Positions 1-64,000 of a DNA stretch of 64,000 nt are shown piece after piece. Made by a program: the position numbers and the translations under genes. Every line of letters begins with the position of its first letter. Positions within the stretch are counted from its first letter, which is position 1. The notes under the pieces were generated by a model. That model saw only the letters and a program-made list of their open reading frames with translations. It was not told where the DNA came from and did not search any database. The stretch is from Planctomycetia bacterium (lineage in GTDB: Bacteria; Planctomycetota; Planctomycetia; Pirellulales; Thermoguttaceae). The stretch lies in contig JAUNBR010000005.1 in assembly GCA_030527015.1 (NCBI GenBank), positions 1 to 64,000 of the forward strand, given 5' to 3'.

Positions 1-283
1 CACAGGCAGGCATTTCCCGCAGGCAGACATTTCACACAGACAGGATTTTGTGCATCCTGCCTGCAGAGGTCTGAACTAAAAATATCTGATTTTCCGGCTG
101 CGGAAAGCAAAAATTTAAAGTGGTATCAGCAGCTGCATAAACCAAAAATTCATAAGATAAGTTCTCACAGAGTCAGAAAAAAATATTCACAGGTATTCGT
201 AAGCATTTTTCGATCGACACTCTTTCTTTCCCGGCACCGTAAAAGAAAGAGCGTCCCATCCATGGGTACGATCAAAAAACACT

Positions 284-636
284 TATACTGTGATTTTACT
301 TTAAATTTTCGTTTTGGATGGTCAAAAAAGGCCAGCATTTCCAGCGAGCAAAAATGCCGGCCTGTCTGTCCGCAGACAGAAAACACGAAAATTTATCGTG
401 CATCGGGCATATAATCTAGATCCTGGCTCTCCTTTAAATTTCCGTTTTATGCGCCTCTAAAAGCTGACATTTTTAGCAAAGTAAAATGCCTAAAAAGCGA
501 AAATTTTACTGTTTCCATTTTAAATTTCCGTTTTTGTGCGGTTCTTAAAGCAGGCATTTTCAGCAAAGCAAAAATGCCAGAGAAGCGGCGGATTTTTATC
601 GTGCATCGAGCATATCATGCCTCGGGCACATAACCT
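284..636 (+). repeat. TATAC hairpin elements, three copies in the first gap
   Basis: The first 657 bases hold no convincing gene. Forward copies lie at about 284-412 (with an extra CTGTC...GACAG insert after the inner stem), 416-512 (degenerate) and 512-616. A half copy ending in AAATTTAAAGTGG is at about 108-130. Each copy shows the TTTAAATTTCCG arm, the GCATTTT...AAAATGCC stem and a terminal ATCGTGCATCGGGCAT-like arm. Confidence 0.75.
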
Positions 637-657
637 ATCTTCTATTTTTTTCTTCGT

Positions 658-1413
658 TTACGCTACCAGACTAAATTCATATGGCACACCGCCGATCGCG
701 GTAATAAATTCTTCAAAAATACGAAGATCCAGAGCGGTGGCAGATGAGCTTTCAGGATGAAACTGCGTTCCCACGGCGAACCAATCATCCTCTACAGATT
801 CGATCGCCTCAATTACACCGTCCGGGGCACATGCAGAAACGCGAAATCCGGGTGCCACTTCACTGACGGCCATGTGATGCCGACTGTTTACCCGGATTTC
901 TGTATCTCCATAAACTTTTTCCATCAGAGTTCCCGGCACCACATCCAGAGTGTGCCGGTGATGAAGAGTCGAGCTGCGATCAAAATGAGGCATGGAATTC
1001 GGCATGTCGATCGGTAAATGAAAGTAAAGCCCGCCGCCCATCACGACATTCATTAATTGCATTCCAGCTCCGATTCCAAATACTGGAATTTTATTTTCTG
1101 CGATTACACGCATAAGCATTCGGTCAAAATCTTCGCGGCGAGCGGACATGGGACGGACAGAAGAATGAAGTACATATCCATCACGTCTGGGATCAAGATC
1201 TGCGCCGCCTGTAAGAACCACACCATCCAGTGTTTTTAATTGCTGAAGCAAGTCATCTTCATTATCCGTGGGCAAAAGAACACACGGAATTCCGCCGGCA
1301 CGCTGAATCGATTCATAATAGCCGCTCCATATAAAACTGAAAGAATCCTGATCCCCTTTACGAGCGACGAAATCAGCGTTTAAACCCACTAACGGCTTTT
1401 TACCAAAATGCAT
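658..1413 (-). CDS. class I glutamine amidotransferase, gamma-glutamyl-GABA hydrolase (PuuD) family
   Basis: This 251-residue protein belongs to the peptidase C26 / PuuD-like family of glutamine amidotransferases, which hydrolyse gamma-glutamyl amides in the cytoplasm. It opens with KKPLVGLNADF, as PuuD-like enzymes do. It has the early LDGVVLTGGADLDP segment, an HTLDVVPGT segment and VNSRHHMAV, and ends with the catalytic-triad part VGTQFHPESS. At the usual nucleophile-elbow position it reads VFGIGAGMQLMNV, so the canonical Cys of G-[IV]-C-[RL]-G is Ala here. That would make it hydrolytically inactive or repurposed. A longer frame exists upstream, but GGAGGA lies just before the Met at 1413, so I chose that start. 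It stands alone between repeats. Family is confident; substrate is not known. Confidence 0.8.
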   Translation of the reverse strand: MHFGKKPLVGLNADFVARKGDQDSFSFIWSGYYESIQRAGGIPCVLLPTDNEDDLLQQLKTLDGVVLTGGADLDPRRDGYVLHSSVRPMSARREDFDRMLMRVIAENKIPVFGIGAGMQLMNVVMGGGLYFHLPIDMPNSMPHFDRSSTLHHRHTLDVVPGTLMEKVYGDTEIRVNSRHHMAVSEVAPGFRVSACAPDGVIEAIESVEDDWFAVGTQFHPESSSATALDLRIFEEFITAIGGVPYEFSLVA

Positions 1414-2152
1414 GTATTTATTCCTCCTGAACGTATTATCGCACCGAAAGTATGAACGCAAAAATATTTTTTGAAGAAATACCAGCATCACACCATATGC
1501 TTCATGGGAAGCATTTCATGGCATGACCATTCCGCCTAATTTTCGAAAAATTCCTTTTTTTCGAGAATCATAGATACCGCCATTCCAGTAAATTTTTCGC
1601 ATTTTATCGTACGTCTCATGAAACATCCGCCTCCGAGACCAAAATGTATAAAATTTAAATAGAATCGCACATGGTACGAATAAATACACGCCTGGAAAAT
1701 ACGGGTTCCATCTTCCTTTTTACAGAATTACGTGTAAATCAGGTAATTTCATCAAATTTTTGTCGTTCTCACCTTTTACCTTTCGCTGCGGCTTTTTCAC
1801 CGCCAGAAGTATAAATCACATACAGTATAACCGTTAAAATCCGAAGTGCAAGACTCTCACCATATTTTGTATCTAAATATAAATTTCCACCAAGATATGG
1901 TGTTTTGCACGATTTTTATGATGTGGAAGCCCACATATTTTTCTTTTTTGGAAAATTTATACTGGTCTCCTGTAAATTTCCGTTCTCAGGGTTCTGAAAG
2001 TCGGTGTTTTCAGCGAAACAAAATGCCGGAGAATCGGAATTTAATGGTATATCAGGCATAATATTTTATTTTCTGAGTACATTTTAAATTTCCGTTTTTT
2101 ACATTACGGAAGCAGAAAATGCACTCAGATAAAAAATTAGGATGCGAAAACC
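1414..2152. repeat. gap with one TATAC hairpin element
   Basis: This AT-rich gap holds one forward copy at about 1960-2062, complete from ATACTGGT to the terminal ATCAGGCATAAT, and a partial left arm at about 2085-2105. I see no other gene or structured element between 1414 and 1960. Confidence 0.65.
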
Positions 2153-3304
2153 TTATTTTTTATCCTTTTTAATTTTCAGAAGAATGGTCACCGGCGTACC
2201 ACGTTCCGGCAGAGCATCTTTATTCGCGATAAAAAGTCTTTCCGTATTCGAAGAAGAGCTGGCTTTCGGTACGTCCAGAACCGCGCTGGGAAAATTAGAA
2301 ACTCCTATAATTTCACCTTCTGAATCTGCCGCATAATACTGTGTTTTCTGTTCATCCTCTTCGTCTACATAAAAGAAACTTCCCGCAAAAACCCAGGGCA
2401 TCTCCATTTTTTTATCCGTTTCCGCCTCCTTCACCAGATCCTGCCCTATTTTTTCGATGATATTACCAGCAGCATCTTTCCAGCGAATAAGGACCTGAAT
2501 TTCTTCGCCGGTGGCAGGCTGAAATTCTGGATGAAACCGCACCGGTTTTCCCGGCACAGCGCCGATCGCCAATAAACCGGCGTGAATATGAGAAGGCCGC
2601 ACATCCACACATAATACGGCTTCATGTGTTTTAGCCCCAATAAACTGCGTTATTTTTGACGGAAGGCCTTCCTCCTCATACGGTAAAGTACGAATAAAAC
2701 CGCGGCCTGTACACATAAAAAATTCCAGCGGAATGGACGTCTGGCATACCCATCCCTGCAGCACCACAGCGTCTCTTTCCGCATTAATCCAGATGGGCAT
2801 TTTCGCATCCAGAGCATGAAGTTTCGACACATCTTCTCCCAGCACATCTCCCAGAGGAATCGGCTCCATCTGTACCTCCGGCTCTTCCCAGTCTTCGTCC
2901 ACACCCGCCGGTGGCTGTGTTAAATCCAGATCTGAATCGTCCACATCTTCTTCGGTACCTTCTTCCGCTAAACTCTCTTCTTCTGCCAGACCCACAGAAG
3001 CGTCTTCCCCCTCTTCTTTCTTTTTAAGCGTGTTTCCCAAAACATCTTCGCCATAAGCGTTTAATCTGTCATTATACCCCTGAATTTTCTCTGACAAATT
3101 ATCCAGTGAATCTTTTATGGCTTTCGCCTCTTCACCAACAGATTTTTCATCCGCATTTCCTGCTTCAGAAGACACCGCGGGAGTTTTTCTCTCGTCAGCT
3201 GTTTTACTTACTATTTTTTCTGATTCACATCCCAAAATGAATAAAGAAAAAAACAGAATTAAAGTATGAACGACAAAATTTGCGTCACTGTATGAATTTT
3301 TCAT
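2153..3304 (-). CDS. predicted lipoprotein of unknown function
   Basis: This 383-residue protein begins with a basic n-region and a hydrophobic stretch ending in the lipobox LFILGC (about residues 21-26), so it should be lipid-anchored after export. The next ~130 residues are low-complexity and acidic, rich in Glu and Asp with predicted coiled-coil character (KDSLDNLSEKIQGYNDRL), which suggests a flexible linker. The C-terminal ~200 residues look globular and include WINAERDAVVLQGWVC and ALLAIGAVPGKPV. The start at 3304 is preceded by GGAGGA; the nine-codon upstream extension has no such site. I do not recognise the globular domain. It resembles nothing I can name and may be specific to planctomycetes. 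Confidence 0.75.
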   Translation of the reverse strand: MKNSYSDANFVVHTLILFFSLFILGCESEKIVSKTADERKTPAVSSEAGNADEKSVGEEAKAIKDSLDNLSEKIQGYNDRLNAYGEDVLGNTLKKKEEGEDASVGLAEEESLAEEGTEEDVDDSDLDLTQPPAGVDEDWEEPEVQMEPIPLGDVLGEDVSKLHALDAKMPIWINAERDAVVLQGWVCQTSIPLEFFMCTGRGFIRTLPYEEEGLPSKITQFIGAKTHEAVLCVDVRPSHIHAGLLAIGAVPGKPVRFHPEFQPATGEEIQVLIRWKDAAGNIIEKIGQDLVKEAETDKKMEMPWVFAGSFFYVDEEDEQKTQYYAADSEGEIIGVSNFPSAVLDVPKASSSSNTERLFIANKDALPERGTPVTILLKIKKDKK

Positions 3305-3365
3305 TAATAATCCTCCTGCGATTTTTTCCAAAGGGATGCACTATGTATTTTCATTTTCGGCATTT

Positions 3366-4413
3366 TATACCCGATGCACGGTAAATATCCATTTCTTCAG
3401 CATTTTTATTTCGCTAAAAATACCGGCTTTCAGAACCGGCATAAAATGTAAATGAAAAGTAAAATCAGTATTTATACTTCTTTGAAACTGACCGTGAAGC
3501 ACAACAAAAATGAAAGTAAAACCTGGCATTTTTCCTGTCTCTTTCTTCCCTGGCTCATTTATGTGATACACCTACTAAATTTCCACTTTTTCAGTTAAAT
3601 TTCCCTCTTTTCAGTATTTCAAAACGTTTAAAAGTATCTGCATCTGAATGACCACACGAAATAAAAAACGAAATGGAACCAGCAGACCATGAATCTTAAT
3701 GCAAAAACTGGTAAAAAATTATGAAAAACATGCGTATTTTTATTAAAACGCGCCTAAACAAAAAAAGTTTTTCTGTTATAATTTAATATCATGTGCTGAT
3801 TCCGCATAAATTTTTGTTGTATCCCGCTCTGCCACAGGGCATTTTTTCACACACATAAATGTCCGAAAACAAAAATTTCAGTGTACCAGAATCATTATTT
3901 TGTTTTCGATTTTCATAAAATTTTATACCAGCACGAAATATATTTTTTGGCGCAAAAGTTTATAATATTATAGTAAAATATCGTGAATAATTTTACACCT
4001 GAATGTACGATAATTTCAGCTTCACCCGGATTTATGCTTCACCGAAAACACCTGCATTCAAAACCCCAAAAAGTGGATATAAAGGAGTACCCGTATATTT
4101 TACATAAATTTTAGGCTTCTGCCAAGAGATGTATTTATACTGACACCACATATTCTAAAATCCATTTTAAACTTAAGTTTTACATAAATTTCCGTCCAGT
4201 ATTTCATTTTGTGTAAAACTCCAGAATTTATTCCATAAACACACCTATAAATTTCTGCTTTTTAGGTATTTTTCACTAAAAACACCTGTTTTTATGGCAG
4301 CAAAAAACAAAAATTAAAAATAGCGCAACAAATATCGGACATAAATTTAATTTTAGACTGACTGCTGACAGACTGTACTGCTCTGGAAGGCATTTTATAA
4401 TTTTGAGGAAAAT
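3366..4413. repeat. gap with one reverse TATAC hairpin element
   Basis: A reverse copy lies at about 3366-3474, just upstream of the lipoprotein start, reading TATACCCGATGCACGG at its left end. From 3475 to 4413 the sequence is very AT-rich, with no gene, no clear repeat copy and no convincing terminator. A promoter for the gene at 4414 is likely but I cannot place it. Confidence 0.6.
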
Positions 4414-6291
4414 ATGACTTCAGGTTCTCATAAAACTCCTTATTCAAAAAGTGATTCCACTCATATGTCGGCCAAAAGCCTTCTTCCAGACTTACTTTTC
4501 CCGGGAAACTGGCGAAAAATCCCACCTGTTTTATGGGGAGTTCCTTCCACAGGTTTACCATTACCTCAAAAACAAAAAACACTTTCACACACAAATTTTG
4601 AGCAAATTTCCATGCTCGCCATTCTTGCGGATGAAAAAAATCTGGAGAATCCTTCCGTAAAAAAATTTTGGGGTAACGGAAAAAAAGTGCTCCGTTTACT
4701 TTATCCTTCCGAAAACGCCCTTAAAAATCCGAATTCTTCCCTGCTTATTCTTGCCGTGGCGCGCAGCTTACCCAGACTGGCACTTCTGGATACATTCTCT
4801 CAAGAAACAGCTGCCGTCATTTTAGAAACGCTGCAACAAATTTCTTTTGACGCGGTGTCTCTTTCTCCCGACACATCTGCTCTGGATTATCTTTTACTGG
4901 CTGGAGAACTGCCATTAACGCTGGCATTTACCTTTCCTGAACTGGAATCTGCAGAAACACATCTCGCACAGGCCAAAAACGTTATTCATGAAACCCTTTC
5001 GGATTATTTAGACGGCGCAGGCATGCCACATGCCAGTCTCATTTCACTTTCCCGTGTTTTATTATCCTCCTGGACCCGTGCAAAATGGATGGAACGCGGC
5101 CTTCTGGCACGAATGGCCGAGTACCCGGAAGAATTACCCGTCTTCACTCCGTTCGCGCGAGAACAGTATGAATGGGCCGTCCGCTGCGCCATGCACCTGA
5201 CACGTCCTGACGGAACTCTCGTTTTTTCACAGGAAAAGAATAATACCTGCTTTCAGACACCCGCGCTTTTTGCAGCAGCCATTTCGGTGGATGAAGATCT
5301 CGACGATAAAAATTTAGCGATTATGGCTCTTCCCGGTGCTTCTCCTGAAGCTGTATCTAAAGTGCAGCAAGAACCGCTGCCCGACGCGACGAATATTTCT
5401 CCGTGGAGCACCATTTCCCTGATGCGCGGCTCATGGGACCCTGAAGAATCTTTCTGCGCGTTACAGTGGGACAAAATATTTACGCCTCTTGAACTGGGAA
5501 ACCTTAAAACCACGCTGCTCAGCGGAGAATGGAAATTTGACATCCGGTGGGATAATGAAAAATTGCTCCCCACGGAAACCTGGTCTCCCGTGTGTAACAT
5601 CAGTAATAATGAAGTGGATTTTCTTGAACTGGAATTACCCCTGACGTGTGACTTTCGCATCCAGCGAAGTGTCCTTCTGGCAAAACGTGAAGGTTTTATT
5701 TTATTGGCCGATACAGTTTTACCTCCTGAAAAATTACTAAAAAAAATATCTGGCCGCATATCCACAAAAGAGAAAAAAATTCCCTCTCCACAAAAAAATC
5801 CAGGTCTGTATTATACTTCTTGGATTCCCAAATATCCCGGAATTATGCTGGGAGAAAATCCAGAATCTTTTGAGACTTCTCTTTACACCCCAAGAGAAAT
5901 AAAAGCACTGGCTCTTCCGCTGGCTTTACCGGAATGGCGAAAACTGGCCCCAAAATCAGAGGATTTTACCTCTCATAATCACATGCTGGAATACCGCTGT
6001 TTCAGTAAATTTCCTGCACTTTATGCTCCTTTATTTCTTGACCTTTATGACGAAAGGCTTCACAGTGCATTAACATGGCGGCATTTAACTGTCGCGCAAA
6101 AATTACAGAAAGTCCCGCCACATATCGCGCGAGGATTCCGGGTCATGGTGGCCGACAGTCAGTGGCTCATTTACAGAAGTTTAACCGCCGCGGCCAACCG
6201 TTCTGTTTTGGGACATAATTTAACATCCGAAATGTTCGTCGCGACTTTTGACGCCGAAGGAAAAGTGGAGCCCATTCTCGAAATCCAATAA
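4414..6291 (+). CDS. conserved hypothetical protein, possibly heparinase II/III-like
   Basis: The product is 625 residues with no signal peptide or membrane segment. The N-terminal ~250 residues look alpha-helical. The second half alternates beta-rich segments such as EWKFDIRWDNEKLLP, DFLELELPLTCDFRIQRSV and EGFILLADTVLPP, which is the arrangement expected of an alpha/alpha toroid followed by a beta-sandwich, as in heparinase II/III-like proteins. The C-terminal SQWLIYRSLTAAANRSVLG and TSEMFVATFDAEGKVEPILE read like a conserved planctomycete family, from memory only. GAGGAAA lies seven bases before the ATG. It stands alone with long gaps on both sides. The fold suggestion is an inference; no catalytic residues can be assigned. 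Confidence 0.7.
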   Translation: MTSGSHKTPYSKSDSTHMSAKSLLPDLLFPGNWRKIPPVLWGVPSTGLPLPQKQKTLSHTNFEQISMLAILADEKNLENPSVKKFWGNGKKVLRLLYPSENALKNPNSSLLILAVARSLPRLALLDTFSQETAAVILETLQQISFDAVSLSPDTSALDYLLLAGELPLTLAFTFPELESAETHLAQAKNVIHETLSDYLDGAGMPHASLISLSRVLLSSWTRAKWMERGLLARMAEYPEELPVFTPFAREQYEWAVRCAMHLTRPDGTLVFSQEKNNTCFQTPALFAAAISVDEDLDDKNLAIMALPGASPEAVSKVQQEPLPDATNISPWSTISLMRGSWDPEESFCALQWDKIFTPLELGNLKTTLLSGEWKFDIRWDNEKLLPTETWSPVCNISNNEVDFLELELPLTCDFRIQRSVLLAKREGFILLADTVLPPEKLLKKISGRISTKEKKIPSPQKNPGLYYTSWIPKYPGIMLGENPESFETSLYTPREIKALALPLALPEWRKLAPKSEDFTSHNHMLEYRCFSKFPALYAPLFLDLYDERLHSALTWRHLTVAQKLQKVPPHIARGFRVMVADSQWLIYRSLTAAANRSVLGHNLTSEMFVATFDAEGKVEPILEIQ

Positions 6292-7206
6292 ATTTAAAAT
6301 TTTTGTAACCCTCTTCCTCATTCCCCCTAAAAAATCAGATTCATTTTATCGGTTTCCATTTAAATTTTAATCTCGTACACCACATTTTTCTTACTTCACA
6401 AATAATTAATGCACTAAAATTTTATCATTAACTCAGACATCTTATTTTAGTAAATTTCCATTTTATGCGGGCGCCCTCTTTATGCTGATTCTCCCTTAAA
6501 TTTCCGTTTTATTCGGTCCTGAAAAGCAGAGGCATTTTCAGCAAAACAAAAATGCCGGGAAAGCGGAAATTTATAAAACACCGGGTCTAAAAACCGCGAC
6601 ATTTTCAGCAAAATAAAATGAAGACAGACTGTCTGCGAAAAGAGAATGTGGAAATTTATAGTGCCTCGGGAGTATCATACAGCTTTAAAATCTGACTCAT
6701 ACGCTCACAAAATCCGATATTTTTATCCCGGTCTGCCTCCTCATGCCACGCAAAATACCGCGGAAACGAAAATTCATCATGTTCACCAGGTAACATTCCC
6801 CATAAATCTGCCCGCCTGTCCTCTGTCTTCGGAATGGACAGAACCTATGAAAATTTATTAGATACCAGAAACACACTTTTATGCACGGAATTTAAATTCA
6901 TGTTTTTGGAAAATTTTCGCTCTTATAAAAATCGCACGATATATCAAAGATTTTTTATTATTTTCTTTGTTTTTCATAAAATCTTTTCTTCTTTTTTCAA
7001 GAAATATTTTTTTTCACTTCCCACAGAATGAATTATCTGCTATAATTTAATTAAAGTTCTTAAAGAAGAATCTGATTTTTAACATTTTCATACTGTTTTA
7101 CACCTGATGCACCTATGAATTTTCGTTTTTTCAAAAATTCATAACCTGGAAATTACTGGTCTTAAACTGTATTTCAGTATAAATCACAAAAAGTTGCGAG
7201 ATAAAT
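6292..7206. repeat. gap with TATAC hairpin elements
   Basis: One full forward copy lies at about 6480-6588, and a right-arm fragment with GGAAATTTATAGTGCCTCGGG is at about 6650-6672. The remaining ~500 bases before the next gene are AT-rich. I see no open frame with coding character and no terminator. Confidence 0.65.
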
Positions 7207-7872
7207 ATGGGAATTCGTTTTTACTGTCCGAACGGACATAAATTAAACGTTAAATCTTTTTTGGCTGGTCAGCGAGGAATCTGTCCAAAATGTGGCGCAA
7301 AAATGGACATTCCATTTCAGAGTACGCGAGAAAAAGGTTCAAAAGATCTTCCGATCGCCGCGGAATGGGAAGAACGTGCCCGCAGAGAAGGGCTTTATCC
7401 TTTTAATAATACCACGATAACCTCTGCCGGAAAAGATGGAAACATAAACCTTAATGATATTCACACAGAGACTTCATCTCCTCAAAATACTGCCCAAAAT
7501 GATCCTGCTTCCTGGAATATTTTCCCTTCTGATGGAGGAAATCCAGCTCCATCTGCGAATATCTCTGACGCACCTTTCTTTGGAAATCCCATGGATCAAA
7601 AAAGTTCCGCCAGTACACCACCTTTTCCGAATCCGTTTTCGCCAAAACTTCCAGACCCTTTCGCCGACGCTCCAGATGCCATCTGGTATGTCCGTATCTC
7701 TTCTGGAGATCAGTTCGGCCCGGTGAAAGCCCCCATTATCCGGCAGTGGCTGACCGAACAAAGAATCGCTGCCGATACTTTACTCTGGCGTGAAGGATGG
7801 AGTGAATGGAAAACCGGCGATAAAGTTTTTGATTCTCTGGCGTTACCACCAGCAGGTAATACCAGTAATTAA
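7207..7872 (+). CDS. zinc-ribbon and GYF_2 domain protein
   Basis: This 221-residue protein starts with a short zinc-ribbon-like module: Cys7, His11, Cys27 and Cys30 in CPNGH and CPKCG. A long Pro/Ser/Asn-rich linker follows (about residues 75-155). The C-terminal region, about 158-212, is a GYF_2 (DUF4339) domain with IWYVRISSGDQFGPV, then IIRQWLTEQRI and LLWREGWSEW, the usual order of that family. GYF_2 domains are protein-interaction modules, common in planctomycetes and often coupled to membrane proteins, but no membrane segment is present here. The ribosome-binding site (GCGAGA) is weak. No specific partner can be named. Confidence 0.85.
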   Translation: MGIRFYCPNGHKLNVKSFLAGQRGICPKCGAKMDIPFQSTREKGSKDLPIAAEWEERARREGLYPFNNTTITSAGKDGNINLNDIHTETSSPQNTAQNDPASWNIFPSDGGNPAPSANISDAPFFGNPMDQKSSASTPPFPNPFSPKLPDPFADAPDAIWYVRISSGDQFGPVKAPIIRQWLTEQRIAADTLLWREGWSEWKTGDKVFDSLALPPAGNTSN

Positions 7873-7930
7873 TTTCATATGATGGTTCCACGTTCTATTT
7901 CATTTTCTGTCACTCCGCCGGCCAGGCTTA

Positions 7931-8300
7931 TATACCCGATACACTATAAAATTCTGCTTCCCCGGCATTTTGCTTCGCTGAAAATGCCTGCTTTCAGAAC
8001 CGCAAAAAACTGAAATTTAAAGTAGAACCAGTATATTCCATAAAATCTAGAATTCCAAAAATTTAAAGCGCGCCCGGATATTTTTTTCTGGATACACTAT
8101 AAATTTCCGTTTCCACTGTCCGCCGACAGACCGGCCAGCATTTTTGCTTCGCGGAAAATGCATATCTTCAGAATCACACAAAACGGAAATTTACACCCGA
8201 TGCACAATAAAATTCCATTTCTCCGGCATTTTACTTCGCCGAAAAATGACTGGCTTTCAGAACCACACAAAACAGAAAGTTAATAGAAAATCCGTATAAA
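7931..8300 (-). repeat. three TATAC hairpin elements in tandem
   Basis: Three reverse copies lie nearly head to tail at 7931-8035, about 8090-8195 and 8196-8300. The middle copy carries the CTGTCCGCCGACAG insert beside the inner stem. They fill most of the gap between the GYF_2 gene and the convergent exbD-like gene. I see no separate terminator here, so the hairpins themselves may separate the two transcripts. Confidence 0.8.
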
Positions 8301-8329
8301 GTGGAATCCGAGCGTTTCCGATAAAAAAA

Positions 8330-8740
8330 TCATTCGTCTTGAGTCATGGTGGAGTACTGGATTCCCAATTTTTTACAGAGATTCGCCACCGCCACCACCT
8401 GCCCGAAAGGACACGCTCTGTCCCCACGAATAATTACCGAGGCTCCAGTAGGATTCGCGCCCCAGGCTTCCGATAAAACCATTTCCAGACCACTTAAACC
8501 ATACTCTTTCCCATGAACATAAAACGCGCCCTGCCGATTTATATTCACAATTAATTCTTGAGGTGCCGCAATTAATGGCACCGCTTCGGACGCCTGAGGC
8601 AATAAAATATCCAGCAGACGTTCTTCATCATCAAAACGAGTGGAAATCAGAAAAAAAATCAGCAGAAGAAATACCACATCTATAAGTGGCGTCAGACTCA
8701 TATTCGCCAGAGAAACACTCTTATTAAATTTTACCGTCAT
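8330..8740 (-). CDS. ExbD/TolR-family biopolymer transport protein
   Basis: The 136-residue product has the ExbD/TolR layout: a short cytoplasmic N-terminus, one transmembrane helix (about residues 17-38) carrying the conserved Asp21 in TPLIDVVFLLLIFFL, and a periplasmic domain ending in a VVAVANLCKKLGIQ helix. These proteins convert the proton-motive force, together with an ExbB/TolQ channel, into movement across the envelope. The start overlaps the end of the upstream exbB-like gene by four bases (ATGA) and has GGGAAGAAGAG in front, so the two are translationally coupled. Whether it serves TonB-like uptake or Tol-like envelope maintenance cannot be told. Confidence 0.93.
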   Translation of the reverse strand: MTVKFNKSVSLANMSLTPLIDVVFLLLIFFLISTRFDDEERLLDILLPQASEAVPLIAAPQELIVNINRQGAFYVHGKEYGLSGLEMVLSEAWGANPTGASVIIRGDRACPFGQVVAVANLCKKLGIQYSTMTQDE

Positions 8741-9777
8741 CTCTTCTTCCCCTTTCGCGAACTGACAGCATCAGATTCTGCTGAAGGCACTTTTTCCTGT
8801 TCCTTATCCGCGCTGGACTTTTTCCCACGTTTTACAGATTTCGCCGCTTCATAATAAGCAGTATACTGTTCCGGTGTCACATGAACCCGTCCTTCCACTT
8901 CTGTAAGATAAACAGAAAAACGAAGCAGCTTTCGGTCAATTATATGAAATAACTTTACGATTCTTCCCTCGTACCAGTGCGCGAGAATCGCCGCAGGAAT
9001 CGCGACCGATAATCCTGCACAGGTGGTAACCAGCGCGATATAAATTCCCTGGGAAAGCTGCTCCGCCCGATTCACACCGATGGTCGTCGCGGCATTTAGC
9101 TGGGCTGTAACCATAAACGCCTCTATCATCCCTATTACCGTTCCTAATAATCCGATCAGAGGAGTAATCGTCGCAGCCAAAACAAGAATCCGAACATTCC
9201 CAAAAAGTTTTTCCGCCTCATTATCTTTCGCTTCCTGAATCACACTCTGTATTTCCATCACAGGCCGGCCAACTTTCATTAACGCCGATTTAATAATATT
9301 CGCAGAAGAAGACGGATGCTGACAGCAGACATTATAAATTTCCCGAGGATCCGCTTTCTCTCGGGATAACGCATCCACTTTATTAAAAAGCCTCCGCGGC
9401 GCGACGAAATATGCTCGCAGCGCGACGAATCGTTCCAGCCCAAAAGCCACCACCAGCAGAGACATCACTCCGATGGGCCACATCAAAAACCCACCTTTCT
9501 GAATTAAATCCAGAATCGTCAAAAGATGTTCCTTCTCCTTTTTCGCATTTTCTGACAAATTTTTATCCGGAACATTATTCGGTAATGCATTCTCTTTTTC
9601 TTCCGAAAAATTCATCTCCGCCAGTTCTTTATCTGCCAGACTACTCGCCTTTTCAGACACCACCGCCGCGGCATTTCCCGAGGTATTTTCTTGGTTCTGC
9701 TGGGAAAATGTATTTTCCACACTCCCTAAAACAAAGAAAAATACGGAAATTATAATCCACCATGTAAAACGATACAT
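8737..9777 (-). CDS. MotA/TolQ/ExbB proton channel family protein
   Basis: This 346-residue protein has an N-terminal signal-like segment (residues 1-26), a charged linker of about 65 residues, then the three-helix ExbB/TolQ core: FLMWPIGVMSLLVVAFGLERF, ILVLAATITPLIGLLGTVIG and GIYIALVTTCAGLSVAIPA. The TxxLIGLLGTVxGM signature of the family is present. The C-terminus is lysine-rich and cytoplasmic. It forms the channel partner of the ExbD-like protein it overlaps. The periplasmic N-terminal extension is longer than in E. coli ExbB but is usual in planctomycete and related homologues. It lies downstream of a large TPR gene on the same strand, with one hairpin element between them. Confidence 0.93.
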   Translation of the reverse strand: MYRFTWWIIISVFFFVLGSVENTFSQQNQENTSGNAAAVVSEKASSLADKELAEMNFSEEKENALPNNVPDKNLSENAKKEKEHLLTILDLIQKGGFLMWPIGVMSLLVVAFGLERFVALRAYFVAPRRLFNKVDALSREKADPREIYNVCCQHPSSSANIIKSALMKVGRPVMEIQSVIQEAKDNEAEKLFGNVRILVLAATITPLIGLLGTVIGMIEAFMVTAQLNAATTIGVNRAEQLSQGIYIALVTTCAGLSVAIPAAILAHWYEGRIVKLFHIIDRKLLRFSVYLTEVEGRVHVTPEQYTAYYEAAKSVKRGKKSSADKEQEKVPSAESDAVSSRKGKKR

Positions 9778-9846
9778 TTTAAAACCTGTTCCTTAAAACA
9801 CACATCACTTCCATTCATTTTTCCTTCTCTTTACCGATTCATTTTT

Positions 9847-9949
9847 AACCTGATGCATGATAAAATTCTGCTTTCTCTACATTTTTTCTCGCCAAAAATG
9901 CCGGCTTTCAGAGCCGTATAAAACGGAAATTTAAATGAGAATCCATATC
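9847..9949 (-). repeat. TATAC hairpin element inside an operon
   Basis: A reverse copy lies between the TPR gene and the exbB-like gene, ending five bases from the TPR stop codon. Both flanking genes are on the minus strand, so the element is probably transcribed as part of their message. Confidence 0.8.
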
Positions 9950-9954
9950 TTTTC

Positions 9955-12900
9955 TCAGAGTGCCTCCGATTTTGTCCGATCACGATTTAATATACGCATT
10001 TTCTTTTTTGCGATTTCTGCTTTATCACTCTGCGGAAACTTCTCCATCAGCTGCTGAAAATGAGAAGCTGCTTTTTCTTTTTGCCCCAGCACCTCAAAGC
10101 ATCTCGCACACTCATAATAAGCATCCGCCTGTAAAACCGCATCCTGGAAACCATACATTACCTGATAAAAAGTTTTAATCGCGCCCGTAAAATCTTTCCG
10201 TGAAAACTGAATTTCCCCCAGCATAAACAGGGACCGTGCCGCGTGAATTCCCTGATCCTCATCCACAATTTTTCTGAACAGCTTCTCCGCTTCCGCCAAT
10301 TTTTCCTGATTTAAAAGCGCCAGAGCGGTTTTATACTGAATGAGTGTCACCTGAGAGGATTTCGGATACTTCTGAGTATATTCTTCACATTTCTGCTGCA
10401 GTTTCGGCCAGTTTTCTTGAACTTCATACACTTTTATTATCGCCAGCAGCGCATCTTCACAATAACTTTTATTTAGATACCCGCCCTGAAGTGATAACGT
10501 TAAGTATTTTTCCGCAGCAGACCAGTCTGAAAGAAAATATTCACTCTGCCCAAGTAAAAATTGAAGCTCCGCGCGATTCTCTTCTTTCACATCTGTAACC
10601 TCAGCCTCCGATTCTGTTTTTTCCATGGACTCCAGAACTGAAAGAGCATATTCTTTCGCTTTTTGGTATTTTTTCTGCTTAAAAAACATCCACGCTAAAG
10701 GAAGTCGAGCATTCAGCGCGATAATGTCTTCTGCATTCTCTCGTATCAGTTCCTGAAAAATAGTTTCCGCCTGGACAACTTTTCCATTTCGATAAAAATT
10801 CACCGCCAGCTGATACCGTGCTTCACGCACCAGTTCACTTTCAGGAAATTTTTCCGTCAGGGTTTCAAAAAATTCCCGCGCCTCGTCCGGCTTATTTTGC
10901 TTCATCAGAGTCCATCCGATCTGATATAAAACCTTATCGCCAGCTTTCCAGAGTGCATTCTCCTTTAATAACTGCCGAAAGAAAGTTTCCGCTGCTTCAT
11001 ATTCCTGTTTTTGCATTTTACAGAAACCCAGTCCATAAAGAGCATCATAACGGAGATCCTTTAATTCTTCCATCTCAGAACGAAGAACTTTTTCCCAGGC
11101 ACTTATCGCCACATCATAATCGCCCACATTCATCGCCGCCGCGGCCTGAACATTTATGGCCATATCCACCAGACGGTTCTTCGGAAAATTTTGCACGAAC
11201 TGTTCCGCATATTTTTGAGCCAGCCGAACTTCTCCAAGATTTAACATACACTGACTTATCGCCAGCAGCGCATCCGGCCTCAGAGAACTTTCCGGATATT
11301 TCTCTATAATTTCACGAAACGCATGGACAGCTTTCTGAGGATTATTTTCCTCCACCGCACACCTTCCCAATAAAAAATAGACCTGATCCATTATTTCTGA
11401 CTGCGAAAAACGTTTTAATATATATCTCAGACATGACTCACATGTATCATATTTTTTTAGATCCAGCAGCAGACCTGCATAATCATAACACAGTACATCT
11501 CCACGAGAATAACATTCCTCCTCCTTCAGAGACTGCATCTGGCGAATCGCGCTACTAAATACAGTCCGTGCGCGTTCCTGATATTTTGAAATTTCTTCTT
11601 TCGGCAGCTTTTTACTCATCCGGAGCAGTGAATACGCCAGAATATGTTTCGCTTCCACCACAGCCAGAGACGACGAAAACATTTTATTTATCCGTACATC
11701 CAAAAACTGAATGGTATCTTCATCTTTCTCTTCCAGCTGAAGTCCATGCGCTACTAAAAGTATCCACTGCTCTGCCTGCGGATCTGCAGGATAACGTTTT
11801 AGTAAATCAGTATAAATCCTTCCAGATTCTGTAAAATTTTTCACACGATACGCGCAGCCTGCCACCTCCTGCTGAATGGCTTTTCTGATCATTTCCGGCA
11901 TATTACAAAAATGCTCCTCTTCCATCATGTCCTGCGCATACTGCAGAGCTTCCTGATACCTCTGTTCTTTCCCCAGTAAGTAAATTACCTGGTATGCAGA
12001 AAATGCCATCCATTCCAGCATTTTTTCATTATTCCGAAACTGTTCCGCCAGTTTTTTATAAATCGTAATCGCTTCATCTATTTTTGAGAGCAAAACAAGA
12101 ATATCTGCACGATCTTTTTCTAGAATATGAGTCAGAGATAAATGATGTGCCTCATTTATTTCCATGACACGATTTAAAATTCGCTCTGCGCTCTCCACAT
12201 CCTTTCGTTCTAAATAAGTCACCATCAGCTGATGTCCTGCCGCATTACACAGCGAAACATCTTCCATAATCGCAGGAGTCTGAAACGTTTCTTCCAGTAA
12301 CTGATGAATCATCTGAGGATCATGCTTCAGTATTACTTTCGCATTTTTACAAACATTATTTTCACGAATCATCGCCTGCGCCTGCTGATATAATGCCCGG
12401 CCAAGTAAAATGGACTCCGGGAAACGCTCTCTAAACTTCCGAAACTTTTCTTCCGCTTCCGTATACCGACGCAATTTTAAAAGAGTATCCGCATAACTGT
12501 AATGAATCATCGGAATATCCACACCATATTCCAGATAATCATCCTTACCCGTGGCCTGTAAATTTTCCGCTTCCTGAAACTCTTTATCCCTAAACAGAGA
12601 ATCAAAAGTTTTTTGCGCTTCAGAATAATTTTTCATCTGTAAGATAACGCTGGCACGTAAACATAATGCCTGCAGACGTAAATATTTTATCTGACGATCA
12701 TTTTTGTTAAAGTTTCCTTCATTCTGGCGATAAAAAGTTAATAACCGATTTAAAATTTGTTCTGCTTCGCGGAACTGTCTCTGCCCAGCAGCGATTTCTG
12801 CAGAAGCATAAAAAGCCAGAAGAGTAACTTCCGCAGAGGCACTCCGGGTCACGATAACATCAGAAAAAGCCCGTTTCGCTTCCTCTGTCCGGCCCAACTG

Positions 12901-13605
12901 CCGAAAGCACACACCAAGATAAAAAACCGCTTCTGTTTTATAACGTGTTTTTGGATATTCTGCCAACAAAACCTGAAATGTCTGAACCGCCTGCGAATAA
13001 AATCTCTGTCCAGAATGTGAAGACAAGACGCCTTCCTCCTTTACGTCTTCACCTTCATTTCGCTTTTCCCCTTTTATTTCTTCGTCATGCTCTGAGACAG
13101 GTCTTTTCTCCACATCCTCTTTTATTTCCGATTTCTTCTTTTCTGAAATATCCTGTGTAACCTTTTTCGCCATTTCAAAAATACAGAGCCCTTTTAAATA
13201 AAGTGTCTGATCACGCATCCGAAAATTTTTATCCGCCGCCTGCACTTCATCAAAAAGAATTCGCGCTTTTTCATACTCATTTTCCTGAAAAAGACAGACC
13301 CCCAGCTGATGCCTGGCAACTAAAATTCTGGTGTCCATGGGATACTCCGACAAAAATTTTTCCCATTCTTCCCGTGCCAGTTCATACATCCCATTATCCA
13401 TCAGACCATTCGCTGCATTAAACAGGGGAGTCGCTTTTTGATAATTTTCAGAAGGCATTTCTTCCGAGAAAACGGACGCTCCGAACGCCATACTCCAAAA
13501 GAGCGTTCCACTCAACAAAAAAGTTAATCCCATGCTTTTTTTTGAAAATATCATAAGAAATAAAAACTTTTTCATAAAATAATCGGAATGAAGAAATCCA
13601 CTCAT
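9955..13605 (-). CDS. large exported tetratricopeptide repeat protein
   Basis: The protein is 1216 residues, nearly all helical repeats of TPR type. Typical units are AREEWEKFLSEYPMDTRI, FREIIEKYPESSLRPDAL and FFETLTEKFPESELVREA, many with the 'eYP/kFP' turn of YbgF/CpoB- and BamD-like repeats. A signal peptide (MGLTFLLSGTLFWSMAFGA) places it in the periplasm. An acidic low-complexity insert lies near residues 150-195. I kept the upstream Met, which has AGAGGG ahead; a second start at 13575 (MKKFLF) is possible. The order TPR protein, ExbB, ExbD suggests a periplasmic scaffold working with the proton-driven pair, as CpoB does with Tol proteins. That role is an inference from neighbours. Confidence 0.9.
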   Translation of the reverse strand: MSGFLHSDYFMKKFLFLMIFSKKSMGLTFLLSGTLFWSMAFGASVFSEEMPSENYQKATPLFNAANGLMDNGMYELAREEWEKFLSEYPMDTRILVARHQLGVCLFQENEYEKARILFDEVQAADKNFRMRDQTLYLKGLCIFEMAKKVTQDISEKKKSEIKEDVEKRPVSEHDEEIKGEKRNEGEDVKEEGVLSSHSGQRFYSQAVQTFQVLLAEYPKTRYKTEAVFYLGVCFRQLGRTEEAKRAFSDVIVTRSASAEVTLLAFYASAEIAAGQRQFREAEQILNRLLTFYRQNEGNFNKNDRQIKYLRLQALCLRASVILQMKNYSEAQKTFDSLFRDKEFQEAENLQATGKDDYLEYGVDIPMIHYSYADTLLKLRRYTEAEEKFRKFRERFPESILLGRALYQQAQAMIRENNVCKNAKVILKHDPQMIHQLLEETFQTPAIMEDVSLCNAAGHQLMVTYLERKDVESAERILNRVMEINEAHHLSLTHILEKDRADILVLLSKIDEAITIYKKLAEQFRNNEKMLEWMAFSAYQVIYLLGKEQRYQEALQYAQDMMEEEHFCNMPEMIRKAIQQEVAGCAYRVKNFTESGRIYTDLLKRYPADPQAEQWILLVAHGLQLEEKDEDTIQFLDVRINKMFSSSLAVVEAKHILAYSLLRMSKKLPKEEISKYQERARTVFSSAIRQMQSLKEEECYSRGDVLCYDYAGLLLDLKKYDTCESCLRYILKRFSQSEIMDQVYFLLGRCAVEENNPQKAVHAFREIIEKYPESSLRPDALLAISQCMLNLGEVRLAQKYAEQFVQNFPKNRLVDMAINVQAAAAMNVGDYDVAISAWEKVLRSEMEELKDLRYDALYGLGFCKMQKQEYEAAETFFRQLLKENALWKAGDKVLYQIGWTLMKQNKPDEAREFFETLTEKFPESELVREARYQLAVNFYRNGKVVQAETIFQELIRENAEDIIALNARLPLAWMFFKQKKYQKAKEYALSVLESMEKTESEAEVTDVKEENRAELQFLLGQSEYFLSDWSAAEKYLTLSLQGGYLNKSYCEDALLAIIKVYEVQENWPKLQQKCEEYTQKYPKSSQVTLIQYKTALALLNQEKLAEAEKLFRKIVDEDQGIHAARSLFMLGEIQFSRKDFTGAIKTFYQVMYGFQDAVLQADAYYECARCFEVLGQKEKAASHFQQLMEKFPQSDKAEIAKKKMRILNRDRTKSEAL

Positions 13606-13942
13606 CTGAAATAACCCTCTTTTCTTACCGATTTATGAAAGAAAAAAATAAAAGATGAAAACTTACATTCATTTATTTTATACCCGATGCACTATAAAAT
13701 TCCGCTTCTCTGGCTTTTTTGTTTCCCTGCCCGCAGCAGGCTGGGCCGAAAATGCCTGCATCCAGAACCGCATAAAACAGAAATTTAAAGTAAACGCAGT
13801 GAAACAGAATAAAACATCCCAAAAGATGTAATTATCTGTAAGCCAGTTCCATTTTAAATTTTGAGCAGTCATAAAATAGGCTTTTCAGAAAACATAAAAC
13901 ACCGGGAACGTGAAAATTTATAGTACATCGGACACATAATAT
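13606..13942. repeat. gap with two TATAC hairpin elements
   Basis: A reverse copy at 13679-13801 carries an insert (CTGCCCGCAGCAGG) beside the inner stem. A degenerate forward copy lies at about 13848-13942. They face each other just downstream of the FemAB-like gene. Confidence 0.7.
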
Positions 13943-13960
13943 GACGGTGGAGGAAAACCC

Positions 13961-15061
13961 TCACGGGATGCCTCTTACGATAAATGGCCCTATCATTTTT
14001 GTTAGCCACACGGGCAATTTTTTCCACACGCGAATCGCCAGACCATACCCCTCTGGCCGAACGTCATCCATTCCGCCACGACGAACATAATACTGCCACA
14101 CACTGGGATGCGCCTGCGTCCCCCACTGTTTCTTAAATCGCCAGGTATTACTTCCTTCGTTACTGCGGCCAAAATCAAATATTTTTTGTCCTCTTTCCAC
14201 CGAATGTTTCAGCAGATGCCAGTACATAAACATATTCGCACAATTTACGTGAGAAGAATGTAACGCTGCTGCACTGGGCACTTCTGTTAATTTTCGGCCA
14301 TGAAGAAGAAGTGCGGCCGCCACAGGACATTTTCTTTTATCTGAAACCACACATATTTCTGAAGTCTCGGGCATTTTTTCTAAAATCAGTTCAAAAAGCC
14401 GTCTCGGGTACACCGGCGTTCCCACATCACGCATAATTTCGGCAAAAATTTCATAAAAATCTCCGACTAATTCTCTTCCTCCCCACATCACCGTGTGTTC
14501 CGCGCGCTCTCCTTTTCGAATCTGATTCCGGACCTTCGGCGAAAGCTGTTTCCATAACTCCTCCTCCGTCTCGGGAAGCTCCAGACGCATCAGAACTTTA
14601 TTTTCTCGTTTATAATTTAACGCCGGATGAAAGACCTCATGCTCATTTCTTAATTCCAGATAACGTACATCCAGTTTATCCGCCAAATAAACTGCCTTTT
14701 CCACTAAAAGCCGTTCCACCTCTGTACGCTGAGAAAGTGAAAAACTCTCACACACTTCCGGGGTAAAAATTCCTCCGACATTTAAATAAGGCTGGCCGAT
14801 AAGAAATTTTCCAAAAATCATACTTTTCATATATACCAGAGGTAACACTCCGACAGGCCTTCCCTGATGAAATGCAAGAAATGTATAATGTTTTTGATGA
14901 AATGCTGTCTCTAAAACATCCCCCCACGGAGAAAAACGCGCAGGATGAATCACGGAAATGTTTTCCGTCAGTGATTCATACCAGGTCTCTTCCTGAAAGG
15001 AATCCGCCAAAACCACAGAAATTTCAAAATTTTTAGAATTCATTTTTAAAATCTTATCCAT
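13961..15061 (-). CDS. FemAB-like GNAT-fold acyltransferase
   Basis: The 366-residue protein matches the FemAB-related family found near exopolysaccharide and PEP-CTERM/exosortase loci. It has the double GNAT-like architecture, with an N-terminal FLAFHQGRPVGVLPLVY segment and a C-terminal FDFGRSNEGSNTWRFKKQWG motif that is highly typical of that subfamily. Such proteins transfer an aminoacyl or acyl group during cell-surface assembly and act in the cytoplasm. No exosortase or polysaccharide cluster is visible nearby, so its substrate is open. Two starts are possible, at 15061 and 15043; the second has GGATAAG upstream. LpxC is the next gene upstream, ~700 bp away across five repeat copies. 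Confidence 0.82.
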   Translation of the reverse strand: MDKILKMNSKNFEISVVLADSFQEETWYESLTENISVIHPARFSPWGDVLETAFHQKHYTFLAFHQGRPVGVLPLVYMKSMIFGKFLIGQPYLNVGGIFTPEVCESFSLSQRTEVERLLVEKAVYLADKLDVRYLELRNEHEVFHPALNYKRENKVLMRLELPETEEELWKQLSPKVRNQIRKGERAEHTVMWGGRELVGDFYEIFAEIMRDVGTPVYPRRLFELILEKMPETSEICVVSDKRKCPVAAALLLHGRKLTEVPSAAALHSSHVNCANMFMYWHLLKHSVERGQKIFDFGRSNEGSNTWRFKKQWGTQAHPSVWQYYVRRGGMDDVRPEGYGLAIRVWKKLPVWLTKMIGPFIVRGIP

Positions 15062-15152
15062 AAGAAATGGTTTTCCCGTGTAATTTCTTAACCCGCGACA
15101 CGGAATAAATTTTCACTTCCGCGGTTTTTTCTTTTCATAACTGATTTTATTT

Positions 15153-15766
15153 TATACGGGTTCTCGTGTAAATTTCCGTTTTATACGGCTCTGAAACAGG
15201 TATTTTTACGAAACAAAAATGCCGGAAAAGCAAAATTTATAGTGTCATCGGGTATAAATACATTCACTTCTGCGAAGCAAAAAATACACGCTTAAAGAAC
15301 AGCACAAAACGGAAATTTAAAGGAGTATCAGTATATCATTTTAATTCTTCCGTGTTTCGCACTATAAAATCCTGCCGATTTATCCATACGAAAAAGAAAC
15401 ATAAAGAAAAGAAATGGTGACACGACAGAAATATACTGGTTCCACTTTAAATTTCCGTTTTGTGCGGCTCTTTAAACCGGCATTTTCAGCGAAACAAAAA
15501 ATGCTGAGGAAGCGGAAATTCATCGTGCCTCGGATATATATACCAGTTCACCTTAAATTTCCATTTTATGTGGCCACGAAAACAGGCATTTTCAGTCCAG
15601 TCTGCTCTGACAGAGAAGCAAAAAATACAGGGGAAATAAAAATTTATAGTACACCAGATTTATACTGATTTTACCTTAAATTTCCTTTTTTACGGCTCTG
15701 AAAGCAGACATCTTCAGCGAAGCAAAAAAGCCTGAGAAACGGATTTTTATCGCGCCTCGGGTATAA
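15153..15766. repeat. cluster of five TATAC hairpin elements
   Basis: Copies lie at 15153-15256 (forward), 15257-15335 (reverse, shortened), 15432-15540, 15537-15664 (with a longer insert, AGTCCAGTCTGCTCTGACAG) and 15661-15766 (forward). They fill most of the gap between the FemAB-like gene and lpxC. The last two share their boundary bases. Confidence 0.8.
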
Positions 15767-15780
15767 AACCAGCAGCATTT

Positions 15781-16707
15781 TCAGTTCGCGCCCATAACCG
15801 CCACGACAGGTTTCTTAACTCCAGAAACATGCTCTTCAAAAGGAAAAATACCCTTTTCTTCCTGGTGCATCAGCTGACGAACGAAACGATAATTCAGATC
15901 ATGCCCACTACGAAAACCAGTAAATGCGGCACTCCAGGTTCCTCCTGTCAGACTCAGATCTCCGATCAGATCCAAAAGTTTATGGCGTACACATTCATCC
16001 GGAAAACGTAATTTATTATTAATCGGACCTTCATTACCAAAAACCAGTAAATCCTGTTCTGTCGCACGCTGTGCCAGACCAGACGCCCGCAAAATTTCCA
16101 CTTCTCTGAGCGTTACAAAAGTTCGGGCAGGCGCAATTTCCCTTTTAAAAACTTCTGGAGTTAACTCGACTTCCATATGCTGATGACCGATAACAAAATT
16201 CGCACCATAATCCAGCTCATATGCCAGACGAAGCACGCCTCGGCTCAGAGGTGATATTTCCAGCCACCGATTTCCATCTTCCAGACGAAACGCATGATTT
16301 ACCTGATGTACCTGTACAGGGCTTCTCTGAGAACGAAAGCCCACCGATTCGAGAGCATCCACAAAAATAGATGCGCTCCCATCCATTCCTGGCATTTCGG
16401 CTGCGGTAACATGAATTTCACAGTTATCCACCCACATTCCAGTTAACGCCGCCAAAATATGCTCCACCATTCCCACGCTGGCTTCATGATCCAGCGCAAG
16501 ACACGTACGGTGAGATGCTTCCAGACGATTTTTATAAGAAACTGGAATTTTCGGATTTCCCGAGAGGTCTTTACGCACGAATACCAGACCGGTGCCGACC
16601 TCTGCAGGATGAAATTCCACGCGCACATCCTTTCCTGACCAGTACCCGAAACCCTCCACAGCGACTGAAGATAACAGCGTTCGTTGGCAGCGCGGAAAAA
16701 ATGTCAT
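15781..16707 (-). CDS. lpxC: UDP-3-O-acyl-N-acetylglucosamine deacetylase
   Basis: The 308-residue product is LpxC, the zinc deacetylase that commits UDP-acyl-GlcNAc to lipid A synthesis in the cytoplasm. The metal site is intact: Glu82-His83 in VEHILAALTG, and His242 and Asp246 in RHKLLDLIGDLSLTG. The catalytic His269 sits in GFRSGHDLN. Length matches stand-alone LpxC (about 300 residues). Some bacteria fuse it to FabZ, but this one ends after the deacetylase domain, and FabZ-like genes are found separately at 58.2 and 60.5 kb. AGAGAG precedes the start. The gene implies that this organism makes lipid A or a related lipid. Confidence 0.96.
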   Translation of the reverse strand: MTFFPRCQRTLLSSVAVEGFGYWSGKDVRVEFHPAEVGTGLVFVRKDLSGNPKIPVSYKNRLEASHRTCLALDHEASVGMVEHILAALTGMWVDNCEIHVTAAEMPGMDGSASIFVDALESVGFRSQRSPVQVHQVNHAFRLEDGNRWLEISPLSRGVLRLAYELDYGANFVIGHQHMEVELTPEVFKREIAPARTFVTLREVEILRASGLAQRATEQDLLVFGNEGPINNKLRFPDECVRHKLLDLIGDLSLTGGTWSAAFTGFRSGHDLNYRFVRQLMHQEEKGIFPFEEHVSGVKKPVVAVMGAN

Positions 16708-17120
16708 GGGAAGCTCTCTAAACAGGAGATTTTATCGGACAAAAATACAGATATTTTTCTTTACATTTTCTTTATTATATATTATAATTATATATCTTAA
16801 AGGAGGAAATGCACAAGTCGGGGATAAAAAATAAAAATATTATTCACTCTGAATACTCAAAAATTTCCCATCTCTGGCATTTCACCATAATATATGGAAT
16901 GCCTCTGCCAGCAGAATCTCACGAAACAAAAATAAAAAAAAGAAATCAGTAATTTATATCTGACACACGATAAAATTTTCGTTTCTCTGGTTTTTTGCTA
17001 TTCAAAAAATATCTGTTTCATGGCATCACAAAATGGAAATTTAAAGTAAAATCAGAATATTTTTATAAAAAAAGCGGGTATTCTGCCCATTTTTGTAAAC
17101 AAAATACACGCTTTTTTTCT
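16708..17120. repeat. gap with one reverse TATAC hairpin element
   Basis: The gap between lpxC and the Skp-like gene holds one reverse copy at about 16958-17060 whose inner stem is poorly kept. From 16740 to 16950 the sequence is AT-rich and probably contains the lpxC promoter; I cannot place it with confidence. Confidence 0.55.
17065..17120. terminator. probable bidirectional terminator after the Skp-like gene
   Basis: An A-run followed by AGCGGGTATT, a spacer, then AATACACGCT and seven T's forms an interrupted inverted repeat. Read on the minus strand it ends in a run of T's 11 bases past the stop codon at 17131, as expected for an intrinsic terminator. Confidence 0.65.
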
Positions 17121-17130
17121 TTTCACTTTC

Positions 17131-17862
17131 TTAACGGCGTGGCTGTCCCTGAGCTCCCACCGCTCCGGCTGTCGCCGCAGGCTGACCTTCTGCCGCCACC
17201 GCAGGTCGGATGGTCGATTTATCCGCACGCTGAATCTGCGCCAGTACATGACTGGTAATATCCACAGATCCTGGACGCGCCCAAATTACCGCTTTCGCCG
17301 CAATAAACTGGGAATAATTCACCATATAAGATTCATACTGCTGCGGTGAATTTAATAATCCAGGAATATTTTCCGGAAGTGGAGTGCGATCATAATTCAG
17401 TACGATACTCATTCCAAGATAATCCGCCACGCGCTTCGCATGTTCCCGCGTCATTTCATACGCAGTACGAATCACGCGCATCCGCTCTTCCGTGCCCTGC
17501 TTTACTAAAAGCATCTGTTTTGCGTTCATGTCGCTGGCCTTCCCAAGAATCTGAGCCTCAATTTCCCGATATTTCGGTGAATCTGGCTTATATTTCGCCA
17601 GCTGATCCCGTAATTTCTTGATTTCTTCACTTTCCTGCTGGACCGCCTGAATGGCTTTCGAGTATTTCTCGTTTATCTGTGCCAGCTGTGCATCTATCGA
17701 CGCATTTTCTGAAAGAAGATACACGATATCCACCAGCGCGACTGATGGAGGTGCCACACTGCGGCCTGCACTGGACTGTGTGCTCTGCGCATACACGGAA
17801 TACACCAGTGTAATTCCTAAAGTCGCCGCCCCGAAAATTAAACATAATTTTGATTTAGTCAT
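17131..17862 (-). CDS. OmpH/Skp-like periplasmic chaperone
   Basis: The 243-residue protein has a signal peptide (LCLIFGAATLGITLVYSVYA) and the OmpH/Skp arrangement. A short beta segment SVALVDIVYLLSENASI is followed by a long charged coiled coil (about residues 60-130), then a return strand MSIVLNYDRT. Skp-type chaperones hold outer-membrane proteins in the periplasm. In many genomes skp sits near lpxD, fabZ or lpxA; here lpxC is the neighbour downstream, which fits an envelope-biogenesis role. The C-terminal ~50 residues, rich in Ala, Gly and Gln, extend beyond the usual length. AAGGAG lies before the start. Confidence 0.88.
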   Translation of the reverse strand: MTKSKLCLIFGAATLGITLVYSVYAQSTQSSAGRSVAPPSVALVDIVYLLSENASIDAQLAQINEKYSKAIQAVQQESEEIKKLRDQLAKYKPDSPKYREIEAQILGKASDMNAKQMLLVKQGTEERMRVIRTAYEMTREHAKRVADYLGMSIVLNYDRTPLPENIPGLLNSPQQYESYMVNYSQFIAAKAVIWARPGSVDITSHVLAQIQRADKSTIRPAVAAEGQPAATAGAVGAQGQPRR

Positions 17863-18128
17863 TACTACACTCCTTGGTTCTTAAAAATCGACGATTCTTT
17901 CGCCGTAAAATATTTTTTTTTGAGAAATGTTAAATATGTATGACAAATTTTCATGTTTAAGTAAAGAGCAATTTAAAGTGATTTTTATATTTTCTCTCAT
18001 TTTTTTGAAAATTTTAGAATTTTTTGGCTTAAAATCTTCTTTTTTTGGCGTTCAAAATTTTATATACTAAATTTTTTGCCTTTTTCAGCTTAAAAATACG
18101 GTATTCTTGTACTTCCCGTACACCATAT

Positions 18129-18335
18129 TTATCCGATACACTATAAATTCCCGCTTTCCCTGTCCGCCGACTGGCCGGTCACAGCATTTTTTCGCTGAAA
18201 ATGTATGCTTTAAGAACCAGCAAAAATAAAAATTTATACCGGTTCCACTTTAAATTTCCATTTTGTACAGCTCTAAAAGCAGTTTTTCAGCGAAAAAATG
18301 CCGGAAAAGCGGAAATTTATCGTGTATCGGGTATA
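18129..18335. repeat. two converging TATAC hairpin elements
   Basis: A reverse copy at 18129-18238 (with a CTGTCCGCCGACTGG insert) and a forward copy at 18235-18335 share the few bases between them. They lie between tatD and the skp-like gene. The 260 bases from 17863 to 18128 are strongly AT-rich, with no recognisable feature. Confidence 0.8.
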
Positions 18336-18453
18336 AAAGAGAAACAGCATATATTTCTGTAAATCTTCGTTTCCACCAAAATATTTCACAATTATATATT
18401 ACTGGCATACAGAATTTTATCATCTTTCGGGTCAAAAGTCAGATTTCCGATTT

Positions 18454-19218
18454 TCACAAAAATATTTTTGTCATATTTTCATAAATCGCTTTCTGAAGCC
18501 TTTCCTCAGAAATATTTTGAGTAATCGCGACTTTTTGAAGTACCTGCATAAGAATTTCGTCTGTTTTCATATTTTGTTTCGGCGTTCTGTCCGTTTCCAC
18601 GAATAATCTTTCCTGGGGGACAGTTTTCACCACCTGCAGTAAACGTTTTCGTTTCAGATCAAGAATCGCCGGCGAAAGCGAAAAATAACATCCCAGATCA
18701 TAAAAAGCACGTGTCATTTCTTGTGGTGCCGAATATGCGTGTAAAATAATTTTCTCAGGTAAATTTCTCTTTTTAGCCATTCGGCGACACTCCGATAAAA
18801 GCACATCCCAGCACCTCACACAGTGAATACTCACAGGCACATTCCACTTCCACGCCATTTCCATCTGAGTACGGAAAAAGAATAACTGGGTTTCCCAGTC
18901 TTTCTCATTTTTCAGACGAAAATGGTCCAGCCCAATTTCTCCGACACCTGCTCCTTTCCAATTTTCTTGACATGCGTGTGCCAGCACCATTTCCAGATGA
19001 GTAATCCACTGTCCTGAAGCCTTTTCCACGAACCATGGATGAACCCCGAACTGTGGGAAAAGATAAAATCTTCGCTTTTCATTCATGTGCGCTTTCATTT
19101 CCATCATCCGCGCACACAGTCCTTCCCATTCCGATTCTTCTGAAGTGCAAAAAACCACGCCTTCCAGCATCTCCTGCTCTGTACAAGAAGGGAATACATG
19201 CGTGTGCGCGTCAAACAT
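18454..19218 (-). CDS. TatD-family metal-dependent hydrolase
   Basis: The 254-residue protein is a TatD-type amidohydrolase-fold nuclease. The metal-binding His-x-His pair opens the protein (FDAHTHVF). GVGEIGLDHF carries the first conserved Glu, VPVSIHCV the third His, KIILHAYSA the fourth, and LFVETDRTP the closing Asp region. Length is typical (about 255-265). Family members act as 3'-5' DNases or on tRNA ends in the cytoplasm. AAGGATC precedes the start codon. It is flanked by repeat copies on both sides and appears to be transcribed alone. Confidence 0.9.
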   Translation of the reverse strand: MFDAHTHVFPSCTEQEMLEGVVFCTSEESEWEGLCARMMEMKAHMNEKRRFYLFPQFGVHPWFVEKASGQWITHLEMVLAHACQENWKGAGVGEIGLDHFRLKNEKDWETQLFFFRTQMEMAWKWNVPVSIHCVRCWDVLLSECRRMAKKRNLPEKIILHAYSAPQEMTRAFYDLGCYFSLSPAILDLKRKRLLQVVKTVPQERLFVETDRTPKQNMKTDEILMQVLQKVAITQNISEERLQKAIYENMTKIFL

Positions 19219-19238
19219 ATGCCAGATCCTTTAAATAA

Positions 19239-19453
19239 AACTGGTTTTCCTTTAAATTTCCGTTTTGTGCGGCTCTGAAAGCAGGCATTTTCAGCCAAGC
19301 AAAAATGCCGGGGAAACGGAAATTCATCGTGCATCGGATATAAAACTGGTTTTCCTTTAAATTTCCATTTTGTGCGGTCCATAAAACCACAGATATTTTC
19401 AGCGAAACGAAAATGCCGGCCTGTCAGCGGACAGGGAAAGCAAAAAATATACA
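19239..19453 (+). repeat. two tandem TATAC hairpin elements upstream of tatD
   Basis: Forward copies lie at 19239-19343 and about 19343-19453. The second carries the CTGTCAGCGGACAGG insert. The first begins about 20 bases beyond the tatD start codon, so any tatD promoter must lie within or beyond these elements. Confidence 0.8.
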
Positions 19454-19569
19454 CCTCATGAGGCTCTGTCTGTAACGTTTTATACCGAATACGCTATAAA
19501 ATTTCGCCATAACCATTCACTTTTCCAAAAATTTTTATCTTTTTCTTTTTTCTTCAGTATATCTTCGAC

Positions 19570-19625
19570 CATAAAAAAAAGAAGAGGGAAAGCGTCTGCT
19601 CTCCCCCCTTTTCTGTTTTTTTAAT
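19570..19625. terminator. possible terminator between the YTV gene and tatD
   Basis: GGGAAAGC and GCTCTCCC pair with one mismatch around a GTCT loop, with A's on the left and T's on the right. It could stop transcription in either direction. The nearest upstream gene on the minus strand ends at 19901, with one reverse repeat copy (about 19775-19874) between. Confidence 0.45.
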
Positions 19626-19774
19626 TTTTTATCCCTGTTTATGTAAATTTTTGTTTTTCTGCATTTCATGGAACCAGAATATCTGCCACCATAATACCTC
19701 ATACAAAATTTTACATGAAACAGAGATTTTATATATCAGACGCACCTATAAATTCCTGCATCTTCAGCATTTTA

Positions 19775-19874
19775 TCCCTCTGATGCCTTATAAATCTCCG
19801 CTTCCGCGGCATTTTGTTTCGCTGGAAATTCGTGGCCGAGCAAAACGGAATTTAAAGTGGAATCCGCATATAAA
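19775..19874 (-). repeat. TATAC hairpin element downstream of the YTV gene
   Basis: A reverse copy with a shortened inner part ends about 27 bases from the YTV stop codon. Arms CCTTATAAATCTCCG and GGAATTTAAAGTGG are clear; the loop GTTTCGCTGG is altered. Confidence 0.65.
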
Positions 19875-19900
19875 TTTTTTGATGTTCATTAAATCCATTT

Positions 19901-21199
19901 TTATTTACATCCACACCCTGCAGCGGATGTGGTATAACCACCATACGTGCTGGTGGTATATCCACTGTTATAATAACCCGTTCCGGGATAATTATAACGT
20001 GAATAACCGTTATAGGGATACGCCGTGGTGTATCCATTATTATAATTCAGATTTCCATCACAGCAGTAATTATTCGAATATCCGTATCCGTAACCGTAAC
20101 AGCACGCACGGCGACAGGCGCGGCGCCATCCGCATACCCGATGAAAATGTCCGACTTTTCCAGTCTGAACGCACGGAGTATCACACGGCTGCTGACATGC
20201 AGGCTGCGGCGCGACACACGGAACCTTTTTCACGACCGTTTCTTCCACCCAGTCACACACTTTCTGAGTGACCGTCTTCGTACGCTGCTCAGTTCTCCAT
20301 TTACATACCGTATACTGCTGCGTGCGCTGCTGCGGTTCCATGGTGCAAAAACGTTTCTGAACGGTACGCATCTGCATCTGGGGAACCATTCGTGTTACCA
20401 TACAGCATTCCTGCGTCGGAACCATCTCCATAACACGGCACACTCTCATTCGGCCACAGTGACCGGGCACACATACCGTCCGATAACACGGACGACACAC
20501 CGTTCTCATAACCTGCTCCTGCACGGGCACACACACGCGCACACAGACCTGCTCTTCCCGAGTCTGCCACCGCGGAACATTTACTGTATACGTCCGTGTT
20601 TTCACTTCCTGATATGGAATCCGTACACAGTATGTCACTTCTTTCTGAACTTCACGCCACACCGGTTTCTTCACTCTGCAGGTAACCTCCCGAAACTGCG
20701 GCTCACAGTGAATCGCGGGTGCCGCACAGGCGGGTTCACACGCAGGACGTGCACACGCAGGTTCACACGCTGGCACAGTACAGGCATTTCCATAATAACT
20801 GTTATTATAATGACCATAACAGTTATTATAACCGTAACCCCAGCAGCGCGCGCGGCGGCAGTGACGGCGTCCCACCGGAATAATATTCCCCGGCTGATAA
20901 TTCGAAACTCCACAATTTACCTCCGGCACGCACCCATCCATCATCGTTCCATTCAGAACCGAACCGCCATTTAACGGAACAGGCTCCCCGATAACTTCTT
21001 CCCCAGCACTCTCCGCTGTATATGCTTCCGCATCACCGGTAACGATTTCTTTCGCTTCCGTTTCATCCGATTCAATAATCGCCTCTGCAGAAGAGTCTGC
21101 CGGAACTCCCACGAGAAGACTTTTCGTCTCCCCGCCGTACACACTTACCGCTGCCATAACCACGCACACGGAGAATAGTGTCCACATTTTTCTCATCAT
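19901..21199 (-). CDS. cysteine-rich YTV-repeat-type surface protein
   Basis: The 432-residue protein has a signal peptide (WTLFSVCVVMAAVSVYGG) and an acidic N-terminal part. About residues 150-330 are a cysteine-rich beta-like region of repeated strands such as KTRTYTVNVPRW, EEQVCVRVCVPV and RTQQYTVCKW, which match the YTV repeats described for planctomycete wall proteins. Tyr/Asn/Gly-rich segments flank it (YGYGYGYSNNY and a ~70-residue tail). There are about 37 cysteines after the signal peptide, which suits a disulphide-linked layer. The frame extends 15 codons further upstream, but TTGGAGAGAATC sits directly before the Met at 21199. It is probably exported to the cell surface. The wall role is known for the family and inferred here. 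Confidence 0.85.
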   Translation of the reverse strand: MMRKMWTLFSVCVVMAAVSVYGGETKSLLVGVPADSSAEAIIESDETEAKEIVTGDAEAYTAESAGEEVIGEPVPLNGGSVLNGTMMDGCVPEVNCGVSNYQPGNIIPVGRRHCRRARCWGYGYNNCYGHYNNSYYGNACTVPACEPACARPACEPACAAPAIHCEPQFREVTCRVKKPVWREVQKEVTYCVRIPYQEVKTRTYTVNVPRWQTREEQVCVRVCVPVQEQVMRTVCRPCYRTVCVPGHCGRMRVCRVMEMVPTQECCMVTRMVPQMQMRTVQKRFCTMEPQQRTQQYTVCKWRTEQRTKTVTQKVCDWVEETVVKKVPCVAPQPACQQPCDTPCVQTGKVGHFHRVCGWRRACRRACCYGYGYGYSNNYCCDGNLNYNNGYTTAYPYNGYSRYNYPGTGYYNSGYTTSTYGGYTTSAAGCGCK

Positions 21200-22293
21200 G
21201 ATTCTCTCCAATTCTTTCGGATCCTTAAAAACCTCTTTCCACACCTTAAAAAATTCGTGTGGAAATAAAACATCCCTGCTGATTTACATAACATTTTGAG
21301 CGATGAATTATGTTAATCTGTTTTCCAAATTACATAAATCAACATATCTATTTTATTTAATTGAACTAATCGCGTCAATTACCCGAATTGAAAACTTCGC
21401 GAAATTCGTTGTATTTTATCCAGACAGTCCAGTGCATTCTCTCATTCACACATCTTTTGACGCTTTTCTTGAACATTTTCTGTCTTTATTTTAAATTTTC
21501 GCTCTCTGCATAATGAAATCAGACATTTTAAAAGTTAAAAAAATCCTCGAAGTACGGATGATGCACTGTGAATTTTCGTTTCTTCAGCATTTTTTACACC
21601 AAAAATACCTGTTTTCAGAGCCTCATGAAAGAAAATATTTAAAACAGACCCTGCACAGAAATCAAGATAAAAAATACACGGAAAATACATTCTGCTCCTC
21701 CAGTTATCTTTTCATTTTATATGACTTTACCCGCTCACGGGTTTTCCTCGAAGAAAAAACGGACTGCGCGGCGGGAAACGGCGGCAAAACTTTACCCACC
21801 ACGAGTTTTCACGAAACAAAAAACAGCTTTTAAGACACCATATAAAACGGAAATTTATATCTGATGCACGATAAATTTCCGCTTCTCCGGCTTTTTTGCT
21901 TCGCGAAAATATCTGTGTTCAGAGCCTCATGAAAGAAGATATTTAAAACAGAACCTGCACAGAAATCAAGATAAAAAATACACGGAAAATATATTCTGCT
22001 CCTCCAGTTATCTTTTCATTTTATATGACTTTACCCGCTCACGGGTTTTCCTCGAAGAAAAAACGGACTGCGCGGCGGGAAACGGCGGCAAAACTTTACC
22101 CACCACGAGTTTTCTCGAAGAAAAAACGGACCGCGCGGCGGGAAACGGCAGCAAAACTTTACCCGCTCACAGGTTTTCTGGAAGAAAAAACAGCTTTTGA
22201 GACACCGTGTAAAACGAAAATTTAAAGTGAAAACAGTATATCCAGCAAGAAATGTGGAAGAATAAAATTCATCACGCGCCGAGAACAGAACTC
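21200..22293. repeat. gap with direct repeats and TATAC element remnants
   Basis: The first ~350 bases are AT-rich with no recognisable feature. From about 21550 element halves appear (for example reverse left arms near 21857), interrupted by the long direct repeats listed separately. Short frames here are rejected as genes because they are made of these repeats. Confidence 0.6.
21618..22205 (+). repeat. ~190 bp direct repeat with a nested ~63 bp tandem unit
   Basis: The segments at about 21618-21808 and 21917-22107 are almost identical, with only a few substitutions. The second copy continues with further tandem units of about 63-65 bases starting near 22028, 22093 and 22156. Each unit holds ACTTTACCC, TTTTCTCGAAGAAAAAACGG and GCGCGGCGGGAAACGGC. 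The units are more GC-rich than their surroundings and lie within remnants of the hairpin element. Confidence 0.8.
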
Positions 22294-23460
22294 TCATGAA
22301 TGGATTTCATCCAGAATATTCATTATTTCACTGGCATTTTTGACTGGATCAAAAAGTGTCAGAATTCGCTGGCGAGTTTTTTCGCCCATTTCCTGCCGTG
22401 CGGAGGGAAATTCGATCATCCAGTCTAATTTTTCCGCAAAAGTTTCGGCGTCATTCACATCCACCAAAAATCCGGTGACTCCATCTTTAATAATATAACT
22501 TGGGCCTTCCACGCGCGTCGCCACCAGAGGAATTCCGTAAATTCCCGCTTCCACCAGAACCAGACCAAAAGATTCTTCCGTGGACGTCAGGACAGCAAGA
22601 TCCCCTGTTACAATTAATGAGCGAATATCTTCTTGAAAAGGCAGAATCCTACAAATTTCGCTCAAATTTTCATTTTTTATTATTTCCTGCACCTCACCGA
22701 TCAGCGGTCCATCTCCGACGAAAAGACACATTACCTGCGATTTATGTCGCATTTTTGTTATCGCTTCCAAAAACATTTTCGGATTTTTACGCCGTGAAAA
22801 GCGCCCGATCCAAAGAATAACGATTTTATCTGAAGGAATCTCCCACCGCTGACGTGAATTTTCTCGATTCATCCCCTCCCAGTCACGGGAAGAAAAGCGA
22901 GACGCGTTCCACACGACACGTGATTTTTTTTGAAACTCCCCCTTCCAAGATTCCGGAAGCAGAGCACACGCCACTTCTTTTGCCGCTTCCGACACAAAAA
23001 TAATTCTGCTGCTGCGACGACATACGAATTTCATCAAAAAATTCAGTGAAAACCAGCGCGGCCGCATATTTTCATCACGTAAAACCTCATGAATATGATA
23101 AACATGAGGAATTCCTGTCAGCCACGCCGCCAGCGCACCCTCAAAAAGACAGGGAGTATTCGTGTAAACCAGCTCTATTTTTTCGCGGCGAAGAAAATAC
23201 ATAAGCCACAAAATCCGAAAGGGAATTTTCAGACGATTTTTCCATTCCCAGAGACTCGGCGTATAAAGCATCCACCAACTAAAAGTAATTACCTGTGAAA
23301 GAATTCCACGTTTTTTGGCCGCTTCAGCCAAAGGACCATCTGTGGCAAAAAAGCACCATGGCATAATTCGCTCAGAATCCAAAAAGCGCAGGAATGTGTC
23401 CAGACAGTATTCCGCCCCGCCTGACAGACCACTATGACCGAGAAAGAGTACTTTTTTCAT
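22294..23460 (-). CDS. GT4-family glycosyltransferase
   Basis: The 388-residue protein is a GT-B glycosyltransferase of family 4. The N-terminal domain begins KVLFLGHSGLSGGAEYCLD, with the Gly-Gly acceptor-side loop. The C-terminal domain starts near IVILWIGRFSRRKNPKMFLEA and carries the E-x7-E nucleotide-sugar motif in EESFGLVLVEAGIYGIPLV. It transfers a sugar from an activated donor at the cytoplasmic face of the membrane, typically in lipopolysaccharide or exopolysaccharide synthesis. No other sugar gene is adjacent, so the product is unknown. The ribosome-binding site is weak (AAAAAAAGA). Confidence 0.9.
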   Translation of the reverse strand: MKKVLFLGHSGLSGGAEYCLDTFLRFLDSERIMPWCFFATDGPLAEAAKKRGILSQVITFSWWMLYTPSLWEWKNRLKIPFRILWLMYFLRREKIELVYTNTPCLFEGALAAWLTGIPHVYHIHEVLRDENMRPRWFSLNFLMKFVCRRSSRIIFVSEAAKEVACALLPESWKGEFQKKSRVVWNASRFSSRDWEGMNRENSRQRWEIPSDKIVILWIGRFSRRKNPKMFLEAITKMRHKSQVMCLFVGDGPLIGEVQEIIKNENLSEICRILPFQEDIRSLIVTGDLAVLTSTEESFGLVLVEAGIYGIPLVATRVEGPSYIIKDGVTGFLVDVNDAETFAEKLDWMIEFPSARQEMGEKTRQRILTLFDPVKNASEIMNILDEIHS

Positions 23461-23800
23461 CTATTAAATCTTTTTTTCTTTACATCCTGACTCACTTTTT
23501 GTCACCGATATACTATAAAATTTCCACTTTCCCTTCATTCTTATTTTACTAAAAATATCTGTTTTCAGAACCATTCAGAAACAGAAAATTATACTGATTC
23601 CACTTTAAATTTCCGTTTTGTGCAGCTCTGAAATCAGGCATTTTCAGTGAAGTAAAATGCCTGAAATTCAAAATTTACAGTATGTCACCACAAAAATTTT
23701 ACCATTCTTAAAAATATTCTTTTGCGGTCACCCAAAAATCAAAAAATGAAAGGTAATTCCAGAACAGAATTACCTCCTGAGAAAACCATTCTGTTTTTTT
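23461..23800. repeat. gap with a forward TATAC hairpin element
   Basis: A reverse-looking degenerate copy spans about 23503-23590, followed directly by a clear forward copy at 23590-23690 whose loop reads CAGTGAAGT. Nothing else is evident before the terminator at 23818. Confidence 0.6.
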
Positions 23801-23817
23801 GCGTAAATTCCAAAATA

Positions 23818-23850
23818 AAAAGATGCCGAATAAAACATCAGCATCTTATT
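23818..23850 (-). terminator. intrinsic terminator of the small lipoprotein gene
   Basis: On the minus strand AAGATGC and GCATCTT form a 7 bp stem around a 14-base loop, followed by TTTTATTTT. It lies about 60 bases past the lipoprotein stop codon. Confidence 0.7.
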
Positions 23851-23907
23851 ATTATAAAAACTCGGCCATACAAAAAATTTTCGTATAACGTTATCCAGCA
23901 AAATAAA

Positions 23908-24108
23908 TTACGCAGCGGCTTCCGTATTTTCGGCCGGAGTTTCAGGTGTTTCTTCAGCAGGGGTTTCGGGAGTTTCCGTGGTACCAGCTTCAGGAGCAGT
24001 CGTCTCAGCGGGTGTCGTCGGTTCGGTGGCGGGTTTCGTATCGGGTTTCGGACAGCCGACAAAAAGAACCATACTAAGCAGAACAGCAAAAATTCCTAAT
24101 TTTTTCAT
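23908..24108 (-). CDS. small Thr/Pro/Glu-rich lipoprotein
   Basis: The 66-residue product has a textbook lipoprotein signal (MKKLGIFAVLLSMVLFVGC), with the lipid-modified Cys at position 19. The remaining ~47 residues are a low-complexity tail of Thr, Pro, Glu and Ala with repeats of TPETPAE. GGAGGA lies seven bases before the start and a terminator follows, so this is a real single-gene unit despite its size. It resembles small planctomycete lipoproteins with disordered tails. No function can be assigned. Confidence 0.82.
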   Translation of the reverse strand: MKKLGIFAVLLSMVLFVGCPKPDTKPATEPTTPAETTAPEAGTTETPETPAEETPETPAENTEAAA

Positions 24109-25764
24109 TGTGATTCCTCCAAATGGATTTTAAAATCATACTAAACAAAACATTTTAGTTGTCTCTCAGGCACACTGCCCAAGTAAATTCAAGACAAATA
24201 TATTTTAACCTGTATTTTGAAATTTTCCAGTACTAAAACATTAAAATCTCTAAAAATTCAGAAAAATTTTTATAATTTTACAAAAAAATTATAAAAACCT
24301 CAGGTTTCGCTCCAAAATTCCTGGTTTTTTGACACAAAAATAACTTTTCAGAGTTAAAATTTTATATTTTATATCTGACGCGCGATAAATTTCCGCTTTT
24401 ACATATTTCATGACACAAAAATCTACTTCTGCTAAATCAAAACTTAACGTGAAAACAGCATTTCCACATTCTCATTTAATTTCCGTTTCTGCAGCTCTGT
24501 ATCAGACTTTTCATATATCAAAAAATATTACTGGTTCCACTTTAAATTTCCATTTTGTGCGGCACTAAAAGCAGCCATTTTCAGCGAAGCAAAAAATACC
24601 GGGGAAACGGATTTTTATAGTGTATCGGGTACACAAAATATAAAACACAGAATGAAAAGCCTAAACTTACTCCTTTTACTGAATTTTCACACGCTTCCCC
24701 TGAAACAAAGCACGCGAATTACTCAATAAAATTCTCATGTTCCTGTCTTTTTTGTATCGAAATAACAGATATTTACTCTTTAATCTATTCATCTGAAAAA
24801 AAACTTTTTTCATAATAATTTTCACTTTATCCAATTAATCTAAACACAAAAACTCTTCCTTTCACACAAGCCCTGACGTTTATTCTTATTTTACACACCT
24901 ATTTCACTCAGTATTTTCGCAAAAACAACTTTTTTTCTCATTTCTTAATCAGGTTTATTTTATAATTACATTTTCAGAAAAGTCCACCTTCAGATATTTT
25001 ATTACCTGCCACATGGTAAAATTTTACTTCACAGCCCTTTTTTTACTGTACTGATTTTACTTTATCCTGATTTTACCTTAAATTTCCGCTTTATGCGGCT
25101 CTGAAAGCCAGGTATTTTTACAAAACAAAATGCCTGTGACGCGGAATTTTAAGTGTGTCTGGTAAAAAATATCTTTTTTGTCTCCTGGGTCACACAAAAC
25201 GGAATTTATACTCACACACTATTTTAGATTTCCGCTTTTTATACTCTGGTTCCACTTTAAATTTCTGTTTTGTGTAGCACAGAAAGCAGGCATTTTTAGC
25301 GAAGCAAAATGCCGGAGAAGCAAAAAATTATAGTATAACGGGTATAAACCCCTTTCGGAGCTACGCACCACAGCTCCCGTGTTCTTGTGAAAACAGAACT
25401 TGAAACGAGAACCGGTATAAGATAAAATCCGGTTTTTTTATATGCAGCATCCCTTACGCTCCCCGAACTTTTTTTCGTGATTTTTTTTACATCTTGACGC
25501 CACGCCAATCGTCAATTATGATAAATATACCTGCTTCTCCTTTAAATTTCCTTTTTATGCGGTTCTTAAAACAGGCATTTTTAGCGAAACAAAAATGTCG
25601 AAGAAGCGGAACTTTATCGTGCATCGGGCATAAAAAGCTAAAATTTATTTCGGACAGCAAAAATAGAAAATGGGAATTTATTCTGTAACTGAAATTTCGC
25701 CTTTCTTCCCTCTTTACTTTTTCAAAATATTATCCTCGTGAACTTTATGGTGGAAACATAAAAA
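24109..25764. repeat. 1.6 kb gene-free gap with four TATAC hairpin elements
   Basis: Forward copies lie at 24528-24633, about 25064-25166, 25240-25346 and 25526-25633, with half-arm remnants near 24375-24450. The stretches 24109-24370 and 24640-25060 are AT-rich, with nothing recognisable. This is among the longest gene-free intervals in the window. Confidence 0.75.
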
Positions 25765-26709
25765 ATGGCAAAAAAAATTATACTGGATGTGGACCCAGGA
25801 GTAGACGACGTTCTTTCTTTATGCCTGGCACTTTTTGACCCAAATCTCGAAATCCTGGGAATCACTTCCTGTGGAGGACATGTCAGCGCATCCCTGGCAT
25901 TAAAAATGATTCAGGGCATTTTGGATTATCTGGATCCACCACGATTACCACGCCTGGGAATGGGGACGGATCTTTTAGAAAAATACCTTCCCCAGCAGAG
26001 GGCTTTTGGTACGAACACCGACCTGAGTGATCTGGGACAAAACATCACCGGTCTGTGCACCGTCCATCCGGCAGAAAAAATCATTTCCGATCTGGTTCAT
26101 TCATATCCCCATGAAGTTACCATTCTCACCTGTGGGCCTCTGACGAATATCGCCCGAACTTTTGCACGCGAAAGTGATCTTTCGACACTCGTTCACCGTC
26201 TGATCATTACCGGCGGTACGATCACTGAACCCGGAAACGCCAGTCCCATGGCGGAATTTAATATTTACCGAGATCCCGTGGCCGCCCGACAGGTTTTTCG
26301 CTGCCGCGCGGCAAAAACGCTCGTTCCTCTGGACGTAACAAATCGCGTCACCTTTAATTATGACCTCCTGGCTCACCTTCCGCCCGAAACCACAAAAATC
26401 GGTGAATTTCTCCGACGAATTATCCCCCAGACACTTTACTCTTACCGGCAGCATCTGGGAATGGAACGCATGTACGCTCAAGACACCGTGAGTTTACTCA
26501 CGCTTTTATGCCCTGACCTGTTTCAGTGTAAAATGATGTATGGTGAAGTGGAGTGTACCGGCGAATTAACTCGTGGCGTAACCGTTTTTGACCGCCGTCA
26601 TAATGTTTCCGTCAACACAAATTTAGATGTCGTTACCGAAGTAGACGCCAGCGAAGCAAAATTATTCATCCAAGAACGCCTCCAGCGCTGCGGTCACCCC
26701 TCCCTATAA
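25765..26709 (+). CDS. inosine-uridine preferring nucleoside hydrolase family protein
   Basis: The 314-residue protein is a nucleoside hydrolase. The calcium-binding DVDPGVDD signature is at residues 8-15. Also present are EVTILTCGPLTNIA, IITGGTITEPGNASPMAEFN (family motif around the ribose site) and the C-terminal YAQDTVSLLTLL with the conserved Asp. Length is typical (about 310-330). These enzymes cleave the N-glycosidic bond of ribonucleosides for salvage in the cytoplasm. Base preference cannot be read from sequence. GGTGG lies upstream of the start. It is followed directly by the seven-unit repeat array. Confidence 0.93.
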   Translation: MAKKIILDVDPGVDDVLSLCLALFDPNLEILGITSCGGHVSASLALKMIQGILDYLDPPRLPRLGMGTDLLEKYLPQQRAFGTNTDLSDLGQNITGLCTVHPAEKIISDLVHSYPHEVTILTCGPLTNIARTFARESDLSTLVHRLIITGGTITEPGNASPMAEFNIYRDPVAARQVFRCRAAKTLVPLDVTNRVTFNYDLLAHLPPETTKIGEFLRRIIPQTLYSYRQHLGMERMYAQDTVSLLTLLCPDLFQCKMMYGEVECTGELTRGVTVFDRRHNVSVNTNLDVVTEVDASEAKLFIQERLQRCGHPSL

Positions 26710-26812
26710 CCACGCGACTCTTTTTTTGTCTTACATAAAATTTCACATTTCATGCCCTTTAAAATTTTATGTTTCATATCCTTAAAAAATCGCTCATCCC
26801 CCCCACACATTT

Positions 26813-27445
26813 TATACCGACACTCTATAAAATTCCGCTTCCCAGGCATTTTTACTTTACTGAAAATGCATGTTTTCAGAAACGCACAAAACAGATATTC
26901 ATACCGACACTCTATAAAATTCCGCTTCCCAGGCATTTTTGCTTTACTGAAAATGCATGTTTTCAGAAACGCGCAAAACAGAAATTTATACCTGACACTC
27001 TATAAAATTCCGCTTCCCAGGCATTTTTGCTTTACTGAAAATGCATGTTCTCAGAAACGCGCAAAACAGAAATTCATACCGACACTCTATAAAATTCCGC
27101 TTCCCAAGCATTTTTACTTTACTGAAAATGCATGTTCTCAGAAACGCACAAAACAGAAATTCATACCTGACACTCTATAAAATTCCGCTTCCCAGGCATT
27201 TTTACTTTACTGAAAATGCATGTTTTCAGAAACGCGCAAAACAGAAATTTATACCGACACTCTATAAAATTCCGCTTCTCCAAGCATTTTTACTTTACTG
27301 AAAATGCATGTTTTCAGAAACGCGCAAAACAGAAATTTATACCGACACTCTATAAAATTCCGCTTCTCCAAGCATTTTTACTTTACTGAAAATGCATGTT
27401 TTCAGAAACGCGCAAAACAGAAATTTAAACGAGAACCCGTATAAA
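26813..27445 (-). repeat. seven-unit tandem array of TATAC hairpin elements
   Basis: Seven reverse-orientation units begin at about 26813, 26900, 26987, 27075, 27162, 27250 and 27338, a period of 87-88 bases. Each unit reads CGACACTCTATAAAATTCCG, then GCATTTTTACTTTACTGAA, AATGCATGTTTTCAGAAACG and CAAAACAGAAATT. The outer AAAGTGGAACCAG arm is lost at each internal junction, and a form of it (AACGAGAACCCGTATA) survives only after the last unit. Units differ at a few positions. The long frames across it are not genes. Confidence 0.92.
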
Positions 27446-27582
27446 CAAGAATCCGTAAGGCTCCAAAACTCCTCCACGGTTCAGACACCGGGATTTTTCC
27501 CGATTACAGAATTCCCCCACGGTTCAGACGCGGGAAGCAGAGAGATCCTCATTCTTCTTTTCAGAGATTTTTACACAAAATG
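27446..27582. other. short spacer with a repeated CACGGTTCAGAC motif
   Basis: CCACGGTTCAGAC occurs at about 27474 and again near 27519, each followed by a GGGA-containing segment. The purpose is unclear. No gene is evident. Confidence 0.4.
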
Positions 27583-28176
27583 TTAATACTCCATATCCAG
27601 TAAACACGCCATCACGACATTCGCCTGCATGGCCGCCGCGATTCCCACACGTGCAGATGTGGCAGGAGCAGTCCGCGACACTTCCGTTTTCATATCTCCA
27701 CAGACATATAAATTTTCCCCAAAAGACCGTACCTGCATAAGATTCGAGCGGCCCCAGCCACCCATTCCGCTGGCAGAAACTACTTTTTTTCCCGCTTCCA
27801 GCATCAGATGAACAAAAAAACTTTTTTCCTCCGCCGCATCAAAAGCCTCCACGATAATATCACAGCTTTTAAAAATTTCCAGCGCATTTTGATGAGTAAT
27901 TCGCACCGCATGTGTTTCCAGATTTAACCCATCCACGATTCGAGATAAATTTTCCTCCAGCGCATTCACCTTAAGCATTCCCACCTGGTCAGCAAAAAAA
28001 AACTGTCGGTTCAAATTACTCTCGGCCACGACATCCATATCCGCCAAAACAAAATTTCTCACTCCGCTGCGCACCAGATGCATAACACAATTAGAGCCCA
28101 GACCACCCAGGCCAGCGACACCTACTCGCGCCATTTCCACTTTCTGCAGCTGCCCCGGTGTCAAAAAAAATTTCAT
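27583..28176 (-). CDS. ThiF/MoeB/HesA-family adenylyltransferase
   Basis: The 197-residue protein is an E1-like adenylyltransferase. It has the nucleotide loop VGVAGLGGLGSNC (about residues 17-29), the LADMDVVAESNLNRQFFF segment with the conserved Asp, Asn and Arg, and CDIIVEAFDAAEEK around the second Asp. It matches the short ThiF subfamily (about 200 residues) that activates the sulphur carrier ThiS for thiamine synthesis. No other thi gene is in view, so a ThiS-independent role is also possible. The zinc-binding Cys pairs of MoeB are absent. GAGGAT lies just before the start. Confidence 0.82.
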   Translation of the reverse strand: MKFFLTPGQLQKVEMARVGVAGLGGLGSNCVMHLVRSGVRNFVLADMDVVAESNLNRQFFFADQVGMLKVNALEENLSRIVDGLNLETHAVRITHQNALEIFKSCDIIVEAFDAAEEKSFFVHLMLEAGKKVVSASGMGGWGRSNLMQVRSFGENLYVCGDMKTEVSRTAPATSARVGIAAAMQANVVMACLLDMEY

Positions 28177-28221
28177 ATCCTCTGATTTTACCTTAAATTT
28201 ATTATTTAACTGAAAATTTAT

Positions 28222-28481
28222 TATACTGCTTCCACTTTAAATTTCCATTTTATGCTGCCACAAAAACAGACGCATTTTCGCCCATGGTACTGGCAGGCAG
28301 CAAAACAAAAATCCCCGTCTGCATGCCGACCAACAGAAAAAACAGAAATTTATCGTGCCTCAGACGTAATCTTTTTTATACTGGTTCCAATTTAAAATTT
28401 CGTTTTGTGCGGCTCTGAAAGCAGGCTTTTCAGCGAAGCAAAAAAGCCGGTGAAGCTGAATTTTATAATGTATCGGGTATA
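28222..28481 (+). repeat. two TATAC hairpin elements, one with a large insert
   Basis: A forward copy at about 28222-28370 is lengthened by an insert around its inner stem. A second at 28377-28481 has the variant stem GGCTTTT...AAAAGCC. The second ends 42 bases from the stop of the next minus-strand gene and is a near twin of the copy at 36418-36522. Confidence 0.82.
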
Positions 28482-28523
28482 TAAACCGAGAATCTCTCTT
28501 CATCACGCGACCATTTTTCCTGA

Positions 28524-29381
28524 TTACCGATAAGGCTCACTTCCAGGCTGAGTCGCCATTTCCGTCCGTCCACGATCATCCAGCGCATTTTCCCCTGGCC
28601 CCCGCAGAGGATCACCCATCGGCGGAGTGGTAATATTCTGTGACCCAGGCGCCGCATAACGTAACGCCGCCACACGATTATTAATATCCGGTAAATACGG
28701 ATTTAACGCCAGCGCATGCTGATACGCGGAAATCGCTTCCTGGTTCTCCCCCATCCGTTCACGCACACTGCCAAGAGCTGTATACGCACGTACATTCCGA
28801 TCATCCAGAGCCACCGCATCACTCAGATGATCTCGGGCCTTCCCCAGCTGTCCATTCTCATCATAAAGACGCGCCAGCTCAATTCGTGGCTCCGCCGACG
28901 CAGGCTGACGATTTACCCATGCTTCGATCATATGAAAAGCCTCATCACTGCGCCCTATATCACATAATAAAGTCGCTTTCGCCCGATTACACTCCGCATG
29001 ATTCGGCTCTCTCTGTAAACATAAATCATAATAATAACGCGCATTATCAAAATCCGCCGGATTCCCGCCCCGTTTCGCCAGCTGATGATAAACATTCCCG
29101 CAATTATAAAAAGAATCTGGATTATTCGGATCCGTGGCACACGCTTTCTCAAAACAGTCCAGTGCTTCATCGATCCGCGAAGCATTCATCATTCGGACCC
29201 CTTCCGCATTATGAGATTTCGCAGAAAAGGAATTACACCCCACGAAAAATAACATGCACCCAAAACCCACCAGAACCATCCCCGCAGATACCTTCTTCCC
29301 TTTCAGAATATCTTCAGAAAAATGAATTTTATTTCTGACATTTTTTGTGTCAAAAATTTCTGATTCCGATAATTTTTTCAC
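28524..29381 (-). CDS. TPR-containing lipoprotein
   Basis: The 285-residue protein starts at GTG (29381) with AAGGA eight bases ahead. A 33-residue cytoplasmic-type leader precedes a hydrophobic stretch and lipobox (LVGFGCMLFFVGC), so export would need an internal start or an unusually long n-region. Four or five TPR units follow: ALDCFEKACATDPNNPDSF, ARYYYDLCLQREPNHAEC, ARDHLSDAVALDDRNVRAY and AISAYQHALALNPYLPDI. A Pro/Gly-rich tail ends the protein. TPRs bind partner proteins; the partner is unknown. The true start may be the Met at residue 35. Confidence 0.83.
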   Translation of the reverse strand: MKKLSESEIFDTKNVRNKIHFSEDILKGKKVSAGMVLVGFGCMLFFVGCNSFSAKSHNAEGVRMMNASRIDEALDCFEKACATDPNNPDSFYNCGNVYHQLAKRGGNPADFDNARYYYDLCLQREPNHAECNRAKATLLCDIGRSDEAFHMIEAWVNRQPASAEPRIELARLYDENGQLGKARDHLSDAVALDDRNVRAYTALGSVRERMGENQEAISAYQHALALNPYLPDINNRVAALRYAAPGSQNITTPPMGDPLRGPGENALDDRGRTEMATQPGSEPYR

Positions 29382-30168
29382 AGCAAAATCCTTTTATATC
29401 ATTATAAATTTGAGCTGCTCCGGCATTTCGTGATACATGAAATGCCTGCTCCCGTGGCCACACAAAACTTATATTTATACACCGGATGCACGATAAATCT
29501 CCATTCCTCCGCATTTTGTTTCGCCAAAACACCTGCTTTCAGAAATGTATAAAACAGAAATTTAGAAAGTAAACCCAGTATAAAATAAAATCAGTACATA
29601 TGCCAGATAATAATGTTTTTTTTGAAACCCGGCAAGAGCAAAATATATACTCTGTTTCCACGTTAAATTTCCGTTTTGTGCAGTTCTAAAAGCAGGCATT
29701 TTCAGCGAAGCAAAAATGCCAAAGAAGCCGAAATTTATTGTGAGTCGGGTATAATAATATTATAGATGTTCCATAAAACAAAATATTTTGACATAATAAA
29801 TCATGTTCTTTTTTCGAAGATTCCATTTTTACTGCTCCTTCTTTAAATTTCCGTTATCGGCGGCTCTGAAAGCTGGCATTTTCAGCGAAGCAAAATGCTG
29901 GAGAAACAGAATTTTATAGTGTATCGGGAATAGTGTATTTCAGATGAATTTCGCTTCGAATATATCTCATAAATTTTTCCTCCTCTGACAAAATTAGTTG
30001 GCGTTTTTCAAAATTTTCTGTTTCTTTATATATGAAACACAATTTATACTTAATATATGAATATGTACATTTTATTTATACTGTTTTCATTTTGCGCGGC
30101 TCTGAAAGCTGGCATTTTCAGCGAAGCAAAATGCTGGAGAAACAGAATTTTATAGTGTATCGGATATA
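29382..30168. repeat. four TATAC hairpin elements in a 1.3 kb gap
   Basis: Copies lie at 29476-29582 (reverse), 29646-29753 (forward), 29827-29932 (forward) and 30077-30168 (forward, lacking most of the left arm). The last two are identical over about 66 bases of their right halves. The remaining 500 bases up to 30667 are AT-rich, with no gene. Confidence 0.82.
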
Positions 30169-30667
30169 AACGTTTCCCTAAAAAAACAAGCGTTTTTGTG
30201 CAAAAAACACCAAAAGAAGGCCACAAAAAATTTTTTCAAAATTTTTATGAGAAAATATAATTCTGTCTCTGACACCTGAAAATTCACTTACTGACTTTCA
30301 GATAAGTGTTTTTGTATTTCTCCCACAGGTTTTCTTTCCTTAAAATTCGTTTACTGACGTTCAGATACACGAAAATTAACTGCCCGAGTATAAAAAAACT
30401 AAAATTTTACATGGCGTTAAACATAATTCCTCATTCCTTTTTGATCCGCCCGGAAAAACACTTAAAAAACTCATACAGCGAAAACTCTTTTTAGAAAATC
30501 ACACAAAAAAGAATTCCTAAAAGAAAATTTTATACCCCTCTCTTGTAAAAAGAATTCTTTTCTGATAATATAATTAATGTGTATTTTTGTGTTTTTTGTT
30601 TTCTTCAGATGGCGATTCCCCGACTTCTGTTCCCTACTAAATTTTATTGAATTCACGAGTATGATTC

Positions 30668-32092
30668 ATGGTAAATGAAGATTTTTCCTCTTCCCAAAAC
30701 GAAAATGCTGAAAGCAGTCAGGGAAACACCCCGGAAGTACCAGAAATTTCCCAGGCGAAACGTAAACGATTACAGCAGCTTTTCGATCACGGTACTCTTC
30801 AGTCCAATCAATCAAATTTTGATTACGCCAGCGAGCTTTTACTGCAGTGTGTGACGGGAGATCCAGGAAATGTTAATTATGTTCAAAAATATTTAGAAAA
30901 CCTGAAGAAAAAGTACAATAATAATAAAAAAGGTGCGCCCATGGCATTTTTTACTGCGCGTGGTGCCAAAAATGCCGCGAAGAAGGCATTACAAAAAGAG
31001 GATTTTCCCTCCGCAATTAAAAATGGGCTGGAAGTGCTGCAGGCCAATCCATGGGATGCCGACGTTTTAGTAACGCTGGCCTCCGCCACCGGGCATTTAG
31101 GTTTTACCGATTCACCGCTGGCGTATTTAAAAGTCGCGCTGGAGGGAAATCCAAAAGATCCTGCCATTAACAAAATTTGTGCCACCACGCTGGAAGAGCT
31201 CGGCCGAATTACGGAAGCATACCAGTGCTGGCGGCGTATCAGCGAAAGTCGTCCGGGTGATGAAGACGCAGAGCGAAACATGGCGCGTCTGTCCGTGGCC
31301 ATCACGATTAATGAAAGTGGATATTCCGCAGCTTCTTCCACTCCAGGAAAAAAAGTCATTACCAAAACAGAATCGGGTGCTTCTGTGGAAATGACTCACG
31401 AGCAATTTTTAGAGAAAAAAATTCGCGAACGTCCAAAAGATCCTGATGCTTACCTGGAGCTGGGCGAAATTTACACCCAAAATGAAGTTTTTGAAAAAGC
31501 GGTGGACGTTTTATCGCGCGGTTTTGCAGCCTGTGGAGACATAAACGGGATGCGTGACCGTTTAGAGGATGTGGAAATTCGTTTCATGCGGCAAAAACTG
31601 GCAAAAGTTGAGAAAAAAGAAGGCCGCCAGAGTGAAGGCTGGAAAAAACTTCGTGCTGACCTGAATCTGAAAGAACTGGAAATATGGAAAAACCGCTGTG
31701 AACGGTACCCAAATAACCTTTCCTTTAAATATGATCTGGGCTTACGTTTCCAGATGCAAAAACTTTATCAGGAAGCCATTCAGCAGTTTCAGCAGGCCAA
31801 GAAAGAGCCCCGCCGCCACGGCGTCTGCTGCCTGGCTTTAGGTCAGTGTTTCCAAGAAATTAAACAGTATCGGCTCGCGCTTTCAAATTATAAAGAAGCG
31901 ATCGACGTAATCCCTGATCGGGATGCGGATAATAAGAAAAAAGCATTTTACCTGGCCGGAAAACTCGCTTTAGGCTTAAAAGAATATGACTTGGCCGAAA
32001 AATTCCTTGCCAGTCTGGCCGATATGGATTTCAGTTATCGGGATGTCTCCGACTTACTGGAAAAACTGGAAAATAGTAAAAAAGGCAATTAA
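30668..32092 (+). CDS. cytoplasmic TPR protein
   Basis: The 474-residue protein lacks a signal peptide. An acidic, Ser/Asn-rich N-terminus of ~35 residues precedes helical repeats: ELLLQCVTGDPGNVNY, AIKNGLEVLQANPWDADV, PLAYLKVALEGNPKDPAI, YQCWRRISESRPGDEDAE, then KKIRERPKDPDAYLELGEIY, AIQQFQQAKKEPRR and ALSNYKEAIDVIPDRD. This is a clear TPR superhelix split by a linker near residues 215-250. It resembles TPR proteins of planctomycetes that I cannot tie to a function. There is no strong ribosome-binding site before the ATG. A terminator and a reverse repeat copy follow. Confidence 0.87.
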   Translation: MVNEDFSSSQNENAESSQGNTPEVPEISQAKRKRLQQLFDHGTLQSNQSNFDYASELLLQCVTGDPGNVNYVQKYLENLKKKYNNNKKGAPMAFFTARGAKNAAKKALQKEDFPSAIKNGLEVLQANPWDADVLVTLASATGHLGFTDSPLAYLKVALEGNPKDPAINKICATTLEELGRITEAYQCWRRISESRPGDEDAERNMARLSVAITINESGYSAASSTPGKKVITKTESGASVEMTHEQFLEKKIRERPKDPDAYLELGEIYTQNEVFEKAVDVLSRGFAACGDINGMRDRLEDVEIRFMRQKLAKVEKKEGRQSEGWKKLRADLNLKELEIWKNRCERYPNNLSFKYDLGLRFQMQKLYQEAIQQFQQAKKEPRRHGVCCLALGQCFQEIKQYRLALSNYKEAIDVIPDRDADNKKKAFYLAGKLALGLKEYDLAEKFLASLADMDFSYRDVSDLLEKLENSKKGN

Positions 32093-32110
32093 TGCCAAAT
32101 AACATTTAAA

Positions 32111-32137
32111 CGTGAAACGATTCACGTAATATTTTTT
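32111..32137 (+). terminator. terminator of the TPR gene
   Basis: CGTGAA-ACGA-TTCACG forms a 6 bp stem, followed by TAATATTTTTTT, 19 bases past the stop codon. A hairpin element begins exactly at the end of the T-run. Confidence 0.7.
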
Positions 32138-32593
32138 TATCCCCGACACACTATAAATTTTTGTTTCACCGGCATTTTTGCTTCGCTGAAAATGCCTGCT
32201 TAAAGAGCCGTACAAAACGGAAATTTAAAGTGAAACCCGTATAATATAAGTTTTTTTGAACGGATACCGTTAAGAAAGTTTTCGTTTCGGTTCCTTTTTT
32301 CTGCTTTAAATTTCTGAATTTTCAGTAATTTAAGCATTATACGTCTGTCTGCCCGACAGTCATTTTCCTTAATGAAAAATTTAAAAAGTGAAAACACCTT
32401 TTGCGTCAAGAATAGAATTCTTGCCCACGGTAAACTTTCACTTCCCGATTTTCTTTATGCTCAAAATGCTGGCTGACAGTCATGTATAGACCTGATACTA
32501 ATTTAAATTTCTGTTTTACACCGTTTTGAAAGCAGGCGTTTTTCTCGAAGTAAAAATGCAGAAAAAACAGAAATTTATAGTGAATCAGGAGTA
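32138..32593. repeat. TATAC hairpin elements before rpsT
   Basis: A reverse copy at 32138-32243 follows the terminator, and a forward copy lies at 32485-32593. Between them is AT-rich sequence with no gene. Confidence 0.78.
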
Positions 32594-32722
32594 AGATATT
32601 TAAGGAAATTCCCGAGAAACTTTCTGTGGAGGCACAGCGAAAATCCTGGCCGCACGTTATTTTTTCAGAAAACTTTTAGTTAATTTTCATTTTACTTTAT
32701 TACAGGAGCGATTCGACAAATT

Positions 32723-32995
32723 ATGCCAAACATTAGAAGTGCAAAAAAAAGACTGCGTCAGAACGTGAAACGCCGTACAGCAAATTTAGCCATTAAACGT
32801 CAGGTACGCCATTACTGTCGTACGGTACGTCAGGCATGTGAAGCAAAAGATATTACTGCCGCGGAAACCGCTTTCCGTGTCGCGGTAAAGCATTTAGATC
32901 AGGCGGCCTCAAAGAAAATTTTACACAAAAATACAGTTTCCCGGGTAAAATCTCGTTTATCTGCGCGGATTAAAGCAGTAAAGACAGCAGAATAA
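32723..32995 (+). CDS. rpsT: 30S ribosomal protein S20
   Basis: The 90-residue protein is S20, a three-helix protein that binds 16S rRNA. It opens MPNIRSAKKRLRQNVKRR and has the conserved NLAIKRQVRHYCRTVRQA and LDQAASKKILHKNTVSRVKS helices. Length is normal. AGGAGCG lies 13 bases before the ATG, a wider spacing than usual. It is a single-gene unit with its own terminator region, into which a repeat copy appears to be inserted. Confidence 0.97.
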   Translation: MPNIRSAKKRLRQNVKRRTANLAIKRQVRHYCRTVRQACEAKDITAAETAFRVAVKHLDQAASKKILHKNTVSRVKSRLSARIKAVKTAE

Positions 32996-33021
32996 TTTGT
33001 CGTTTACGCACATTTTCTTTC

Positions 33022-33164
33022 ACGTACGTTCCATATTTTATACCGGATACACTATAAAATTCCGCTTTCTCAGCATTTAGCTTCGCTGAAAATGCCTGCT
33101 TTCAGAGCCGCAAAAAACGGAAATTTAAAGTGGACTCAGGATATGAAACGTACGTGTTTTTTCT
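33022..33164 (+). terminator. rpsT terminator stem containing a TATAC element
   Basis: ACGTACGTTCCATAT at 33022-33036 and ATATGAAACGTACGT at 33141-33155 form a 15 bp inverted repeat with one mismatch, and the right arm is followed by GTTTTTTCTTTT. The loop of this terminator-like stem is a complete reverse hairpin element (33039-33144). Confidence 0.72.
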
Positions 33165-33195
33165 TTTATACGGTCTCTTTTTTTTATTTTTGTTT

Positions 33196-33325
33196 ATACC
33201 AGATTCTGCTTTAAGTTTCCATTTTGTACCCCTACAAAAATCAGCACACTTTAGTCGAAACAAAAATACTCGTCTCTCGGCAGACGGGAAAAGCGAAAAT
33301 TTATAAATACTTCAGTCATAAATAT
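33196..33325 (+). repeat. TATAC hairpin element upstream of coaD
   Basis: A degenerate forward copy with a CGTCTCTCGGCAGACGG insert ends 13 bases before the coaD start, so it forms most of the coaD leader. Confidence 0.65.
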
Positions 33326-33338
33326 ACTCTGATAAATC

Positions 33339-33857
33339 ATGAAAAATCCACAAATCGCCATTTACCCCGGTTCTTTTGACCCTATTACCCTGGGACATCT
33401 CGATATAATGACCCGGGCAAGTAAAATTTTTGACCGCCTTATCGTGGGAATCGGCATAAATCTGGAAAAAATAGCCATGTTTACTCCGGAAGAACGGATG
33501 GAGCACATCCGTCTGGCGACAGCTCATCTGCCGAATATCGAAATACGCACTTTTTCCGGTCTGGCCGTAAATTTCGTCCGGGAATGCGGCGCAAACATCA
33601 TGATTCGTGGAGTACGCCCGATTACTGACATTCCTGCGGAATTAACCATGATGATGGCGAATCGCCGTCTGGCAAATGATGTGGAAACTCTCTTTATGAT
33701 CGCAGATGGAGAACTGGCACACGTTTCCAGTTTTCTTATAAAACAAATTGCGAATCTCGCCAGCGACGAAGAATTCACAAAATTTTTACCGGAAGCAGTC
33801 ATCCCCCTGGTGCGTCAGAAAATCCGAGAATACGGGAACTCTAAAATGACAAAATAA
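33339..33857 (+). CDS. coaD: pantetheine-phosphate adenylyltransferase
   Basis: The 172-residue protein is CoaD, which adenylates 4'-phosphopantetheine in the fourth step of coenzyme A synthesis. The nucleotidyltransferase motif IYPGSFDPITLGHLDI (TxGH) is at residues 6-21. NIMIRGVRPITD and the C-terminal SSFLIKQIANLASDE with the ISST-like region are present. Length is slightly above the usual ~160. There is no clear ribosome-binding site before the ATG; a repeat copy ends just upstream. It is hexameric and cytoplasmic in known cases. Confidence 0.96.
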   Translation: MKNPQIAIYPGSFDPITLGHLDIMTRASKIFDRLIVGIGINLEKIAMFTPEERMEHIRLATAHLPNIEIRTFSGLAVNFVRECGANIMIRGVRPITDIPAELTMMMANRRLANDVETLFMIADGELAHVSSFLIKQIANLASDEEFTKFLPEAVIPLVRQKIREYGNSKMTK

Positions 33858-34227
33858 ATTTTTATCATCCCATATATATTCCAGTTTATACTGGTTCCAT
33901 TTTAAATCTCCGTTTTGTGCGGCTCTGAAAGCAGACATTTTCAGCGAACAAAATGCCGGAGAAGCAGGATTTTATAGTGTATCGGGTATATAAATATTTA
34001 TTGATGCATTCTAAATTTTCATTCTCTGTCCCCCGACAGACAGACGTACATTTTCTTCTCTAAAAATACTTCTTTCTGGCCACAAAAAATGAAAATTTTA
34101 AATACTCTCAGGAACGCAAAACACGCATGATACCATTTCCACACAAAACTTAAAAAATAAAAAGGAATCAGGTAAAAGCACAAAAAGCAGAAAATGCCAA
34201 GACTCGTGCCGAGGTGAAAAGCATTCC
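33858..34227. repeat. two TATAC hairpin elements after coaD
   Basis: A forward copy at 33887-33990 starts 30 bases past the coaD stop. A degenerate reverse copy follows at about 34003-34112. The rest, up to the terminator at 34228, shows no gene. Confidence 0.75.
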
Positions 34228-34256
34228 ATAAAAAAGCCTCTGATGTGTTCAGAGGC
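34228..34256 (-). terminator. intrinsic terminator of the TM1266-like gene
   Basis: GCCTCTGA and TCAGAGGC pair perfectly around TGTGT (34236-34256). On the minus strand this is followed by a run of six T's, 37 bases past the stop codon. A textbook intrinsic terminator. Confidence 0.9.
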
Positions 34257-34292
34257 AGATATAACCAAAATAAGTGGGAGAAAAATTTTAAT

Positions 34293-34550
34293 TTATTTCT
34301 GAAAAATCATTTTCTGAACTTCCAGGCCATTCACCGCACTCAATTTACTCGCCAATTCTTCACAAACTGCCATATCTCCACAGAGCTCCAGCAGAATCAG
34401 TCCATTTATAGAGCAGACATTTTCTGAAACATGGTGTAATCCGAGCCGAGTTCTAATATTACATCCATATTCAGTCAAAATCTGCTGTACCACGCCAGAC
34501 TGGGAAATACGATCTGAACTGCGGATTCCAAGAATATAAAACGTGTCCAT
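34293..34550 (-). CDS. TM1266-like ACT-fold regulator (putative)
   Basis: The 85-residue protein has a beta-alpha-beta-beta-alpha-beta pattern of ACT/NikR-C type: FYILGIRSSDR, VVQQILTEYGCNIRTRLGL, NGLILLELCGD, then a helix and GLEVQKMIF. The order and the 'EYG...R.G' section resemble the small family annotated as iron-only hydrogenase system regulator (TM1266). In other bacteria that family is found near hydE/hydF/hydG, but no hydrogenase gene is in this window. AAGGAG precedes the start and a strong terminator follows, so it is a real single-gene transcript. The family call is moderately confident; the regulatory role is inferred. Confidence 0.72.
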   Translation of the reverse strand: MDTFYILGIRSSDRISQSGVVQQILTEYGCNIRTRLGLHHVSENVCSINGLILLELCGDMAVCEELASKLSAVNGLEVQKMIFQK

Positions 34551-34626
34551 AAAATTCTCCTTTTTTGTTAATGAAACTGGTCTTACTTTAAATTTCCATT
34601 TTATATATACAAAAGCTGGGCATTTT

Positions 34627-34733
34627 TATACTCGATACACTATAAAATTCCGCTTCTCCGACATTTTTGCTTCGCCGAAAATGCCTGCTCTCAGAGAGAG
34701 CACAAAACAGAAATTTAAAGTGGTATCCGTATA
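34627..34733 (-). repeat. TATAC hairpin element
   Basis: A reverse copy with a well-kept loop (TTTGCTTCGCCGAAAATG) lies just past the Sua5-YwlE stop codon, 20 bases away. A short left-arm fragment precedes it near 34575-34600. Confidence 0.8.
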
Positions 34734-34752
34734 ATTTTACCGTTCCTTCTGC

Positions 34753-35985
34753 TTATTCTTTAACATCCGAATCCGCTGACCGGGATTTTAGATCTTCCAC
34801 AGACCACTCTTTCTGCTTATCCTTTAACTTCATGGTAATTTTCAGCATATTTTGAAATTCCGTTTCAGAAAAAGCAGTTTTTAATTCCCTGAAAATCTGT
34901 TTTGCACAGCGATCATACACTTCATATGCTCCGCCATACGGATCCATAATCCCTCCCTGTTTTTCCGCCAAAACATGAATAAACGGCGCGGCAGCGGGAA
35001 CAGAATTCATAATCGTCATGGCATGAGACGGTGTCATGCAAAAAATATAATCCATGAATGGCATTATTTCTGGATTATAGGGCCGAGAAGAATGAGCACT
35101 TAAATCCATTCCATAATTTTCTTGAACTGCCTGAACCGCAAAATTACTGGCCGACAGACTTTCTTGGGCATAAATTCCCGCAGAATGCACAAAAATCCCA
35201 TTATCAGGAAGCTCCTCGGGCATTATCTTAAGCTGATCCCCCAATAATCGCTGAGCGATCATTTCCGCCATGGGACTTCGGCACGTATTTCCCGTGCAGA
35301 TAAAAAAGAGCCACATCTGACAAAAACGAAGTATACTCCATTTCGAGATAAGACCTTCTCTTAAAATACAAAAATCCTCTTTTCCTGGTAAAACCTGAAC
35401 CACCGTGGACGGTTTTTGGTATCTGCACGGACCTCCATCAAAAATAAAATCCACTCGGTCCTTCAGGTTTTTGATTACCGCCTCAGGAACCGCATTATCT
35501 GGCTCTCCCGATAAATTCGCACTGGTCAGCACGACAGGAAAATCACAGTCATTCAGCACATTCATCGTGAAATCCTGAGCAGGCACACGAATTCCCACCG
35601 AAAGTTTCGGCGCGATATATTTCCTCGCCTCCAGAGGTAACTTATAAATTTTACTGTTTAATGCAGAAGCATCTGACACAAGAGTTACCGGCCCAGGAAA
35701 ACATCTTCGCACCAGTCTGTCTGTAAGAATACCTCTCTGAGGAAAATAATCATACACTTCTTCCGGATTTCCCACGACCACGGTAAATGGATGATTTTCC
35801 GAGCGCTGTTTTACATTTAGCAGACGCCGTAACGCTGTCACGGAATCTGCTCTGACCGCGATTCCGTAAACCGTCTCTGTGGGTAAAACTACTAATTCCC
35901 CTTTCGAAAGTGCGGCCACCGCCTTATTTTTAGCCTCTTTTTGTGCCGCATGATCTGAAATATTAATAATTTGCATCCCGGTCAT
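34753..35985 (-). CDS. fused threonylcarbamoyl-AMP synthase and protein-arginine-phosphatase-like protein
   Basis: The 410-residue protein joins two enzymes. Residues ~15-210 are a Sua5/YrdC/YwlC domain: PTETVYG at 35-41, the K-x-R-x4-P motif at 59-66 and SANLSGEPD at 155-163. This makes threonylcarbamoyl-AMP for the t6A modification of tRNA. Residues ~224-400 are a low-molecular-weight phosphatase: the C-x5-R loop CTGNTCRSPMAE with Cys230, and the acid DPYGG with Asp348. The Thr in CTGNTCR is what YwlE arginine phosphatases have in place of the Ile/Leu of tyrosine phosphatases. ywlC and ywlE are neighbours in Bacillus; here they form one reading frame. AAGGAA precedes the start. Confidence 0.92.
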   Translation of the reverse strand: MTGMQIINISDHAAQKEAKNKAVAALSKGELVVLPTETVYGIAVRADSVTALRRLLNVKQRSENHPFTVVVGNPEEVYDYFPQRGILTDRLVRRCFPGPVTLVSDASALNSKIYKLPLEARKYIAPKLSVGIRVPAQDFTMNVLNDCDFPVVLTSANLSGEPDNAVPEAVIKNLKDRVDFIFDGGPCRYQKPSTVVQVLPGKEDFCILREGLISKWSILRFCQMWLFFICTGNTCRSPMAEMIAQRLLGDQLKIMPEELPDNGIFVHSAGIYAQESLSASNFAVQAVQENYGMDLSAHSSRPYNPEIMPFMDYIFCMTPSHAMTIMNSVPAAAPFIHVLAEKQGGIMDPYGGAYEVYDRCAKQIFRELKTAFSETEFQNMLKITMKLKDKQKEWSVEDLKSRSADSDVKE

Positions 35986-36522
35986 GAATTTCCTTATAAA
36001 CCTTATCCAGCTTTAATATCTTAATCATGAAAAAATCAAAAGTATACTGGATCTACTTTAAATTTTCTTTTTATACGGCTCTTCCCGCAGACATTTATAC
36101 CCGATGCACTATAAATTTCCGCTCCTCCAGCATTTTTTCTTCGGTGAAAAACTGTTTTCTGAGCTGGACAAAACGGAAATTTAAAGTGGAACCAGTATAA
36201 CAAAAACCGAATCTTCTTTTATCATAATATAACTTTTGCAAAACATTTCCGCAAGAGGTCTGACAGGTATAATTGACGCAAAAACAGAAAAAAGTATAAT
36301 AGCACTTATAGACACACAGGTTCCATTTTAAATTTAAGTTTCGTGTGGCCATGAAAATCCGCCTTTCTGCACGGTAAAAAATGCTGGCGAAACAAAAATT
36401 TATAGTACCGCGGAGATTATACTGGTTCCAATTTAAAATTTCGTTTTATGCGGCTCTAAGAGCAGGCTTTTCAGCGAAGCAAAAAAGCCGGTGAAGCTGA
36501 ATTTTATATTGTATCGGGTATA
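35986..36522. repeat. three TATAC hairpin elements between divergent genes
   Basis: Copies lie at about 36093-36199 (reverse), 36312-36415 (forward, degenerate) and 36418-36522 (forward, GGCTTTT...AAAAGCC stem). The gap separates two divergent genes, so both promoters must lie among these elements. The last copy ends 33 bases before the fmdB start. Confidence 0.8.
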
Positions 36523-36555
36523 AAATTAAGGGAAATAACTTAAACGGAGAGTCAC

Positions 36556-36870
36556 ATGCCTTTATATAAATATGAGCACGTCTCGCGGCCGGGAGATGGA
36601 TGCGAAAAAGAATTCGAAGTGCTTCAGTCACGAACTGAAAAAGCTCTCGATAAATGCCCAGAATGTGGGAAAAAATGTCGTCGGCTGTTTTGTGGACGTG
36701 TCGCGGCAATTAAAAGTGAACGCGACACATTAAGTACAAAAAACCTGGAAAGGCACGGTTTCACTCAGTATAAAAAAGCAGGAGATGGATTTTACGAGAA
36801 AACCGCAGGAGACGGTCCACAGATCATTTCTGCTGATGAGGCACGAAAATTACAGCAAAAAAAACGTTAA
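36556..36870 (+). CDS. FmdB-family zinc ribbon protein
   Basis: The 104-residue protein begins MPLYKYEH, the usual opening of FmdB-type putative regulatory zinc ribbons, and carries Cys16 plus CPECGKKC in the Cys-rich region before RRLFCG. The family is small (60-110 residues) and its role is poorly defined. GGAGAG lies seven bases before the start. The next gene begins 25 bases downstream, suggesting co-transcription. The C-terminal lysine-rich tail is not conserved in the family. Confidence 0.82.
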   Translation: MPLYKYEHVSRPGDGCEKEFEVLQSRTEKALDKCPECGKKCRRLFCGRVAAIKSERDTLSTKNLERHGFTQYKKAGDGFYEKTAGDGPQIISADEARKLQQKKR

Positions 36871-36895
36871 CTTATTTCTGAAGGAAAAACATTTC

Positions 36896-37543
36896 ATGAC
36901 CTATCATTCCTTCACTAAGAATCCGTATGCTCCGCCGGAAAACATACCACAGGAACCTCCTGAGTCAGAAGAACTCCAGAAAATGCTGGCCCGCTTCCGA
37001 AAGACAGACGCCGCCATCACGAATCTCGCGTTTCAGTGCCTGATTTTTGGCATTTTTTTTGTTTTCCTGGTATTTCATGTTTCTTTTGTTACCGTTCCTC
37101 CTGAAGCGGAAAGTTTCCGTCTTCCTTATTTCGCTTTTTCTAATATTTCAGGTTTTTTCTTTTTAGCACTTTCCTTTTTTTTGTTCAGGCGCACGGAAAA
37201 ATCTCGGTTTATCGCACTATGTATGTTTATTCTTCTGCTTTTCGTTTTTCCTCTGGGAACCATTTACGGAATATACGGCCTTCAGCTGCTTAAAAAACCC
37301 CTCAGCAAAAAAATCTTTTCGCCCGAATATCCTCTTCTCCTTCAGCAGTCTAACGAAAAGTTAAAAAATTTTTTCATCGTCCGATTTTTGTTAGCTCTTT
37401 CCTTTTCTATTCTTCTACTCTTTTTGTTTTCCTTTATGCTCTTTAGCCTAAAACCTCAGCTTCATAAGATGATTATTCCGCCGCATATCGACATAAAGAA
37501 AGAAATCGAAAAGGCGAATCGTCGTCCATATCTTCCTGAATAA
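36896..37543 (+). CDS. four-helix membrane protein of unknown function
   Basis: The 215-residue protein has a polar, proline-rich N-terminus (~50 residues) and four hydrophobic segments: LAFQCLIFGIFFVFLVFHV, ISGFFFLALSFFLF, FIALCMFILLLFVFPLG and FLLALSFSILLLFLFSFML. I chose the Met at 36896, which has AAGGAAA ahead. The longer frame overlaps fmdB and reads through its coding sequence. It is probably in the cytoplasmic membrane and co-transcribed with fmdB. I do not recognise the family. Confidence 0.75.
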   Translation: MTYHSFTKNPYAPPENIPQEPPESEELQKMLARFRKTDAAITNLAFQCLIFGIFFVFLVFHVSFVTVPPEAESFRLPYFAFSNISGFFFLALSFFLFRRTEKSRFIALCMFILLLFVFPLGTIYGIYGLQLLKKPLSKKIFSPEYPLLLQQSNEKLKNFFIVRFLLALSFSILLLFLFSFMLFSLKPQLHKMIIPPHIDIKKEIEKANRRPYLPE

Positions 37544-37594
37544 TCTCTGCCGTCACACCTATTTTTTATTTTTTCTGAATTTCACTTCCCTCAA

Positions 37595-37720
37595 ATACTG
37601 ATTCTCCTTTTAAATTTCCGTTTTGTGCGGCTCTGAAACCCGGCATTTTCAGTGAATCAAAAATGCCGGCATGTCTGTCTGCGGACAGAGGAAGCGGAAT
37701 TTTTTTGTACCGCGGATATA
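37595..37720 (+). repeat. TATAC hairpin element with tip insert
   Basis: A forward copy with the insert CATGTCTGTCTGCGGACAG lies 50 bases past the membrane-protein stop. It is one of the best examples of the lengthened form. Confidence 0.8.
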
Positions 37721-37775
37721 AATTTTCTTTTTTTACAGAAAATTACAGAAAAACAAAAAATTACATGCCGGGCAC

Positions 37776-37804
37776 AAAAAAAACCGGCAGAATACCGGTT
37801 TTTT
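37776..37804. terminator. bidirectional terminator between convergent genes
   Basis: AAAACCGG-CAGAATA-CCGGTTTT, with A's before and T's after, forms an 8 bp stem that can end transcripts from both the plus-strand membrane-protein gene and the minus-strand gene ending at 37931. Confidence 0.85.
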
Positions 37805-37930
37805 CATTTTCATTTCGTGAGCCACGGATACTGCATTTTTCGAAAAGCAAAAATACGAAAAATGCGTAATGTTATTATCATACATCAGAGATAAGAAAAG
37901 CACCGCCAGCGAAAAATATAAATGACGTTA

Positions 37931-38905
37931 TTACCTTTCCCCCTCAATTAATTTCATTTTTCTCAGTTCTCCCATGGATGGCTTCCATGTTTCTGGGAAA
38001 AACCTCAATTTATTCACTTTTATTTCTTTCATATTAAACGCATAAGAGTGCTGCTCACTATTCGTTTTATGTAATTTAATCCCCAGAGGCCGCACGTCTG
38101 GTCTGTCGACGATTATAATCTCTGCCCGTTTAAAATCCGCGGCATCTTCCTCCATTTTTGGCCAGGCTTCCAGCCAGTACATTCCCTGCCGCACCTTTCC
38201 ATCTGGAGGCGCGATCTGGCGAATATAATACCGCTTCTGTAATTCTGCGGATGTGGCTCCAAATAAAAATGGCAGCGGACCAGAAGTAATCGCCTTCCCA
38301 CGCATTTCCGCAGGAAGGAAATGACGCTCGATTTCATTCTGCCTGTATTTATACTCATAAATAGATTCTCCATCACAGATCCATTTTTCCACAGGGGTTT
38401 TTCCATCTTCCCCCATTACGATAAACGCACCTCTGTCTGGCGACGCATAATGTAATTTCCCGACTTCTTTTATCGTCTGCATTTCATTTACATTCTCAAA
38501 AGAAATAATATATCGGTACCGCGTAAAATCCGCCTCAAAAGTATTTACTTCTGTACTAAACTTTTCCCAGATTTTCAAAATCTGATTCGTGGCCGCCTGC
38601 TGCTGAGGAGTCGGCGGAGGAAATGGAAGAGGACGTACTGCGCCTTCACCGGGGGTCACGGGAACCGGATGTCTCACATTTCCGCCAGAATTTATTGGAA
38701 CCGGAAGCCCTGCATTTCCCTGGCGTATCTGTGAGGGACGGCCTTCCTGCACATTTCCTTTACTGACCGCACCGGGCACCATTCCCGTTTCCTGATTTCG
38801 ATAATACTGCTGTGCACTTACCGTACCAGAAAAAATCAGTAAAAGAATCATTACCAGCGTGCTTTTTTGGATATATAACACCTGATCCATTTTTTTTAAC
38901 CTCAT
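37931..38905 (-). CDS. TIGR03009-family planctomycete protein, LolA-like fold likely
   Basis: The 324-residue protein has a signal peptide (LVMILLLIFSGTVSA), a ~70-residue Pro/Gly/Gln-rich linker and a C-terminal domain (about 105-320). That domain fits the planctomycete-specific TIGR03009 family: WEKFSTEVNTFEADFTRY, GKLHYASPDRGAFIV, KWICDGESIYEYKYRQNEI, GPLPFLFGATSAELQKRYY and IIIVDRPDVRPLGIKLH. The pattern resembles the LolA/outer-membrane lipoprotein sorting fold (antiparallel sheet around a lipid pocket), so it probably binds a lipid or lipoprotein in the periplasm. An alternative start at 38890 has GAGG upstream. The family call is firm; the role is inferred. Confidence 0.85.
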   Translation of the reverse strand: MRLKKMDQVLYIQKSTLVMILLLIFSGTVSAQQYYRNQETGMVPGAVSKGNVQEGRPSQIRQGNAGLPVPINSGGNVRHPVPVTPGEGAVRPLPFPPPTPQQQAATNQILKIWEKFSTEVNTFEADFTRYRYIISFENVNEMQTIKEVGKLHYASPDRGAFIVMGEDGKTPVEKWICDGESIYEYKYRQNEIERHFLPAEMRGKAITSGPLPFLFGATSAELQKRYYIRQIAPPDGKVRQGMYWLEAWPKMEEDAADFKRAEIIIVDRPDVRPLGIKLHKTNSEQHSYAFNMKEIKVNKLRFFPETWKPSMGELRKMKLIEGER

Positions 38906-39333
38906 GGAACACTCACAAAAATCGGGTTAAAAGAAACGATATACCATTTCTACTTTAAATATTATAGCCGATACACTATAATTTTCTGGTTTCAGAATAT
39001 CACACGAAACGAAAATTAAAGTGACTCCGGCATGATTTACAGAATCACACCGTTATATTAACATATTCTTTTCATTAAGACAAGAGAAAAAATTTTACTG
39101 TTTTTCGCGTTTTTAACCTCATGCATAATCCCCGTCCACTGACAGATTTCCAGTATTTCACGAAACACCTGCGCAGACTGGCCAGAAAAAAACAGAAATT
39201 TATCGATTCATACTGTTTCCGTTTCCCAGGCATTTTTTCACTGAAAATGCGGCCTTCAGAGCCGCACAAAACAGAAATAGAAAGTGGAATGAGTATAAAC
39301 AAGAATTTTCTGTATTTCTGTGTAAAATTTATT
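38906..39333. repeat. gap with TATAC element remnants
   Basis: A degenerate reverse copy of about 70 bases lies at about 38964-39034, and another reverse copy spans about 39208-39297, with its left arm replaced by forward-arm sequence (ATACTGTTTCCGTTTCC). No gene is present. Confidence 0.55.
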
Positions 39334-40209
39334 TTACGAAACATCTTCATTTTTTAATCCGCCGACCATCTGTAAAAATTCGGCCATGGACTTTAATCGT
39401 TCAGAGGTATCCGGCATAATAGACAGATGAATCGCCCTGGCAAGAATCGGATGAATCTGGGGCCGAAACTGCGTAATGTCTGGTGCAGGTGTGTCGTGAG
39501 ACAGCGCAGCTCGACCGTCCTTTCCTGCTTCCCAGGGAAGACGTCCAGTCATAATTTCGTAAGCAGAAACACCAAAAGAAAACACATCCAGCTGCTGACT
39601 GGTCGGCTTCCTGCGCACTAATTCCGGAGCCATATAATTCGGCGTCCCGGTCCGATTTCCCGGCTGCATAAATTGCGGTGTGGCAGGCACCGTAAGCCCA
39701 AAATCCGTGAGCTTCATTATTTTTAAATCACCAGTCAAAATAAAATTTCGCGGACATATATCTCGATGAATATATCCAGACTCATGAACATATTTAATCG
39801 CTTCCGCACCCTGCTTTAAATAATAAAGTCGGCGACCGTCCAATTTTTGAGCAGCTGAGGATAAAATCATATTCAGACCGCCGCCTGCAAGATATTCCAT
39901 TAAAAGATACGCCTGATCTTTTGTCGTCATTCCATACTCATACGTCTTAACGACATATGGATGAATGAATTTCATCGCCATTTCACCTTCCTGAGGCTTT
40001 ACCATCCCTTTAAATCGCGCGTCCACTTCCTCCAATTTTTTCATGTCTATAATTTTTAGACCATATATTTTACCGGTCGTGTGTTCCTTCACCTGATAAA
40101 AACTAGACATGGTCCCCGAAATGGCCGTCCTCATAATCTGAAAACGATCTGCGACATTTAATTTCTCACTTCCAGAAAACATTTTTTTTATAGAATCAAA
40201 AATTCCCAT
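39334..40209 (-). CDS. small serine/threonine protein kinase
   Basis: The 291-residue protein is a single kinase domain with no membrane segment. The ATP-anchoring Lys52 is in YGLKIIDM. The catalytic loop is HRDICPRN at residues 148-155, with Asp150 and Asn155 present. DFG is at 169-171, GTPNYMAPE is the activation-segment end, and DVFSFGVSAYEIMTGRLPW the helix F region. The usual Lys two residues after the catalytic Asp (HRDLKxxN) is Cys152, and the glycine-rich loop (ISGTMSSFY) is degenerate, so activity may be reduced or need a partner. No sensor domain is attached. AGAAGGG precedes the start. Confidence 0.9.
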   Translation of the reverse strand: MGIFDSIKKMFSGSEKLNVADRFQIMRTAISGTMSSFYQVKEHTTGKIYGLKIIDMKKLEEVDARFKGMVKPQEGEMAMKFIHPYVVKTYEYGMTTKDQAYLLMEYLAGGGLNMILSSAAQKLDGRRLYYLKQGAEAIKYVHESGYIHRDICPRNFILTGDLKIMKLTDFGLTVPATPQFMQPGNRTGTPNYMAPELVRRKPTSQQLDVFSFGVSAYEIMTGRLPWEAGKDGRAALSHDTPAPDITQFRPQIHPILARAIHLSIMPDTSERLKSMAEFLQMVGGLKNEDVS

Positions 40210-40515
40210 AAAAAATCCCTTCTTCTCCCAAAATCTAACAAAATTACATCTTTAATCGATTTATTCTGATCCGCCTTAAATTTAAGTTTTGTGCGGTTCT
40301 AAACGCGCAGAAATTTCAGCTGAGTCTGCGCTAACAGAGAAGTAAAACTCCGGAAATGCATTCATCTAAAATTACATCAGATATATTACTGGTTCCACTT
40401 TAACTTTCAGTTTTTTGCGGCTCTGAAAGCAGGTATGTTCAGCGAAAAAATACTGGTGAAGCGGAATTTTATAGTGCATCGGGTATATAATGTGCCAGGG
40501 ATAAATATAAAACTT
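40210..40515 (+). repeat. gap with two TATAC hairpin elements
   Basis: A clear forward copy lies at 40384-40487, 30 bases from the accD stop. A degenerate forward copy is at about 40263-40380. Confidence 0.65.
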
Positions 40516-41361
40516 TTATTTACCGCAATAATCGATTATTTTCGCGATTTCACTTTTCAGATCCGGTCGGCGGACAATTCGGTCTATATACCCGTGCTCA
40601 AGAAGAAATTCACTGGTCTGGAAGCCTTTCGGTAATTCGATTCTTACCGTGGCTTTAATCGTTCGTGGCCCAGCGAAACCAATTAACGCTTTCGGCTCCG
40701 CAAGAATTACATCTCCCAGGGAAGCAAAACTTGCGGCCACACCACCCATCGTGGGATTCGTCATCACGGAAATATATAAACCTCCCACCGCATTATGTCG
40801 TGCCAGAGCCGCAGAAGTTTTCGCCATCTGCATCAGGGAAAGAATCCCTTCCTGCATTCTCGCCCCACCACCGGAACCGCTTACCGTTATCACCGTTAAA
40901 TCGCGCTCCGTGGCACGCTCCACCGCGCGAGCAATTTTTTCTCCGACCACACCTCCCATACTTCCCATCATAAACGCGCTGTCCGTAATCGCCACCACCA
41001 CCCGCCGCGCACGAATCATTCCCGTGCCTGTGATTACCGCGTCTTTAAGATGCGTTCTCTGCTGCTCCGCGATAATCCGATCTTTATAGGACTTCTGATC
41101 AAAAAATTCCAGCGGGTCCAGGGATGTCATTTCTGTATCCCACTCTTCAAAAGTTTTTTCATCCAGAAGCTGCTCCACCCGTGTTCGCGCAGAAACATAA
41201 AAATGATGATCACACTCCGGACAGATTCCCATCAGTTTTTCCGCTTCTTTACGGTAAATCGTCGCCTGGCACCCCGGACACCGAATCCACAGACCCTCTG
41301 GAACTCCACGTTTCGTAAGGTTTAAATACTGCTGCCAATTACCTGAATCCGTTTTTGCCAT
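40516..41361 (-). CDS. accD: acetyl-CoA carboxylase carboxyltransferase subunit beta
   Basis: The 281-residue protein is AccD, the beta half of the carboxyltransferase that transfers CO2 from biotin to acetyl-CoA in fatty-acid synthesis. It has the N-terminal four-Cys zinc ribbon (CPGCQA and CPECDHHF), then the crotonase-fold domain with [21 protein letters not shown] and the GFAGPRTI motif typical of AccD. Length matches bacterial homologues (about 280-300). It lies on the same strand as frr, 463 bp away with repeat copies between. AccA is not in the window. Confidence 0.97.
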
Positions 41362-41824
41362 AAACGTTCACTCTCAAAAAATTTATCTTTCGACCGAATA
41401 CACTATAAATTTTCACTTCCCGATATTTCAGACCGCCAAAACGTCATAAATTTATAGATTCACATAATTTCAGAATACGCTGCTTCACTCTAAATTCCCA
41501 GCTTTATGCAGTTCCGGTATCAAAATATCACCTTTCTTATATATACCTGATTTTCATTAAATTTTCGATTTATGCGGCTCTAAAAGCAGCATTTTCCGTG
41601 AAGCAAAAATTCCGAGGAAGTGGAGATTCATCGTGCATCAGATTTAAATTCCCCTTAAATCTTCTTTTACACGACGCTTCACGCCAAGTATTTCATAAAT
41701 CACGAAACAAAAAAAACAGAAAATTCATAGTACGCAGATATAAAATGTAGGAAAAAAATTGCATGCATCAGGTCATAAACCAATTTACCAGAAACAGGAC
41801 ACTTTTCCCAAACACCCTTCCATT
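41362..41824 (+). repeat. gap with TATAC hairpin elements between frr and accD
   Basis: A forward copy lies at 41541-41646, with a degenerate one at about 41648-41740 and arm remnants near 41395-41420. No separate terminator is evident between frr and accD. Confidence 0.6.
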
Positions 41825-42385
41825 TTAGTCCTCCAAGACATCTGCCTCCCGACTCTTGGACATGGTATCCACATCTTTTTCATACTTCTTAATTAAATCC
41901 TGAATCTCTTCCTGCAGTTTATCTCTGTCATTCTCAGAAAATAATTTTTCTTTCTCGCCTTTTTCCGCCATTTTCATACCATCACGACGAATATTACGTA
42001 ATGCAATTTTTGTTTCTTCAGTCATTTCTCGAATACGCACTACCATTTTTTTTCGCGTTTCCGCAGACATGGGCGGTATATTTAACCGAATAAAATTTCC
42101 ATCATTCTGTGGCGTAAATCCCAGATCGCTGGCAATAATCGCTTTCTCGATCTCCTTCAGCGTGGTGGGGTCAAAAGGCCGAATCACAATTTGCATCGGC
42201 TCCGGACAGGAAATACTCCCCAGCTGCTTCATCGGCATCTGAGAACCATACGCCGTCACTTTCAAAGAATCCACTAAACCAGGATTCGCCCGCCCGGTCC
42301 GTATACCAGCTAAATCCGATTTTAGCCGCGAAACCGCTTTTTCCATACGTTCTTCCACATCCAATAAAATATCATCTGCTGCCAT
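41825..42385 (-). CDS. frr: ribosome recycling factor
   Basis: The 186-residue protein is RRF, which with EF-G splits post-termination ribosomes. Diagnostic segments are RTGRANPGLVDSLKVTAYGSQ, QIVIRPFDPTTLKEIEKAI and NIPPMSAETRKKMV, and the length is exactly that of the family (about 185). AAGGAG precedes the start. It is the last gene of the conserved order rpsB-tsf-pyrH-frr, but each gene is separated from the next by 225-500 bases filled with hairpin elements. Confidence 0.98.
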   Translation of the reverse strand: MAADDILLDVEERMEKAVSRLKSDLAGIRTGRANPGLVDSLKVTAYGSQMPMKQLGSISCPEPMQIVIRPFDPTTLKEIEKAIIASDLGFTPQNDGNFIRLNIPPMSAETRKKMVVRIREMTEETKIALRNIRRDGMKMAEKGEKEKLFSENDRDKLQEEIQDLIKKYEKDVDTMSKSREADVLED

Positions 42386-42415
42386 GATTTTTTCTCCTTA
42401 ACTTCATTCTTCAAT

Positions 42416-42656
42416 TATACTGGTTCTTCTTTAAATTTCCGTTTTGTACGGCTATAAAAAGCAGGCATTTTTTAGCGAAGCAAAAATTTAAAGTGTATCG
42501 GGTATATAAGGCTCTGAAAGTAGGCATTTTCAGCGACACAAAAAACCTGAAAATATACTGACGCCACTTAAATTCCCATTTCGTGCGGTCACGAAAACCG
42601 GCATTTTCAGCGATAAAAATGCCGGAAAAGCGGAAATTTATAGTGCATCAGGTATA
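42416..42656 (+). repeat. two TATAC hairpin elements between pyrH and frr
   Basis: A shortened forward copy at 42416-42506 lacks the right part of the inner stem and joins the loop directly to AAATTTAAAGTGTATCGGG. A full copy lies at 42555-42656, 43 bases past the pyrH stop. Confidence 0.78.
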
Positions 42657-42698
42657 AATTTTACATCATCAGATACATCCTGCATCTGGACATAAAAT

Positions 42699-43427
42699 TT
42701 AGGATTCTCGGCCAATCAGCGTTCCTACATTTTCTCCACGCACCGCGCTTTTAATATTTCCCGGCACACGGAAATTAAACACTCTTACCGGCATATCATA
42801 ATCCTGACATTTCGTAATCGCTTCCTGATCCATAACCCGTAAATGCTGCGAAAGCACATCATCATAAGACAGATGCGTATACAGTATGGCATTCGGATCC
42901 TTCTCCGGATCACTGGAATACACCCCATCCACACGCGTCGCTTTAAGCAAAATACTCGCATCCAGTTCCAGCGCACGCTGCGCCGCGGCCGTATCTGTCG
43001 TAACGAAAGGACTTCCCGTTCCTGCAGCCAGTATGACCACCCGACCTTTTTCCAGATGACGTAACGCACGCCGACGTATATACGGCTCCGCCACACCATC
43101 CATTTTAATCGCCGTCATTACTCTCGTGGAACATCCCAGAGATTCCAGCGCATCCTGCATGGCCAGCGCATTCATCACCGTCGCCAGCATTCCCATATAA
43201 TGGGCAGTCGCTTCATGAATATGAGATCCCTGTGTAATAAATTGTGCACCCCGGAGAATATTTCCTCCACCAAGAACCAGCGCAATTTGCACTCCGTTCT
43301 GTAATGCTTCCCGCACCTCCTGCGCGATACGAACAATAGATTCCATCGCCAGCCCACGTCCGCCCTCCGGGGCAAAACCCTCTCCGGAGATCTTTAATAT
43401 CACACGCCGATAAACTGACCGATCCAT
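42699..43427 (-). CDS. pyrH: UMP kinase
   Basis: The 242-residue protein is bacterial UMP kinase, which phosphorylates UMP to UDP. It has the amino-acid-kinase fold with [10 protein letters not shown] at the N-terminus, [15 protein letters not shown] and [19 protein letters not shown] (UMP/ATP site), and the C-terminal [18 protein letters not shown]. Length is typical (about 240). GGAGAAAGAGG stands directly before the ATG. It lies 225 bases downstream of tsf with one repeat copy between. Confidence 0.98.
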
Positions 43428-43495
43428 CCTCTTTCTCCATTTCTGCCAAAAAAAACTTTCTCAAAAAAATTTTACAAAACAGTGTGCTTTCTCTC

Positions 43496-43600
43496 TACAC
43501 TGGTTCCATTTTAAATTTCCGTTTTGTGCAGCTCTTAAAGCAGGCATTTTCAGCGCAGCTAAATGCCGGAAAAGCGGAAATTTATAGTGTATCGGGTATA
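43496..43600 (+). repeat. TATAC hairpin element between tsf and pyrH
   Basis: A near-consensus forward copy fills half the gap between two genes that are usually adjacent. The loop reads CAGCGCAGC. Confidence 0.82.
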
Positions 43601-43651
43601 AAAATAACGGCAAGCAAAAGTACATTCCTTCTGCCTGCCGCACTATAATAT

Positions 43652-44488
43652 TTATTTGCCCAAAATCCAGTGAACGAAACCTGTGATTTTCAGACCGGCA
43701 TCTTTTGCATACTGACCGACTGTTTTTGAGGAATCTTTCACAAATTCCTGAGAAAGCAGACATTTCTGCGCCAGAAACGCCGCCATTCTTCCATTCAGAA
43801 TTTTCTCCTTAATATTCTCCGGTTTTTTCGCATTCGCGGGATCCGCATCAAGTAATTCTTTCTGAACACGACGCTCATTTTCAATAATCGTAGAATCGAT
43901 ATCCGTTTCCGAAAGTCCCTCAGGACGCATCGCCGCGATATGCATACATATATCACGTCCGGCATCTTCACAGCCTTCTTCCAGAAGCAGTAAAACTCCA
44001 ACTTTCTTGTCATGATGCAGGTAAGAAGCTACTTTTCCCGTATACTTCTGGAAACGCGTCACCCGGAATACTTCACGAATCCGATTAAACAGCTCTTCCA
44101 GCTGTCCCTGAAGCGTAAGCCCTGCTTTACTGGGAGACGGCTGAGCCATTAAATCTTCGACTTTCGTAAACTCTTCACTCTTCGCCACGACTTCCGCGAT
44201 ATCATTCGCTAATTGCAGGAAATCAGGATTCGAAGCGACTGGCGCACTTTCGCACAACACTTCTACGATCGCCGTGACACCATCCGCTTTATAAATCGCC
44301 AGTGTGCCCTCTTCTGTATCTCGCTCCTGCATTTTCTCTGCCATTTTAGCCAGACCCTTCTTCCGAAGAATCTCCATCGCCAGATCTTCATTTCCTTCCG
44401 CTTCCGTTAAGGCACGCTTACAGTCCATCATGGGCAGCCCTGTTTTCTCACGAAATGCCTTCACCGCGGCAGCAGTAATTTCAGCCAT
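43652..44488 (-). CDS. tsf: translation elongation factor Ts
   Basis: The 278-residue protein is EF-Ts, the nucleotide exchange factor for EF-Tu. The N-terminal UBA-like domain AAAVKAFREKTGLPMMDCKRA is followed by the EF-Tu contact segment with EGTLAIYKADGVTAIVEVLC and SNPDFLQLANDIA, then the core ending LLSQEFVKDSSKTVGQYAKD. The length is within the family range. GAAGGG precedes the start. It lies between rpsB and pyrH as in most bacteria. Confidence 0.97.
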   Translation of the reverse strand: MAEITAAAVKAFREKTGLPMMDCKRALTEAEGNEDLAMEILRKKGLAKMAEKMQERDTEEGTLAIYKADGVTAIVEVLCESAPVASNPDFLQLANDIAEVVAKSEEFTKVEDLMAQPSPSKAGLTLQGQLEELFNRIREVFRVTRFQKYTGKVASYLHHDKKVGVLLLLEEGCEDAGRDICMHIAAMRPEGLSETDIDSTIIENERRVQKELLDADPANAKKPENIKEKILNGRMAAFLAQKCLLSQEFVKDSSKTVGQYAKDAGLKITGFVHWILGK

Positions 44489-44524
44489 TTTAAATCCCTT
44501 CTTTTATCTTTACGCTAACTTTTT

Positions 44525-44944
44525 TATACCAGTTTTACTTTAATTTCAAAATTTAATTTTACGCGGCGCCATCCACAGACATTTTCATAAAACAAAATGC
44601 CAGGAAAACGGAGTTTTACCGTGCGTCGGGTATAAAACTTTCCATTTTATACCCGCACACCGCTAATTTTCTCTCCTCTGCCTTCCGACAGACATAACTT
44701 TTGGCCGCTCTTTCATATGAGAAGAACTCTCATAAAAGAAACCTGACACCTTTCCAGACGTGCAAAAACGTAATTCGCATTACACTTTTACTTCATTTTC
44801 ACACACTCCATTTTCCGCCAGATTCATTTTCATTATATACCTGTTTCCACTTTAAAATTTCCGTTTTTTTCGGTTCTTAAAGCAGACATTTTCAGTGAAG
44901 CAAAAATGCCGGAAAAGCGAAAATTTAATAACGCATCGGGTATA
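44525..44944 (+). repeat. two TATAC hairpin elements between rpsB and tsf
   Basis: Forward copies lie at 44525-44634 and 44836-44944. The second is near-consensus; the first has a rearranged inner part. Together they occupy nearly half of the 502-base gap. Confidence 0.78.
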
Positions 44945-44990
44945 TATCACTTTCAGGCATTATATATCCTGTGACATTTCGGGACGTCTC

Positions 44991-45722
44991 TCACTCTCCA
45001 GCGACAGGAGTCTCAGCATCCTTATTTTGCTCGATACTCTGACCTTTTCCCAGCAAAATGGAATCCGCCAGATAACTCAAAATCAGATCGATCGAACGAA
45101 TACTGTCATCATTACCAGGAATCGGTAAATCGACTTCATCCGGATCAGAGTTCGTGTCGATCAGCGCGATCGTCGTCACACCCATTTTTTGCGCTTCTTT
45201 TACCGCATTCTTCTCTTTTTTCGGATCCACGATGATCAAAACTTCAGGAATCCGATCCAAAGTACGAAGACCATTCAGGTTCCGGTACATCTTCCGGTAT
45301 TCACGGTTCAAAGAAGACTGCATTTTCTTAGAATACATCGCGAATTCTTCACTTTCACGCAGCGTTTCCAGCTCCACCAGACGCTTTAATCGATCATGGA
45401 TCGTTTTAAAGTTCGTTAATGTTCCTCCCAGCCAGCGTTCACCGACGAAAGGCATTCCCGCACGCATTCCCTGGCGCATAATACTTTCTGACGCCTGGCG
45501 TTTTGTGCCGACAAAAAGTATAATATTTTTCTCGTCCTGCACCACCTGCTGCAGATATTTTCTGGCACGCAGCAGTCCACGAACCGTTTCACGAACATTA
45601 ATTACATGAATCTTGCCTCGGCGCCCAAAAATATAAGGACGCATCTTCGGATTCCAGCGACTGGCCCGGTGACCATAATGCACACCAGCATCAATTAAAT
45701 CCTGAATAAGAACACTTGCCAT
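44991..45722 (-). CDS. rpsB: 30S ribosomal protein S2
   Basis: The 243-residue protein is S2. It has [19 protein letters not shown] at the N-terminus, the [13 protein letters not shown] strand, [34 protein letters not shown], and the C-terminal [20 protein letters not shown] and [14 protein letters not shown]. Length is standard. AAAGGAAAAT precedes the start. It heads the rpsB-tsf-pyrH-frr order and has a recognisable promoter and structured leader upstream. Confidence 0.98.
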
Positions 45723-45870
45723 TCTAATTTTCCTTTACTTCATGCACACCGGCCTGAATCCCTTTCCCGTGGAGATTTTCCTTTTCCACTCCACTACTGA
45801 GGTGATTCTCCGGCGTTCTTTTAATCGGCTTACAGTTACAAAATTCCCTCCATGAGCCGTACATATGGGG
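45723..45870 (-). promoter_or_regulatory. structured rpsB leader (candidate S2 autoregulation site)
   Basis: The ~150-base leader can form nested stems. On the minus strand CGCCGG (plus 45810-45815) pairs with CCGGTG (45747-45752), and inside it GTGGAG (45789-45794) pairs with CTCCAC (45769-45774). S2 represses its own operon through the leader in several bacteria. I infer the same here but have not matched a known leader class. Confidence 0.45.
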
Positions 45871-45877
45871 AATATAC

Positions 45878-45905
45878 ATTTTACCCTTCCGCGCAAAATC
45901 GTCAA
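45878..45905 (-). promoter_or_regulatory. sigma-70-type promoter of rpsB
   Basis: On the minus strand TTGACG and TAAAAT are separated by 16 bases, close to the housekeeping consensus. Transcription would start near 45870, giving a leader of about 150 bases. Confidence 0.65.
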
Positions 45906-46661
45906 GGAGGGGAAATACTTGGTGCTTCCATTTTAAATTTTGTTTTCTAAATCATGAAAATCCTGTGTTTTCTGTGATTCAAAATAACTAAAACACGAGG
46001 TTTCACAGCCTGAAACAAAATTTATTGTACACAAGACGCACATTTTTACGCGATTATCTGTTTTCACACCCTCAAAAAACATATAAATTCCGTCTCATTT
46101 TGAGTTTTCATTTTCATACTGTTTTCATTTTAAATTTCCATTTTATTCGGTTCTTACAGTAAGTATTTTCAGCGAAGGAAAAATCCAGAGAAGCGAAATT
46201 TTATCGTACATCGGATATAAACCCCCGAGAAGCTTTTTTTCTGTGAAAAAAAGATGAAAAAAACAAAAATTTATCAGAAATCCGTCATATTTTCTTTTCA
46301 TTACCAGCACACGTACTATTTTTTATAATCACATACCGAAACATAAATCGTATACTAAAATATCCATAAAATTTATTGCACATACCCGCATTACTCGGTT
46401 CAGAATTCAGACCTGTATACTTTTATTCCTGAACTGGCAGTGTTTTATCTGAGGAATTCATATAATATATTATTTCATATTTAGTCACTTTATACCCGCT
46501 GAACTATAAATTTCCCCCAAAAATCTTTCATAACCCCTGAAAAACATACGCCCCATCTGTTTTTTTTAGTATTTTCAGTTATACTTTACTCATTATTTCT
46601 CATTTCTTTTTTGATAAATTTTGAATTTTTATAATTTTCTTCCACAGAAAGGAGCCGACAT
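45906..46661. repeat. gap with TATAC hairpin elements between divergent genes
   Basis: A forward copy lies at 46126-46219, and a degenerate forward copy lies at about 45925-46040. The remaining ~440 bases to 46661 are AT-rich, presumably holding the promoter of the GTPase gene. No other feature is seen. Confidence 0.6.
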
Positions 46662-47663
46662 ATGCCCGCGAATTTAACGCCCGTTTATATGAAAGCAGAA
46701 CAGGCTTACCGAGAGGCCGCCACTCCTGAGGAAGAATTGCGCTGTCTGCAGGTTATGCTTCAGGAAATCCCAAAACATAAGGGAACCGATCACCTTCAGG
46801 CACAGTTAAAAGCCAAAATTTCGAAAACAAAAAAATTAATCGAAACAGAGCGCTCCTCAGGGAAAAAGGGCGGAGGAATGAGTTTTCGCATTTCTCGGCA
46901 GGGCGCGGGCATGACCATTTTACTCGGTGCGCCGAATGCTGGAAAGAGTCAGCTTTTAGCCAGCATTACGAAAGCCACACCTAAAATCGCCGCACACCCT
47001 TTTACCACCCAGCTTCCACAGCCCGGCATGATGCCCTGGAATGATGTAAGCGTCCAGATTATCGATACACCTCCCATCACTCCAGATTATGTCGAGCCAT
47101 ATACTTACGGACTCATCCGCAGCGCAAATCTCGCTCTATTAATGATGGATGCATCCTGTGATGAAGGCGTGGAAGCCTGCCTCGGCGTATGGGAAAAACT
47201 CCAAAATACCAGAACTCGGCTGGCCACCTCTTCTTATCTGGATGAAGAGGATATCGGCCTGTCTTACACCCATGCATTTTTCGTTCCGAATAAAATCGAT
47301 ATGCCTGGCGCAAAAGACCGAATCTCACTTTTTCACGAACTGTGTGATCTGGATTTTCCTGAATATCCTGTTTCCGCGCTTACCCTGGAAGGTGTGGAAG
47401 ATTTACGAAACGCCATTTATAAAGCCATGAATGTCGTCCGTGTTTATACGAAACTGCCCACTTCAAAAACTCCAGACCTGGACCGTCCTTTTACACTTCC
47501 TGACGGCAGCACGCTTTTAGATCTGGCCGAGCAGATTCATAAAGATTATGTCCAAAATTTTAAATACGCAAAAGTCTGGGGCACCGCCGTCCATGACGGA
47601 ACCCCCATGAAAGGCGATTATGTTTTACGAGATAAAGATGTCGTCGAAATCCATGCTTCATAA
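46662..47663 (+). CDS. TGS-domain GTPase of the DRG/Obg-related group
   Basis: The 333-residue protein has a helical N-terminus (~80 residues), a GTPase domain and a C-terminal TGS domain (about 265-333, ending DYVLRDKDVVEIH). GTPase motifs: G1 GAPNAGKS at 89-96, G2 Thr in HPFTT, G3 DTPP (Asp135) where Obg/DRG proteins have DLPG, G4 NKID at 210-213, and G5 SAL. The domain order with a TGS tail resembles archaeal and eukaryotic DRG proteins rather than bacterial Obg, which has a glycine-rich N-terminus. Such GTPases bind ribosomes or tRNA. AAAGGAG precedes the start. It is a single-gene unit. Confidence 0.85.
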   Translation: MPANLTPVYMKAEQAYREAATPEEELRCLQVMLQEIPKHKGTDHLQAQLKAKISKTKKLIETERSSGKKGGGMSFRISRQGAGMTILLGAPNAGKSQLLASITKATPKIAAHPFTTQLPQPGMMPWNDVSVQIIDTPPITPDYVEPYTYGLIRSANLALLMMDASCDEGVEACLGVWEKLQNTRTRLATSSYLDEEDIGLSYTHAFFVPNKIDMPGAKDRISLFHELCDLDFPEYPVSALTLEGVEDLRNAIYKAMNVVRVYTKLPTSKTPDLDRPFTLPDGSTLLDLAEQIHKDYVQNFKYAKVWGTAVHDGTPMKGDYVLRDKDVVEIHAS

Positions 47664-48301
47664 TTCTGCCCACGCAAAACGTTCTCTCACGCGATTCCCG
47701 CTTCACGTGCCGCGGCATTTACGCTCTGCCACATTTCAGACTTACCGCCATTTTTCATGATTTACCGCCACTTTTCATGATTTCTCACCACATTTTCTCA
47801 CCACGGGAATCCTCTATTTTTACTCCTGTCCCCACGACGATTTTCCACCATAACGCCACGATATACCAGTTCCATTTTAAATTTCCGTGTTATACGGCTC
47901 TGAACGCACGCATTTTTACCGAAGCAAAAATGCTGGAGAAGCGGAATTTTATAATGTATCAGGGATAAATTACCTGGAACGTAAGAATCTTCATCTGGAA
48001 CAAAAACACAAAAAAAAACCGGCGTTCTCACACCGGGGAAAATTCAGCACCTTACGGCACGTCAAAAAAGCATTTTTCTATTATACAGATTCTACTTAAA
48101 ATTTTGTTTTATGCGGACACCAAAACAGTCATTTCACACATCCCGAAAGACCGGTCGGCGGACGAGGAACGCAAAAAATTATAGTGCGCCAAAGATATAC
48201 TGGTTCCACTTTAAATTTCCGTTTTGTGCGGCTCTAAACGCACACATTTTTAGCGAAGCAAAAATACCGGAGAAGCGGAAATTTATAGTGTGTATCGGAT
48301 A
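47664..48301 (+). repeat. three TATAC hairpin elements
   Basis: Forward copies lie at 47862-47968, 48082-48198 (degenerate, with a GACCGGTCGGCGGAC insert) and 48196-48301. The last is near-consensus and ends 38 bases from the isomerase stop. A weak CCGG...CCGG hairpin is seen near 48018. The first 200 bases hold nothing recognisable. Confidence 0.75.
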
Positions 48302-48338
48302 AAAAATACCTTCCGAAAATTTATCTGAAAGGAAACAC

Positions 48339-49358
48339 TCAAAAACCACGATCTGCTAAAATATCATCAAAATTCCGCAGATGATACCCGATTCCCACAT
48401 AATCCAGCAGACTGCATAATGCCCGCGCGGCCACTCCCACACCGTCCGGGCCACTATATCCGCCGAACTGCCCACCACCTTTCACGTGCGGTTCCAGATC
48501 CACAAAAAATCCCGGAATTCCCCGACGATTTAGTTTCGCGACAATTGACGGTAACGCCTTTTTCAGCTCACGGAATACCGCCTCATGCCCACCATCCCCC
48601 ATATTTGCCGGAACAAAATGCTTTAACTGATCCTCATTCACCGGATCTCCGACCTTCATGGGCCGTGGGTGCCGAAAGTCCTTCACATGAAGCCAGCCCA
48701 GTCCAGGAAGCATCGCGCGAAACTGTTCCAGTATCTCCACCGCATTATATCCCTGAACGACCAGATTTCCCGCATCAAAAACAAGAACCATCGCCGGGTG
48801 ATTTACCTTCTCATAAATCTCCGCTAAAAGCCAGCCGTTTTCGCCCACAAGATTCGGCTCCACTTCCAGACCAAAAGTTAAGTCGGAACGCAGACAGATT
48901 TCAGCGATCGCCGTCAGCTGATCCACCGCCTGATTCATATAATCTTTCGGATTTTTCCCCCGTGGATGATAAAAAGAGAATCCTCGAATCAGTTTACTCT
49001 CGAAAGCATGTGTAATCTCACACGCCCGCTCCACTTCACTCACATACTGCGAAAAAGGAACATACCGATTTTTCGTGCCATCTTCTTCGTCCGCCAGCTT
49101 TATTTTTCCGATCGGCGATCCAATCGACGAAACATTTAAGCCAAAATCACTCTGCAGACCGCGAATCGTCTGAATTTCATCCATGGTCAGATTCATTACA
49201 TTTTTTGTGCCGTTTCCAGCATCCACAAAACGAATACTATAATACTGTAAACCCAGCGCGGCATACGCACTAAACTGTTCCCGAATATTTTTATTCGCCT
49301 GCTGACTGACGCCCTCATCCGCGAATCCCGTAAGAATGACTTCTGCATTTCTGCTCAT
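48339..49358 (-). CDS. sugar phosphate isomerase/epimerase family protein
   Basis: The 339-residue protein has the xylose-isomerase-like TIM barrel (AP_endonuc_2 superfamily). Metal-ligand candidates follow the barrel strands: LTFGLEVEPNLVGENG (Glu), MVLVFDAGNLVV (Asp), LGWLHVKDFRHPRP (His) and FFVDLEPHV (Glu). The N-terminal VILTGFADEGVS and the conserved internal order are typical of family members acting on keto-sugars or inositols. The substrate cannot be deduced and no sugar cluster is adjacent. AAGGG lies before the start. Planctomycete genomes usually hold many members. Confidence 0.87.
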   Translation of the reverse strand: MSRNAEVILTGFADEGVSQQANKNIREQFSAYAALGLQYYSIRFVDAGNGTKNVMNLTMDEIQTIRGLQSDFGLNVSSIGSPIGKIKLADEEDGTKNRYVPFSQYVSEVERACEITHAFESKLIRGFSFYHPRGKNPKDYMNQAVDQLTAIAEICLRSDLTFGLEVEPNLVGENGWLLAEIYEKVNHPAMVLVFDAGNLVVQGYNAVEILEQFRAMLPGLGWLHVKDFRHPRPMKVGDPVNEDQLKHFVPANMGDGGHEAVFRELKKALPSIVAKLNRRGIPGFFVDLEPHVKGGGQFGGYSGPDGVGVAARALCSLLDYVGIGYHLRNFDDILADRGF

Positions 49359-49948
49359 GTTTACCCTTTTCGACCTTTCATATATTTACTGGTTTCACTT
49401 AAATTATAGTTTTTATAGCCTCCGACAAAATTTCTGATACCGTAAACGCCAGAAATAATAATTTGTCACAGACGGGATACCATACTGATTCCAATTTAAA
49501 ATTTCGTTTTGTGCGGCTCTAAAAGCAGGCATTTTCAGCGAAGCAAAATGCCGGAAAAGCGGATTTTATAATGTATCGGGTAAAAAAACTCGTTTCACTT
49601 TTAATTTCTGTTTTGTATGGACTCTAAATGCAAAAAATCTGACATTTCATACATCAGGAAATGCAGAGAAACAGAAATTTATATACCCGATACACGATAA
49701 ATTTCCGTGTTATACGGCCCTGAACACACGCATTTTTACCGAAGCAAAAATGCTGGAAAAGCAGTATTTTATCGTGCATCGGGTATATAAGGTCTGCCAG
49801 CAAAAATTCCGTCCCCCAAAATACTCTGAAACCCCACTTTCATACCTGACACATAATAAAATTCCGCTTCTCCGGCTTTTTTTGCTTCACGAAAAACGCC
49901 TATTTCCGTGGCCGCGGGAAGCGGAATTTTTAAGTAGAACCCGATATA
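49359..49948. repeat. four TATAC hairpin elements, one with swapped arms
   Basis: Copies lie at 49481-49586 (forward, near-consensus), about 49590-49681 (degenerate), 49682-49787 and 49841-49948 (reverse). The 49682-49787 copy has the 'CCCGATACACGATAAATTTC' arm at its left and its complement at the right, so both arms are of right-arm type. Confidence 0.8.
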
Positions 49949-49973
49949 CCATACGCATCTGGGAGGAAAGTCG

Positions 49974-51803
49974 TTACTCCTTCACCTCAGGCACTTCCTT
50001 TTTTTCCGGCGCTTTCGTGCTGCCGGTAAGATAATTATCGATCGCTGCCGCCGTCTGTAATTCTTGAAATTTCTCTTCGATCGCCATCTGCGTTTTCTTC
50101 AGCACGATATCCTTCTGCACAAGATCTTTCACTTCTTCAAAAGTAACTCCGATCGGTTCCGTGAAACCCGTGCAAAGTAAAATTACATACACATTCTGCA
50201 GCTGAATAATGCCTGACAGTTCTCCCGTTTCCAGTTTAAACGCCTCTTTTTCCAGCTCCGGCTGCCCTCCAAACTGAGAAATAGGGGGAACCGCACCTCC
50301 TAAAGCCCGACTCGCACCATCTGCTGAAAACTTTTTCGCCAGTTCAATAAAATTATCTTCCGTCGGATTTTCTCTGGCTAAACTCCACACCCGCTGTGCG
50401 GTACGAAGATCATTTAATATAATGACACGACATTTCACTTTCTTTCCAAAATTCGCGACATAACCACGCTGTAACTCTTCCGGCGTAATCACGATTTTCC
50501 CTTCCACCAGTTTCGCCAGCGCAAGAGACGGCCATAAAACATCCTCTCGGTACCTCTGTGCTGTGGCCCCATGCTCCTGCATTAATTTTTCCAAAAACAT
50601 CTCCACATTCGCGCTTCCATCTTCTTTCGGAGGAAGGCTTTCCAGCGCAACTCGCGCTAATTCTTTATTTAAATCCTCATCCGTAATCTGAATCTTCTCT
50701 TTTTTAACGGCCTGCTCAATTAAAGTCCGATTAATAATTCCTTCCAGTGCCTGACGACCGTAACGTAAAATACACTCATCTCCGAGCACCGCGATACTAA
50801 TCACATTTCCATCCACGATCGCCGCCACTCCAGGACGCGCCGCACTCTTCGTGGCATCTCCAAGAAAAATATCAATTTTCGCTTCCGTCATTAATTTCTG
50901 AGAAAGTTTAACTCCCGCTTCCTTCATTTTCCCCTGAATCGCGATCTGCTCCAGTTCTTCACGAATATCTTCCAGTTTAATCGCCGGATCCTGCGGAATC
51001 AGCTCTTCACATAAAATAATCATATACTGATTCCCCACTTCCATGGGCTGAGAAACCTCTCCCGGTTTCAGTGAAAAAATCACCTTCTCCACTTCCGGAG
51101 GATTCAGATGCCGACGAATATCAGGAACCAGACCGCCTAAACCAGCAGAATACGGATCCAGTGATTTTTTCTGCGCCAGCTCCGGAAATTTCTCTAAATC
51201 CTTTAACGCTTCTTCTCTCAGCTGCAGAGCTTCCTCTTTCGTACTTACCGCGATAATTCTGGCCTTTACTCCCGGTCCATAACGACGCTCGAACTCAATT
51301 TTTATCTCTTCCTCTGTCGGCTGCGCTTCCTTTCCCGCCAATTTTCGAATCGCCGCCTGCTGATAAATTACATCTCGAATAAACAGCTGCGGTGAAATCC
51401 CACGTTCCCGCTCTATCAGACCTAAATACTGCTCCGCATTCAGGCCAAATCGCTTCGACATGGTGTCCAGCTCTCCCTGTAAATCTTCATTCGTTATCTC
51501 CACTCCACCTTTTTTACACGCAGTCTCCAAAATATAACGTGAAATCAGCCTTCCCAGAACATCCTGACCATATTCCTTCACACACTCTCTGGATAATCTC
51601 TGATAACTGATCTCCTCTCCATTCACCGTGGCCACCGTTTTCGGTACAGACCGAACCACCGGTGCTTTCTCTTCTGCTGGTGCTCCCGCAGACGCCGCAG
51701 GACGCGCAAGAGGCGTCTGTGAAAAAATTATATCCTGAAAAAGAATTACCGTTACTAAAAATATCCCCATAAAAAGTAACGCCGTTTTTCGAAAATGTAA
51801 CAT
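49974..51803 (-). CDS. exported peptidyl-prolyl isomerase with two parvulin domains
   Basis: The 609-residue protein has a signal peptide (LLFMGIFLVTVILFQDIIFS) and two SurA/PrsA-like modules, each with a helical chaperone part and a PpiC domain. The first isomerase domain spans about 175-275 (KARIIAVSTKEEA, LGGLVPDIRRHLNPPEVEK, SLKPGEVSQPMEV); the second about 455-560 (KCRVIILNDLRTA, LGGAVPPISQF, KLETGELSGIIQL). A Pro/Glu/Lys-rich tail ends it. It should fold outer-membrane or surface proteins in the periplasm, alongside the Skp-like protein at 17.1 kb. The catalytic His residues of canonical parvulins are not clear, so chaperone activity may dominate. Confidence 0.9.
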   Translation of the reverse strand: MLHFRKTALLFMGIFLVTVILFQDIIFSQTPLARPAASAGAPAEEKAPVVRSVPKTVATVNGEEISYQRLSRECVKEYGQDVLGRLISRYILETACKKGGVEITNEDLQGELDTMSKRFGLNAEQYLGLIERERGISPQLFIRDVIYQQAAIRKLAGKEAQPTEEEIKIEFERRYGPGVKARIIAVSTKEEALQLREEALKDLEKFPELAQKKSLDPYSAGLGGLVPDIRRHLNPPEVEKVIFSLKPGEVSQPMEVGNQYMIILCEELIPQDPAIKLEDIREELEQIAIQGKMKEAGVKLSQKLMTEAKIDIFLGDATKSAARPGVAAIVDGNVISIAVLGDECILRYGRQALEGIINRTLIEQAVKKEKIQITDEDLNKELARVALESLPPKEDGSANVEMFLEKLMQEHGATAQRYREDVLWPSLALAKLVEGKIVITPEELQRGYVANFGKKVKCRVIILNDLRTAQRVWSLARENPTEDNFIELAKKFSADGASRALGGAVPPISQFGGQPELEKEAFKLETGELSGIIQLQNVYVILLCTGFTEPIGVTFEEVKDLVQKDIVLKKTQMAIEEKFQELQTAAAIDNYLTGSTKAPEKKEVPEVKE

Positions 51804-52556
51804 AATAAATCTCCTGTGTTTCTAATAAAATAGAACGTTTACATCAGTATAAAGCATTTTGCCGAAAATATCAAGAGGAAAATATCCGAACGACGACATA
51901 TTATAAAATGAAACTTTAATAAAAAATCAAAAATTGTAATCTCTTCTGTTTTTGCTGTATACCGATTTTCCTTTAAATTTCCATTTTTATGCGGCTCTGA
52001 AGCATGTATTTTCAGCGAAGCAAAAATACGGTGGAAGCGGAGAATTTATCGTGCATCGGGTCTAATTTTTCTTAAATTTCTATTTCCGTGGAATTTTGTT
52101 TCACCGAAAATCTTTGTGTTTAAAACCGAACAGAATTTATTTTAAATAAATCGGTGTAAATTTTCAGATTTTAGTTTTTGTAAATACAGAATCGGGGGAT
52201 TTTCGTCAGATGGTCCGCCACCAGCGTGCCACGATTTTTTATCATAATGGTTCCACTTTTTTTATTTCTATTTTCGCGTGGCTCCGAAAACAGACATTTT
52301 TAGCAAAACAAAAATACCGAAAAAGCAGATTTTATAGTACATCCGAAATAAATATCATTTAAAAAATCCGGTTTTTACCCGCACTAAACACCCATTTTGA
52401 GCAGGTAAAAACCGGTAAAACAAAAATTTATCGCACGACTCTAAATATTACACACTGTTCCCACTTTTAATTTCCATTTTCGCACAGTTCTGAAAACAGA
52501 CATTTTTAGCAAAACAAAAATGCCGGAAAAGTGGAATTTTATCGTGCATCGGGCAA
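51804..52556. repeat. gap with TATAC hairpin elements and a pheA terminator
   Basis: Forward copies lie at 51958-52063, about 52245-52345 (degenerate) and 52450-52556. The last ends at the base next to the pheA stop codon. Nothing else is recognised except the terminator listed separately. Confidence 0.72.
52362..52415 (-). terminator. terminator of the aroF-pheA operon
   Basis: CCGGTTTTTACC (52368-52379) and GGTAAAAACCGG (52404-52415) form a perfect 12 bp stem with a 24-base loop. On the minus strand a T-run follows directly. It lies 140 bases past the pheA stop codon, with one hairpin element in between. Confidence 0.75.
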
Positions 52557-53627
52557 TTATAATTCTCGATAACACCCAAGAAAACGATAACCGAGTGTTT
52601 TCCGTTCTATTTCCTGCAGAATCTCCTGAACTTCCGGAACCTGATCTGAAGCCGCGAAATCCACGAAAAACGCAAAATTACTGGTTTCATCCGGCACCGA
52701 GTCAATTCGCGTTAAATTTATATTCGCATCCGCAAATAATTTTAGGATGGAAAATAACGCCCCCGCTTTATCAGGAATCGAAAACACCAGAGAGCACTTA
52801 TTCCCCTGCTCTGAATATGGCGTACGAGAAATCACCACAAAACGCGTCCGCGTGTGTTCTTCATTTCCGATTCCTTCCATCAGAATATCCAAATTATAAT
52901 ATCTCGCAGCCAATTCTCCAGCGATCGCCGCGCTGGCTTCCGGAACATCTTCCGCCAGCATTTTAGCCGCCCCCGCCGTGTCAAAATACTGAATCGGCTC
53001 CAGATCCATCCGTTTTATAAACTCCGAGCATTCCGCCAGTGCGGCCGGATGGGAATACACACGACGTAAATTACGATGATCGGTTCCCGGAGGAATCATC
53101 AGGCAGTGATGTACCGACATTTCCACCGCTCCCACGATATACAGCGGAGGATCCGAGTTTCGTAATGCCCCGTTTACATGACTTACGATTCCTCCTGCCG
53201 TATTCTCGATCGGCACGATTCCATACTCATAAGACCCTTCACTCACTCCCTGAAAAATATCGGTAAACTCCGCACACGGAATCGGCACCACTCCCGAATT
53301 CCACTGCCTGGCCGCCATTTCACTAAATGCGCCATGCTCTCCCTGAAACGCCACCAGCGGTTTTTCTTCCACCTGAATCCGTTTACATTCCGTAAAAATC
53401 GTTTCATAAATATCCTTTATCACTTCCGCGGATAAAAGTGAGCGTTCTCGTCCCATTAAACTGTCCAGAATTTCCTTTTCTCGAGACGGAACATTTACCT
53501 GCTGATTCTGCTCTTTTTTGAACCGGACGATCAGACGTGCCACCTCTATTCTTTTTTGTAACATCTGTAACAGATTATTATCGATTCGGTCAATTTCCCT
53601 GCGTAATGCATTAATATTTAGATCCAT
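52557..53627 (-). CDS. pheA: bifunctional chorismate mutase / prephenate dehydratase
   Basis: The 356-residue P-protein joins three domains. Chorismate mutase is at about 1-85 (LRREIDRIDNNLLQMLQKRI, with the AroQ helix pattern). Prephenate dehydratase is at about 98-275 (VAFQGEHGAFSEMAA, YGIVPIENTAGGIV, RTRFVVISRTP). A C-terminal ACT domain for phenylalanine feedback (KCSLVFSIPDKAGALFSIL) completes it. It makes phenylpyruvate from chorismate. I chose the start at 53627: AGGAG lies nine bases ahead, and the ATG overlaps the TAA of the upstream DAHP synthase gene as TAATG, so the two are translationally coupled. The frame extends seven codons further upstream. Confidence 0.96.
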   Translation of the reverse strand: MDLNINALRREIDRIDNNLLQMLQKRIEVARLIVRFKKEQNQQVNVPSREKEILDSLMGRERSLLSAEVIKDIYETIFTECKRIQVEEKPLVAFQGEHGAFSEMAARQWNSGVVPIPCAEFTDIFQGVSEGSYEYGIVPIENTAGGIVSHVNGALRNSDPPLYIVGAVEMSVHHCLMIPPGTDHRNLRRVYSHPAALAECSEFIKRMDLEPIQYFDTAGAAKMLAEDVPEASAAIAGELAARYYNLDILMEGIGNEEHTRTRFVVISRTPYSEQGNKCSLVFSIPDKAGALFSILKLFADANINLTRIDSVPDETSNFAFFVDFAASDQVPEVQEILQEIERKTLGYRFLGCYREL

Positions 53628-54436
53628 TATGAAAGCTCCTTTATACATATTTCCAGTTTTTGTATTCTTTTCATTAAATCCCCAAACATTTCTGGCGTCA
53701 GAGACTGTTCCCCGTCACACAGAGCCATTTCCGGATGTGCGTGCACCTCTATTTCCAGTCCATCTGCTCCCGCCGCCAGCGCAGCCAGAGACATGGGCAG
53801 CACCATATCTCGCCTTCCCGTGGCATGTGATGGATCCACAAAAATAGGCAGATGAGTTAAACTGCGAATATTCGGAATCGCGCTTAAATCCAGAGTGTTC
53901 CGAGTGGAACGCTCAAAAGTTCTTATCCCACGTTCACAAAGAATCACATTCGGATTCCCCTCCGCAAGAATATATTCCGCACAATTCAGCCATTCCGTAA
54001 TCGTAGAATGCATCCCGCGTTTCAGTAAAATCGGACGCTGAGACCGACCAGCCTCTTTCAGTAATGAAAAATTCTGCATATTCCGCGTTCCGATCTGTAA
54101 TATATCCGCGAATTCCGCCACCCACGGCACATCTCGCGGATCAATTACCTCTGTAATAATCGGCATGGACACCTCCGCAGCGACTTTTCGTAAAAGATTT
54201 AGCCCTCTCATTCCCAGTCCCTGAAAATCATATGGACTGGTACGGGGCTTAAACACCCCTCCACGAAGAATATTCGCCCCCGCCTGATGTACCGCCACCG
54301 CCGTTTCATATAACTGTTCCCACGTTTCGACACTACATGGCCCAGCGATAACGATAAAATCTTCCCCGATTCGCAAATTCTGAACTTCTATCACCGTTCT
54401 TTGCGGATGATCCACCAGCGAAAATAATTGGTTCAT
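53627..54436 (-). CDS. aroF: 3-deoxy-7-phosphoheptulonate synthase (DAHP synthase)
   Basis: The 269-residue protein is a type I-beta (AroA(G)/Bacillus-like) DAHP synthase, which condenses phosphoenolpyruvate and erythrose-4-phosphate as the first shikimate step. Motifs are [75 protein letters not shown] and [15 protein letters not shown]. It lacks the N-terminal regulatory extension seen in some members. It is the first gene of a two-gene unit with pheA, giving a phenylalanine-directed pair. GAAAGGATG lies before the start. Confidence 0.95.
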
Positions 54437-56004
54437 TTTTCATCCTTTCTTCAAAAATAAAAAAATTTGCATATTTTTTATTTCTACAGATTTCCTTTTT
54501 TGATTTTCCATTTTATGCACTAAAAGGCCGAATATTTTCACCAAAACAAAAATACCTGTCTTTCGAAAAACTGGAAAAACGAAAATTTATACTGCACCGG
54601 GAATACCACCCAGTAAATATTTATATCTGATACACTATAAAATTCCGCAAAATTCCGCTTCACCGGCATTTCTGCTTCACGGAAAATGCCTGCTTTCAGA
54701 GCCGCACAAAACAGAAATTTAAAGTGGAACCAGATATATAACTTCCCAGACCTTAATAATATTATAACCGCAGACACTAAAACATAAAAACGTTAAATTT
54801 CCCACAAAACAAAAACTGGCACCTCTTCATCTCTCAGACAGCAAGAAAAGACAGGTTTATATACACAGGTCTAATATTCATTTCAGATTTTTTAGCCACG
54901 AAAACGAGTATTTTCTGCCAAGACAAAACACCAGGAAAGAGAGAAAAAAACTCACACCGAGTAATAGAAACGCCCTAAAAGACTAAAGTACAGCGCATAA
55001 TTCGGTTTCGTCAGAAAAAACCGGCGACTGAAAAGGGCAGATGTATTCATTTTAAAATTCACAAAATAAATTGGCACTACAGTAAATTTCACACCATACG
55101 GTCATACACTGGCACTACTTAAATTTCCGTTCTGTATAACTCAGAAAGCAGACATTTTCAGCGAAACAAAAATACCAGTGAAATGTAAATTTATCGTACA
55201 TCGGATATAAATACGTTTCTCCGTACAAAATCCCGTGCGAAATATTAATCTTTATCATCAGGTAATTTAATTTTCATTACTCTTTAAGGATATTTAAATG
55301 ATATGTAAAATTTTTATTTTGTCAAGACATCCATCCCCATTTTTTATTTTATATGCGATACACTATAAAATTTCGCTTCCCCCGACATTTTGCTTCACAG
55401 AAAATGCCCGCCTTCTGAATTACACAGAACGGAAATTTAAAGTGGAACCAGGTATATACTCAGCACATATAAAAAAATTATCTGGTTCCATTTTTGATTT
55501 TCGTTTTCATACAGTCATAAAAACAGATATTTTCGCGAAACAAAAATGCCTTTTTTAGAGCCACAAAAAATGGAAATTTAAAGGAGAACCAGCATATGCG
55601 GGAAGAAAAACCTAAAAATTTTTCATACCATGACTTTATTTCGCTTATTTTTTAATCTATTATTGCAAATTTTTAATTTTTTGGTAAAATTTAAGAACTT
55701 TTATACGCGATATATTATAAATTTACATTTCCCCGGCATTTTTGCTTCACAGAAAATGCTGCTTCCCGAGCCGCACTAAACGGAAATTTAAGGGAGAACC
55801 AGTATTTTTCATTTTTTATTATCCTGCCTTCCGCCATATTCAAAAAAAACAGAAAAAATTTATCCCATTTTAAATTTTTGTTTTACGCGGCCATGAACGC
55901 AGGCTATTTTTCCCGTCTGCCAGCAGCAGGAAAACAAAATGCCGAGAAAACGGGAAATTAATGTCTCTGGCATAAACCTGTAAATTTAACATAAGGAACG
56001 TCAT
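54437..56004. repeat. 1.6 kb gap with about seven TATAC hairpin elements
   Basis: Copies lie at about 54497-54600 (forward, degenerate), 54622-54738 (reverse, with AAATTCCGC duplicated in the left arm), 55104-55208 (forward), 55351-55456 (reverse), about 55480-55596 (mixed arms), 55702-55804 (reverse) and about 55858-55975 (forward, with insert). No gene is present, and no tmRNA could be recognised although smpB follows. Confidence 0.75.
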
Positions 56005-56505
56005 ACGGCTAAATCAAAAACCTCAAAAAAGAAAAAAAGTGAGCATCCTGAACAGAAAATTATCTGTGAAAACAGGAAAGCACGCCATGATTATGAAATC
56101 ATGGAAACATTAGAGTGCGGCATCATTCTTGTCGGAAGCGAAGTAAAAAGCCTGCGCGAGGGACGCTGTTCACTTAATGAAGCTTATGGAAAAGTTCGAG
56201 ACGGTGAATTATGGCTCATCGGAGCAGATATTCAGGAATATCTGGAGGCGAATCGGCTTAATCACCAGCCGAAACGTCCGCGTAAATTATTATTACACCG
56301 GCGTGAAATCCGAAAATTTGCAGGCCGTGCCGCCGAAAAAGGTTTAACTTTAATTCCACTGCGCATGTATTTTCATAAAGGTCTGGCAAAAGTTTTAATG
56401 GGCATCTGCCAGGGAAAACAAAAACACGATAAACGTCAGGCCATGAAAACTGCCGAAGCGAATAAACGCATCCGATTAAATATGTTACGTTTTACACAGA
56501 GATAA
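56005..56505 (+). CDS. smpB: SsrA-binding protein with a probable ACG start codon
   Basis: SmpB binds tmRNA and brings it to stalled ribosomes. From the first in-frame ATG (56101) the protein would lack the conserved first strand. Upstream in the same frame the sequence reads T/M-AKSKTSKKKKSEHPEQ, then KIICENRKARHDYEIMETLE, exactly the N-terminus expected, back to an ACG at 56005 preceded by AAGGAA six bases ahead. No ATG, GTG or TTG occurs in frame between the stop at 55987 and 56101. The rest (GIILVGSEVKSLREGRCSL, the IQEY segment, KRPRKLLLHRREI, LRMYFHKGLAKV, KRQAMKTAE) is normal. Full length is 166 residues. A T-to-C sequencing or assembly error is the alternative. Confidence 0.88.
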   Translation, partial: TAKSKTSKKKKSEHPEQKIICENRKARHDYEIMETLECGIILVGSEVKSLREGRCSLNEAYGKVRDGELWLIGADIQEYLEANRLNHQPKRPRKLLLHRREIRKFAGRAAEKGLTLIPLRMYFHKGLAKVLMGICQGKQKHDKRQAMKTAEANKRIRLNMLRFTQR

Positions 56506-56653
56506 TTTTATCCGCAGTGCGTTTTACATACACTAATTATTTAGTACTCCGACATTTTATATAATTCTTTCAAAAAGAAAACTGTTCCATTAAAATTTTT
56601 CTTTTTGAAATATCCTTTTTTGACAAAATAATTTTTTTAACATTCACCTCTTT

Positions 56654-57523
56654 ATGACTGAATATTTAGTACGTTACGGAACCATGAGGTTCCAGGGTAT
56701 ATTTGCGTGGAACCACACCGATAAAATCATGCGGGGAGAGTATGTTATTTTACGGACAGACCGCGGCCTGGAAATCGGTGAAGTACTTTCTGAAGTTACT
56801 GAAAAAATTCAGTCTTTTTTACCGCAAGACATTCCGCATGGCATTTTAATGCGCCGTATGACGCATGATGACGCGAACGAATATTCCAGAATTCATCAGC
56901 ATGAGGCCGAAGAGTTTCAGATATGCCTGCGCTGTATCGCGGAACAGAAATTACCCATGTATTTAGTGGATGTCGAACATCTTTTCGGCGGAGAACGGAT
57001 TATCGTTTATTATTTAGCAGACGGAAGAATAGACTTCCGAGAACTGGTAAAAATTTTAGCGGGCGAATTTCAGATACGAATAGAAATGCGGCAGATTGGG
57101 GTGCGGGATGAAGCAAAATTATTAGCAGATTTCGGTGATTGTGGTAAAGAATGCTGCTGTAACACATATCTGACGGTCATGCCACCCGTTTCCATGAAAA
57201 TGGCAAAAGTTCAAAAAGCCACGCTGGATCCGTCTAAAATTTCCGGACGGTGCGGACGTTTAAAATGCTGCCTGCGTTACGAATATCCAGTTTATGAAGA
57301 AATTCTTAAAGATTTACCTCCGATCGGTGTTTATGTACGCTGTGAAGATGGTGCCCTGGGGAAAATTATTGGACAAGAAATTTTACAAAAAAAAGTTTTG
57401 GTCGAGACAGAAGATGGAACTCGGCGTTCCGTGTCAAAAAATGAGTTTACAGTTTTAGAAAAGAAGGGGCGCAGTCCTGCAGGCGCACCGAAAGCCTCTC
57501 CAGAGGATGAGATTCAAGAGTAA
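56654..57523 (+). CDS. ricT: PSP1-domain protein of the RicT (YaaT) family
   Basis: The 289-residue protein matches RicT/YaaT. The N-terminal YLVRYGTMRFQGIF and GEYVILRTDRGLEIGEVL precede the PSP1 C-terminal domain, with YYLADGRIDFRELVKILAGE and RQIGVRDEAKLLADFGDCG. The cysteine motif CGKECCC followed by GRCGRLKCCLRYE supplies iron-sulphur ligands. In Bacillus RicT joins RicA and RicF to affect RNA processing and competence. Partners are not in this window, so the role here is less certain. A ~35-residue low-complexity tail follows. There is no obvious ribosome-binding site before the ATG. It follows smpB by ~150 bases. Confidence 0.88.
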   Translation: MTEYLVRYGTMRFQGIFAWNHTDKIMRGEYVILRTDRGLEIGEVLSEVTEKIQSFLPQDIPHGILMRRMTHDDANEYSRIHQHEAEEFQICLRCIAEQKLPMYLVDVEHLFGGERIIVYYLADGRIDFRELVKILAGEFQIRIEMRQIGVRDEAKLLADFGDCGKECCCNTYLTVMPPVSMKMAKVQKATLDPSKISGRCGRLKCCLRYEYPVYEEILKDLPPIGVYVRCEDGALGKIIGQEILQKKVLVETEDGTRRSVSKNEFTVLEKKGRSPAGAPKASPEDEIQE

Positions 57524-57532
57524 TCGTATTTT

Positions 57533-57657
57533 TATACTGATTCTCATTTAAATTTCCGTTTTGTGCGGCTCTGAAACAGGCATTTTAACCCAGCCCGCTC
57601 TGGCTGGAAAGCAAAAATGCCGAAAAACGGAATGTTATAATGCATCGGAGATGTATA
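57533..57657 (+). repeat. TATAC hairpin element after ricT
   Basis: A forward copy with the insert CCCAGCCCGCTCTGGCTGG starts nine bases past the ricT stop codon. Confidence 0.8.
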
Positions 57658-58188
57658 ATTTCCATTTAATCATATGGATTTAATGCAGAGAGCCGCTAAA
57701 TATATTTCATAAATTTTATTATTAATTTCATTACTTAAATTCATTTCTCCGACTTACCATAAAACGAGATATAACACCCGTCAAAATATACACCAGAATC
57801 ACAGAGATCCGACTGAACAAAAAAGAATTTTTTCTTTAATTTCATAATAGTTCGTCTCGGAAACAGTAAATTTATATTAAAATTCCTGTTAAAGTTCCTT
57901 GTAAAAAATGGAATATCGGATATAATCATTATTATGTTAAAATAAATTTATTTTTATTCCTTCTTTTCAAAAATGTAACTTTAACGATTATATCATACAG
58001 GATTTACTTTTGTGGGGGAATATATAATTTGTAAAATACGTAAAATAGTCGCAGTACATAAAATATCTGCTGGAAAACCTTATAAGAAATAAAAAACATA
58101 GAACATTTAGGTTAAAGCATATAAAATATAAGAATATAATTGTCAAAATAAAACTAAAAAATCAGTAAGTTATCATAAGGTTTATATT
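57658..58188. other. AT-rich gap before the lipid cluster
   Basis: This ~530-base stretch is very AT-rich and has no repeat copy that I recognise. It probably carries the promoter of the fabZ-like gene at 58189, but several TATAAT-like strings occur and I cannot choose among them. Confidence 0.45.
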
Positions 58189-58656
58189 ATGCGCTTTATT
58201 TTAATCGATAAAATAAAAGAAATTATTCCTGGGGATTCCATTACCACCACAAAAAGTTTGTCGATCGCCGAAGAGTATCTGGCTGATCATTTTCCTGGTT
58301 TCGCAGTACTTCCTGGCGTTCTTATGCTGGAAGCGATGACTCAGAGTGCTGCATGGCTCATCCGTATTACTGATAATTTTAAAAATAGCGTGATCACACT
58401 AAAAGAAGCAAAAAATGTTAAATATATTCATTTTGTAACTCCTGGAGAAACTTTAACTATTTATGTTTCTTTGATTGATCACAGTGAAAATTTAACAAAA
58501 GTTAAAGCAGAGGGTTATGTAGGAGAGAAGCTCGCACTATCTGCGAAACTAATAATGAAAAGTATGAATATCGCTGATGAAGATCCTGTGAAAGCATGGA
58601 AAGATAAGGAACTTACAGAAGAAATGAAGAAAATTTATAGTCTGTTAACCCAGTAA
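58189..58656 (+). CDS. FabZ-like 3-hydroxyacyl-ACP dehydratase (first copy)
   Basis: The 155-residue protein is a hot-dog-fold dehydratase. DHFPGFAVLPGVLMLEAMTQ contains the catalytic pair His34 and Glu48, the spacing seen in FabZ. It would remove water from 3-hydroxyacyl-ACP. The C-terminal ~20 residues are helical and charged, slightly longer than FabZ. It opens a plus-strand row of dehydratase, ACP, dehydratase and ketosynthase, but with 500-800-base gaps, so each may have its own promoter. It is not the lpxA-linked FabZ type. The specific substrate is unknown. Confidence 0.87.
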   Translation: MRFILIDKIKEIIPGDSITTTKSLSIAEEYLADHFPGFAVLPGVLMLEAMTQSAAWLIRITDNFKNSVITLKEAKNVKYIHFVTPGETLTIYVSLIDHSENLTKVKAEGYVGEKLALSAKLIMKSMNIADEDPVKAWKDKELTEEMKKIYSLLTQ

Positions 58657-59222
58657 GATTCTCCAATTTTTTATACAGTTTCCTTATATTTTATATCCGA
58701 TGCACTTAAATTTCCTTTTTTTATGCATTTATGAAATATAAAAATTTTTTTGCCGTAACACAAAATGGGAGGTTTAAGTAAAATCGTCACACGTTTTTTC
58801 TCAAAAACCACTATAGAATAATATACATAAAACATTTTTGAAAAATTGCTGATTATTACTTTATTTTTATCTGTTTTTTTTCGATAAAGAAAATTAAGTT
58901 GTATCAGTTTTGTATCTGATACACGCTATTTTAGGTACATCCAGTATTTTCCCTGTGCACACAGACGGGAAAATACCGCTTTTTCGTTACGATTAAAATG
59001 GAAATTTAAATAGAATCAAAATAAAATTACTAAAAAATGTATGCAGCAGCGCCTCATGAAACAGACATTTTAGAAGTAAAACGAGTATAGAAAACACTTT
59101 AATTTTGTACGAACAATTTAATAACTGCTGTTAAGTTTTATTTCAAAAATAGAAGATTTTAAACAAAAAACAGTATTCTTTTTATCTTGTTCATGGTCAA
59201 GTATAATAAATTTGGAGATTAA
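58657..59222. other. AT-rich gap with degenerate element remnants
   Basis: A poorly kept reverse element is at about 58690-58785, and arm fragments occur near 58910-59030 (GATACACGCTATTTTAG and GGAAATTTAAATAG). TATAAT occurs at 59202, but so close to the acp start that it may not be a promoter. No gene is present. Confidence 0.5.
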
Positions 59223-59615
59223 ATGATGGAAATGGATCCGGTAATTTTTGAAAAAGTTAAGGCGATTCTTATGGAAGCTTTAGGTGCGGATGACGATGAA
59301 GTTACCCAGGAAGCCACGTTAGTGGGTGACTTGGGCGCAGAATCGATCGACTTTTTGGATATCGTATTTCAGCTTGAAAAAGCGTTCGATATAAAAGTAG
59401 AACGCGGCGAACTGTTCCCGGAAGATATTCTGAGCAATAATTCTCCTTATGTCGAAAACAGCCGAGTGAATGCGGAAGGTCTCGCCCTCCTGAAAGAACG
59501 GCTTCCATTCATCGATCTGACAGAATTTGAAAAAAATCCAGTCGTCCAGGAGTACGCCAGCCGAATAACCGTGGCCGATATGTGCCGTTTTGTGCAGACG
59601 AAATTAAATAAATAA
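59223..59615 (+). CDS. acyl carrier protein with an extended loop
   Basis: The 130-residue protein is an acyl carrier protein. The phosphopantetheine attachment Ser41 is in LGAESIDFLDIVFQLEKAF, the standard ACP helix II motif. It is longer than the usual ~80 residues because of an insert between helix II and the last helix (about residues 66-110), which is seen in some planctomycete ACPs. It lies between two FabZ-like genes and ahead of a ketosynthase, so it likely carries intermediates for a dedicated acyl chain. TTGGAGATTAA stands directly before the start. CoaD at 33.3 kb makes the CoA precursor of its arm. Confidence 0.92.
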   Translation: MMEMDPVIFEKVKAILMEALGADDDEVTQEATLVGDLGAESIDFLDIVFQLEKAFDIKVERGELFPEDILSNNSPYVENSRVNAEGLALLKERLPFIDLTEFEKNPVVQEYASRITVADMCRFVQTKLNK

Positions 59616-59626
59616 AATAATTTTTT

Positions 59627-59762
59627 CCTGCATCTGAAAATCAGATGCAGGCATTATTATACCAGATACATTATAAAATTCCGTTTCCCCGGCATTTTGC
59701 TTCGCTGAAAATGCCTGCTTTTAGTGCCACAAAAAACGGAAATTTAAAGTGGAACCAGGTAT
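59627..59762. repeat. acp hairpin followed by a TATAC element
   Basis: CCTGCATCTGA-AAA-TCAGATGCAGG (59627-59651) is a perfect 11 bp stem, 11 bases past the acp stop codon, probably its terminator, although no proper T-run follows. Five bases later a near-consensus reverse hairpin element begins (59657-59762), which may have replaced the T-run. Confidence 0.78.
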
Positions 59763-60454
59763 ATATTTCGTCAAAAATAGATTTTATTATAAATAATCTT
59801 CGCACAAATTTAGATTTTATAAAATATCTGACAGATAAGAAAATTTGTCTGAATAAGACACGAAAATTTTTCCATATAAGATTTTCTGAAAATATATTAC
59901 CTGAATTTATTTGCGTTTTTATCCGTCATTACTGTAAAAAATTTCAAAATACACCAGCACTGACTTAAATTTTAGTTTTGTAAACCATTTAAGTATCAAG
60001 AATGCTGAAAAGAATTTAAATTTTATAAAGTATGTCGAATATTAAACATAAGTAAAGAGGATAATTTTATATTTTGAAATCTAAAAGAAAAAACTTATTT
60101 TTAAAATAGAAACATGTACGTCGGCATTATTTTCTGTGCACCTGTTTCGTTTTAAATTTCCATTATTTTATCCTCCTGTCACTAATTTTGTGAAATAAAG
60201 AACAGAGAGGAAATGTAAATTTATAGCTTACCATGGTAATGTACAATAATTTTTAAAATAAGTTTTGGATTTTGAGAAAAGTTATAAATGCGTTCTGGCC
60301 GTTATTTTGAAATATATTTGAATTTTATTTTAAATTTTCGTTTTTTGTATTTTGGAAACAGACATTTTATTATGCTGACCTGCTGACAGATTAACGAAAT
60401 TTTATGGTGCATCGGGCACGATAATCACACAGTAATCAAGAATCAAGGAAAGAT
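59763..60454. other. AT-rich gap before the second dehydratase
   Basis: Degenerate element arms occur near 59960-60040, 60145-60235 and 60325-60420 (TTTTAAATTTTCG and GAAATTTTATGGTGCATCGGG), but no well-formed copy. No gene or terminator is evident. Confidence 0.45.
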
Positions 60455-60976
60455 ATGCGCTGGTACTGGATCGACAGATATACAAAATTTGTACGCGGGA
60501 AGTGTGCGACTGCCATTAAAAACATCACTTTATCTGAGGAACATCTTCACGATCATTTTTTATATTATCCGATCATGCCTGCACCACTAATTGTAGAGGG
60601 AGTGGCACAAGCTGGCGGCCTATTAATCTGCGAATACCGTGAGTTTCGCGAAAAAGTCGTTTTAGCTAAATTAAATAAAGCGATTTTTCATTTTGATGTT
60701 CGTCCTGGAGATACGTTAATTTACCATGTGAATGTGGATTTTTATAATAGTCAGGGCGCACAGATTTCAGCCACAAGTCATGCGAACGGTAAATTACATG
60801 CAGAATTCCAGATGATGTTTGCATATGTGACGGGAGAATACACCGAACGAGAATTTTATAAATTAAGTGATTATCGGCACCTGCTTCATAATTTTGACGC
60901 TTATTCCATCGGAACGGATGAAGAAGGGAATCCGATCGAAGAACCAGAATGTCTGAAAAATGCCACGCATTTTTAG
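60455..60976 (+). CDS. FabZ-like 3-hydroxyacyl-ACP dehydratase (second copy)
   Basis: The 173-residue protein is a second hot-dog dehydratase. His34 and Glu48 are in the same places as in the gene at 58189 (HDHFLYYPIMPAPLIVEGV), but the usual FPG after the His is FLYY and the following PG is PA. It may therefore accept a different chain or have altered activity. FDVRPGDTLIYHV is the conserved central strand. The C-terminal ~35 residues are acidic and extra to FabZ. AAGGAAAG lies before the start. Neighbours suggest a role with the ACP and the ketosynthase. Confidence 0.83.
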   Translation: MRWYWIDRYTKFVRGKCATAIKNITLSEEHLHDHFLYYPIMPAPLIVEGVAQAGGLLICEYREFREKVVLAKLNKAIFHFDVRPGDTLIYHVNVDFYNSQGAQISATSHANGKLHAEFQMMFAYVTGEYTEREFYKLSDYRHLLHNFDAYSIGTDEEGNPIEEPECLKNATHF

Positions 60977-61391
60977 TTATTTAAAAAGTTTTTTGAATTT
61001 AACACAAATTATATATAAAATTTCTCATTTATAATCCGGTTCATTCCTATTTTAAAATTTTATACTGGCGCAACAAAAATTGCACATTTATAAAAAATTT
61101 GTCAGTCCATCCGAGAATAAACACTTCTGTATTCGTGACAGGTAACAGATTTAGATTTTAAAATTTTTAGAAGATATATTTTTGAAAAGTTTTAGTAAAC
61201 AGCGTAAAATATTAAAGATACACAAAATCAGATATTTTGTATATTTTTCAAAACAAAAAATTTTATACCAAGTTTTAGTTCAAATTTCCTTTTTGTACAG
61301 CTCTAAAATTCGGCATCTTTTGCATAGCAAAAATGCTGGCCGGCCAGTCGACGTACAGAGGAAGTAGGAATTTATTAGTGTATCGGATATA
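60977..61391. repeat. gap with a forward TATAC hairpin element
   Basis: A forward copy at 61264-61391 has a longer tip insert (CTGGCCGGCCAGTCGACGTA). The 280 bases before it are AT-rich, with no feature. Confidence 0.68.
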
Positions 61392-61453
61392 AAATGTGGT
61401 ATCCTTTTATTTAGAGTTTTTAAAAGCGAATAAAATTTTGTGGAGGAAGCGTC

Positions 61454-62737
61454 ATGAGACGGCGTGTAGTAGTAACGGGAATTGGCGGTGTCACCCCTTT
61501 AGGCTCTGATATGGAGGTGGTGTGGAAGCGTCTGCTGGCTGGGGAATCGGCAGTAGATCATATTACTCGTTTTGATGCATCCAGTTTCCCTACGAAAATT
61601 GCTGCAGAGGTTAAAAATTGGGATGTTTCTGAAGTCGGAGAAGATGTAAAACGCTGGGAAAACCAGGGTCTGCACACTCAATTTGCGATCGGCGCCGGAA
61701 AAAAAGCAGTCGAAGATTCCGGTATTCTTGATTCTCCTTTTGATCCATTACGTTTTGGAGTTTATACCGGCAGCGGAGAGGGACAGCAGTTTTTTCCGCG
61801 TTTTGCCAGAATGATGGCATCCGGATGTGAAGATGGAGAGGAATTTTCACTGGTTAAATATATCGAAGAAGGACTGAAAGATTTTGACGCAGAAAGTGAA
61901 TTCGAACAAGAACCGAATATGCCTGCAGCACATCTGGCCGCCATGTTTAATGCGCAGGGGCCGAATGTAAATTGTTTAACCGCATGTGCCGCCAGCGTTC
62001 AGGCCGTGGGCGAAGCGACAGAAATGATCCGTAACGGAGAATGTGACATCATGATCTCCGGCGGCGCGCACAGCATGATTCACCCCATGGGAGTTATGGG
62101 ATTTAATCTTTTAACTGCATTAAGTACGAATAACGAAAATCCGCGTGGTGCCAGCCGGCCTTTCGACGCAAAACGAGATGGTTTCGTTTTAGGAGAGGGA
62201 GCGGTTATTGTTATTCTGGAAGAATATGAACGTGCAAAAAAGCGTGGTGCGAAAATTTATGGAGAAATCGCAGGTTATGGTTCTTCTGCAGATGCTTTTC
62301 GCATTACAGATACCCACCCAGACGGACGTGGTGCTATTTCTTGTATCGAAATGGCGCTAAAAGACGCAGACTGTGCGTTAACTGACATCCGTTACATTAA
62401 TGCACACGGTACTAGCACCACAGTAAATGATAAAGTAGAAACACTGGCCATAAAAAAAGTTTTCGGTGATTATGCTTACAAAATCCCGACTTCCAGTACA
62501 AAAAGTATGATCGGACACATGATCGCGGCGGCAGGCGCAAGTGAAATGACTTACTGTCTGTACGCGATGCGCGACAGTATGGTTCCGCCGACAATTAATC
62601 AAGAAGAGAAGGATCCTCTGTGCGATCTGGATTATGTTCCAAATATAGCGCGTGAAGTTCCTGATATTAAATATGCCATGACGAACAGTTTTGGTTTCGG
62701 CGGCCAAAACGTCTCAATTATCGTCAAAAAGATTTAA
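61454..62737 (+). CDS. fabF: beta-ketoacyl-ACP synthase II family protein
   Basis: The 427-residue thiolase-fold enzyme is a FabF-type ketosynthase. The nucleophile Cys178 is in NCLTACAASVQ. His318 is in INAHGTSTTVND, Lys350 and His355 are in STKSMIGHMIAAAGASEMT, and GFGGQNVSIIV ends the protein. It condenses malonyl-ACP with an acyl-ACP. The length is slightly above FabF (about 412), with a short insert near residues 125-160. GGAGGAAGCG stands just before the ATG. It closes the FabZ-ACP-FabZ-KS row and is followed by a strong terminator. It could be the housekeeping FabF or one devoted to a special lipid. Confidence 0.93.
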   Translation: MRRRVVVTGIGGVTPLGSDMEVVWKRLLAGESAVDHITRFDASSFPTKIAAEVKNWDVSEVGEDVKRWENQGLHTQFAIGAGKKAVEDSGILDSPFDPLRFGVYTGSGEGQQFFPRFARMMASGCEDGEEFSLVKYIEEGLKDFDAESEFEQEPNMPAAHLAAMFNAQGPNVNCLTACAASVQAVGEATEMIRNGECDIMISGGAHSMIHPMGVMGFNLLTALSTNNENPRGASRPFDAKRDGFVLGEGAVIVILEEYERAKKRGAKIYGEIAGYGSSADAFRITDTHPDGRGAISCIEMALKDADCALTDIRYINAHGTSTTVNDKVETLAIKKVFGDYAYKIPTSSTKSMIGHMIAAAGASEMTYCLYAMRDSMVPPTINQEEKDPLCDLDYVPNIAREVPDIKYAMTNSFGFGGQNVSIIVKKI

Positions 62738-62770
62738 ATGAATTATGATAATATATCATAAACACCTTTC

Positions 62771-62796
62771 GGCGGTCTTTTTGGCCGCTTTTTTTA
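62771..62796 (+). terminator. intrinsic terminator after the ketosynthase gene
   Basis: GCGGTC-TTTTT-GGCCGC forms a 6 bp GC-rich stem (one G-T pair) followed directly by seven T's, 34 bases past the stop codon. Confidence 0.9.
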
Positions 62797-63060
62797 TACA
62801 TTCAAAAAATTTTTAGTTTCACCTTATGTGAAAATCTCAAAAAGTATTATCGCACATTTTAAATTTCGTATATATTAAAAACCCGGTTTTATACGAACAA
62901 AAATTATTCTATTTTATTAATATTCCTTCATTTCTTAAAACTTTTCTTATTTTTTGTGTTTTTTTACAGAATTATGATAAACGAAAAAATAAATGGAAAT
63001 CCATTTTTATGAATATCTTTTTTTTCATACTACTTCCTTTTTATTTTTTTTTCTGGTGTT
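62797..63060. other. AT-rich intergenic sequence
   Basis: No gene or intact hairpin element is visible. A single ATTTTAAATTTCG arm-like string occurs near 62860. The prs promoter begins at its end. Confidence 0.5.
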
Positions 63061-63066
63061 ATAATA
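63056..63066 (+). promoter_or_regulatory. extended -10 promoter for prs
   Basis: TG-T-TATAAT is an extended -10 element. The -35 region is poor, as expected for this class. Transcription would begin near 63073, about 180 bases before the prs start. Confidence 0.55.
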
Positions 63067-63072
63067 AAAATG

Positions 63073-63253
63073 TCTAATGTTTTTAAGAGAACGCCTGTAA
63101 ATTTTGTGCCCTCAGTCAGTTAGGCAGTCCGAACGGTGGAGACTGCCCGAACTTTTGTGACCGAAAGTAGCAGGAACTTAAGTAAAATTTGTTAAATCTG
63201 TATTATTCATTTTTGTTTTAAAAATTCTTCATTTTAGAAGAGGGTTTCCTTTC
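63073..63253 (+). ncRNA. candidate structured leader RNA of prs
   Basis: The leader is richer in G and C than its surroundings. It contains a 7 bp stem GGCAGTC / GACTGCC (63123-63129 with 63141-63147) around the loop CGAACGGTGGA, then CCGAACTTTTGTGACCGAAA and GTAGCAGG. A purine-rich linker follows to the GAGGG ribosome-binding site. It looks like a folded regulatory RNA but does not match a riboswitch class I can identify. A separate small RNA is the alternative. Confidence 0.45.
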
Positions 63254-64000
63254 ATGAAAATATTTAGTGGCCGCGCAAATATCCCCCTGGCAAAAAGAGT
63301 CTGTGAATACCTGGGTCAGCCTCTGGGAAAATTATCGATTATTAATTTCCCAGACAGTGAAATTTTTTGTAAAGTTGATGAAGATGTCCGCGGCAGAGAT
63401 GTATTTCTTATTCAGCCCACGTGTTTACCTGTAAATGAAAATTTAATGGAATTACTGATTTTAATTGATTGTTTTCGCCGCGCCAGTGCGAAACGAATTA
63501 CAGTAGTCATTCCATATTTTGGGTATGCACGGCAAGACAGGAAAGATGAAGGGCGTGTGCCGATTACGTCGAAATTAGCTGCGAATTTACTTACACGTGC
63601 AGGAGTAGACCGCATATTAACGATGGATCTTCACGCGGAGCAGATTCAGGGATTTTTTGATATTCCAGTCGATCATTTATATGCTGCACCTGTACTAAAC
63701 GCATATTTTAAGTCACTAAATTATTCACCACATGATCTTGTCGTGGTAAGTCCAGATGAAGGGAGCATTAAACGTGCATTAAAACATCAGGATTATTTAG
63801 GGTCAGATCTGGCGATCGTGGATAAACGCCGATCCAGCGCAGAGGACACAAAACAGGCGAATTTAATTGGGGCCTCTGTTAAAGATCGTGTGGCCATTCT
63901 TTTTGATGACATGATTAGTACCGCCGGATCCATATGCGGAGCTGCGAACATGGTTAAGAATGCAGGTGCAGCAAAAGTTTATATCGCTGCTTCTCACGGC
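63254..64000 (+). CDS. prs: ribose-phosphate pyrophosphokinase (3' end outside the window)
   Basis: The 249 residues visible are the N-terminal four-fifths of PRPP synthetase, which makes phosphoribosyl pyrophosphate for nucleotide, His and Trp synthesis. It begins MKIFSGRANIPLAKRV, with the FPDSEIFCKVDEDVRGRDV regulatory section. VIPYFGYARQDRKDEGRVPI is the flexible ATP-binding loop, TMDLHAEQIQGFFDIPVDH is the conserved PRPP-synthase signature, and ILFDDMISTAGSI is the ribose-5-phosphate loop. The frame is open at the window edge; homologues are about 315 residues. GAGGG precedes the start. Confidence 0.96.
   Translation, partial: MKIFSGRANIPLAKRVCEYLGQPLGKLSIINFPDSEIFCKVDEDVRGRDVFLIQPTCLPVNENLMELLILIDCFRRASAKRITVVIPYFGYARQDRKDEGRVPITSKLAANLLTRAGVDRILTMDLHAEQIQGFFDIPVDHLYAAPVLNAYFKSLNYSPHDLVVVSPDEGSIKRALKHQDYLGSDLAIVDKRRSSAEDTKQANLIGASVKDRVAILFDDMISTAGSICGAANMVKNAGAAKVYIAASHG

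Follow-up and report, generated by a model that had tools for sequence, protein, structure and literature searches.

We conclude with considerable confidence that the palindromic repeat lying behind the ribosomal protein S20 gene (rpsT) is a MITE of the IS630/Tc1-mariner type, which inserted into a TTTTA motif at the tip of a pre-existing rpsT terminator, and that this site was hit for its TTTTA and not for its hairpin. That the terminator was there before the element is well supported, although no empty-site strain was found among the genomes examined. Here and below, the window denotes the whole 64,000-nucleotide stretch of DNA that was analysed; the features of the rpsT locus within it are collected in Table 1.

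The rpsT gene, for which S20 homologues were recovered in 59 of the 60 genomes searched, is followed 25 nt past its stop codon by an inverted repeat of 16 nt that contains one mismatch, in short form CACGTACGTT...AACGTACGTG. The earlier note had described 15-bp arms with one mismatch around a complete element, and both arms are indeed there (ACGTACGTTCCATAT at 33022-33036 and ATATGAAACGTACGT at 33141-33155), as is the T-tract that it had placed behind the right one; an extra outermost pair, C33021-G33156, extends the stem further. The right arm as read in that note includes the last A of the element together with the TA duplicate (33141-33143), such that 33144-33156 is the portion that belonged to the original terminator. 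The element itself matches our nhmmer family model from position 1 to 104 with 96.1 bits. No Rfam family was matched in the window at the gathering score. The gene next downstream is presumably coaD-like.

Table 1. Features of the rpsT locus (positions in the window).
Feature	Position	Strand	Evidence
Further MITE copy, upstream of rpsT	32492..32589	-	Family model, 63 bits
rpsT (ribosomal protein S20), 90 aa + stop codon	32723..32995	+	ORF and homologues
rpsT terminator stem, left arm CACGTACGTTCCATAT	33021..33036	+	Inverted repeat and fold
TTTTA target, left junction	33036..33040	+	Boundary mapping and flank profile
MITE copy at rpsT, including both TA duplicates	33039..33143	+	nhmmer family model, TIR comparison
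Right arm ATATGAAACGTACGTG, as read by the inverted-repeat finder	33141..33156	+	Sequence, inverted repeat, fold
Second TA of the target duplication	33142..33143	+	Junctions; nested copies rejoin around one TA
Terminator T-tract TTTTTTCTTTT (T6CT4)	33157..33167	+	Sequence
Decayed MITE copy between terminator and next gene	33200..33305	-	Family model, 34 bits
Gene next downstream of rpsT	33339..33857	+	ORF; same gene after rpsT in same-genus relatives

When the flanks are brought together with one TA kept, they read CACGTACGTTCCATA-TTT-TATGAAACGTACGTG and then the T-tract, the reconstructed element-free site being CACGTACGTTCCATATTTTATGAAACGTACGTG-T6. This sequence folds at -16.0 kcal/mol (z -4.88, with 0 of 200 shuffles as good) into a hairpin of 10 bp, a mismatch and 4 bp capped by a TTT loop, and thus presents a stable hairpin with a T-tract behind a gene, as is characteristic of a Rho-independent terminator. 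The earlier claim that removal of the element leaves a normal terminator is borne out by this fold; its placement of the target TA in the loop has to be amended, since the TA lies at the apical end of the stem, outside the loop proper. With the element in place the outer stem is still predicted to close, the whole of 33021-33156 folding as one structure, and the first ten pairs reach a mean pair probability of 0.98 in equilibrium folding, which is silent on the speed of hairpin closure across the insert of about 104 nt. Shuffled inserts allowed the outer stem to close equally well (0.98), and closure therefore reflects the strength of the outer stem and not the palindromic nature of the insert; the idea that a self-folding insert specifically helps the stem to close was rejected for the same reason.

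The joint fold of 33021-33156, in which the inner stem pairs merge with the element ends, could also suggest a longer version of the repeat, a MITE whose extended terminal inverted repeats include the outer stem, in place of a host terminator. However, the family boundary is sharp at the TA in 838 full copies, and the core of the stem arm occurs in the flanks of only one of them, the rpsT copy, which argues against the stem being a part of the element; the position 25 nt past rpsT and the T-tract likewise fit a terminator. We consider this the least likely of the readings weighed here, and the alternative that the earlier note itself had named, an inverted repeat that always travels with the element, is contradicted by the same count from this genome. 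It is likewise extremely improbable that the terminator evolved around an element already landed there, or that the arms pair merely by chance. The flank-pairing score of the rpsT site, 14.0, is the highest of 323 copies, of which permuted flanks would lead us to expect 0.13 at or above that value, such that one or two flank pairs of this kind are expected among some 4,000 copies. Nevertheless, that expectation took no account of the T-tract, the strand or the position, all of which are specific to a terminator, and a terminator is to be expected at this place, where relatives have a hairpin. The rpsT site also has the top terminator score among the 838 full copies.

These relatives comprise seven genomes of the same genus, all of which carry rpsT (S20 identity 61-69%) with the same next gene, and in none of the seven is the element found behind rpsT. 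At L002, L005, L006 and L008 a hairpin starts 9-46 nt past the rpsT stop codon. None of the seven spacers aligns with the present stem, from which they are too diverged to show it empty. The comparison of orthologous loci that the earlier note had proposed thus delivered element-free loci, several of them with a hairpin, and no instance of the same stem without its insert.

Concerning the target itself, TA stands at both junctions in most copies, and in nested copies the host copy rejoins when one TA is kept, in several cases ungapped at the junction. The duplication is therefore the 2-bp TA, and the T's on its 5' side are part of the target; at rpsT, the first of the two TA copies is at 33039-33040. 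The left flank profile reads TTT|TA, with 71-81% T at the three positions, and 368 of the 838 copies (44%) have TTTTA at their left junction; among intergenic TA sites, 21% are TTTTA in one or the other orientation. The measured preference is TTTTA, which is present at the rpsT loop. We also observed MITE copies lying inside the inner-hairpin region of other copies at TTTTA-type sites (L068:9434, L069:5312, L068:8304 and L068:16092).

Does the hairpin as such play any part in target choice, as the earlier note had suggested? Such a process would have the transposase or target capture favour a TA in hairpin or cruciform loops, with terminators as preferred sites. Two good terminator-loop cases and several nested insertions in the T-rich loop region of another copy's inner hairpin speak for it. 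The nested sites are themselves TTTTA-type, however, and across the family the predicted signal does not appear. When flank pairing was scored near the junction in 323 copies, its mean, 3.966, equalled that of permuted left/right pairs (3.969), with the rpsT site as the single outlier. When we scored hairpins that span the junction and carry a T-rich tract on either strand (cut-off -12 kcal/mol or better), terminator-like hairpins were found at 4 of 838 full copies, as compared with 4.05 expected from 6,000 actual intergenic TA sites drawn at random, 3.8 from 3,500 TTTTA/TAAAA sites and 0.75 from permuted flanks; four such events are too few to reveal a preference or avoidance of less than about two-fold. 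The excess over permuted flanks indicates that the majority are genuine terminators, and the agreement with real TA sites that the element finds terminators at the background rate. An apparent enrichment in the smaller sample (4 among 323 copies versus 0.33 permuted) was discarded because it used the wrong null and showed no excess over intergenic TA sites. The IS630-type MITE has no detectable hairpin preference, and the suggestion that the locus throws light on target choice is unsupported; we regard hairpin-directed insertion as very improbable.

The second of the two terminator-loop cases, which has the second-best terminator score, reproduces the rpsT geometry independently, and insertion into a terminator loop can thus recur. 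This copy (L072:14655-14760, equivalent to G000:C14:24655-24760) lies 43 bp past the stop codon of a minus-strand ORF of 1,711 codons and splits GAAAAGGCCGTT-ATATAA-AACGGTCTTTTT-TTCTTTTT at a TTTTA. The hairpin folds at -13.5 kcal/mol, with its T-tract on the strand of that ORF.

The family to which these copies belong is an about 100-base (~104-bp) non-coding palindromic repeat. A profile built from copies in the window and the genome detected 1,565 of them in 1.40 Mb of sampled stretches (36.5% of the assembly), where they occupy 10.9% of the bases, and a first-order shuffled control of 1.4 Mb returned 0 matches to the family model. Density varied little across batches of stretches (1.05 to 1.16 copies per kb), and by extrapolation we infer about 4,000-4,400 copies per 3.84-Mb assembly; about 102 lie in the window alone. 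Full length was retained by 924 copies, 897 of which fall outside ORFs of at least 110 aa. Other same-genus species have tens of MITE candidates or fewer, a first look having returned 2,418 candidates in the own genome (G000) versus 54 in the same-genus genome G004. The repeat is short, non-coding, multicopy and dispersed, with a target site duplication and terminal inverted repeats, as MITEs are; its ends, TATACCCGATRCACTATAAATTTCCG and TATACTGGTTCCACTTTAAATTTCCG, are imperfect inverted repeats that match at 23 of 31 positions. By match score the rpsT copy outranks about 90% of full copies and is thus fairly young, but it differs from the consensus. The description of the locus as an insertion caught in the act is accordingly right as to insertion into a terminator and overstated as to the act. 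At 26807-27442, seven MITE copies stand in tandem with a period of 87-88 bp, and most of them are truncated on the right at one shared point (model ~89-90).

The TA duplication, together with terminal inverted repeats that match decayed IS630 transposons of the same genome, indicates that the repeat is an IS630-type MITE. The own genome contains several IS630-type transposase genes with DDE_3 and winged-HTH (HTH_33) domains over cut-off, and all those seen are fragmented; at least one of them (L064/L065, G000:C82, 18-1632) is broken by MITE-family copies at 563-663 and 991-1088. One IS end, TATACTCATTCCATTTTAAAATTTCGC, is identical to the right end of the MITE at 21/31 positions and the opposite one, TATACTCATGCCATTTTAAAATTCAGTTTT, at 24/31, the latter value being reached in 0 of 20,000 shuffles; the left end of the MITE resembles the IS more weakly (19/31). 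The right end matches the IS630 of G004 at 24/31 as well. In G004 there are 27 transposase matches, with MITE relatives at 84-91% identity among the matches listed, and a contig scan revealed transposase relatives in several organisms, among them, at 40-43% identity, anammox Planctomycetota. The MITE would appear to have been mobilised in trans by the IS630 transposase, the genes of which persist in this genome in decayed form. An origin as a REP/REPIN via a RAYT was rejected, as Y1_Tnp (PF01797) is absent from G000, an assembly 93% complete, with control genomes positive. The IS630 copies of G004 at L088, L109 and L111 have an almost identical flank, GACGGAACGGGAAATTTCAACGCGAAGTATTATA, as would be expected had they landed in one common repeat; the flank lies on the left side in two of them and, reverse-complemented, on the right side in another.

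We propose that a non-autonomous MITE of ~104 bp moved by cut-and-paste into the TTTTA at the apex of the rpsT intrinsic terminator, a target of the family's usual kind within a non-coding spacer, and that it was for this reason, and not for the hairpin, that the site was hit. The two halves of the terminator would thereby have been moved about 104 bp apart. With the insert at the apex, the stem could still close around it and the T-tract would stay beside the 3' arm. This apical position would explain why termination is probably kept and why selection would tolerate the insertion; we infer that the rpsT terminator probably still works.

Taken by itself, the insertion at rpsT is an ordinary, random one whose geometry is instructive; as regards hairpin targeting by an IS630-type MITE, the survey built on it came out negative. 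The MITE load, roughly one copy per 0.9 kb, is a useful case for asking how palindromic inserts by the thousand can be tolerated in the spacers and gene 3' ends of a bacterium. We are evenly divided on the broader proposition, namely that an IS630-type MITE at ~4,000-4,400 copies, taking up 10-11% of a 3.8-Mb genome in which the transposase genes have decayed, ranks among the largest prokaryotic MITE expansions known, with terminator-splitting insertions tolerated at an approximately neutral rate.

IS630 elements insert almost exclusively at TA, which they duplicate, as established for ISY100 (PMC2170065). The MITE shares this feature with ISY100 and the IS630-Tc1-mariner group, whereas ISY100 is autonomous and supported by in vitro data and the chemistry of the MITE is read from its junctions. 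In size and parentage, RUP of S. pneumoniae, a 107-bp short repeat related to IS630-Spn1 (PMC3049150), is the nearest analogue known. Both are of the same size class, carry IS630-related terminal inverted repeats, fold into tight palindromes, reside between genes and nest with other repeats; the copy number here is far higher, the IS630 transposase genes seen here are decayed, and the likeness is one of features, not of compared sequences. The Correia elements (CREE) of Neisseria are likewise short intergenic elements with terminal inverted repeats and TATA-type ends, but they differ in host and sequence and number >120 copies in N. gonorrhoeae, as compared with about 4,000 here (PMC10969869, PMC2649163). 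A 2024 review of prokaryotic MITEs gives up to 711 copies, for ERIC in Photorhabdus, and states that extremes of the kind seen in plants are not observed in prokaryotes (PMC10969869). Within the open-access literature, and with no claim to priority, the present genome is exceptional by that yardstick, at several times 711 copies.
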